Source of the DNA: Pseudomonadales bacterium
Lineage (GTDB): Bacteria > Pseudomonadota > Gammaproteobacteria > Pseudomonadales > JAHRWD01
Reading direction: 5' to 3'
Assembly: GCA_016763075.1 (NCBI GenBank)
Contig: JAESUM010000054.1
Span: 1 to 33,027 of the forward strand
DNA: 33,027 nt
Shown here: in pieces, positions 1 through 33,027 of the stretch
Numbering within the stretch: the stretch's first letter is position 1
Layout of the letters: the number at the start of each line of letters is the position of its first letter
Made by a program: the position numbers and the translations under genes
Notes under the pieces: generated by a model
What the model saw: only the letters and a program-made list of their open reading frames with translations
Database searches by the model: none
Told to the model about the DNA's origin: nothing

Positions 1-10
1 AGCTTAGTTT

Positions 11-30
11 TTAGATGGTTTTAGATGGTT
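11..30. repeat. Two tandem copies of a 10-bp unit
   Basis: The unit TTAGATGGTT occurs twice back to back, and a third partial copy (TTAG) follows. The repeat is AT-rich and non-coding, and lies beyond the nirBD terminator. No function can be assigned. Confidence 0.6.
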
Positions 31-71
31 TTAGTGGGCGTGTGCGGCAGCTTGTGCATAATCCAGGCATA

Positions 72-101
72 AAAAAGCCCCTGCGATGGCAGAGGCTTTT
101 T
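72..101 (-). terminator. Rho-independent terminator of nirBD
   Basis: An AAAAAGCC...GGCTTTTT stem is extended by CTGC/GCAG across one C-A mismatch, with a short GATG loop. Read on the minus strand it ends in a run of six T. It lies 30 bp beyond the nirD stop. Because both flanks are A/T runs it could also act on transcripts arriving from the left. Confidence 0.8.
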
Positions 102-130
102 GGGTGAAGCAGTCAAATTAAAGCGCTGAG

Positions 131-457
131 TTAGGCTTTAATTTCGACCTTGCCATCTTTTATTTGGATTTCATAAGTGGCTACTTTTACATCTTCCTCT
201 TCTGCGCATTGGCCGCTTGCAAGGTCAAAGTGTTGTTTGTATAACGGTGAGGCGACCATAGGCGCACCGTCGGTATCGCCAATGAGTCCACGCGAAAGTA
301 CGTTGGCTTTGCCGATAGGGTCCCAGTTATCGATGGCGTAAACAGCATCGAGTTGAGGCATGTAGAAAATAGCGATTTGTTTGCCGCCAACGAGGGCGCA
401 AATGCCCGAGTTTGGCTGCAGGTCGTCTTTGCTGCAAATGGTTGTCCAGGCGCTCAT
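131..457 (-). CDS. nirD: NADH nitrite reductase small subunit NirD
   Basis: Small subunit of the cytoplasmic NADH-dependent assimilatory/detoxifying nitrite reductase, which reduces nitrite to ammonium together with NirB. The 108 residues match the usual NirD length and the Rieske-like fold of the family. The Cys-X-His cluster-binding pairs of true Rieske proteins are absent, as expected for NirD. Recognisable family features are the early Cys-containing strand (CALVGG), the AIDNWDPIGKANVLSRG segment and the SPLYKQHFDLASGQC segment near residue 75. The ATG overlaps the nirB stop by one base (TAATG on the minus strand), so translation is likely coupled to nirB. It is the last gene before a strong terminator. 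No nitrate reductase gene is visible here. Confidence 0.93.
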   Translation of the reverse strand: MSAWTTICSKDDLQPNSGICALVGGKQIAIFYMPQLDAVYAIDNWDPIGKANVLSRGLIGDTDGAPMVASPLYKQHFDLASGQCAEEEDVKVATYEIQIKDGKVEIKA

Positions 458-2994
458 TAAATTTGCTCCGCGGTGGCTGCGAGTTCGCGTTCATCTTCAC
501 GAGCTGGGCGAATTTGGCCGCGCTCTTGAACAAACACAACGTTGGTGTCTGCATCTTCGCTATTCACAAAGTGACGGAAGCGCTTGAGTTTGTTTTCATC
601 TTCGATGGTTGTTTTCCATTCGCACTGGTAGGTATCTACCACGTGAACCATTTGCTCTTCGAGCTGGTTGCAGATGCTTAAACGGTCTTCCGTGATGACG
701 GATTGCAAATATTCTAAGCCGCCTTCCATGTTGTCCATCCAAACAGATGTACGCTGCAAACGCTCTGCGGTGCGTACATAGAATATTAAGATTCTGTCGA
801 TATAACGGATCAGGGTATCTTTATCCAAATCGGTTGCGAATAAATCTGCGTGGCGAGGTTTCATGCCGCCGTTACCACAAACGTACAGGTTCCAGCCGTT
901 TTCGGTGGCGATTACGCCAATGTCTTTACCCTGTGCTTCGGCACATTCGCGGGTACAGCCCGATACGCCAAATTTAATTTTGTGTGGTGCGCGTAAACCT
1001 TTGTAGCGGTTTTCTAGCTCGATGGCCAGCCCTACGCTGTCGTCAACACCAAAGCGGCACCAAGTGCTACCGACGCATGATTTAACCGTACGCAGTGACT
1101 TGCCGTAGGCGTGGCCACTTTCGAAACCGGCGTCTACTAAGTCTTTCCAGATTAGCGGTAGCTCTTCCATGCGTGCGCCGAAAAAGTCGACCCGTTGGCC
1201 GCCGGTAATTTTGGTGTAGAGCTTATATTTGTTTCCGACTTTACCTAGATTGATGAGGTCGTCTGGGGTTAGTTCGCCGCCTGCAATACGTGGCACCACC
1301 GAGTAGGTACCGTCTTTTTGCATGTTGGCGAGGAAGGTATCGTTGGTATCTTGCAGTCCCAAATGAGATTGCTCAAGAATATGGTCATTCCAGTAGGATG
1401 CCAAAATGGATGCAACTGCAGGTTTGCATATTTCGCAGCCGCTGCCGATGCCGTGTTTTGTAAGTAGCTCGTCGAAGCTTTTGATTTGCTCGACAATCAC
1501 TAAGTTGTAAATATCTTGGCGGGTATAGGGGAAGTGAGCGCAGATATCGGTATTTACTTCGATGCCCAGTTTGGTGAGTTCGCAATCCAATACTGATTTG
1601 AGTAACGCTGCGCAACCACCACAACCGGTTGAAGCGCCGGTGCTGTCTTTAAGGCCAGCTACAGTGGTGCTGCCGCCTTCGATAGCGCTGCAAATTTGGC
1701 CTTTGGTAACATCGTAGCAGGAGCATATTTGCGCTGAGGCGGGCAGTGCGTCAGGCCCAAGGCCAACGACTTCGCCGGAGCGGTTGGGCAAAATCAGTGA
1801 GTCGGGATGTTCTGGTAAATCAATTTCGTTGAGCTTGTATTGCAGCAGTGTGGAGTACGCTTCTGCGTCGCCGACCAGCACTGCGCCCAATAGTTTTTTC
1901 TTGTCTGCGCTGACCACCAAGCGTTTGTACACTTCGGTGGCATCGTCTTGGTAGCAATAAGTGAGCGCGCCTTCGGTTTGGCCCTGAGCATCGCCGATGC
2001 TGGCAACGTCTACTCCCATGAGTTTAAGTTTGGTGCTCATGTCTGCGCCGGTGAAGGTCATATCGCCGTTGGAGAGTTGGTCCGCGACGATTCGTGCCAT
2101 CTGATAACCCGGTGCAACTAAGCCGTAAATGCGGCCTTGCCACAGTGCGCATTCGCCAATAGCGTAGATATCTGGGTCAGAGGTTTGACAGTTGTCATTG
2201 ACGCAAACGCCGCCACGGGGGCCGGTTTCTAGTTCGCAGTCGCGGGCAATATCATCGCGAGGACGAATGCCCGCGGAAAATAATACGATATCGGTTTCAA
2301 GTTCTTCGCCGTCGGCAAAGGACATTTTGTGAAAGCGATCGTCGCCATCACCAATATTGCTGGTGTTTTTATTCAGGTGGACTTTAACCCCAAGGTCTTC
2401 AATTTTGCGTCGCAGCATGGCGCCGCCGCCATCATCAAGCTGTACTGCCATCAGTCGCGGGGCAAACTCGACTACGTGGGTTTCAAGGTTAAGGTCTTTT
2501 AATGCTTTTGCGGCTTCAAGGCCTAACAAGCCACCGCCTACAACCGCGCCTACTTTGGCGCCTTTAGCGGCTTTTTTAATGCTTTCGAGATCTTCAATGG
2601 TACGGTAAACCAAGCAGTTGTCGCGCTCGTGGCCAGGCACCGGGGGTACAAAAGGGTATGAACCGGTTGCCAGCACAATTTTATCGTACGAGACGGTAAC
2701 GCCTTTTTCAGAGGTGACCGTTTTGTTTTTACGGTCAATGCTCGCAGCGCGATCTCCAACATGTAGCTGGATATCGTTTTTCTCAAAAAAGCCGTCTTCA
2801 ACCATTGAAAGGTCTTCGGCGCTTTTGCCCGAGAAAAATGCGGTGAGTTGCACGCGGTCATAGGCTGGTCGTGGTTCTTCGCAGAACGTGACGATATTAA
2901 ATTGACCCCTAGCTTCGCTTGTTACAAAGCTTTCTAGGAATGTGTGTCCAACCATGCCGTTGCCGATCACTACCAGCGTCTGCTTGTTATTCAT
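457..2994 (-). CDS. nirB: NADH nitrite reductase large subunit NirB
   Basis: Catalytic subunit of NADH:nitrite reductase, reducing nitrite to ammonium in the cytoplasm. The order is an N-terminal FAD/NAD(P)H oxidoreductase part (VIGNGMVG at residues 9-16; second dinucleotide motif GAVVGGGLLGLEAA), central BFD-like [2Fe-2S] motifs (CSCYDV with STGCGGC, then GSGCEICKP), and a C-terminal nitrite/sulfite reductase half. The sirohaem/[4Fe-4S] ligands appear as CVGSTWC and CTREC. I place the start at the second ATG (MNNKQTLVV): it follows GAGGGG at good spacing and gives the usual N-terminus of about 845 residues. An upstream in-frame ATG at 3018 would add eight unlikely residues. Followed by nirD with a 1-base overlap. 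Confidence 0.95.
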   Translation of the reverse strand: MNNKQTLVVIGNGMVGHTFLESFVTSEARGQFNIVTFCEEPRPAYDRVQLTAFFSGKSAEDLSMVEDGFFEKNDIQLHVGDRAASIDRKNKTVTSEKGVTVSYDKIVLATGSYPFVPPVPGHERDNCLVYRTIEDLESIKKAAKGAKVGAVVGGGLLGLEAAKALKDLNLETHVVEFAPRLMAVQLDDGGGAMLRRKIEDLGVKVHLNKNTSNIGDGDDRFHKMSFADGEELETDIVLFSAGIRPRDDIARDCELETGPRGGVCVNDNCQTSDPDIYAIGECALWQGRIYGLVAPGYQMARIVADQLSNGDMTFTGADMSTKLKLMGVDVASIGDAQGQTEGALTYCYQDDATEVYKRLVVSADKKKLLGAVLVGDAEAYSTLLQYKLNEIDLPEHPDSLILPNRSGEVVGLGPDALPASAQICSCYDVTKGQICSAIEGGSTTVAGLKDSTGASTGCGGCAALLKSVLDCELTKLGIEVNTDICAHFPYTRQDIYNLVIVEQIKSFDELLTKHGIGSGCEICKPAVASILASYWNDHILEQSHLGLQDTNDTFLANMQKDGTYSVVPRIAGGELTPDDLINLGKVGNKYKLYTKITGGQRVDFFGARMEELPLIWKDLVDAGFESGHAYGKSLRTVKSCVGSTWCRFGVDDSVGLAIELENRYKGLRAPHKIKFGVSGCTRECAEAQGKDIGVIATENGWNLYVCGNGGMKPRHADLFATDLDKDTLIRYIDRILIFYVRTAERLQRTSVWMDNMEGGLEYLQSVITEDRLSICNQLEEQMVHVVDTYQCEWKTTIEDENKLKRFRHFVNSEDADTNVVFVQERGQIRPAREDERELAATAEQI

Positions 2995-3427
2995 TGTTCC
3001 CCTCAAATGGCACACCAATGTGACAAATATAATGTTGATTGAATTCGTTAAAGCAACAAATATGCCGATAGCACCAAATGGTCAAAAATAATTTCAAATT
3101 TGGTTTGAATGGCCGCTTTGGGGCGGTGGCTGCTTGCTTGGTCGTTTGCTAGCGGCGTAAGGCCATTTGCTGGGCTGCGTTTGTTGGCGTGAACGAATGT
3201 TAGCGTAGGGTTGATCGCGCCAAAGTCGTGCTTGCTGTGAAAGGCCCGCGCTAAAACCGTGCGATTCGCAGGGTGATTATGGCTTAAGTGGTTGCAATGA
3301 TAGCGCCGAAGCCGCGCATGGAGTAGCCCCAATAGGTGTTACGGGGCATCCAATGTGTACGGTATAACCTGTTCGGTAGCGGTGTTGGAGCAAATGTATC
3401 TATAAATGTTTGGATAAGCGTAGGGCT
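2995..3427. other. Intergenic leader region of nirB
   Basis: No convincing gene is present. On the minus strand a weak promoter-like pair (TTGCTT, 17 bp, ATTATA) can be placed about 40-65 bp upstream of the nirB start. A small inverted repeat TTCAAA-N5-TTTGAA is at 3093-3109. I see no FNR or NtrC site that I would defend. The rest has no recognisable signal. Confidence 0.35.
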
Positions 3428-3461
3428 AATTACAGCTGGGGTATTACCCGCAGCTGTAATT
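3428..3461. terminator. Hairpin downstream of the helicase gene
   Basis: Perfect 11-bp arms AATTACAGCTG (3428-3438) and CAGCTGTAATT (3451-3461), with an inner GGG/CCC pair, make a very stable hairpin 18 bp after the deaD stop. The T-rich tail (ATTTTT) is on the plus-strand side, so it is not a textbook minus-strand terminator. It may act as a 3'-end stabiliser or a bidirectional terminator. Confidence 0.6.
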
Positions 3462-3478
3462 ATTTTTACAAAGCAGGA

Positions 3479-5299
3479 CTAATCCTGCTCTGGCTTGTCT
3501 TTATTGATAGTCAGCTTTTCTTTGCCGCCATTGCCCTTTTTGTGGTCGGACAGTTTGGATATTTTTAACTGCTGCCCGGTAACCCATACTTTTTTCAGGT
3601 CGCGGAAAATATCCCGTGGCATGCCTTCAGGCAAATCAACGGTGCTGTGATCATCAAGAATGTTGATGCGGCCAATGTGCGCGCCGTCGATGCCGGCTTC
3701 GTTAGCGATAGCGCCGACGATATCTGCTGGGCGTACTTCGTGCATAGAGCCCACTTCAAGACGAAAACGCTCCATGCCTTCTTCGGGTTCACGCATGCGT
3801 GGTGGCCGAGTAGGTTTGGAGTCATCGGTGTTACGCTCGCGTCGGCGTGGTGCTTCATCGCGCGGGCGGCTATCGCGGGAGTCAGAGCGCGAGTTACGTG
3901 ACGAATCACGGTCGCGGCCTTGGTCTCTTTCACGCTTGTCGCGTTTATTGGTTTTTCTTTCTGTACGCGGCTGGTCTTTAAGCAATAACGGTGTGTTGCC
4001 CTGGGCCATTTTAGCCAGTGCTGCGGCTACTTCGATGGCAGGAATGTTGTGCTCTGTTTCATATTGTGAAGCGATCTGCTGGAAAAAGCTCAAATCTGCC
4101 GAGGCTAAGGTATCGGTGATTTTTTGTTTGAAATCCGCAATACGTTTGTTGTTGATGACTTCTGTTGAGGGAAGCTCCATCAGCTCAATTTTTTGCTTTG
4201 TAGCGCGCTCAATGTTGTGCAGCATGCGTTTTTCGCGAGGCGCTAAAAATAAAATGGCGTCGCCGGTACGGCCCGCTCGGCCGGTTCGGCCAATACGGTG
4301 AACGTAGGATTCAGTGTCGTAAGGTACATCGTAGTTAATAACGTGGCTGATACGCTGAACATCAAGGCCTCGCGCTGCAACATCGGTTGCGATGACAATA
4401 TCTAATTTGCCGCGTTTAAGGTTCTCGACGGTACGTTCGCGCTGCTTTTGTTGGATGTCGCCATTGAGTGGGGCTGCTGCATATCCACGGGCCTGTAGTT
4501 TTTCGGCTAATTCGGCGGTGGAAATTTTGGTGCGTACAAATATCAGTACCGCTTCAAAGGTTTCTGCTTCCAGAATACGGGTCAGGGCATCTAGTTTGTG
4601 TAGTCCGCTAACCATCCAGTAACGCTGGCGAATGGTTTCGGCGGTAGATGTTTTGGTTTTAATGCGAATCTCTGTAGGAGAGTTCAGGTGTTGCTGTGCA
4701 ATTCGGCGAATCACCGAAGGCATGGTGGCCGAGAATAGCGCGGTTTGGCGGGTGTCTGGAGTTTTCTCTAAAATCCACTCAACATCGTCGATGAAGCCCA
4801 TGCGTAACATTTCGTCGGCTTCATCTAAGACGAGGCATTTGAGCTCGCTGAGGTCTAGTGTGCCACGGCGCATATGGTCCATAACACGGCCAGGTGTGCC
4901 CACAACCACGTGTACACCACGGGCTAGTTGCTTAAGTTGGGTGCGGTAATCTTGGCCGCCATAAATAGGCAGTACGTGTAAGCCTTTCATTTGCGAAGCG
5001 TAACGTTGGAATGCTTCTGCAACCTGAATAGCCAGCTCACGAGTGGGCGCAAGCACCATAATTTGTGGTTTCTTTTGCTTTAAATCGATACGTGAAAGCA
5101 TCGGTAATGCGAAGGCGGCGGTTTTTCCTGTCCCGGTTTGTGCCTGTCCTAGCACGTCCCTTCCTTTTAAAATAAGCGGGATAGCTTCAGCCTGAATGGG
5201 TGATGGTGTTTCATAACCGAGTTCTTCCAATACTTTTAATAGAGGATCGATTAGGTCGAGGTCATGAAAGCTGACCGCTGGAGTTTCTTCAATAGACAT
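3479..5299 (-). CDS. deaD: ATP-dependent DEAD-box RNA helicase, DeaD/CsdA type
   Basis: Cytoplasmic ATP-dependent RNA unwinding enzyme, known in this family for ribosome assembly and mRNA decay in the cold. The 606 residues show the Q motif (GYETPSPIQ, about 28-36), Walker A (AQTGTGKT, 53-60), PTRELA (85-90), DEAD (159-162), SAT (190-192) and HRIGRTGRAGRTG near 330. Then come a highly basic, Arg/Ser/Asp-rich flexible linker (about 440-510) and a C-terminal DbpA-type RNA-binding domain (MERFRLEVGSMHEV onward). This order matches DeaD/CsdA rather than SrmB or RhlE, which lack the DbpA domain. It is transcribed alone and is preceded by a long non-coding leader, as is common for cold-shock helicases. 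Confidence 0.93.
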   Translation of the reverse strand: MSIEETPAVSFHDLDLIDPLLKVLEELGYETPSPIQAEAIPLILKGRDVLGQAQTGTGKTAAFALPMLSRIDLKQKKPQIMVLAPTRELAIQVAEAFQRYASQMKGLHVLPIYGGQDYRTQLKQLARGVHVVVGTPGRVMDHMRRGTLDLSELKCLVLDEADEMLRMGFIDDVEWILEKTPDTRQTALFSATMPSVIRRIAQQHLNSPTEIRIKTKTSTAETIRQRYWMVSGLHKLDALTRILEAETFEAVLIFVRTKISTAELAEKLQARGYAAAPLNGDIQQKQRERTVENLKRGKLDIVIATDVAARGLDVQRISHVINYDVPYDTESYVHRIGRTGRAGRTGDAILFLAPREKRMLHNIERATKQKIELMELPSTEVINNKRIADFKQKITDTLASADLSFFQQIASQYETEHNIPAIEVAAALAKMAQGNTPLLLKDQPRTERKTNKRDKRERDQGRDRDSSRNSRSDSRDSRPRDEAPRRRERNTDDSKPTRPPRMREPEEGMERFRLEVGSMHEVRPADIVGAIANEAGIDGAHIGRINILDDHSTVDLPEGMPRDIFRDLKKVWVTGQQLKISKLSDHKKGNGGKEKLTINKDKPEQD

Positions 5300-5449
5300 T
5301 TTCGGGATACCGGGTGTGGGGCGCTAAGCAAGCAATAAGTCGTGACCCGGCAATGACGATGTCAGTGCTAGTTACAACCAATACTAAATTTACAGTATGT
5401 AAGTGGGCGCCCGGGAAAGGATGGAAATTTTTCTGAGCCGCCTATTATA
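5300..5449 (-). promoter_or_regulatory. Candidate deaD promoter and long 5' leader
   Basis: A perfect TATAAT lies on the minus strand at 5449-5444, about 145 bp before the deaD ATG; no good -35 box is seen. The implied leader of about 135 nt contains a near-palindrome ATACT-N8-AGTAT (5381-5398) and a GC-rich patch. Long structured leaders are established for E. coli csdA and other cold-shock genes; that this one works the same way is inference. The remaining stretch to 5617 shows nothing else. Confidence 0.4.
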
Positions 5450-5635
5450 ACTTGCTATGAATTAATTTACTATAGCTTGTCTGCGCAGGCTTGGAACGAG
5501 TCTTTTAAGCTTGTCTGTTAGCCGTTAAATAACGAGCCAAAATGGCGCTGGAAATAAGGGAATAAGAAGGTAATAAATAAGGCAACACATGAGCCTTCGA
5601 ATATTTGAACGATACACAGGAGTAACGGGTTGGGA

Positions 5636-6082
5636 ATGAAAATTTGGGTCGATGCAGATGCTTGTCCAAACGTCATAAAAGCTATTTTGTTTAAGGCCGC
5701 AGAGCGCGAGAAAATACCCATGACATTGGTGGCTAATCAGCATATTCAGACGCCACCGTCGCAGTATATTTCGTCTGTGCAGGTGCCAGCAGGTTTCGAT
5801 GTAGCGGATGACCACATTGTGCAGCAACTGCAAGCCGGTGATTTGGTGATAACGGCGGACATTCCGCTGGCCGCCGAAGTGGTAGAAAAACAAGGCCATG
5901 CGCTTAACCCACGCGGTGAGTTTTATTCGAAAGAGAATATCCGCCAGCGTCTAGCCATGCGTGACTTAATGGAAGAGTTGCGCGGTGCAGGGCAGGTAAC
6001 CGGCGGCCCCGCAACGATATCGCAGGCAGATAGGCGTGATTTTGCTAATAAGCTCGACAGGTTCTTGGCGCGTAGCCGTTAG
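5636..6082 (+). CDS. YaiI/YqxD family protein (UPF0178)
   Basis: Conserved protein of about 148 residues with a PIN-like/NYN-type nuclease-related fold; the cellular role is not established. The sequence begins [15 protein letters not shown] and carries the family signatures [25 protein letters not shown] and ALNPRGE, with several conserved Asp residues that in PIN-like folds would bind metal. I chose ATG 5636 because it aligns with the family N-terminus. A TTG at 5630 lies at better spacing (7 nt) from the AGGAG at 5618-5622, so the true start may be two residues earlier. It is transcribed towards the phosphodiesterase gene, with which it shares a hairpin between the stops. Confidence 0.9.
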
Positions 6083-6111
6083 CGTTCAAGCCTTTGGTGG
6101 GAACACTAACG
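6077..6111. terminator. Shared hairpin between convergent genes
   Basis: CGTTAG-C-GTTC (6077-6087) pairs with GAAC-A-CTAACG (6101-6111) across one mismatch. The hairpin overlaps the stop codons of both converging genes. It lacks a clear T tract, so its action as a bidirectional terminator is inferred from position. Confidence 0.5.
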
Positions 6112-7179
6112 CATAAAATCTATTGGCACATTCTTTGATCGACCTGCCATAAAACGCCGCACAGCTTCGGCCCCAAGCTCGGGTTGATCTACAAAGAAAC
6201 CATCAACTCCTGCATTAAGAAACAGTAACAGTTCGTTTATAAGAGGTTCTTGCTTGTCACGAAGCGCATATGCCTGAAGGTTGCTGGGTAAAAACTCAGC
6301 CTCAGCACGAAAGGTATAAGGGTGTACTTTTAGCCCCGCTTCGTGGGCGTATTGTACAAAAGGTGTGGCGTTGCTTGCATGTAATGCGCCGTCGCGATCC
6401 GGCGGGATAATGAAATGGTATTTTTCTGGCCCAACACCCTGCGCGTACTCAGCAATGTTTTTAAGCCCAGTGCGTGTTGCCATATCGTCGTAACTCAACG
6501 AGTTGCCACAAATAGCTTGGTCTCGTGGTTGGCCGGTGGCCCTAAGCAGTTGAATGAGCGGCAAATTCGTTAGCGTGCTGAGTAAGCGCAAATTACTGAC
6601 CTCAAGCGACTGCAAAAAAACGGGTGCGTCAGGGTTTGTATAGCCCGCTTCATGCAGCGTGTTAACCAGTGTTTGCTCCATCGGTAACCCCGCTTGTTGA
6701 AAATGGCTGGGGTGTTTGGTCTCGGGGTATATGCCAATGGCTTTGCCGCGTAATGGCTCGAAGCCTTTTGCGAGTTGAATGATTTCAGTGAGCGTTGGGA
6801 TTTCGAACATGCCATCAAAACGGCAGTTGTGTGGCCGGGTTTCAGGTATGCGCTCAATAGCGCGTAGTTGTTTGATTTCTGTCAGGGTGAAGTCTTCGCT
6901 GAACCAGCCTTCCAACTCAACGCCGTCCACTGTGCGGGTTGTTTTACGACTTGCAAACCCAGGGCGTGAGGCAATATCGGTGGAGATGTCGAGCCGGTTA
7001 TCGTGCCGTGCTATTAAATGGCCGTCTTTGGTGATGACTAGATCAGGCTCAATGAAATCACAGCCTTGCAGAATCGCAATAGAATAGGCTGCGAGCGTAT
7101 GCTCTGGCATATAACCCGATGCACCGCGGTGCGCAATAACAATGGGCTGAGTCTGCGAGTTGGTCACGGTAGTATTCAT
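6106..7179 (-). CDS. Glycerophosphodiester phosphodiesterase, GlpQ-like
   Basis: Hydrolyses glycerophosphodiesters, the deacylated phospholipid headgroups, to glycerol-3-phosphate and an alcohol. The 357 residues form a GDPD TIM barrel: IAHRGASGYMPEHTL with catalytic His17, then FIEPDLVITKDGHLIARHD with metal ligands Glu44 and Asp46 and second catalytic His59. The length and the large middle insertion match GlpQ rather than the short UgpQ form. Unlike periplasmic GlpQ, the N-terminus (MNTTVTNSQTQPIVIAHRG) has no signal peptide, so the enzyme is probably cytosolic. The ATG has only a weak ribosome binding site. The GNAT gene lies 26 bp upstream on the same strand and may be cotranscribed. Confidence 0.9.
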   Translation of the reverse strand: MNTTVTNSQTQPIVIAHRGASGYMPEHTLAAYSIAILQGCDFIEPDLVITKDGHLIARHDNRLDISTDIASRPGFASRKTTRTVDGVELEGWFSEDFTLTEIKQLRAIERIPETRPHNCRFDGMFEIPTLTEIIQLAKGFEPLRGKAIGIYPETKHPSHFQQAGLPMEQTLVNTLHEAGYTNPDAPVFLQSLEVSNLRLLSTLTNLPLIQLLRATGQPRDQAICGNSLSYDDMATRTGLKNIAEYAQGVGPEKYHFIIPPDRDGALHASNATPFVQYAHEAGLKVHPYTFRAEAEFLPSNLQAYALRDKQEPLINELLLFLNAGVDGFFVDQPELGAEAVRRFMAGRSKNVPIDFMR

Positions 7180-7205
7180 ATTTGCAAGTCCGTTTGTTTG
7201 TAGTA

Positions 7206-7640
7206 TTACACCGATGTAGCGAAATGATAGCTGGTTTTGGGCATGCCTTCGCGCTCATAAAAACGGTGTGCATCCAAGCGCTGCAGCCCAGAGTCTAAGT
7301 GAATTTCATCACAGTGCATTTCTTTCGCGTAGCCCTTTAACCAGTTAAGCATTTGTGAGCCGTAGCCATTAGAGCGGTAAGCCGCGCCAGTGACCAAATC
7401 ATCAATATAAAGAAAACGACCCCAGGTAAGGTTTTGATTAATGCGAAAACCAGCAACGGCAACGGCTGATTCTCGCTGTTGGATGAAAGCGAGTTGATAC
7501 CCGCTTTCCTGTTGTAGTTTTATTCGGGCAATAAAATCGTCAGTTTTTATAGAAGGCCGCAACTCTTGCATAACCGGACAGCACAAACTCATCTGTTGGT
7601 TAGTGTTAGCAATATGGATGGTTTTTAGTTGGTTTTGCAT
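7206..7640 (-). CDS. GNAT family N-acetyltransferase
   Basis: A 144-residue single-domain acetyl-CoA-dependent N-acetyltransferase; the substrate is unknown. The GNAT core is visible as strand beta4 (RFLYIDDLVTGAAYRSNGYGSQML), where the pyrophosphate-binding loop R-X-X-G-Y-G/S is RSNGYGS. The later segment CDEIHLDSGLQRLDAHRFYEREGM is the usual alpha4-beta7 end, with the Tyr acid. No strong ribosome binding site precedes the ATG. A TATTAT box about 20 bp upstream on the minus strand could be its -10. The phosphodiesterase gene follows at 26 bp. Confidence 0.85.
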   Translation of the reverse strand: MQNQLKTIHIANTNQQMSLCCPVMQELRPSIKTDDFIARIKLQQESGYQLAFIQQRESAVAVAGFRINQNLTWGRFLYIDDLVTGAAYRSNGYGSQMLNWLKGYAKEMHCDEIHLDSGLQRLDAHRFYEREGMPKTSYHFATSV

Positions 7641-7745
7641 CGCAAAAAATTCGCTATAATATTTGAGGTATTCGATAGGTAAAAAGGTTTGTTCAACGAG
7701 ATATGATTATCAAACACAACAAAATTTTGAGCAAGAGGTGGTGTT

Positions 7746-8294
7746 ATGAATAGCGTAAATTTTCAGCAGATTATAAATTTTTGGTTTACAGAAATTAAAC
7801 CATCACAGTGGTGGGTGAAGGATGAAAAACTTGACCAAGAAATAAAGAATAGGTTTTCTGAAGTGCATCAACAAGCCATCAGTTGTGAGCTATTTGATTG
7901 GCGCAAAACCCCAGAGGGCCGGCTAGCAGAAATCATTGTACTGGATCAATTTTCTAGGAACATGTTTAGAGGATCCGCGGAATCATTTAAGAATGACTCA
8001 CTAGCCTTAGCTCTTGCACAAGAAGCTATTTCAGTCGGTGCAGATCAGCGGCTTAGCCAAACTCAACGAGGAATCCTGTACCTACCTTTTATGCACAGCG
8101 AGTCTGTAGTCATACATGAAAGGGCTTTAGCGCTTTATCAGCAGTGCGGCGTTAAACCCAATTTAGATGCTCAAATTAAACACAAAAAAATAATAGACCA
8201 ATTTGGGCGCTACCCACACAGGAACGCCGTTATGGGCAGGCCATCAACCAAGCAAGAGGGGGTATTTCTCAAGCTACCTAATTCTGGATTTTAA
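7746..8294 (+). CDS. DUF924 family protein
   Basis: Conserved bacterial protein of 182 residues, predicted all-helical with a TPR-like fold; no biochemical role is established. Family hallmarks are IINFWFTEIKPSQWWVKD at the start, GRLAEIIVLDQFSRNMFRGS in the middle, YLPFMHSES after that, and FGRYPHRNAVMGRPST near the end. The start follows AGAGGTGG at good spacing. The gene stands alone and converges on the methyltransferase gene, with 24 bp between the stops. Confidence 0.88.
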   Translation: MNSVNFQQIINFWFTEIKPSQWWVKDEKLDQEIKNRFSEVHQQAISCELFDWRKTPEGRLAEIIVLDQFSRNMFRGSAESFKNDSLALALAQEAISVGADQRLSQTQRGILYLPFMHSESVVIHERALALYQQCGVKPNLDAQIKHKKIIDQFGRYPHRNAVMGRPSTKQEGVFLKLPNSGF

Positions 8295-8318
8295 TCAGAG
8301 CATTGTTATCAGTAGGAT

Positions 8319-9071
8319 TTATTTTTCTGGAGTAATGGCCGTAAGTTGTTCCAGTTTTTTTGCACTGCTTAGGGTTGACCACCGCACGGTTCCAATGCCG
8401 TAGCCATCTTGGTATGGGTCTGATATTAGCTCTTCAATATCGAAACCAACGGATACTATTTCTTTCCAAAATTCGGGTACGCCACCTGTCCAGCAGTTGG
8501 TGTTTACTTTATAGCGCGTTGTAAAATCGAGTTGAATATCATGCAGGCCAATGAGCCCGCCTTCGCTCATAAATGGCGCAAAGCGAATAAAATCTTGTTT
8601 TGCGCCTTCGTAGCTGTGGTCGCCATCGATAAACATAAAATCAATTTTTTCACCATTAAGGTGGTCTGATAACCGTTGAATGGTTTCCTCCGCGTGGCTG
8701 TCGGCTTCCCAAAAGTCTACGTCGTGGTCGCCGCATAATATTTTTAAATTTTTAACTTTTCGATCAGAGGTTTTAATATCCATCGATACCAGCTTGGAGG
8801 CTCCGCCAGCGGCGAGCGAAAACATAAGTGCGCTGCCGCCACGCCGGCCGCCAATTTCCAAAATTATTTTGGGTTTAGATGACTGAACCTTTTCCAGCAA
8901 AGACATGAACTCTAATTTTTTTTGATCGACTCTAAACTGCCGGTTAGCCGTTAGGTATTCGAATTTAGCGCTAATGTGTGGCAATTGCGAAAGCGTATCT
9001 CTAACCTCGTGGGCATATTGCTCAGAGGAATGATGAATTTTCTTTTTGATCTTTTCTAGTGGACTAGCCAT
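8319..9071 (-). CDS. Class I SAM methyltransferase, CmcI/cephalosporin hydroxylase-like
   Basis: Rossmann-fold SAM-dependent methyltransferase of the CmcI-like group, usually acting on sugars or small secondary metabolites; the substrate here is unknown. Motif I is ILEIGGRRGGSALMFSLAAG. The acidic post-I motif is KLVSMDI, and FMFIDGDHSYEGAKQDF followed by GGLIGLHDI is the characteristic metal/substrate-binding end of CmcI-like enzymes. I chose ATG 9071 (MASPLEKIKKK), giving 250 residues, the family size. An in-frame ATG at 9251 would add 60 residues that do not resemble a domain. No good ribosome binding site is seen for either. The gene stands alone between DUF924 and putA. Confidence 0.8.
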   Translation of the reverse strand: MASPLEKIKKKIHHSSEQYAHEVRDTLSQLPHISAKFEYLTANRQFRVDQKKLEFMSLLEKVQSSKPKIILEIGGRRGGSALMFSLAAGGASKLVSMDIKTSDRKVKNLKILCGDHDVDFWEADSHAEETIQRLSDHLNGEKIDFMFIDGDHSYEGAKQDFIRFAPFMSEGGLIGLHDIQLDFTTRYKVNTNCWTGGVPEFWKEIVSVGFDIEELISDPYQDGYGIGTVRWSTLSSAKKLEQLTAITPEK

Positions 9072-9279
9072 GAAGTACAACCCGGTTTTATTATTTTTAC
9101 CGATCAAATCATCTAAACGATGGTACGCCGGTTTTTGGGTAAAGATTAAGCGAGGAATTATGTCACTGATTTTTGAAACAGCCAATAGTGATGCTGGAAA
9201 AACACAGTGCAGTGCGTATGAGCTGAATGCGCAATGGCGCAGAACACTCATGTTAACGAACCCCGGGGGTCACATTTAT

Positions 9280-12200
9280 CTACTCTAGACTTAGCAATTG
9301 CGTATTGCCGCCGCTCGCCGTGATGTTGGTTGTGGTGGTTTGCTCTACCGTAAAACGTAGAAAGTATTGCGGCCCATAATGCAGGGTAACCCAGGGAATG
9401 ATTATGCTGCGCTGTTTTAATGTGTTGCTACGGCGCAGCAGACTGCGCTGCATTTTGTTGGCTAGGTGAAGATTTTTATTGCATGCAATGCCAATAATTC
9501 TGGGGTCACTAATCAGTGACTGCTGGGCATTATTATTGGGTATGAAATGCAACACTTGTTTTGGTACTCCGGCATCTATCGCAGTTTCAACAATGTGCTG
9601 GAATGTTAGGCTATGGGTGGTGTGACTGGCGGTAGCTATAACGGCATTACCAGCAGCCAGCGCGGCGGCTATTTGGCATATAAATACCGCCGGTTCTGCT
9701 TTGCCTAATACGCTGCACACAAAAATACCACGGCCGTTTAAAGACAACAGGTTGGTCTCGCCAGTTGCGCTGGGCATCATGATTCCTGGGCCACATTTTA
9801 ACTTCGCGTGTTGGCCAAAATGCCTAAATATATTCGCAACAGCGGTTAGCTCTGGTAAGCGTTGTTCCAGCAAATCAGCTACTTGGTTTAGCACGGCTTG
9901 GCGCTTGGCTCCGCCGCTATGGTTCCAAGCGAATTGATACTCACGGGCGGATTCAACGGCCACTTCAATTTGATGGGTGGTTGGAGCATAAAGAGCGGCT
10001 CCATTGATAACCGCCGCTGCGCTGGGCTTTCCGGCAGTAATGGGCAATGACATCTGCTTGATAGCTTCAAGATGCTTCAAACACGGTTGCGCCATTGCAG
10101 TTATGTAGTGAGGGCCTCCGGCTTTTGGACCAGTACCCGATAACCCCTGCCCGCCAAAAGGCGTGGTGCCAACCACGGCACCGACCATGTTTCGGTTAAT
10201 GTAATAATTACCGACGCGGGTGTGCTCAACTACCGTTTTTGAGAATCCTTCAATACGGCTGTGAATGCCCAATGTTAAGCCATATCCGGTAGCATTTATT
10301 TGCTCAATGACGTTTTTGAGGTTGGCCTTGTTATACCGGATAAGATGTAAAACTGGCCCAAAGTGCTCCTCACTGAGCTGGTCTAATCGTTCAATTTCAA
10401 ACAATTGTGGGGCCAAAAATTGAGCCTTATCTAACTCAGTAGGTAGTTCGCATGGGTGATGAAAAATAGCGGCTGGGGTTAGGTTTTCGATATGTTGCTG
10501 TAGTTTTGTTTTGGCTTTGGCATCAATGATGGGGCCAATATCGGTGGCAGGATCCCACGGGTTGCCAATCACCAGTTGATCCATCGCACCGCATAACATG
10601 GTGATTACTCGATCGGCAATTTCTTCTTGTACAAACATCACCCGCAGTGCAGAGCAGCGTTGCCCAGCGCTATAAAAAGCCGAGCGAATGGCGTCATCTA
10701 CCACCTGTTCGTGTAGCGCAGAGGAGTCGACAACCATTACGTTTTGGCCGCCGGTTTCTGCAATGAGGCGTGGTATGGGCGTGGTTCGCTCAATTAACTC
10801 CATATGAATGCTGCGTGCCACTGCGGTGGAGCCAGTAAACACAACGCCAGCAATACGCGGGTCATTATTGAATATCTTTCCTAGCGTAGCTCCGGAGCCT
10901 GGCAAGAATTGCAAAACAGCACCGGGCACGCCTGCTTGGTGTAGCAGCTCAATAGCGCGGCTGGCAATAATGGGTGTTGCACCGGCAGGTTTTGCGATAA
11001 CCGCATTACCTGCCGCAAGTGCTGCGGCAATTTGACCCACAAATATAGCCAATGGGAAATTCCGCGGGCTGATGCAAAAAAACACACCGGAACCTTTTAA
11101 ATGGCGCTCGCAACGCTCGCCAAGGGGGCTGGTGACAATACTCGTTTCATCAAAACCAGTGGCAATTTGCAGTGCGTAATAACGCAAAAAATCTACCGCT
11201 TCGCGTACCTCGGCCACGCCATCGGCCAGTGTACGACCCGCTTCATAAGCAATAATACCCGTCAGCTCGTATAGCTTTTGTTCCATCAAATGGGCGGCGT
11301 GTTCAAGTATTAGCGCTCGTTGTTTGCCGCCCGCCGCATTCCACGAAGGCTGCGCTTTGGTCGAGCTGGCCAATGCATCCAAACCCTGGTTTTTTGTGGT
11401 TTGCTGGCAAAGCCCAACGGCCATGCTGGAATCCGCCGGGCAAAAAACAGTTTGGGCTTCCAGCGGGTTTTGATCAGGCATTATGTTAACGCCATTAATG
11501 ATTGGGCCAACCATCCAAGGTTTATCGACCATAGAGCGGCCCACGGCTTTAACTGCGATAACCAGTTCGTTTAGAGTGTCGGCTTGGTTCAGGTCAATAC
11601 CGTGGCTATTGGCGCGCTTGTGCCCTGCGCTGCGGTAAATATCTATTGGCGCTGGAATGCCGGTATGCCGGGCCCCAGGCACCGCTTTGACATCAATTTG
11701 AACATCTTTCACCAGCTGCTCAATAGGCACTTTGTGGTCTAAAAAGCGATGAACAAAAGAGTTATTCGCGCCGTTTTCGAGTAAACGCCGCACCAAATAT
11801 GGCAGCAAGTCTTTGTGCGCCCCAACCGGGGCATAAATGCGAATGGGTGGTTTTGCATGTTCAGGCTGTGAATGAAAAATTTCGCTATCTAAATGTTTGA
11901 ACAGTAACTCGCCCATGCCGTGCAGGCGTTGAAACTCAAAGCCTGCCGTGCCGGCTAATTCTTGAATAAGTGATACGGTGTAGGCGTTGTGGGTGGCAAA
12001 TTGCGGGTAGATTGCATCGGGTGCTTTTAACAGGATTTCTGCACAGGTTTGATAACAAAGGTCGGTATTGGCTTTGCGGGTGTAGACCGGGTAATCATCA
12101 AAGCCCATCTGCTGCGCTAGCTTTATTTCGTGGTCCCAATACGCGCCTTTTACCAGACGTACCAAAAAGCGCCGTTTGGTTTTTCGTGCCAGCGCGATCA

Positions 12201-13308
12201 ACCAATGTGCAACAAACGGTGCACGTTTACTGTATGCCTGAAGCGCAAGCCCAAGGCCGTTCCAGCCGTCAAGCTTGGGGTTTGTCGCAAGCGATTCAAA
12301 CAGCGTTAACGATAATTCCAGGCGTTCGGATTCTTCTGCATCTATGGTGAACCCCAGCCCATTGGTTTTGGCTTGTAGCGCCAGCGCAGTGACCTTTGGC
12401 AGCAATTCAACGTTTACCCGGCTGCTTTGTAAGGCTTCGTACCGGGGGTGCAGGGCAGACAACTTAACCGAAATACTGTCACTGGCGCAGATATCATCTT
12501 GGGTATTTTCTTGAAGTGTTTGTTGAGAGCTTATTTTTGAATTGTATTGAAGTTTAGAATGCGCTTTATGGTGCACCCCAAGGTCACTAATAGCAGTAGA
12601 ATAGGCTTCAAAATAACGCTGTGCGTCATCCATAGTGCGCGCACCTTCGCCAAGCATATCGAACGAAAAGCGAGTATCGGCTTTGCTGTTTCGTCGGCCA
12701 GCACGAATGGCCTCGGGCACGGTTCGGCCCAGCACATATTGCTGCGCGATGACCTTCATGGCTTGGCCAATAGCGCCACGAACCGCCGCAGCTCCAAGCC
12801 GGCGAAACAGTTGTGTAAGGGCAGCGCTGCTATCAGCAGAAATATTGAGTAATGAGGCTGATTGAGGCACGGGTAACTTGCCGCTGAGCATCCTGCGGGT
12901 TACTGATAACCCCCAAGTAGATGCATTAACCAGCATCGAATTCGACTTACCAAAATGTGCATCCCAGTCGCCCTGGTTTAACTTTTCAGCGATCAAATCA
13001 TCAATGGTTTCGGTGTCTGGAATACGCAGTAGTGCTTCTGCCATGCACATAACCGCGATGCCTTCGCGGTTAGAAAGGTCGTATTGCTGCATAAACCGCT
13101 CGAGCACACCGACGCCTTTGGTGTCTTTTCGGCAAGCGGTAACCAATGCATGGCTTCGGCTAATAATGGCGCTGCGTTGGGTATCTGTGAGTTGCGATGC
13201 GGCCAATAACTGGCGAACGCAGGTGGCCTCGTCGGCATGAGTATGCTGGCGAATTTGGGTTCTTAGGATCTCTAGCGTGCCTTTGGATAGGTGCACCACT
13301 TGCTCCAA
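9280..13308 (-). CDS. putA: Bifunctional proline dehydrogenase / P5C dehydrogenase PutA
   Basis: Oxidises proline to glutamate in two steps, using FAD then NAD+, at the inner face of the membrane. Domains: an alpha-helical N-terminal region (1-240); a PRODH FAD barrel (about 270-560; RLVKGAYWDHEIKLAQ, RLHGMGELLF, YAPVGAHKDLLPYLVRRLLENGANNSF split across it); P5C dehydrogenase (about 600-1080; general base Glu851 in ETGGQN, catalytic Cys885 in GQRCSALR); and an inactive ALDH-like C-terminal domain ending TNITASGGNTQLLSLE. There is no N-terminal ribbon-helix-helix, so it should not act as its own repressor (type B PutA). The usual SPWNFP motif reads SPRNFP. The start is uncertain: TTG 13308, or GTG 13296, which sits six bases after GGAG. 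No putP is seen. Confidence 0.93.
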   Translation of the reverse strand: MEQVVHLSKGTLEILRTQIRQHTHADEATCVRQLLAASQLTDTQRSAIISRSHALVTACRKDTKGVGVLERFMQQYDLSNREGIAVMCMAEALLRIPDTETIDDLIAEKLNQGDWDAHFGKSNSMLVNASTWGLSVTRRMLSGKLPVPQSASLLNISADSSAALTQLFRRLGAAAVRGAIGQAMKVIAQQYVLGRTVPEAIRAGRRNSKADTRFSFDMLGEGARTMDDAQRYFEAYSTAISDLGVHHKAHSKLQYNSKISSQQTLQENTQDDICASDSISVKLSALHPRYEALQSSRVNVELLPKVTALALQAKTNGLGFTIDAEESERLELSLTLFESLATNPKLDGWNGLGLALQAYSKRAPFVAHWLIALARKTKRRFLVRLVKGAYWDHEIKLAQQMGFDDYPVYTRKANTDLCYQTCAEILLKAPDAIYPQFATHNAYTVSLIQELAGTAGFEFQRLHGMGELLFKHLDSEIFHSQPEHAKPPIRIYAPVGAHKDLLPYLVRRLLENGANNSFVHRFLDHKVPIEQLVKDVQIDVKAVPGARHTGIPAPIDIYRSAGHKRANSHGIDLNQADTLNELVIAVKAVGRSMVDKPWMVGPIINGVNIMPDQNPLEAQTVFCPADSSMAVGLCQQTTKNQGLDALASSTKAQPSWNAAGGKQRALILEHAAHLMEQKLYELTGIIAYEAGRTLADGVAEVREAVDFLRYYALQIATGFDETSIVTSPLGERCERHLKGSGVFFCISPRNFPLAIFVGQIAAALAAGNAVIAKPAGATPIIASRAIELLHQAGVPGAVLQFLPGSGATLGKIFNNDPRIAGVVFTGSTAVARSIHMELIERTTPIPRLIAETGGQNVMVVDSSALHEQVVDDAIRSAFYSAGQRCSALRVMFVQEEIADRVITMLCGAMDQLVIGNPWDPATDIGPIIDAKAKTKLQQHIENLTPAAIFHHPCELPTELDKAQFLAPQLFEIERLDQLSEEHFGPVLHLIRYNKANLKNVIEQINATGYGLTLGIHSRIEGFSKTVVEHTRVGNYYINRNMVGAVVGTTPFGGQGLSGTGPKAGGPHYITAMAQPCLKHLEAIKQMSLPITAGKPSAAAVINGAALYAPTTHQIEVAVESAREYQFAWNHSGGAKRQAVLNQVADLLEQRLPELTAVANIFRHFGQHAKLKCGPGIMMPSATGETNLLSLNGRGIFVCSVLGKAEPAVFICQIAAALAAGNAVIATASHTTHSLTFQHIVETAIDAGVPKQVLHFIPNNNAQQSLISDPRIIGIACNKNLHLANKMQRSLLRRSNTLKQRSIIIPWVTLHYGPQYFLRFTVEQTTTTNITASGGNTQLLSLE

Positions 13309-13432
13309 AACAAACGTGCATATCAGCGTACAAAACCGTGTTGCGGGCCAAACGTAGCGTCGGTTTTATAACGCAGGTTAGTATTTTTAATATAGCTGTA
13401 TATGCAGGTTTTGAAGAGTACAGGCTGTAAAT

Positions 13433-13903
13433 TTATTGGTTCAAGCGGCTCCGGGCATGTTTTAGCTTTGCGGTGACAGGCGCTATTTTGGTTGCCTTGG
13501 CTAGACCAAACTCCGGCATATGGTTATACATGGTTTCAAATGCACTCGGTGCAACGGTATAAGTTTCATGCCAAATACCGACATCACCGGTGCTGTTAAC
13601 GCGTTGGTTAAATTTGGCCCAAGCGGGTAAATGCGCCTGATTGGGGTTTTTGGCATAACGTTCAAGTGCATCAAAAGAGCGCCAATATTGAACCATGATG
13701 GTGGTGCGGCCAAACCAAGATTCAAGATGCAGCAAATCAGAACTTGGCTGGCGCATAAGCTCCGTTACCATTTGTCCCATCGCGCATACTACGGGTGCCC
13801 AGCGGTGTACTTTGTGTATTTTGTTGATTCGCATGCCAATCAAAAACACCACAAAATCGTCGTCGGTTTGGGCGGTCATACGTTGTTTTATGACTTGGCT
13901 CAT
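13433..13903 (-). CDS. DUF4188 domain protein, monooxygenase-like
   Basis: A 156-residue member of the DUF4188 family, which has a dimeric alpha/beta barrel-like fold related to small monooxygenases; the reaction is unknown. Family features are DDDFVVFLIGMRINKIHKVHRW near the start, WFGRTTIMVQYWRSFDALERYA in the middle and VGIWHETYTVAPSAFETMYNHMP toward the end. It is divergent from a TetR regulator 112 bp away, and both operator-like palindromes in the gap overlap or abut its likely promoter (TTGACG, 17 bp, TACTTT on the minus strand). This arrangement suggests repression by that TetR protein until an organic compound is sensed. Confidence 0.85.
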   Translation of the reverse strand: MSQVIKQRMTAQTDDDFVVFLIGMRINKIHKVHRWAPVVCAMGQMVTELMRQPSSDLLHLESWFGRTTIMVQYWRSFDALERYAKNPNQAHLPAWAKFNQRVNSTGDVGIWHETYTVAPSAFETMYNHMPEFGLAKATKIAPVTAKLKHARSRLNQ

Positions 13904-13929
13904 AGTTATCTCGAGTTACTTAAACAAAA

Positions 13930-13948
13930 ATATTAACGATGTTAATAT
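13930..13948. promoter_or_regulatory. TetR operator-like palindrome 1
   Basis: Perfect inverted repeat ATATTAACgatGTTAATAT, with 8-bp arms and a 3-bp spacer. It lies just downstream of the predicted -10 of the DUF4188 gene. Its core, TTAAC-N3-GTTAA, matches palindrome 2 (TTGAC-N3-GTCAA) at all but one position per half-site. Confidence 0.7.
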
Positions 13949-13965
13949 AAAAGTATCAGACAATA

Positions 13966-13978
13966 TTGACAGCGTCAA
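13966..13978. promoter_or_regulatory. TetR operator-like palindrome 2
   Basis: Perfect inverted repeat TTGACagcGTCAA with the same half-site plan and spacer as palindrome 1. The centres are 33 bp apart, about three helical turns, so two dimers would bind the same face. It overlaps the -35 box (TTGACG, minus strand) proposed for the DUF4188 gene and lies 37 bp before the TetR start. Confidence 0.7.
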
Positions 13979-14015
13979 GTTACAATCTGGTTTCATACCC
14001 AAAAATGAGCGTAAC

Positions 14016-14636
14016 GTGACTAATAAAAACTACCACCATGGCAATTTGCGCAGTGCACTTGTCGAACAAGCGATTAAATTACTTGAAGAAAAAGGCTTGG
14101 CGGGGCTTAGCTTGCGCCGGGTTGCTAGAGCCGCTGGGGTGTCTCAGGCAGCGCCCTATAACCACTTTAAAAATAAACGTGATTTACTCAGCGCGGTAGC
14201 CGCAAAAGGGTTTGAGCGTTTTGGCCAGCGCATGCAGCAAGAGGCACAAGCAAGCGTTTCAAACGATAGCGGCGCAAACCATTATGTAGCGGGTTTGGGC
14301 AAGGGATACGTGATGTTCGCATTAGATAACCCAAGCCTTTATCACCTGATGTTTAATGGCCAAATGGCAGGCCTAATAGACGTTGAGCAACAGCAAACAG
14401 CCTCTGCTCACAGTTATAACTTGCTGGTGGATGCACTGAGTAAGCACCCGCTAAAGGCAGACGAGCAGCCCGCTAACCTAGCGTTAGATACCGCCTTTGC
14501 TTGGAGTTTGGTGCAAGGTTTATCTAGCTTATTGCTCAAGGGTGATTTCAGCGCCCAGCAATATGGTTATGACGATGTAGAACCATTTATAGATGCGCTG
14601 CTTAGCCGGTATTTACGATTGGATGAAGTGAAGTGA
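14016..14636 (+). CDS. TetR/AcrR family transcriptional regulator
   Basis: A one-component repressor of about 206 residues, likely controlling itself and the divergent DUF4188 gene. The N-terminal helix-turn-helix is clear: LRSALVEQAIKLLEEKG, then LSLRRVARAAGVSQAAPYNHF and KNKRDLLSAVAAKGFERF. The C-terminal part (about 90-206; GYVMFALDNPSLYHLMFNGQM) matches the WHG-type TetR C-terminal ligand domain. I chose GTG 14016 because it gives the usual short N-terminus (VTNKNYHHGN). The frame stays open far upstream to 13695, but that part overlaps the DUF4188 gene. The ligand is unknown. Confidence 0.88.
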   Translation: MTNKNYHHGNLRSALVEQAIKLLEEKGLAGLSLRRVARAAGVSQAAPYNHFKNKRDLLSAVAAKGFERFGQRMQQEAQASVSNDSGANHYVAGLGKGYVMFALDNPSLYHLMFNGQMAGLIDVEQQQTASAHSYNLLVDALSKHPLKADEQPANLALDTAFAWSLVQGLSSLLLKGDFSAQQYGYDDVEPFIDALLSRYLRLDEVK

Positions 14637-14664
14637 AGTGAGGCAAGGCAAAATAAAAGCGTTA

Positions 14665-14684
14665 TTGCGAGCTTAAGTTCGCAA
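14665..14684. terminator. Imperfect 20-bp palindrome between convergent genes
   Basis: TTGCGA-G-CTTAAG-T-TCGCAA is symmetric except for one position. It lies between the stop of the TetR gene and the stop of the chemoreceptor gene, so it may end both transcripts, but it has no T tract. Confidence 0.35.
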
Positions 14685-14734
14685 CAAAACACGGGCTGGG
14701 TAATGCCTAAAGCCAGTGCGGTTAGCTAGGGTTT

Positions 14735-16620
14735 CTAAACTTTGAAATGCGCAACCACAGCCTGCAAATCATCAGAAAGCTTAGAGAGCTCCCTGCTTGC
14801 AGCTGATGTTCTGGTGGACGCTTCAGCAGATTTTGTACTCAGTTTTGATATCGCGGCGACGGTTTTAGAAATTTGATCTGAGGCCAGTGTTTGGTATTTG
14901 GCCGCTTCGGTAATTTCTAAGTTAACTCTAACAATGCCAGAAACCGCTTCTGTAATTGTGTTTAAGGAGGTTTCTGCACTGGCTGTCTTTTTATTGGTGT
15001 CGTTTGCGCGGGCACGTCCAGCTAAGGTTACGCCAACAGCCATGGTTGCGCTCTGTTGTAGCCGGTCAATAATGGCATTGATTTCAACGGTAGATTCTTG
15101 GGTACGCAGCGCAAGCGAGCGTACTTCGTCGGCAACCACAGCAAACCCTCGGCCATGTTCGCCGGCTCTAGCCGCCTCAATAGCGGCATTAAGCGCAAGT
15201 AGGTTGGTTTGCTCGGCAACGGATTGAATCACTTGCAGAACCGAAGCTACATCGCCGCAGTCGGTTTCTACTCGTGAAACCACTTGGCCAATGCGGTCAA
15301 ACTCTGCGGTTACACCGGAAATGGCGGCGATTGATTCGCTAATTATGACCTTGCCTTCTTGGGCCATGATGTCGGCGGCTTGGGCAGACTCAACGCCTTT
15401 TTGGGCATTTTCACCGACTAACCGGTTCGTGACGGACAGGTCTGTGGTGGTTTCTGTAACCTCATCAGTTTTGCGGTTTTGTTCAACAATGACATCGGTC
15501 ACAATCTTTGTAACATCAGCGAGTTTGTTGGAGGAATAGGCTACTTTATCGGCGTTGGCACGAATCATTTGAACTTGGGTATTTAGGCCTTTAACAAGGC
15601 TAGCCAATGCAAGCGCGACAAGGTTAATGTCTTTCAAGCCGTTGGTGTTCACTGTGAATGTAAGGTCGCCATCGGCGCAAGCTTCCATATCACGAATTAA
15701 TCCGCGCATTGGCTTAAATAAGAACTTTGAAAAAAACCACAGCGTAACCAGCTGAGCCACCACTAAAAATGCGGTGAAGGCAGCAACGACTGTGATTTGA
15801 GTGTTTTCGATGGTGTTGTTGAAGATGGTCATATCTTCAAGCATATGAAGCTCAAGCGCGGGCTGGTTGTCCTTTCCTACTAGCATATGACTGACTTCGA
15901 GGGTGTCGTCACCAAGGCTTTCTTCCCAGTTTTGAGTACGCATTAATTGTTCGCCACCGGGCCGAATAACCGTGAGGGGTAGCTGGGTTATTTCTGCGAT
16001 GCGGCCCATGTTATGAACCGGGTTGGCAACAATTTCAATGTAGCCACGTAGCCTAAGCCCGCCCACCGGCAAAAGGTGGAATACACAGCCCCTTCGGGTG
16101 AAGACCAAAGGCCACTCAGGGGTTTTAGCCGTTGCGGGCCTTCGCGTGCAGCAGCAAGAGTATGCAGAAAATCAGGGAGTTTTTGCCCCAGCTGAGAATA
16201 GCCTTCTGTGCTTGCGGCTACGAAATTGAGTTTTTTGTCGTAAAGCCTAACCTTAACAAGCGATACGATACCCATGGTGGTGTAACGCACATGAAAGTTT
16301 ACGTCTAATAACTCTCTGAGTAGCGCTTGCTTCTCTGCCTTGTTGGGAGTGTTTTTTGAAAGTGCTTTAAGGTATGACTTGAGGGGTTTGCGAAGCTCCT
16401 TTTCGGCATCGCTGCCAAGGCTGATTAAAAGCTCTTGGGTGTCTGCGAGGCTTTCTATCGCCGCAATACCAATGACCCGCGTCAGGGTAGATTCTTGCGC
16501 CTGTAGCGATTCATCGCGAAGTTTATCAACTGCCATGATGATCATGACAATAATACAAACGCTGATCGATAGAAGAACCGAGCTGGTCAGCCCTCTTATC
16601 GAAACTTGTGTAATGTTCAT
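14735..16620 (-). pseudogene. Methyl-accepting chemotaxis protein, broken by a frameshift
   Basis: Membrane chemoreceptor that would feed CheA/CheW. Two overlapping frames together make one normal MCP of about 628 residues: TM1 (about 12-31), a periplasmic sensor domain, TM2 (about 275-297), a HAMP region and a cytoplasmic signalling domain whose hairpin tip carries the near-invariant stretch from [20 protein letters not shown] to [12 protein letters not shown]. The frame is lost after residue 183 (GAVYSTF), at a run of four T on the minus strand (16071-16074). One extra T would restore [17 protein letters not shown]. The downstream frame could be expressed only as a fragment without TM1. It is either a true pseudogene, a phase-variable tract, or a sequencing error in a short homopolymer. 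It lies 29 bp downstream of the rhodanese gene, same strand. Confidence 0.85.
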
Positions 16621-16649
16621 CCTAGAAAGACCATCCAGATAATGTAAGA

Positions 16650-17081
16650 CTATTTGGCTACGGGATACCCTTTTTCAGTCCATTCACCCCAACCACCTCT
16701 AAACCAAAAGACAGTGGTGTACCCTTCTTTAACCGCGATTTTTGAAGCCTTAACGCTACGGCCGCATTTTTCGCCGTTACAATAAAAAACCACCGCGGCG
16801 TCTTTTGTGGGAATGTGCTTTGCAAGGGTTTCGGCGGTGGTGTCAAAGTCTGGCAAGGCGATGGAATCTTCAATAAAACCCTTACTTCGATCCGATGGCT
16901 TTCTTGAATCGATGATGACGAGATCATCGTATTCATCCAACAGGTCAATGACTTGTTCCGCCGTTACTCGGGTAGTGCCAGCAATCGACTCGGGTACCGT
17001 TTCGGCTTCGGCAAAGGTTTGGGAAGAAGAAAACAGTAAAGCTAATACAAGGGTTCGCGCAAACGTACTCAGCAAATTCAT
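16650..17081 (-). CDS. Exported rhodanese-domain protein
   Basis: A 143-residue sulfurtransferase-like protein with a cleavable signal peptide (MNLLSTFARTLVLALLFSSSQTFAEA), so probably periplasmic. The single rhodanese domain runs from about residue 35 to the end (TAEQVIDLLDEYDDLVIIDSRKPSDRSKG). The active-site loop reads YCNGEKCGRS: it has two Cys and is longer than the classical C-X4-R loop, a variant seen in periplasmic rhodaneses. GGWGEWTEKGYPV is the usual C-terminal end. The ATG follows AGGAAA at good spacing. The chemoreceptor gene lies 29 bp downstream, so the two were probably one operon; a sulfur- or redox-related signal for the receptor is speculation. Confidence 0.85.
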   Translation of the reverse strand: MNLLSTFARTLVLALLFSSSQTFAEAETVPESIAGTTRVTAEQVIDLLDEYDDLVIIDSRKPSDRSKGFIEDSIALPDFDTTAETLAKHIPTKDAAVVFYCNGEKCGRSVKASKIAVKEGYTTVFWFRGGWGEWTEKGYPVAK

Positions 17082-17347
17082 GACTCATTTCCTGTTCAAT
17101 TTAATGGCAAGTGGTCTAGTAAGTGGTGTAGTAAGCAGCGTGCATATATCTCTTCAATCTAGGGCGGTTAACAAGACACAGCGTCTTACAACCGGTGCCT
17201 AGGCCACACCAATAAAAGGTGAGCGTGGGTGTGAGCCTTAACGCCAAACGAAGCTGCTTTGCTCTATATCGAAAGAGTAGCTCAGCTGTGCAATACCGCA
17301 CCTTTTTTAGCCAACATATTGCGATAAGGTGGTGTGCGAGGCTTTTT

Positions 17348-17395
17348 GGGATTGGGATTGGGATTGGGATTGGGATTGGGATTGGGATTGGGATT
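17348..17395 (+). repeat. (GGGATT)8 hexanucleotide tract
   Basis: Eight exact, uninterrupted copies of GGGATT lie in the roughly 400-bp gap between the rhodanese gene and the LysR remnant. The eight G3 runs with 3-base ATT loops on the plus strand fit a G-quadruplex motif. The reading frames through it give only Pro-Ile or Gly-Ile dipeptide repeats, so I do not treat it as coding. I see no other feature in 17082-17485. Confidence 0.9.
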
Positions 17396-17485
17396 AGGAG
17401 GCAATAGAAGCCAACGTGCAGGGGGAACAAAAAACAATGCTTAAGGAGCGCCGTGGTGATTAGCGCTGGCTAAAACACAGCAGGC

Positions 17486-18104
17486 TCATAAACAGGCGAT
17501 CAGGTGTTTAACCACTGCCATTAAACGCGGCACGTGCTGCATGCTTTTGGCGCACACAATATAGCTTTCAACCTGCGGCAGGGTGCCCCCTGCATCAATT
17601 GGCACACGGCCCCCTTTTTGCAGGCTGTCGTCGGGCCGGCAGTTGATTATCATCGCGCCCAACCCTTCGGCGAATGCAGCCTTTTGCACAAGGTAGTTAT
17701 CCGAGCAAAAAACCGGCTCAAAACCGCTAATTAAACGTTCAAGCATGGGCCTTGGTTGTACGGTTGTATAAGGTTTTGAGCAGGATATCCACTGAATATC
17801 TGGCCAGTCGCAGGGTTGTGTCAGCGTAGCGGCATACTCTTTGGAGGCATAAGCCGCAGGTTGGGAAAGCGCGCAATGCAGGGAAACCAGCTCCGGTTCA
17901 GTGGGGAACTGAGTGCGAATAGCCAAATCGGCTGCACCGCGGGTAAGGTCAATATGATCCACGCTCGCGAGAATCTCTAGTCGTATATTAGGCGCTAGCG
18001 TACGCAGCTGTTTTGCAAAAGGTGCAAGCTAATCCACCACTAAAGCTTTCGTGTTCTGTAACCGCAAGAAAGGTTTGGGCGTCTTGCCAAGATAGTTTCA
18101 TCAT
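17486..18104 (-). pseudogene. LysR-family regulator remnant with internal deletion
   Basis: The first 24 codons (MMKLSWQDAQTFLAVTEHES...) are a normal LysR beginning. Right after SFSGG the HTH recognition half and linker are missing. The sequence jumps, out of frame, to the effector domain LAPFAKQLRTLAPNIRLEI..., which continues in another frame through SVDHIDLTRGAADLAIRTQ to the normal end (VPRLMAVVKHLIACL). The junction lies at about 18028-18036. By comparison with a normal LysR of about 300 residues, roughly 80-90 codons are gone, and the N-terminal frame stops 14 codons after the junction. The DNA-binding function must be lost. It is divergent from the metallo-hydrolase gene at 18222, its most likely former target. 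Confidence 0.88.
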
Positions 18105-18153
18105 CTATTCGTTTTTGTATGCTGGTATGTGATTTTAGGTAATTCACATCAAT

Positions 18154-18168
18154 ATTCGTATCGATAAT
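18154..18168. promoter_or_regulatory. Possible LysR box between remnant and hydrolase gene
   Basis: ATTCGTATCGATAAT has the T-N11-A plan with ATT/AAT ends typical of LysR-type binding sites. It sits in the divergent gap about 55-65 bp from either start. The site is short and AT-rich, so a chance match is possible. Confidence 0.3.
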
Positions 18169-18221
18169 ACTGTCGGCTCGTTGTTACAACCCAGTACCCA
18201 AAACCCACATCATCGGAGTTT

Positions 18222-19214
18222 ATGATGAAGATCAAAACACTCAAATTCGCAATGCCATTAGTTCAGTTGGTACAGTCGGTTACGTTAGCTAAGCCAGCTG
18301 CGTTGGCCGCACTAGTAGCGATGGTTCCGCTGTTAAGCGCCTGTGAAACCAGCACCCTTAAAACCGTTCCTTCAAAACTAGGCCAGGCTTCAAGCATGCA
18401 ACAACTGCGTGCATCGTTAGCCGCCCCCGGCACTGTAGTGTTTACCAAGCATCTGTCTGCTAACTGGCAGATAAACTTATCTGGCCTGCTCAATTTGGAA
18501 CACCCAAAAGCCATAGAAGCAGGGCTTGAAGAACGTGCAGAGCCCATAGAAATTTACCTGTACAGCCTTCAGCATCCAACAAAAGGCACCTACTTTGTAG
18601 ACTCAGGTGTGTCTGAAAAAATGTTGCCCAATAGCGACACAAGCGATCTTTCTTATGGCGTAAAAATGGCCATGGACACCGATGCACTGAAAGTGCGTAA
18701 AACCACCAAATCAATCGCCAGTACCTTTCCTGACGGAATAAACGGCGTGTTTTTAACCCACATTCATATTGACCATATTTTAGGAGTATCGGATTTACCC
18801 AAAGGCGTTGCCGTGTATTTGGGCCCCGGCGATGTTCAGTTAAGTAACTTTGCCAACGCCGCCGTTCAAGGCACAACCGACAGGTTGCTGGCTAACGCCA
18901 AGGTGCTTAGGCAGTGGGGGTTTGAGGGCAGCACCAAGCCGCAAGTGATCGACATTTTTGGTGATGGCTCTGTCTGGGCTATTCATTCGCCGGGGCACTC
19001 GCCAGGCACCACCGCGTATGTGGTAAACAGTACCACCGGCCCGCATCTGTTAACGGGGGATGCCAGCCATACCGCGTGGGGGTGGAAGCACCAAGTTGAA
19101 CCGGGTACTTTTTCTGCGAACATACCACAAAGCGTAACCAGCCTGAACGTACTGGCTGAACTGGTAAAAGAGTTCCCGCAGATACACGTGCACTTGGGGC
19201 ATCAGTCGTTGTAG
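18222..19214 (+). CDS. Lipoprotein-type metallo-beta-lactamase-fold hydrolase
   Basis: Zinc-dependent hydrolase of 330 residues in the MBL superfamily; the general shape resembles N-acyl-homoserine lactonase-like members, but the substrate is not determined. The N-terminus is a lipoprotein signal ending in LLSA-Cys41, so the protein should be anchored to a membrane outside the cytoplasm. The metal motif H-X-H-X-D-H is TH-IHIDH (His180, His182, Asp184, His185). Further ligands appear in HSPGHSPGTT, TGDASH and the C-terminal HVHLGHQS. Two adjacent ATGs (18222, 18225) follow GGAG, and the second has better spacing. Its divergent LysR neighbour is broken, so expression may now be constitutive or silent. 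Confidence 0.85.
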   Translation: MMKIKTLKFAMPLVQLVQSVTLAKPAALAALVAMVPLLSACETSTLKTVPSKLGQASSMQQLRASLAAPGTVVFTKHLSANWQINLSGLLNLEHPKAIEAGLEERAEPIEIYLYSLQHPTKGTYFVDSGVSEKMLPNSDTSDLSYGVKMAMDTDALKVRKTTKSIASTFPDGINGVFLTHIHIDHILGVSDLPKGVAVYLGPGDVQLSNFANAAVQGTTDRLLANAKVLRQWGFEGSTKPQVIDIFGDGSVWAIHSPGHSPGTTAYVVNSTTGPHLLTGDASHTAWGWKHQVEPGTFSANIPQSVTSLNVLAELVKEFPQIHVHLGHQSL

Positions 19215-19387
19215 TCGTGCTATAAAAAAGTCGGTGAAAAGGCTGTGTGATAAAAATTTGCGTAGCGCGGGTACCCAGCGCAATCGCTAATAGGCTGATT
19301 GCCCGCTCAAATAGCGGAACCAACGCGATATTGCAGTGATGGCTGATCAACCTTGCAAAATGGCAAGCTAAGCATAAAAACGCAGGC

Positions 19388-19426
19388 AAAAAAATGCACG
19401 GGTTGATCAGCATCAACACCGTGCAT
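19388..19426 (-). terminator. Rho-independent terminator of the PEP-CTERM gene
   Basis: ATGCACGG/CCGTGCAT and GTTGAT/ATCAAC form a long stem with a single bulged base and a 4-nt loop. On the minus strand it is followed by seven T (19394-19388). It is 32 bp beyond the stop and very convincing. The hydrolase gene on the plus strand ends about 170 bp away with no clear terminator of its own. Confidence 0.88.
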
Positions 19427-19457
19427 TTACGTAACCTACTGGATTAAACCAGCGAGT

Positions 19458-20150
19458 TTATGCGCGACGTTTTGAAAAACGTAAACCAACAATACCCAAA
19501 CCCATCAGCGCTAGTGTTGCGGGCGCAGGGATTTGTGATGGCGGTGTTGGCGGTGTTGGCGGTAAGGGTGGCGTCACAGTACCGGCTTCGTTGAAGCCGG
19601 TAACTAGTCCATAGGAGTCTGTTGCTTCTCTGAACAGTCTAGACATTCCATCAGAGTTGGCGTTTACAGCATCGAAGAAGGTAACGCGGGAGCTAGTCAT
19701 ACTAATATTGCGTACTTGCATCAATAAGTTGCCGGTGTTGGCATCGTAGTTAAATACGCTGGTTAGAATAAAATCTAACCGGTCACCAAATGTTCCAGCA
19801 GATATTTCACCGGTGTAAACAACAGCGACATCCGAACCTAAATTATCGGTAGAGTTATTGCTCAAGTTATCTACAGTTGCAGCGGTTGTTGAAAGGCTAA
19901 TTTCTATGTTGCCAGTTGAACCCCAATCTCCGCCGTCGTTGAAGGTGTTATAAAAGCTTAAGCTGGCAATGTTGGTGGTGCCAGTAAAATACGAAGCATC
20001 AAATACTTGCTGGTATACAGGCTCCCAATTGGTGCAGCCAAAAGGGAAGCAATTGTTCGCTGTTGCGGGGCCGCCAATTATAGAGGCCTGAGTGTTGCCA
20101 ATGGTTGCCAGGGCGAAAATCAGCCCGGCAATAAGTTGTTTTATGTTCAT
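19458..20150 (-). CDS. PEP-CTERM sorting domain protein
   Basis: Secreted protein of 230 residues destined for the exosortase (EpsH/XrtA) sorting route that accompanies exopolysaccharide production. It has an N-terminal signal peptide (MNIKQLIAGLIFALATIGNTQAS), a beta-rich middle of about 155 residues without an obvious enzymatic motif, and a Pro/Thr linker (PPLPPTPPTPPSQ). It ends with the PEP-CTERM tripartite tail: P-A-P motif, hydrophobic stretch ATLALMGLGIVGL and a basic end RFSKRRA. Two Cys near residues 33 and 39 may pair. A sigma-54-type promoter is placed about 50 bp upstream. No exosortase gene is in the window, so sorting depends on one elsewhere in the genome. Confidence 0.88.
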   Translation of the reverse strand: MNIKQLIAGLIFALATIGNTQASIIGGPATANNCFPFGCTNWEPVYQQVFDASYFTGTTNIASLSFYNTFNDGGDWGSTGNIEISLSTTAATVDNLSNNSTDNLGSDVAVVYTGEISAGTFGDRLDFILTSVFNYDANTGNLLMQVRNISMTSSRVTFFDAVNANSDGMSRLFREATDSYGLVTGFNEAGTVTPPLPPTPPTPPSQIPAPATLALMGLGIVGLRFSKRRA

Positions 20151-20200
20151 ATTGATTGTTCTCTAATTACAGTTACGATAAATGTCCTTCAACTCCTGGT

Positions 20201-20217
20201 AAGCAATTTTTATGCCG
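20201..20217 (-). promoter_or_regulatory. Sigma-54 (RpoN) promoter of the PEP-CTERM gene
   Basis: On the minus strand CGGCAT-AAAAA-TTGCTT puts GG and GC exactly 10 bases apart, the hallmark -24/-12 spacing (consensus TGGCAC-N5-TTGC). It lies about 50 bp before the ATG. PEP-CTERM genes are known to depend on the PrsK/PrsR two-component system with RpoN in some bacteria, which supports the reading. Confidence 0.65.
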
Positions 20218-20315
20218 AAATTGTAAGATATTGTTTTATATGAGGTTTTATAATATTTGGTTGTATCTTGATCAAAAAGTGTAAAAGAACCTGACGGTAT
20301 TTTGTACGGTATGAG

Positions 20316-20331
20316 TGATATTCGAATATCA
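20316..20331. promoter_or_regulatory. 16-bp perfect palindrome, possible enhancer site
   Basis: TGATATTCGAATATCA is a perfect palindrome centred about 110-135 bp upstream of the sigma-54 promoter, where an enhancer-binding activator such as PrsR would bind. Only one copy is seen. The rest of 20218-20609 shows small GC hairpins near 20540-20555 and no gene. Confidence 0.45.
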
Positions 20332-20609
20332 TTAATGCCGCATGCCGTTTATGAGCCAACAGGGCTATTGGGGGCTGGTTTTAATCGAGTTCCAAGGAGT
20401 AAGTTCATTGGAGTAGCGCTATTTCCTTTGAACAAAACAGCGTGTGCGCCGACGACAATGCTTCAAAGATGATTTTGGAATTGAGCCGGTAGGTGGCGCT
20501 GGGGGCCGAGATTAACCCTTAAAATAAAACGTTGCGCCTTAGCCCGTCGAGCGGGTCAATTTGGAGTGTCCCTACAAAAATACTAGGAGGCGTAAATAGC
20601 AGTTTTACG

Positions 20610-21395
20610 TCAAGGCGCAGCGATACTTAACGGCGGCACATAGTCGCTGCTTTCACAGGGCGAGCCATCAATATAATTAAAAGTAACTTCTTGGTTTATG
20701 ACTGAAATATGGCTAAAACTAACGGTTTTGGCGTCTTCTCTGTGCATGCACACTGCGCGATAATTCTTATCTCCATTGTCGTCAGTTGCGTGATAATTCT
20801 TGTGCTGGATCCTACGCAAGGTTGGATTAACTCCCGGTGCAGGTGATGAAAAGCTGGCCGCAAATAATTGTGTTCTGGTTTTGAATACTTCATCAAATGA
20901 AACAGAAGATGAAGTCATCATGTTGTTTGGTGCAAAAGAGCCCAGTTGCTTGCCATCCCACTGAAAAACTTGCTCAGTTATTTTGTTTGTATGAAGTGCT
21001 GAGCCAGGTGCAGAACTACTTGCGTGAAGTACAGAACTACGGGCAAATGCCACCAAACTAAAGGGTGCGTAATTCATTAAATCTAATGATTTAATTGCTT
21101 GGGCAACTTGCTCGATATCTTCCAAATGCGCAAATGAGCGTAACAGCTTGCCACGGCTAATGAGCCTTCCTGCTGGGGTGCTACCTTGATAATAATTCAA
21201 CAAACAAAGTGTTAGGCCAAGTTGGTTAACGCTGATCCAACTGCCGCCGCCATCGGGATCAATGGGCAATAAAACGGTTATAGATTGGTGTTCTATTGCG
21301 CTGGGAATATTGGCTTGTTGGCGTGTGCGCTGTTCATCGCGGTTAAAAAAAACCTGGTACTGCTCATCATCACGAAACCAAGTTAAGGTGCACAC
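20610..21395 (-). CDS. NRDE family protein (TANGO2-like)
   Basis: A 261-residue member of the NRDE/TANGO2 family. It begins MCTLTWFRDDEQYQVFFNRDEQRTR: Cys2 becomes N-terminal after Met removal, as in Ntn hydrolases, and the name-giving N-R-D-E motif is at residues 18-21. Family members have been linked to acyl-lipid or haem handling, but the bacterial reaction is not known. The segment DPDGGGSWISVNQLGLTLCLLNY is also typical. No signal peptide, so cytosolic. It overlaps the DinB-like gene by 13 bp and is the last gene of a five-gene run with ATP-grasp ligases and a transporter. In that setting a role in acyl or amide transfer onto the pathway product is an attractive guess. Confidence 0.87.
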   Translation of the reverse strand: MCTLTWFRDDEQYQVFFNRDEQRTRQQANIPSAIEHQSITVLLPIDPDGGGSWISVNQLGLTLCLLNYYQGSTPAGRLISRGKLLRSFAHLEDIEQVAQAIKSLDLMNYAPFSLVAFARSSVLHASSSAPGSALHTNKITEQVFQWDGKQLGSFAPNNMMTSSSVSFDEVFKTRTQLFAASFSSPAPGVNPTLRRIQHKNYHATDDNGDKNYRAVCMHREDAKTVSFSHISVINQEVTFNYIDGSPCESSDYVPPLSIAAP

Positions 21396-21913
21396 ACGGC
21401 CACCTGTTGCTTGCGTATAAAGGTTGCAGTGGAAGGTGCTAAGCCTAATATCGGATCAACTTGTTTGCCGGCAATTTTGGCAATAACTGCCATTAGTGCA
21501 AGGTGATGAGTTAAATGGCTGGAGGCAAAACTTAACTCGCGCCCAAAAGAGGAGTCATACTGCTGGGTGCTTTGAGTATTCATAGAAACTTCGGTGATGA
21601 TTTTAATCGGTTTATCAATATTTTCACAGGAGACGATATTGAGCCATGAGTTAATATCGCGTAACTCTTGCAGGCCAATTTTACGGTTTGTTTCTATTGC
21701 TGCGCCTCTACGCCTTACGTCGTAATCTATTGTGGTGCCGTCTGTATTGACGATCAAAGCCAAGTACAAATCTACAATATGGCGAAGGTGTTGCCCAATA
21801 GAACTATCAAACCAAGGTTGTGCTCGGAAGGTGTATTGAGTGTCATTGAGGTCGTCAATAAAGTTGATCAGCTGATCAACGGCTTCAAGATTTCCTGTTA
21901 CGGTAATGTTCAT
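21383..21913 (-). CDS. DinB-fold protein
   Basis: A 176-residue four-helix-bundle protein of the DinB/YfiT superfamily, whose characterised members are divalent-metal enzymes using low-molecular-weight thiols (bacillithiol transferase, mycothiol-dependent maleylpyruvate isomerase). The metal-binding His set appears as SSIGQHLRHIVDLYLAL (His42, His45) and ASSHLTHHLALM (His133, His136, His137), matching the H...HxxHH layout. Helix 1 begins NLEAVDQLINFIDDL. The start overlaps the transporter stop by 4 bp (ATGA), and its end overlaps the NRDE gene by 13 bp. Coupling to both neighbours argues for a step in the same pathway; the substrate is unknown. Confidence 0.8.
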   Translation of the reverse strand: MNITVTGNLEAVDQLINFIDDLNDTQYTFRAQPWFDSSIGQHLRHIVDLYLALIVNTDGTTIDYDVRRRGAAIETNRKIGLQELRDINSWLNIVSCENIDKPIKIITEVSMNTQSTQQYDSSFGRELSFASSHLTHHLALMAVIAKIAGKQVDPILGLAPSTATFIRKQQVAVCAP

Positions 21914-23148
21914 AATGTTTTGCCGGATGTGCGAAAATATTTGTGAAATTTGTTACGCGATGCAAACAAATAAAGGCTGTAGCCAAGTGCCAATGGCGCA
22001 GCCCATAAGTAGGTGTAAGCCAAACCTGTTTTAACGGTTTCTTGGTTGTAAAAAACCAGCGCTAATACCCCGAAGAAAATAAAAATTCCAAATTGTGAGT
22101 AATAGCTTTTACAAATTAGGTATTGGTAGGTATTTTGTTGTTTGGCAATGTCGTAAAAACGTTTATTAAAGACTAAGCGAAAAAAGGTGCTGAAAAACCC
22201 AATAATAAGAAGGGTTGAATAGAGTACTAATTCTTCGCTTTGGGAATCTATGGTGCCTCTTAAAAGCCAGCTTGCCGCGTACGCAACGGCCCCAATTATA
22301 AAAATAGTGGGTTGGTGGGCATTGTCGATTTTGGTTTTGATAAGAAAAAATACAACCGACAATATTAGGGTTAAAGCTACAACAATAAACCCTAAGGTAA
22401 ATAGGCTTTGGTGTGTAAGCAGGTAAATAGACAGCACCCAAAAATAGCTCTCAAGATACAAAAAAGGTCCGTCGAGTAAGAATATTGTTTTAGATTTATT
22501 TTGGTCTTTAAAAGCCAAAATAGCTGTAAAGCCAAGTGCGGGTTCTTCAATGTTGTTTATGTGATTTGTTGTACGGTCAGCTTGTTTGTTGTGTGGGCTG
22601 GCAGTGTTGCCTTTGGTGAGCAAGTAAAACCCAATGGAAGAGGTCAAAACAGACAGCGCCGCAATGGCTGTAATGGCCGTAATTCCAATGGTTTCTAACA
22701 GGTAGCCGCCGGCAAGTATTCCAACCTTTAGTGAAATCACTACAATAATTTGAAAGTTACCAAACCTATTTCCGGTGGTTTTAGCAGAGCTAATATGGTT
22801 GAACATGGCTCGCTGGGTAGACCAGTAAAAACAATTGTACGCGCCATTTAAAAGCGCTAGTCCAAAAATAGATAGCGATGAAGGTTGCCAGGCTAACAGC
22901 CCAATAAGCAATAATTCTGCGATAAACGAAAGCGCAATTATTTTTGTCCATTGGTTGTTTTCGCGTAAGCCGTCCCAGTACCAAAGGGTTATTATGAACC
23001 CCGCGCCGGTTAACGAAATAAAGCCCGATATTTTAGCTAGGCTTGCGCCGCTTTCCCATAAAATTACAGGGATGAAAAACGGCAGTAATCCTATCAATAA
23101 TGAATGAAATCCTGAGAACGTATAAAAGTCTCTTGGGGTTATATTCAC
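21910..23148 (-). CDS. MFS-like multi-spanning membrane transporter
   Basis: A 412-residue polytopic inner-membrane protein with about 12 hydrophobic segments in two halves split by a hydrophilic loop near residues 180-220 (NTASPHNKQADRTTNHINN). The fold and length fit the major facilitator superfamily. The start is GTG, overlapping the preceding ATP-grasp stop by one base (TAGTG on the minus strand). Its embedding between ligase and DinB genes suggests it exports, or less likely imports, the product of the cluster. It has no clear match to a named drug-efflux or sugar-porter subfamily that I can recognise. Confidence 0.8.
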   Translation of the reverse strand: MNITPRDFYTFSGFHSLLIGLLPFFIPVILWESGASLAKISGFISLTGAGFIITLWYWDGLRENNQWTKIIALSFIAELLLIGLLAWQPSSLSIFGLALLNGAYNCFYWSTQRAMFNHISSAKTTGNRFGNFQIIVVISLKVGILAGGYLLETIGITAITAIAALSVLTSSIGFYLLTKGNTASPHNKQADRTTNHINNIEEPALGFTAILAFKDQNKSKTIFLLDGPFLYLESYFWVLSIYLLTHQSLFTLGFIVVALTLILSVVFFLIKTKIDNAHQPTIFIIGAVAYAASWLLRGTIDSQSEELVLYSTLLIIGFFSTFFRLVFNKRFYDIAKQQNTYQYLICKSYYSQFGIFIFFGVLALVFYNQETVKTGLAYTYLWAAPLALGYSLYLFASRNKFHKYFRTSGKTL

Positions 23149-24056
23149 TAAAAAGTATCAGTCTGCGCTATTTCAAGTTGTTCAAGAGAATCCAAGTATT
23201 CAGAAAGATCTTCTTTTTCTCCGTAGCGTGGGTAGTCGTGCATTTTCAGGTAAGGTCTTGAGTTTACTTCAAGAAATATACATTTTTGATCGCGGTAATC
23301 TGTTTCGATTCCCTTTTCTAAAATGACATCAATTCCCAAAATATTGGCATCAAACAGGCTTAATACGCGTTTGAATAAATCTTGGTTAACTTGCGGTATG
23401 GTTTGTTTGTCGATGGTTCTTACTACCCCGCCTGGGGCAAGTGATATTCTGTAAAACAAGGTGATGATTTCACCTTTGCTAGGAATGCTAGTCAGGCTTA
23501 GCTTTTGTTTTTTGAGGAACTTCTGCGTCACCGCACCTTTTTGAAGCGGGTAGATGCAGGGGTATAATTGCATCTGTTCTCTGATTTTATTTTCTTGATC
23601 GATAAGTGCCTCAATAGTATGTGCACCATTACCTTCTACAAATGGCGAATAACGCTGTAGTACAGACATAATTTCCCCCTGCGCCACCACTACACGGTAA
23701 TTACTGCCTTCTAAATATTGCTCTACAACAGTAGCGGGCCACCACAACTTGGCAAAAAATATCGCTTTCCATAATTCTGAATAGCTGCGAATAGGAAAGT
23801 GGCTGCCACGAGAAAACCCGCTTACGTTGGGTTTAATTACCAGCGGAAACCCATGTTGTTTTGCAAAGGTAATGGCCTTAAACGGGTTGATAAATATAAG
23901 CCCCTTTGCGTGGGGAACATTACCTTGTGAAAACACTGCACGGGCTTGCTCTTTTGAGCGGCAACTTTTGCGCACCTCTAGGCTGTTGTAACTGCTGCAG
24001 CCATCCATAAAGCGGGCGCTGATCCATTGATAAACTGATTTTCTAATTGCACTCAT
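23148..24056 (-). CDS. ATP-grasp ligase, cyanophycin-synthetase/GshF-like
   Basis: A 302-residue ATP-dependent carboxylate-amine/thiol ligase related to the ATP-grasp part of cyanophycin synthetase and bifunctional glutathione synthetase. Visible motifs are FPLVIKPNVSGFSRGSHFP (nucleotide Lys and Gly-rich loop), VVEQYLEGSNYRVVVAQGEIM, the GNGAHTIEALIDQENKIRE segment that in cyanophycin synthetase reads very similarly, LGIDVILEKG and the metal-binding FLEVNSRPYLKMHDYP (E-X-N). The catalytic core looks intact, but the N-terminal substrate domain of full synthetases is absent. It overlaps the upstream ATP-grasp gene by 4 bp (ATGA) and the transporter gene by 1 base. It is predicted to form an amide bond in a small peptide-like product. 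Confidence 0.85.
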   Translation of the reverse strand: MSAIRKSVYQWISARFMDGCSSYNSLEVRKSCRSKEQARAVFSQGNVPHAKGLIFINPFKAITFAKQHGFPLVIKPNVSGFSRGSHFPIRSYSELWKAIFFAKLWWPATVVEQYLEGSNYRVVVAQGEIMSVLQRYSPFVEGNGAHTIEALIDQENKIREQMQLYPCIYPLQKGAVTQKFLKKQKLSLTSIPSKGEIITLFYRISLAPGGVVRTIDKQTIPQVNQDLFKRVLSLFDANILGIDVILEKGIETDYRDQKCIFLEVNSRPYLKMHDYPRYGEKEDLSEYLDSLEQLEIAQTDTF

Positions 24057-24916
24057 GAGTGTGGCTCATTGGAAGGTGTGGTTTTATTGGATAGCTTCAG
24101 TCGGTGCGCCAAGGTTCGCTTTTTAAAGAAGACAGATTTACGCGGCTGCGACAAAGGTATGGTTTTGGTAACCGCTGCCAAATGCCACATAGCGCGAACA
24201 ATAAAGGCAATTTTGTTACCCCAGTTACAGTTGTTGGAAAGCACGATTAATGGCATTGGGTAAAGTAGATTAATTTCTATGATTTGGAAATCGCCGCTGA
24301 CTAACGCTTCAAGACTGTTGGCACGTATGCCGACCCGAGATAACCTAAAATCGCCTATTTGTGATAAATGCTGCCACAGCAATTTAACTTGGTCATCGCT
24401 CAATTGTGACGATAGGTCGCAATAGGAAGTGGCTTGGTTATAGATACCATTAATGGGGTACAGCTCGTCGCTGTGGTTAATGGTTTCGGTAATTGATAGC
24501 ACTGCAGGCGGCTGGCCTGAGTGGGTTGCTGCAATAACAAATACTTCGAATTCGCGTTTTCCAGCGGCGGCATTTTGAATTAAATAATTGCTGTTGCGGT
24601 TGCTGCTGTTTGGGGCGCGGCCAGCGCGAATCTTGCTGAGTTGTTGCAGGTTGTCTGCGCGCTGAATACCAAATGAGTTTTGGCCCCATTCTGGTTTCAC
24701 GAATACCGGGTAGTGTGCTGGTTGGCTGTTACCACAATCTAGCACCTGTGTAAGACGCCAGGGTTTTGGAATTAGCTGGTCGGTGTCTAGTTTTGAATAG
24801 ATCCCCAGCTCTTGGTTAAAGTAGTTGGCATTAAGCTGAAAATAGCGCCAAGCCGGTGCTCGCTGGACCACGCAAAACAGAATGTACGTGAATATTTGTG
24901 AGAGTCGAATAATCAA
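24053..24916 (-). CDS. ATP-grasp ligase, D-Ala-D-Ala ligase-like fold
   Basis: A second, divergent ATP-grasp protein of 287 residues. The nucleotide strand is YPVFVKPEWGQNSFGIQ, the linking strand YLIQNAAAGKREFEVFVI, and the metal pair FQIIEINLLYPMP (E-X-N), so the catalytic core looks intact. The N-terminus (about 1-25; LSQIFTYILFCVVQRAP) is hydrophobic and may associate with the membrane. The best start is TTG 24916, nine bases after an AGG; no in-frame ATG precedes the conserved part. Having two unlike ATP-grasp enzymes in one operon suggests two successive amide-forming steps or the joining of two different building blocks. The substrate is unknown. Confidence 0.8.
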   Translation of the reverse strand: MIIRLSQIFTYILFCVVQRAPAWRYFQLNANYFNQELGIYSKLDTDQLIPKPWRLTQVLDCGNSQPAHYPVFVKPEWGQNSFGIQRADNLQQLSKIRAGRAPNSSNRNSNYLIQNAAAGKREFEVFVIAATHSGQPPAVLSITETINHSDELYPINGIYNQATSYCDLSSQLSDDQVKLLWQHLSQIGDFRLSRVGIRANSLEALVSGDFQIIEINLLYPMPLIVLSNNCNWGNKIAFIVRAMWHLAAVTKTIPLSQPRKSVFFKKRTLAHRLKLSNKTTPSNEPHS

Positions 24917-24937
24917 GTGAAAACCTAGAAGTAACCG

Positions 24938-25456
24938 TTACACCGTTGAAGTTCCGGTGTCAGAAGCCTTGCAGCTCAAAAAGTTCAATGCAAATAACGT
25001 GATGCTCCATATCAGTATTGAAACCGCCGCATAAAACAGTGAGCCGTTGTCACTTTGGCCATGGTGAATAACCTCTATGCCAAGGGGCGTAAACAAGTGA
25101 AAGAACACAGCGCCGGCCATCACGCCTGCGGCCATTAACCCGCCCAGCGCATGAATAACTGCCGTTGGTGGTACGGCTGCGACGAGCCGAGCTTTTTTCA
25201 ACGCAAAGAACAGTATGGGTGAAAGCAGCACCAAGCTTGTGAGTAGCTCAACACTGCCCACCGCATATGCGCCATATTGGCCAAACAACGCGCCAAATTT
25301 ATTACCCAAAATGCCCTGCATCCATGTGCCTATGGTGCCAAATATATGCTGTGTGTCGGGGTGGCCGGTAAATTTATACGGTAGGGAAAACAGAAAGACT
25401 TTTGCTGTCCATAAAACAATTAACCAGCTAACGATGTTTATGATTTTATTCTTCAT
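24938..25456 (-). CDS. DoxX-like integral membrane protein
   Basis: A 172-residue membrane protein with four hydrophobic helices (about 5-22, 62-82, 95-125, 140-160) resembling the DoxX/DUF4870-like small membrane family. Segments such as SLPYKFTGHPDTQHIFGTIGTWM and AVGSVELLTSLVLL are typical of DoxX proteins. The function is unknown; relatives are linked to thiosulfate oxidation or redox stress. It lies 22 bp upstream of the ATP-grasp genes and 48 bp downstream of the YHS-domain gene on the same strand, so it could be cotranscribed with either. Confidence 0.75.
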   Translation of the reverse strand: MKNKIINIVSWLIVLWTAKVFLFSLPYKFTGHPDTQHIFGTIGTWMQGILGNKFGALFGQYGAYAVGSVELLTSLVLLSPILFFALKKARLVAAVPPTAVIHALGGLMAAGVMAGAVFFHLFTPLGIEVIHHGQSDNGSLFYAAVSILIWSITLFALNFLSCKASDTGTSTV

Positions 25457-25504
25457 GGGTTTGTCTCGTGTGAAGGCATTCGATTTTTGGGCTTTCGGCG
25501 CAGA

Positions 25505-25966
25505 TTATTTTAAAACCTTGGGCCAAAAAGCATTGGCTTTAATGATCAGTGCGCTTTTGTCGCTGAACCATTTTTGGCGAATTTCGGCGTTGTAATTAAG
25601 GTACAGCTTGGCTTCGTGAATGGCCCATTGCTTGGGATCGCCTTTGGCCGTGCTGTTATTGGCAACGGCCCAGGCGCAATAACCGCCGTATTGCGGTGCG
25701 TATTTTTCAGGCGTGGCAATAAACGCATTGAGGTTTTCTTGGCTGTTGAAATGCCATTGGGTATCCATGTATTGGGTCGAGTAATGTTTGTTGCCTTTTA
25801 CCGGTTTTCCCGCATTAAAGTAGGCAACGGTGTCGTACCCTGATAGCGCTACATTGCTGAAATACCCGGTATAAATAGCAGGCTTAGCAAAAGACTGACT
25901 AGAAAACGCAGCAACCAACACAAGAAAAGCAGCAGCCAGCATGTTCGGAGCAGGAAGTTTGTTCAT
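25505..25966 (-). CDS. Exported YHS-domain protein
   Basis: A 153-residue protein with a cleavable signal peptide (about 1-27, ending QSFAKPA) and a YHS-type domain (SGYDTVAYFNAGKPVKGNKHYS), a family often found with metal or copper trafficking and proposed to bind metal. The block YAPQYGGYCAWAVANNSTAKGDP also matches periplasmic YHS proteins, and includes one Cys. The ATG follows GAGG at good spacing. It is followed by the DoxX-like gene, an arrangement common in Proteobacteria and suggesting a small envelope redox or metal unit. Confidence 0.83.
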   Translation of the reverse strand: MNKLPAPNMLAAAFLVLVAAFSSQSFAKPAIYTGYFSNVALSGYDTVAYFNAGKPVKGNKHYSTQYMDTQWHFNSQENLNAFIATPEKYAPQYGGYCAWAVANNSTAKGDPKQWAIHEAKLYLNYNAEIRQKWFSDKSALIIKANAFWPKVLK

Positions 25967-26227
25967 CAGGAGCCTCGAGGTAATTATTTTTATTGTGCGT
26001 GGCGCAAAGCTACTACTTTAGGTAAGCCGGTTTACTGCTGCCGTCGCCCTGAATTCGCTACGGCTGAGCCAATTCATAAGTTAGACAGCAGGTCACCTGC
26101 TTGGTACAAGGGTTCATTGTTCGGGGTCAGATTATGAACAGTGCGATTGGTTCCGTTGCGAGTTACAAATAGGTAACGGGTAGTTTGGGTGCAGGTAACG
26201 AGCCAGCGTAAGCGGCAATCTTTGGTT

Positions 26228-26848
26228 CTACAGGTGAGGTTCATTTGGGTCGAGTGGCATTTTTTTGTGGGGAAGGCGGTGCTGCCAGTAGGTTTGCGTA
26301 GTGCCTGCCATCAGTAACAGGCTATCGTGTTCTAGCTCAACGTACACGGTTTCTTTGCTTTGTTTGTGCTTGAAGGAAAATTTGCGCTGGGCACTAAAAC
26401 TCAACGAAGCGATAGCGCGACTGGTGGTTAAGTCTCGTTCGGCATCGCTGTGCCAGCCCATGCCTTCACTGCCATCGTGATACAGGTTAAGTAAGCAAGA
26501 GTTAAAGGTTTCACCAAGAGTACTTTCTGCCAGCGCCTTTAAAGCCAGTAGATCTTGTGTCCACGGCAGTGCGCGTTTTGTGGTTTTTGAATAGGTGTAC
26601 TCAAAGGGCTGGTTGGCATACCAAGCCACCTTACGTTTAGTGGTGATACGTTTAGTGGTGATACGTTTGGTGTTGATTTTTTCACCAAAGATAATGGCCT
26701 CGTCATGGCGCCATTGTATGGTTTTTAACAGTTATTCAAAGTAATGGTCAGCATCGTGCAGCGCGGCTACTACCCCGTGATATTTGGCGATACCGTCTTG
26801 CGGCAACAGGTTGTTGGGCTGCTCTATTTTTTGTCTAAACAGATCCAT
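26228..26848 (-). pseudogene. alkB: AlkB-type 2-oxoglutarate/Fe(II) DNA dealkylase, degraded
   Basis: Oxidative repair of alkylated bases. Read through, the frame gives a family-typical protein of about 206 residues: start MDLFRQKIEQPNNLLPQ, iron ligands in MGWHSDAERD and YWQHRLP, and FNSCLLNLYHDGSEGMGWH. Three lesions are seen. (1) TAA at 26732-26734 between HYFE and LLKTIQW, where relatives have Gln, fitting a CAA-to-TAA change. (2) Two extra in-frame copies of a 15-bp unit (RITTK) before RKVAWY. (3) A run of seven A (minus strand, 26266-26260) where six would give the conserved end QMNLTCRT (family NLTFR, 2-oxoglutarate Arg). A GTG at 26629 could start a 133-residue fragment, but it would lack the normal ends. 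Confidence 0.85.
26631..26678. repeat. 15-bp tandem repeat inside the alkB remnant
   Basis: ACGTTTAGTGGTGAT recurs about three times in tandem, the last copy with changes. It encodes repeated RITTK on the minus strand and keeps the reading frame. It accounts for a 10-residue insertion relative to relatives. Confidence 0.75.
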
Positions 26849-27269
26849 TTTTAAGTCGCTTTTTGTGCCACATAATAAAAATGCCATTGCACAAGGCCTT
26901 GGAATAAACAACAAGTTGTTAACGCGTTAAGCAAGTGAGCAGCAATCCAGTAATCATAATGTGGTCAAGATATAGATTCGATTTTTTCAGATATCACGTT
27001 GCACAAAAGCTATTGCAGCTTGCAAACAATACAGTTAAAAAAAACGTTGAACGTTTTAACCGGCTTTTTATGAGCAAAAGATAAAAGCCAATGTTCCCTC
27101 TAGAGAGGTCGCACTGGCTCTAGGTAATTATGTGAAGGGATGGCAACGCAGGTGCGTTACCGGTTTAGGTGAGATTAGTGGTGCTTTTTCTTTTAGACAA
27201 ATGCATTGCTAACAAACCTAAACCGGACGCTGTACATGGTTGTACACGCCAAGTGGAAATACTAGCAGG
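26849..27269. other. Gene-free stretch with stacked inverted repeats
   Basis: No gene is seen. Inverted repeats are: a 17-bp palindrome AAAACGTT-G-AACGTTTT (27041-27057); GGCTTTTTAT/ATAAAAGCC (27062-27071 with 27081-27089); AACGCA-GG-TGCGTT (27145-27158); and 11-bp arms CCGGTTTAGGT/ACCTAAACCGG (27160-27170 with 27216-27226). TGTACA occurs twice just after. Some may terminate the coiled-coil gene that ends at 27270 on the minus strand. Confidence 0.6.
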
Positions 27270-28928
27270 CTAGAACCCGCAGGCTTTGAGCCGAGTGTCG
27301 GCTACAGTGTACGTTACAGTGTTGTCCAAATAATAAAGCCAACCTCGGTTATACACGTCTAACGTATTAGACAAATCCGTAATGTCGCGTATGAATATTT
27401 CGCTATTGTGGCCCACTGCGATCGATTGCAGCCATGTATTATCGACTTGGTAGGATTGAGAACGAATTAGATAGTCTACTCTCACCCAAAACTGCGTGTC
27501 GTTCGTCCACAAGAAAGATTGGAGGCCGTACGTGCGCGCATAGCTGGTGGCGTGTGAGCCGTTGATCCTATAACCCGCGAAATAATCTCCGGAGTCGACT
27601 ATGCAGTGCTTCGTGGTGCGCCCATTCGCGGGGACGTGAGCCACAATTCCAACCCACTTGTTTAGCGTAATCGTAGATCGGAAAAACTTACGTATTGCCT
27701 CGACGTGATGCTCTCCTTTATGGCGCGTGTCTGTTACCAAATGAACTGCTGGTCCGCCGCCTGCCTCGAGCAAGGCTATTGCATCCTCTGCTGATGAGAC
27801 GCGCTGATCTAATGACGCGACCGCCAGCGACAATTTTGCGAGTTCTTTGTGGTGGACAGTTACATGCTTGCTGAGAAGATTAAAAGAAAGAAGTAAATTG
27901 CTAAACTGCGAGTTAAGCGCCGTCAAATTGCCTGTTAACGTGCCTACCTGTGCCTGCAACGCTGAAATCGATGTGCTGTTGGAATCAACTAATGTAGCCA
28001 AAGCTAGCATTTGCTTCTGCAAATCCTTTGCAATCGCACTATTCGTTTTAGCAAACTGCACAAGGCCGTCTTGCAAATCCGCTAGCTTAATTTCATTTGC
28101 AGCAACATCCAGATTAGTGGCGTCAATCAAGGCAGTCAGTTCTGTTTTTAAAGCTGCAATTGCAGTGTCCGATGCATCAGCATTGGTGTTAACCAGGGCT
28201 AATAAATCGTTGTACTGTGTATATAAGGTTGCAATATTGCCTTCGGCGGTAGCGATATCTGTTTCAGTTTGTAAAATTCGCCCGGTGTTGGAATCAACGA
28301 TCGCTTCCAATGATGCCAAGCTCGCATTCAAGTCATTTAAGTCACTGACCAATGCCGCTATTGCAGTAGCATTCGTTGTGGTGTCGGTTTCAAGGCCCGC
28401 TAAGCGTAATTCGGCATCAGCAATGTCGGTTTGCACATCAGCAATTAATAACTCATTGGCTGCTACGGTTGCATCGAGCGTTGTTAAATCGGTATTTAGC
28501 TGGTCGATGTCAGCTTCTGCGGTAACAATGGCTGCTTCCGCATCGGTAATTGCTTGAGTATTGGTATCAACCTGTGTGGTTAAATCACCCAATTCAGCGT
28601 CTAAAGCCGCAATTTTTGCATTGGCGAGTGCGATGTCGCTTGTGTTACCTGAAACCGTGGTTTCTAGCGCACCAAAATCGATTACCAGGCCGCCAACTGT
28701 GGTTTCTAAAATACCGACACGGCCATCTAAAGTACTTAATTCAGTGCTTAACGAAAGAATAGCCGCCGAGTTTTGTTCGATGAGTTCGCCGTTCTCATCT
28801 ATGGCGGTCGCGTTTTCTTCAATCAACGCATTTAGTTCTTGGAATGGTTTACCGTTGGGTGCGCCATAAGCAAGTTGGGGTATTAAAAGTGCGACGCCAA
28901 TGGCGCCTACAATTGGTCGTAATCTCAT
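27270..28928 (-). CDS. Secreted coiled-coil stalk protein with C-terminal globular domain
   Basis: I do not recognise a named family. The chosen ATG 28928 gives a signal peptide (MRLRPIVGAIGVALLIPQLAYGAP) after GAGG; a GTG/ATG upstream frame to 29054 adds 42 poor residues. From about residue 30 to 385 (of 552) the protein is a continuous Leu/Ile/Val heptad coiled coil with recurring NTxxI and L-E-T-x-V units, very low in Pro and aromatics and rich in Ala, Asp and Thr. A GGGP hinge then leads to a roughly 160-residue globular domain rich in aromatic residues with two Cys (KHCIVDSG and the C-terminal LKACGF). The layout resembles trimeric adhesin stalks and phage tail fibres, but there is no YadA-type membrane anchor. 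Likely surface or extracellular. Confidence 0.8.
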   Translation of the reverse strand: MRLRPIVGAIGVALLIPQLAYGAPNGKPFQELNALIEENATAIDENGELIEQNSAAILSLSTELSTLDGRVGILETTVGGLVIDFGALETTVSGNTSDIALANAKIAALDAELGDLTTQVDTNTQAITDAEAAIVTAEADIDQLNTDLTTLDATVAANELLIADVQTDIADAELRLAGLETDTTTNATAIAALVSDLNDLNASLASLEAIVDSNTGRILQTETDIATAEGNIATLYTQYNDLLALVNTNADASDTAIAALKTELTALIDATNLDVAANEIKLADLQDGLVQFAKTNSAIAKDLQKQMLALATLVDSNSTSISALQAQVGTLTGNLTALNSQFSNLLLSFNLLSKHVTVHHKELAKLSLAVASLDQRVSSAEDAIALLEAGGGPAVHLVTDTRHKGEHHVEAIRKFFRSTITLNKWVGIVAHVPANGRTTKHCIVDSGDYFAGYRINGSHATSYARTYGLQSFLWTNDTQFWVRVDYLIRSQSYQVDNTWLQSIAVGHNSEIFIRDITDLSNTLDVYNRGWLYYLDNTVTYTVADTRLKACGF

Positions 28929-29218
28929 TTTGAAGCCTCGGTTGTGTTTGTTGATATGCTCACTTTGGAAGGCCTGTACCGTGAGAGCTCTTATAATGTT
29001 GTTCGGATTGGTTGAAACGTAGACAATAATATCAGATGGCGACGATGAAAACACTCGGCAGTTCTATCGAAAAGAGGTGATGCGCTTGGCGGTGTTATAC
29101 CTTTTTTTAGCTAGCGCTATAACAGGAGCATAAGAGCAATCTGTACGGGCCCATATTGTAAGAAGGTCGTTAGCTGCCGTTAAGTTGTTCGCGTCAAGCA
29201 GAAGCGCAGAATAGATGT

Positions 29219-29337
29219 ATTAAGTTGTCAAAAGACCAGCTAAAAGACAAATGGTGAGTACAATGAAATGCCTGACTAAAGCAGCAAAGAGAAGGATTGC
29301 TCGAAGGTATTTTAAAAATTAAAGAAGGTATTTTAAA
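29219..29337. repeat. Paired 14-bp direct repeats beside the att-like site
   Basis: GAAGGTATTTTAAA occurs at 29303-29316 and 29324-29337, 21 bp apart, the second copy directly abutting the tRNA end. A 23-codon ORF (MVSTMKCLTKAAKRR...) runs through the first copy, but I cannot support it as a gene. The spacing of two helical turns is compatible with recombinase arm sites. Nothing else is seen between 28929 and 29302. Confidence 0.5.
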
Positions 29338-29362
29338 TGGTGCCCAGGAGAGGACTTGAACC
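29338..29362 (-). tRNA. 3' end fragment of a tRNA-Leu gene (attachment site)
   Basis: On the minus strand the last 25 bases of a tRNA are present: part of the T-stem, T-loop TTCAAGT, the 3' half CCTCT, acceptor strand CCTGGGC, discriminator A and encoded CCA. The match to gammaproteobacterial tRNA-Leu (5' end GCCCAGG) is from memory. The T-stem 5' half (GGTGG) already fails to pair, and no anticodon or D arm follows upstream, so this is not a functional tRNA. Such fragments mark the end of an element integrated into a tRNA 3' end. Confidence 0.8.
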
Positions 29363-29420
29363 ACCGCGTTTTAAATCTTACGGAACGCCCGTAACTTACT
29401 GATAATGCGAAAGATAAAGT

Positions 29421-29442
29421 TCTACCTGATGTTCAAGGTAGA
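29421..29442. repeat. Perfect 7-bp hairpin
   Basis: TCTACCT-GATGTTCA-AGGTAGA, with an 8-nt loop. It lies between the tRNA fragment and the hipA end and has no clear role. Confidence 0.4.
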
Positions 29443-29499
29443 GCCTAAGTGCACCACCCTAATGTTGCCTATGCGAATTCAGTTGATATGTTTACCGTA

Positions 29500-29524
29500 T
29501 CGACATATTAGCCTTATATGTCGA
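29500..29524. repeat. 9-bp inverted repeat TCGACATAT
   Basis: TCGACATAT-N7-ATATGTCGA is a perfect inverted repeat, and a third TCGACAT copy follows at 29540-29546. It lies 60-80 bp beyond the hipA stop, so it could be a terminator or protein site. Possible relation to element ends is inference. Confidence 0.45.
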
Positions 29525-29582
29525 AATAATTAGATTTTATCGACATTTATTATTTATGTGTACTGCTATGCTTGGCAGACAA

Positions 29583-30854
29583 TTATCCATCCGTTTCCAT
29601 CCGAAAATTGGGGTGTAACAATTTCCAATGCTCTTTAAGCTGCTCTTGGTGCGCTTCATTCATAGGCAGGTCTTTGAGTACATTTGGCCATAGGGTGCGC
29701 GCTTTATCCAACGTGTCTTCCAAATGCGGTTTGATAGCGCGCCATGGAATACCCGCTTTTTCTGCCCATATTTGAAAGTGGTCAAAAGAGGTTTTATACC
29801 ACTCCTTATTCTTAGCAAGGTTCAGAGCAAACTTTGTTTCGCCATTCATGTAAACGCTTGTCGTCACAATATCATAAGCGGGAGAGAGCTCGGGTGTGAT
29901 GGTATCGGGGTAAATCAAGCTCCAGTTCTTTAAATGCGCGTCACCATTGGCCAAAAGAATATTGACCAATAATCGGCGCGCAAACTGCTGAACATTGCCA
30001 AGACTGTCGCCTGTGTATTCGTATATAACTTTACCGATTTGCTCATAGTTAGCACTGTTGTATTTTTCACTAGGATATTTCACCAGAATTTGTGCGAAGT
30101 CTTCCATGTGGATACGCTGACCATCATTGCGATCAAAGCGCCTGATGGCAAAGGCATATTTTTCATCAGGCAGGTTGATAGAAGGGAGTTCGTCTAAGCT
30201 ATTTAATTCGACCAGCTTAATATCAGGTATATCAACCCCAGCCAATTCAGCAAGACGCATTGCGGTAAATTCATTTAAGGGAACATGAACGTGCTTTGTC
30301 GAAGGTGTTTTGATGATCCAGTCACCGAGTTCACCCGATTTTGCGATTTGATAACGTCCGTCTTTTTCCCTCATGGAAAATTTCATTTGTACGCCAGCCA
30401 AAGAAAAATGATGCTCGTCATCCTGTAGGCGGGTTTTGACCACTTTCGCGTTACCGGTTGCGGTTAGTAAATAGTCAGGGATGTTGTCAGGTTCAACAGG
30501 GGTTGCGATTAATGCACCGGGTAAATCCTGCCCGAGATAGGTGAATAGCTCAAACTCATTATCGATATGGGTTTTAAGACCTTGCGCTAGTAGTTCTCGT
30601 AAAGCACCTTCGGGTAACAGGTTGGATAATACAGGGTGCAGTCGTTGTCTTTTTACCCATGGTTCTGAAAGTAGTTTATCGACATTGGGGAAATCGGGAT
30701 GTGTGGTAAGGCTGAAAGTCGGTCTTGCTGAATTTACTAGAAATTCAGGCGCAAAGATTAAAATATTTCGACCACCTTTGTAGCCTGTCAAATACCCCAC
30801 AATAGTTCCATGCAGGGTAAGCTTTAATACGCTAACTTCTTCTGTGGTGCTCAT
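29583..30854 (-). CDS. hipA: HipA-like Ser/Thr kinase toxin
   Basis: Toxin kinase of the type II HipBA family, whose model member phosphorylates Glu-tRNA synthetase and induces dormancy. The 423 residues show an N-terminal subdomain, the P-loop-like FSLAGVQMKFS with Ser151 at the position of the E. coli autophosphorylation Ser150, WIIKTP (ATP Lys), catalytic LLANGDAHLKNWS (Asp305, Asn310) and the metal Asp328 in PAYDIVTT. All expected catalytic residues are present, so it should be active. The ATG overlaps hipB by 4 bp (ATGA), ensuring antitoxin comes first. It lies inside the right-hand island. I cannot tell its target from the sequence. Confidence 0.93.
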   Translation of the reverse strand: MSTTEEVSVLKLTLHGTIVGYLTGYKGGRNILIFAPEFLVNSARPTFSLTTHPDFPNVDKLLSEPWVKRQRLHPVLSNLLPEGALRELLAQGLKTHIDNEFELFTYLGQDLPGALIATPVEPDNIPDYLLTATGNAKVVKTRLQDDEHHFSLAGVQMKFSMREKDGRYQIAKSGELGDWIIKTPSTKHVHVPLNEFTAMRLAELAGVDIPDIKLVELNSLDELPSINLPDEKYAFAIRRFDRNDGQRIHMEDFAQILVKYPSEKYNSANYEQIGKVIYEYTGDSLGNVQQFARRLLVNILLANGDAHLKNWSLIYPDTITPELSPAYDIVTTSVYMNGETKFALNLAKNKEWYKTSFDHFQIWAEKAGIPWRAIKPHLEDTLDKARTLWPNVLKDLPMNEAHQEQLKEHWKLLHPNFRMETDG

Positions 30855-31156
30855 TCGTCATTCCCCAATAATTCTTGCCAAGGGTCGTCTGACAGGGTTT
30901 CTGGGGTGACAGTGCCTTTGGTGCTCATTGTGTCATTTAATAGATCGCGTACCGCACGAAGATTTTCTTGAGGTATTAACATTAGCTCCATCTTCAAGCC
31001 TTTTGCCACCAGTTCAAGGGTGTCCAATCTTGGGTTCCCCTTAGCCTCAAGCCGTTGGTACTGTTGGCGAGCCATACCGACACGAAGTATCATGTCTTCT
31101 TGCTTTAGGCCGAGCGCCTTTCTTTGTTTCTTTAGTTGTTCGTGTATGGCGCTCAT
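30851..31156 (-). CDS. hipB: HipB-like XRE antitoxin and repressor
   Basis: A 101-residue XRE/HTH_3 antitoxin paired with the HipA kinase. The N-terminal 65 residues form a classic helix-turn-helix (LGLKQEDMILRVGMARQQYQRLEAKGNPRLDTLELVAKGL split at the turn). The C-terminal tail (MSTKGTVTPETLSDDPWQELLGNDE) is acidic and flexible and may contact HipA. The start follows AGGAG, and a perfect TATAAT is about 40 bp upstream. Two palindromic operators lie upstream, so autorepression is expected. The stop overlaps hipA by 4 bp. Confidence 0.92.
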   Translation of the reverse strand: MSAIHEQLKKQRKALGLKQEDMILRVGMARQQYQRLEAKGNPRLDTLELVAKGLKMELMLIPQENLRAVRDLLNDTMSTKGTVTPETLSDDPWQELLGNDE

Positions 31157-31192
31157 GATCTTCTCCTAAAATCAAATAAGGTGCTTTAATTC

Positions 31193-31293
31193 ATTATAGA
31201 AACATATTAGTTTCTTTTTAGTTGATTGCAACTGATAAGTATCATTTGTTGTGGATTACTCATTTCTAAGCTAAAAGAAACTAATATGGTTCT
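31193..31293 (-). promoter_or_regulatory. hipBA promoter with two HipB operators
   Basis: TATAAT (minus strand, 31198-31193) is the -10. Operator 1, AGAAAC-atatta-GTTTCT (31198-31215), is a perfect 6-6-6 palindrome filling the -10/-35 spacer. Operator 2, AGAAAC-taatat-GGTTCT (31276-31293), differs at one half-site base. The two segments are also inverted copies of each other over about 20 bp, the centres 78 bp apart, allowing DNA looping. The rest of 31294-31424 is AT-rich with no feature. Confidence 0.75.
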
Positions 31294-31424
31294 TTTTGGG
31301 CTGTTCGTATCTGCCTGTTTAATTTTATATCTCGCCATTTTATATATTTTCTTTCGCGTTTCTGCCCTGATCATTATAACTACATGAATTATATATAATT
31401 ATTTAATATTAAATTAATTTACAG

Positions 31425-31458
31425 TGTCGTATGTTGGTAATATAACTGTCGTATGTTG
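31425..31458 (+). repeat. Two 12-bp direct repeats before the DUF6088 gene
   Basis: TGTCGTATGTTG occurs at 31425-31436 and 31447-31458, exactly 22 bp apart (two helical turns). The second copy ends 12 bases before the chosen start codon. Position and phasing suggest an operator for the gene's own winged-helix protein, blocking the start region. Confidence 0.65.
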
Positions 31459-31470
31459 AAGGGGTGTGTA

Positions 31471-31881
31471 ATGGCACTAAATACGCTGAAAAGTAAGATT
31501 AAATACCGCCTAAGTCGAAGTAAAGATACTGTCTTTATACCGCAGGACTTTTTTGACCTATCTGATCGGGATCAGGTAGGCCGTGTTTTGCGTCAGCTTA
31601 TTAAAGACGGTCAGCTTATTCGGTTCGGCTATGGTCTATATGCCAAAGCGAGCAAGTCGCCTTACTCTGGCAAAGTTGTGCCTGAAAAAGGGCTTCCAGT
31701 TTTGGCGCGGGAAGCGTTAACCAACAAATTAGGTATAACTGTTGATATATCAACAGCTACAAAGCGTTATAACAGCGGTGAAAGCACTCAGGTTCCAACG
31801 GGACGAGTGATAGGCGTAAAAGGCCGCGTAACACGTAAAATGGGCTATAACGGGCAGTCGGTAAAATTTGAGCGTGTCTAG
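31471..31881 (+). CDS. DUF6088 / AbiEi-like winged-helix protein
   Basis: A 136-residue protein related to the AbiEi antitoxin of type IV toxin-antitoxin systems; the DUF6088 family is found in phage-defence and mobile contexts. The N-terminal winged helix is visible (VFIPQDFFDLSDRDQVGRVLRQLIKDGQLIRFGYGLYAKA), followed by a C-terminal region of unknown function (GITVDISTATKRYNSGESTQVPTGRVIGVKGR). I chose ATG 31471, after AGGGG; an ATG at 31453 lies within the repeat operator. No AbiEii-like nucleotidyltransferase toxin follows: the next gene is an HTH protein, so this one is solitary here. Confidence 0.82.
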   Translation: MALNTLKSKIKYRLSRSKDTVFIPQDFFDLSDRDQVGRVLRQLIKDGQLIRFGYGLYAKASKSPYSGKVVPEKGLPVLAREALTNKLGITVDISTATKRYNSGESTQVPTGRVIGVKGRVTRKMGYNGQSVKFERV

Positions 31882-32015
31882 AATCTTGATTGTTATCCGA
31901 TTGAAACGCTCTTTCAGCTCAGCATAAGGCATAAAATCCATCAATATTATAAGCGTATTGTAGCCTGCCCCATTTCACCCTATTCTCTCACTTAGGCTAT
32001 TTATTGGACTACGCT

Positions 32016-32201
32016 ATGAATGATGAAATTTTGACTTTGAAAGAGGTCGCTGAGTACCTGAAACTGGCAGAAAAGACGGCCTATAGGCTTGCCCAAAAGG
32101 GCAAGTTACCGGGCTTTAAGGTTGGCGGTAGTTGGCGGTTTAAACGAGAAGATATTGAAAGCTGGATTGAACAACAAAAGAATAAAGCAGGCACAAAATA
32201 G
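32016..32201 (+). CDS. Excisionase-type helix-turn-helix protein
   Basis: A 61-residue HTH_17 (excisionase/MerR-like) DNA-binding protein: LTLKEVAEYLKLAEKTAYRLAQKGKLPGFKVGGSWRFKREDIESWIEQQ is the whole domain, split here by its usual wing. The start is ATG 32016, though a TTG at 32004 is also open. It lies 48 bp before hsdM on the same strand. Such small proteins often precede type I restriction loci on mobile islands and may control expression of the modification genes or act as an excision factor. The true role is unknown. Confidence 0.85.
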   Translation: MNDEILTLKEVAEYLKLAEKTAYRLAQKGKLPGFKVGGSWRFKREDIESWIEQQKNKAGTK

Positions 32202-32249
32202 TTTTTTTGAGCCTTGGGCTTGTTTTTAGAAAGATTCTGAGAAACCACT

Positions 32250-33027
32250 ATGACGAATGATGAAGAACAACAGTTCCTAAATGACTTAGATAAAAAGCTC
32301 TGGAATGCGGCGGATAAATTACGCTCAACCCTTGATGCATCACAATATAAACATACCGTGCTTGGGCTGGTATTTATTAAATATGTATCGGACTCTTTCA
32401 AAATTCGCCAAGACGAACTCACCGCTCTATTTAAAGACCCTGAGAATGATTATTACCTTGATCCTGCTGATTTTGGTGGCGCAGATTCAGATGAGTACAA
32501 CGCAGAATTATCAGAAGAGCTTGAACAGCGCGACTATTACGCAGAGGTCAATGTCTTTTGGGTGCCTGCTGATGCACGGTGGAAATTCCTGCAAGACAAC
32601 AATAAAACAGTCATCGGTGGCGCGGAGCTTCAATTATCAGACGGCACCACAAAAAAAATCAGCTCCGTTGGGCATCTTATTGATAATGCCTTGGATGCTA
32701 TTGAGATTGATAACCCTAAACTCAAAGGCGTATTAAATAAACTCTATACCCGCCTGCAAATCGACCAGTCTAAATTGGGGGAGCTGATTGATCTTGTCGC
32801 CACAATACCCTTTACCCATGCCAGCCTAAATTCAAAAGACATCCTCGGTCACGTTTACGAATACATGTTGGGGCAATTCGCATTGGCCGAAGGTAAAAAG
32901 GGTGGGCAGTTCTACACACCTAAATCCATCGTTAGCCTTATTGTACAAATGCTCGAACCCTTCAAAGGCCGCGTCTATGACCCGGCTATGGGTAGCGGAG
33001 GTTTTTTTGTTCAGTCGGAGCATTTCA
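32250..33027 (+). CDS. hsdM: Type I restriction-modification methyltransferase HsdM (partial)
   Basis: DNA adenine methyltransferase subunit of a type I restriction-modification system; the gene runs off the window. The 259 visible residues cover the N-terminal helical domain (FLNDLDKKLWNAADKLRSTLDASQYKHTVLGLVFIKYVSD), the joining region, and the beginning of the catalytic domain up to FYTPKSIVSLIVQMLEPFKGRVYDPAMGSGGFFVQSEHF, which contains SAM motif I (DPAMGSGG). The NPPF motif lies beyond the edge. Start ATG 32250 has the family-like sequence MTNDEEQQFLN. hsdS and hsdR should follow to the right. Cognate restriction cannot be judged here. Confidence 0.95.
   Translation, partial: MTNDEEQQFLNDLDKKLWNAADKLRSTLDASQYKHTVLGLVFIKYVSDSFKIRQDELTALFKDPENDYYLDPADFGGADSDEYNAELSEELEQRDYYAEVNVFWVPADARWKFLQDNNKTVIGGAELQLSDGTTKKISSVGHLIDNALDAIEIDNPKLKGVLNKLYTRLQIDQSKLGELIDLVATIPFTHASLNSKDILGHVYEYMLGQFALAEGKKGGQFYTPKSIVSLIVQMLEPFKGRVYDPAMGSGGFFVQSEHF

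What the first reader, a model, noticed from the sequence alone, without database searches (positions are those of the whole stretch)
20610..24916. Unnamed five-gene locus: two ATP-grasp ligases, transporter, DinB-fold and NRDE proteins
Seen: five minus-strand genes joined by overlaps of 4, 1, 4 and 13 bp, with intact E-X-N metal motifs in both ATP-grasp proteins, intact His positions in the DinB protein and Cys2 plus NRDE in the last one. Established: ATP-grasp enzymes make amide bonds; the DinB superfamily includes thiol S-transferases; NRDE/TANGO2 proteins share an N-terminal Cys with Ntn hydrolases. Inference: a pathway that builds, modifies and exports a small peptide or thiol-like compound. 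I know of no described system with this set.
Basis: partly seen in the sequence, partly recalled or inferred. Interest (0 to 1): 0.8.

Follow-up and report, generated by a model that had tools for sequence, protein, structure and literature searches.

The report
Seven-gene ATP-grasp locus in marine bacteria
A block of seven neighbouring genes, kept together in various marine bacteria, looks like an undescribed pathway in which two ATP-driven enzymes join small molecules, perhaps a taurine-like compound, into a product that is exported or placed in the membrane.

Summary
The five overlapping genes are real (overlaps 4, 1, 4, 13 bp), but the unit has seven: a YHS-domain and a DoxX-like membrane protein gene precede the first ATP-grasp gene (AG1) and are conserved with it. 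The core AG1-AG2-MFS recurs widely: of 59 named loci with enough flank, AG2 is present in 58, MFS 56, YHS 40, DoxX-like 38, DinB 23, NRDE 14; all seven in 13. In seven genomes, six of them MAGs, a cysteine-dioxygenase-like gene and a CSAD/GAD-like decarboxylase sit beside AG1 or AG2, suggesting hypotaurine as a building block there. DinB, NRDE, YHS and DoxX-like also form a sister operon with another ATP-grasp ligase, a VTT membrane protein and an OlsF-like aminolipid synthase. I propose ATP-driven amide ligation of an amine such as hypotaurine to a carboxylate, giving an exported or membrane-linked product. No hit to the dioxygenase, decarboxylase or OlsF models was found in the window genome, so the chemistry is inferred. 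No description of the set was found.

The parts
20610..21395 (-). NRDE/TANGO2 family protein, 261 aa; Cys2 and NRDE motif intact; candidate Cys-Ntn amidase or acyl-CoA binder (inferred)
   Evidence: (TANGO2 45.8 bits, cut-off 22.6)
21383..21913 (-). DinB-fold protein, 176 aa, conserved His residues
   Evidence: (DinB_2 at its cut-off); no PDB sequence match at E<=0.1 (98)
21910..23148 (-). MFS-type transporter, 412 aa
   Evidence: just below cut-off; beside AG1 in 74 of 80 loci
23148..24056 (-). AG2, ATP-grasp ligase near the cyanophycin synthetase G domain / GshF, 302 aa
   Evidence: (cya_phycin_syn 141 bits over residues 32-286, cut-off 850)
24053..24916 (-). AG1, ATP-grasp ligase, 287 aa, TTG start, N-terminal helix that reads as hydrophobic
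   Evidence: AlphaFold mean pLDDT 92.5; best fold D-Ala-D-Ala ligase, E 1.4e-8, query TM-score 0.49
24938..25456 (-). DoxX-like multi-helix membrane protein, 172 aa (name tentative)
   Evidence: no Pfam or NCBIfam match itself and no PDB fold match at E<=0.001 (70)
25505..25966 (-). YHS-domain (seleno)protein-family member, 153 aa, N-terminal leader by eye; conserved Cys, no selenocysteine seen
   Evidence: (YHS_seleno_dom 153.8 bits, cut-off 70)

Best explanation
The seven genes 20610-25966 are one conserved biosynthetic operon. AG1 and AG2 use ATP to form amide bonds between a carboxylate and an amine. In some lineages the amine is most likely hypotaurine (or taurine), made by the CDO-like and CSAD/GAD-like enzymes encoded beside AG1 or AG2; in the window organism it must come from outside or be a related amine. 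The MFS protein moves the product or a substrate across the inner membrane. DinB, NRDE, YHS and DoxX-like are a shared service module that also accompanies an OlsF-type aminolipid pathway built round a related ATP-grasp ligase, so the product is probably amphiphilic or membrane-linked, with NRDE as a candidate Cys-Ntn amidase or acyl handler. Shown: conservation, order, homologies, motif integrity, sister operon, CDO/decarboxylase linkage. Inferred: amide product, identity of the amine, membrane link, role of each accessory protein.
For: Conserved core. AG2 aligns with CphA and GshF ligases; AG1 has a Ddl-like fold. CDO-like gene plus decarboxylase beside AG1 or AG2 in 7 genomes: L061, L067, L070, L084, L097/L124, L120, L122. 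Of 50 AG1 genomes 11 have a CDO-profile match; the 6 strong ones (E<=5e-46) all lie beside AG1 or AG2. The close decarboxylase (E<=1.3e-234) is in 7 of 56 handles, each time beside AG1 or AG2. The CDO-like proteins keep the substrate Arg, two metal His, and the later His and Tyr of solved CDO chains. The decarboxylase profile is nearest to GADL1 and CSAD, then GAD67, with aromatic + Ser (W108, S128) where CSAD has F/S, GADL1 Y/S and GAD67 S/N. Sister operon VTT-ATP-grasp-DinB-NRDE-YHS-(DoxX)-OlsF-like: of 13 loci found by the ligase alone, OlsF-like 10, DinB 9, NRDE 9, YHS 9, VTT 9 (plus a fusion in L256), DoxX-like 4; complete in the named Vibrio sp. THAF64 and Photobacterium sp. GJ3. Its ligase is homologous to AG1 (E 4.6e-14) and AG2 (4.3e-12). 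TANGO2 binds acyl-CoA through NRDE (PMC11867700, abstract and passages) and resembles Cys-Ntn amidases such as bile salt hydrolase and NAAA (PMC13044924, passages).
Against: In the window genome (95% complete) no match to CDO_I at E<=0.001, to the decarboxylase profile at E<=1e-40, to the OlsF model at E<=1e-5 (66) or to the sister ligase at E<=1e-15. None of the 7 CDO/decarboxylase genomes has an OlsF-model match, and none of the 13 sister loci has CDO or decarboxylase: the two clues never meet in one locus seen here. Six of those 7 genomes are MAGs and the seventh is unnamed. A single decarboxylase sequence matches GAD65 best, then GAD67, then CSAD, so CSAD activity is not settled; Pfam CDO_I is passed by 1 of 3 proteins tested, and the third metal His does not line up in the printed alignment (an invariant His lies 5 columns away). 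18 of 55 AG1 genomes have a full-length OlsF-type protein; 12 of 59 loci have AG1-AG2-MFS with none of the other genes. YHS proteins of the two cluster types do not separate cleanly. L177 and L179 have DinB-NRDE with OlsF-like or OlsA/OlsB but no ATP-grasp ORF in the stretch held. The sister ligase also occurs without DinB, NRDE, YHS or Ols genes in Paracoccus, Azospirillum and Komagataeibacter.
Confidence: 0.38

Rival explanations
1. Sulfur-redox or thiol system: hypotaurine or a cysteine-derived conjugate serves as a sulfide/persulfide or low-molecular-weight thiol carrier; DinB is an S-transferase, and DoxX-like, YHS and the FAD/disulfide oxidoreductase handle electrons and metal.
For: CDO/decarboxylase linkage; a VTT-fused pyridine-nucleotide-disulfide oxidoreductase lies between DoxX-like and AG1 in L074, L078, L091, L092 and within about 4 kb of AG1 in 5 of 80 loci, and precedes the decarboxylase in L122; DinB His residues conserved. 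The role of DoxX and DinB in thiol chemistry is recalled, not from a call.
Against: The DinB/NRDE/YHS/DoxX set also sits with OlsF-like aminolipid synthases; I recognised no thiol-synthesis gene in the neighbourhoods listed, where many ORFs were left unidentified; DinB has no PDB sequence relative; DoxX-like has no fold match.
Confidence: 0.2
2. Soluble di- or tripeptide (osmolyte, storage or antioxidant peptide, cyanophycin- or carnosine-like) made by AG1 and AG2 and moved by the MFS protein; accessory genes are loosely linked.
For: AG2 is nearest to CphA/GshF ligases; the core AG1-AG2-MFS stands alone in 12 of 59 loci; a GAD/GADL1-like decarboxylase could make GABA or beta-alanine instead (family knowledge; PMC7367687 title and start of abstract only).
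Against: A CDO-like gene is not needed for GABA or beta-alanine; AG1 starts with a helix that reads as hydrophobic; accessory genes recur in order.
Confidence: 0.27
3. No common pathway: independently useful genes that happen to be neighbours.
For: DinB and NRDE are missing from many loci; a same-genus genome, G004, has no AG1 match.
Against: Order and close spacing kept down to about 42% AG1 identity in several phyla; DoxX-like sequences split by cluster type with none misplaced.
Confidence: 0.04

Closest known systems
Aminolipid synthesis (OlsBA/OlsF ornithine lipids, GlsB/GlsA glycine lipids) and the ornithine-taurine lipid cerilipin
   Same: The sister operon holds OlsF-like or OlsB+OlsA-like proteins with an ATP-grasp ligase that could amidate the lipid's free carboxylate (inferred); a taurine-ornithine headgroup and 'taurine transfer' are mentioned in PMC12493201 (passages) and cerilipin in PMC6669457 (passage)
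   Different: No OlsF-model match in the window genome; the OlsF-like proteins scanned score 346-435 bits against a cut-off of 620; no ATP-grasp, DinB or NRDE gene was named in the passages I read
Cyanophycin synthetase G domain / GshF ATP-grasp
   Same: AG2 aligns over residues 32-286; E-x-N and Lys kept
   Different: AG2 is a 302-residue stand-alone protein, far below the equivalog cut-off (141 vs 850 bits)
Taurine synthesis by CDO and CSAD
   Same: Genes of both kinds beside AG1 or AG2 in 7 genomes
   Different: No match in the window genome; next to ligases and a transporter; substrates untested
Human TANGO2
   Same: Pfam TANGO2 (4); Cys2 and NRDE; sequence match to 8sv7, E 7e-5 (97)
   Different: Only the first half aligns (residues 14-129 of the chain)

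Membership tests
ATP-grasp ligases | ATP-grasp fold with Lys and E-x-N metal site | tested here: met
   AG1 model best fold Ddl, K74/E214/N216 invariant; AG2 K75, E263/N265 (13) and alignment to CphA. AG2 was not modelled. Pfam scores below cut-off
Cyanophycin synthetase | Score above the equivalog cut-off | tested here: not met
   AG2 141 bits against 850 (5)
Ornithine/aminolipid synthesis | OlsB/OlsA or OlsF in the genome | tested here: not met
   No match in G000 at E<=1e-5 with the OlsF model; separate OlsB/OlsA models were not searched in G000. Sister operon: OlsF-like, OlsA- and OlsB-like proteins, those scanned all below equivalog cut-offs
Cerilipin-type lipid | Taurine amide on an ornithine lipid | not testable with these tools
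   needs lipidomics
Taurine synthesis (CDO + CSAD) | Both genes present | tested here: not met
   No match in G000; both kinds of gene in 7 related genomes, activity untested
DinB superfamily S-transferase | Three-His metal site | tested here: inconclusive
   Conserved His (49), Pfam borderline, no PDB match; activity not testable
TANGO2/NRDE | N-terminal Cys plus NRDE, Pfam TANGO2 | tested here: met
YHS (seleno)protein | NCBIfam model above cut-off | tested here: met
   153.8 bits against 70 (5)
DoxX | Match to a DoxX model or fold | tested here: inconclusive
   No match itself; sister-operon proteins hit DoxX_2 or MauE below cut-off

The most novel reading that the evidence does not exclude
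AG1/AG2 make a hypotaurine- or taurine-amidated amphiphile, a sister of taurine-ornithine lipids, and the NRDE protein is its Cys-Ntn amidase or acyl handler. That would give ligases for such lipids and a bacterial substrate context for the disease protein TANGO2.
Probability: 0.2. Interest if true: 0.85.

Novelty: new variant of a known kind. Interest (0 to 1): 0.7.

Why it matters
It gives a recurring, tractable set of genes for four poorly understood families (NRDE/TANGO2, YHS, DoxX-like, small DinB) with two concrete clues to chemistry: hypotaurine-forming enzymes and aminolipid synthases. If right, it names candidate ligases for amino-sulfonate amide lipids, and makes the open question of what TANGO2-like proteins act on directly testable in non-pathogenic marine bacteria.

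Tried and rejected
Selenocysteine in YHS: no in-frame stop and Cys kept in the hits printed. An ornithine lipid as the product in the window organism: no OlsF-model match in the genome. DoxX-like by fold: no PDB match at E<=0.001 (70). DinB by PDB sequence: none. AG2 on named plasmids: no match at E<=1e-20 (104). Cerilipin link through acetic acid bacteria: the sister ligase occurs on Komagataeibacter plasmids, but in the one looked at beside a methyltransferase and an iron-redox enzyme, not Ols genes, so it is not used as support. Paper searches for the gene set returned nothing that describes it. The promoter scan gave fewer hits than shuffles (mean 13.5), so no promoter is claimed.

Selections: one search returned the best 80 of 162 relatives, so counts lean to close ones; one search used 50 of 80 loci; one search aligned 75 of 80 loci (left out L049, L051, L052, L066, L095); one search aligned 34 of 43 DoxX-like; one search counts 59 of 80 with flanks. 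Searches left out G263, G266 and G286, and one search also G244, as the same genomes under other handles; one search kept both G150 and G244, which share a contig length and may be one genome counted twice. Ten of the 23 sister loci were found through DinB or OlsF searches and are biased; the 13 were found by the ligase alone. Four of the 10 misplaced YHS are distant second copies. Residue numbers of CDO, the idea that the F/S positions mark CSAD, and the roles of DoxX, DinB and DedA/VTT families are recalled; the residues themselves are. The 2013 paper on a decarboxylase selectivity motif was not held; I saw only its reference.
Full report
OBSERVATION. The five minus-strand genes exist as described, with overlaps of 4, 1, 4 and 13 bp and intact motifs. 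Two more genes belong to the unit: a DoxX-like membrane protein (24938-25456) and a YHS protein (25505-25966), 21 and 48 bp from their neighbours. Both lie beside AG1 in all 7 near-full-length relatives of the first order-level search. Pfam support is modest: TANGO2 and YHS pass, DinB_2 is at its cut-off, MFS_1 and the ATP-grasp models fall below theirs; NCBIfam places AG2 near the cyanophycin synthetase ATP-grasp region (141 bits, cut-off 850).

DISTRIBUTION. AG1 matched 10 of 244 genomes drawn from the order, 8 over nearly full length including the window's own and 2 only over 44 residues; a same-genus genome (G004) had no match, and 214 further genomes without a match were not listed. A scan of named genomes found 162 relatives and kept 80: Psychromonas, Colwellia, Neptunomonas, Amphritea, Endozoicomonas, Granulosicoccus, Osedax symbionts, SAR324, Desulfobacterales and others. 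In the 59 loci with at least 3 kb upstream and 4 kb downstream of AG1: AG2 58, MFS 56, YHS 40, DoxX-like 38, DinB 23, NRDE 14, all seven 13; AG1-AG2-MFS with none of the others 12. Overlaps between neighbours are common. At E<=1e-15 AG1 matched 1 of 297 genomes of the phylum that holds L084 (L084's own genome) and 5 of 52 of the phylum that holds L070.

CLUE ONE, HYPOTAURINE. In L061, L067, L070 and L084 a group II PLP decarboxylase and a cysteine-dioxygenase-like cupin lie directly upstream of AG1. L097 has the decarboxylase (18) and, found by profile, the cupin (33); read again as L124 it runs YHS-DoxX-decarboxylase-CDO-AG1-AG2-MFS (38). L120 has YHS-decarboxylase-CDO-AG2-MFS, with full-length AG1 on another contig; L122 has oxidoreductase-decarboxylase-CDO-AG1. 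In L100 (L125) only 16 residues of a CDO match before AG1, and L121 has CDO-AG1 without the decarboxylase. Of 50 AG1 genomes, 11 had a CDO-profile match at E<=0.001; 6 are strong and all 6 lie beside AG1 or AG2. The close decarboxylase occurs in 7 of 56 handles, always beside AG1 or AG2; weaker paralogues occur elsewhere in 26 more. Six of the seven genomes are MAGs by their titles (14); the seventh, G633, is unnamed. The CDO-like proteins align with solved CDO type 1 chains at the substrate Arg, two metal His, and the later His and Tyr; the third metal His does not line up in the printed alignment, though an invariant His lies 5 columns away. Pfam CDO_I is passed by 1 of the 3 tested. The decarboxylase profile is nearest to GADL1 (1.6e-101) and CSAD (1.8e-100), then GAD67 (9e-98), with an aromatic residue and Ser where CSAD has Phe and Ser and GAD67 Ser and Asn; the single L070 sequence instead ranks GAD65 (7e-82) and GAD67 (2e-78) before CSAD (1e-74). 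Either order of oxidation and decarboxylation of cysteine would give hypotaurine (established chemistry). The window genome gave no match to either gene, so there the amine would be taken up or different.

CLUE TWO, AMINOLIPIDS. A DinB profile matched 15 of 369 class genomes, 12 of them away from AG1 clusters. These led to a sister operon with another ATP-grasp family ('EFWP', alignment A9) and OlsA+OlsB-like or OlsF-like acyltransferases. Not all fit: L177 and L179 have DinB-NRDE with Ols-type genes but no ATP-grasp ORF in the stretch held, and L181-L183 show none of these partners. A search with the ligase alone matched 13 of 398 phylum genomes at E<=1e-15; neighbours within about 7 kb were OlsF-like 10, DinB 9, NRDE 9, YHS 9, VTT 9, DoxX-like 4, none assigned to CDO, decarboxylase, AG1, AG2 or MFS. 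In L256 the VTT domain is fused to the ligase. Named records with the whole operon: Vibrio sp. THAF64 and Photobacterium sp. GJ3; Salinivibrio kushneri has VTT-ligase-DinB-NRDE; Variovorax has the ligase followed by an OlsB-like frame. Against this, Paracoccus, Azospirillum and Komagataeibacter carry the ligase without DinB, NRDE, YHS or Ols genes (VTT is fused in Azospirillum and close by in Paracoccus). L217-L221 show the sister cluster in five genomes that also have AG1. The sister ligase matches AG1 and AG2 by profile comparison, while AG1 against AG2 gives only E 0.03; I infer that both derive from such an ancestor. In trees DoxX-like splits by cluster type with none misplaced (support 0.99), DinB with 3 and NRDE with 1 misplaced; YHS does not split cleanly (10 misplaced, 4 of them distant second copies).

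MECHANISM. The simplest joint reading is amide-bond synthesis by AG1 and AG2 on a carboxylate, with hypotaurine or taurine as the amine at least where CDO and the decarboxylase are present, and a product that is amphiphilic or crosses the inner membrane. NRDE fits an amide- or acyl-handling role: human TANGO2 binds acyl-CoA through NRDE (PMC11867700, abstract and passages), and its crystal structure resembles Cys-Ntn hydrolases including bile salt hydrolase and NAAA (PMC13044924, passages). Window-type NRDE matches TANGO2 only over the first half. None of this is biochemically shown. The lipid clue and the hypotaurine clue never occur in one locus seen here, and only 18 of 55 AG1 genomes have a full-length OlsF-type protein; these are the main weaknesses.

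KNOWN SYSTEMS. Ornithine, glutamine, glycine, lysine and cysteinolic-acid aminolipids are reviewed in PMC11631085 (passages; 'ATP-grasp' appears only in its reference list); a sulfonate aminolipid and SalA in PMC8319176 (abstract and passages); a taurine-ornithine headgroup in PMC12493201 (abstract and passages) and cerilipin in PMC6669457 (passage). 'ATP-grasp' and 'DinB' do not occur in the main text of the V. cholerae OlsF paper; it mentions a putative four-gene operon VCA0649-VCA0646 whose other genes I did not identify (PMC12186959, passages). No paper found or 116 describes this set; the library lacks most subscription papers.

VERDICT. Real, conserved and undescribed as far as searched; chemistry plausible but unproven. 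Interest 0.7, new variant of a known kind.

Noticed in passing
L244-L253, L261, L263: A compact operon VTT-ATP-grasp-DinB-NRDE-YHS-(DoxX)-OlsF-like in several gammaproteobacteria (9 of the 13 loci have at least ATP-grasp, DinB, NRDE, YHS and OlsF-like), not named in papers searched; the ligase is annotated as D-alanine--D-alanine ligase in Salinivibrio.
   Followed up: partly
L256:6619-8343: VTT domain fused to the sister ATP-grasp ligase; the matching Azospirillum plasmid gene is annotated as a VTT domain protein.
   Followed up: partly
L074, L078, L091, L092: VTT domain fused to a MerA/glutathione-reductase-like FAD oxidoreductase between DoxX-like and AG1 (only the L092 protein was scanned).
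   Followed up: partly
Granulosicoccus-type loci among L068-L099: An AMP nucleosidase-like gene follows the MFS gene in 15 loci, and a clan AA aspartic protease-like gene precedes AG1 in 10 (one member of each was scanned).
   Followed up: no
window 29583-31156: HipA-like kinase gene overlapped by a small upstream ORF, perhaps a HipAB-type pair; the small ORF was not scanned.
   Followed up: no
window 18222-19214: Metallo-beta-lactamase-fold protein nearest to AHL lactonase models, below their cut-offs.
   Followed up: no
window 19458-20150: PEP-CTERM protein about 460 bp downstream of the locus.
   Followed up: no
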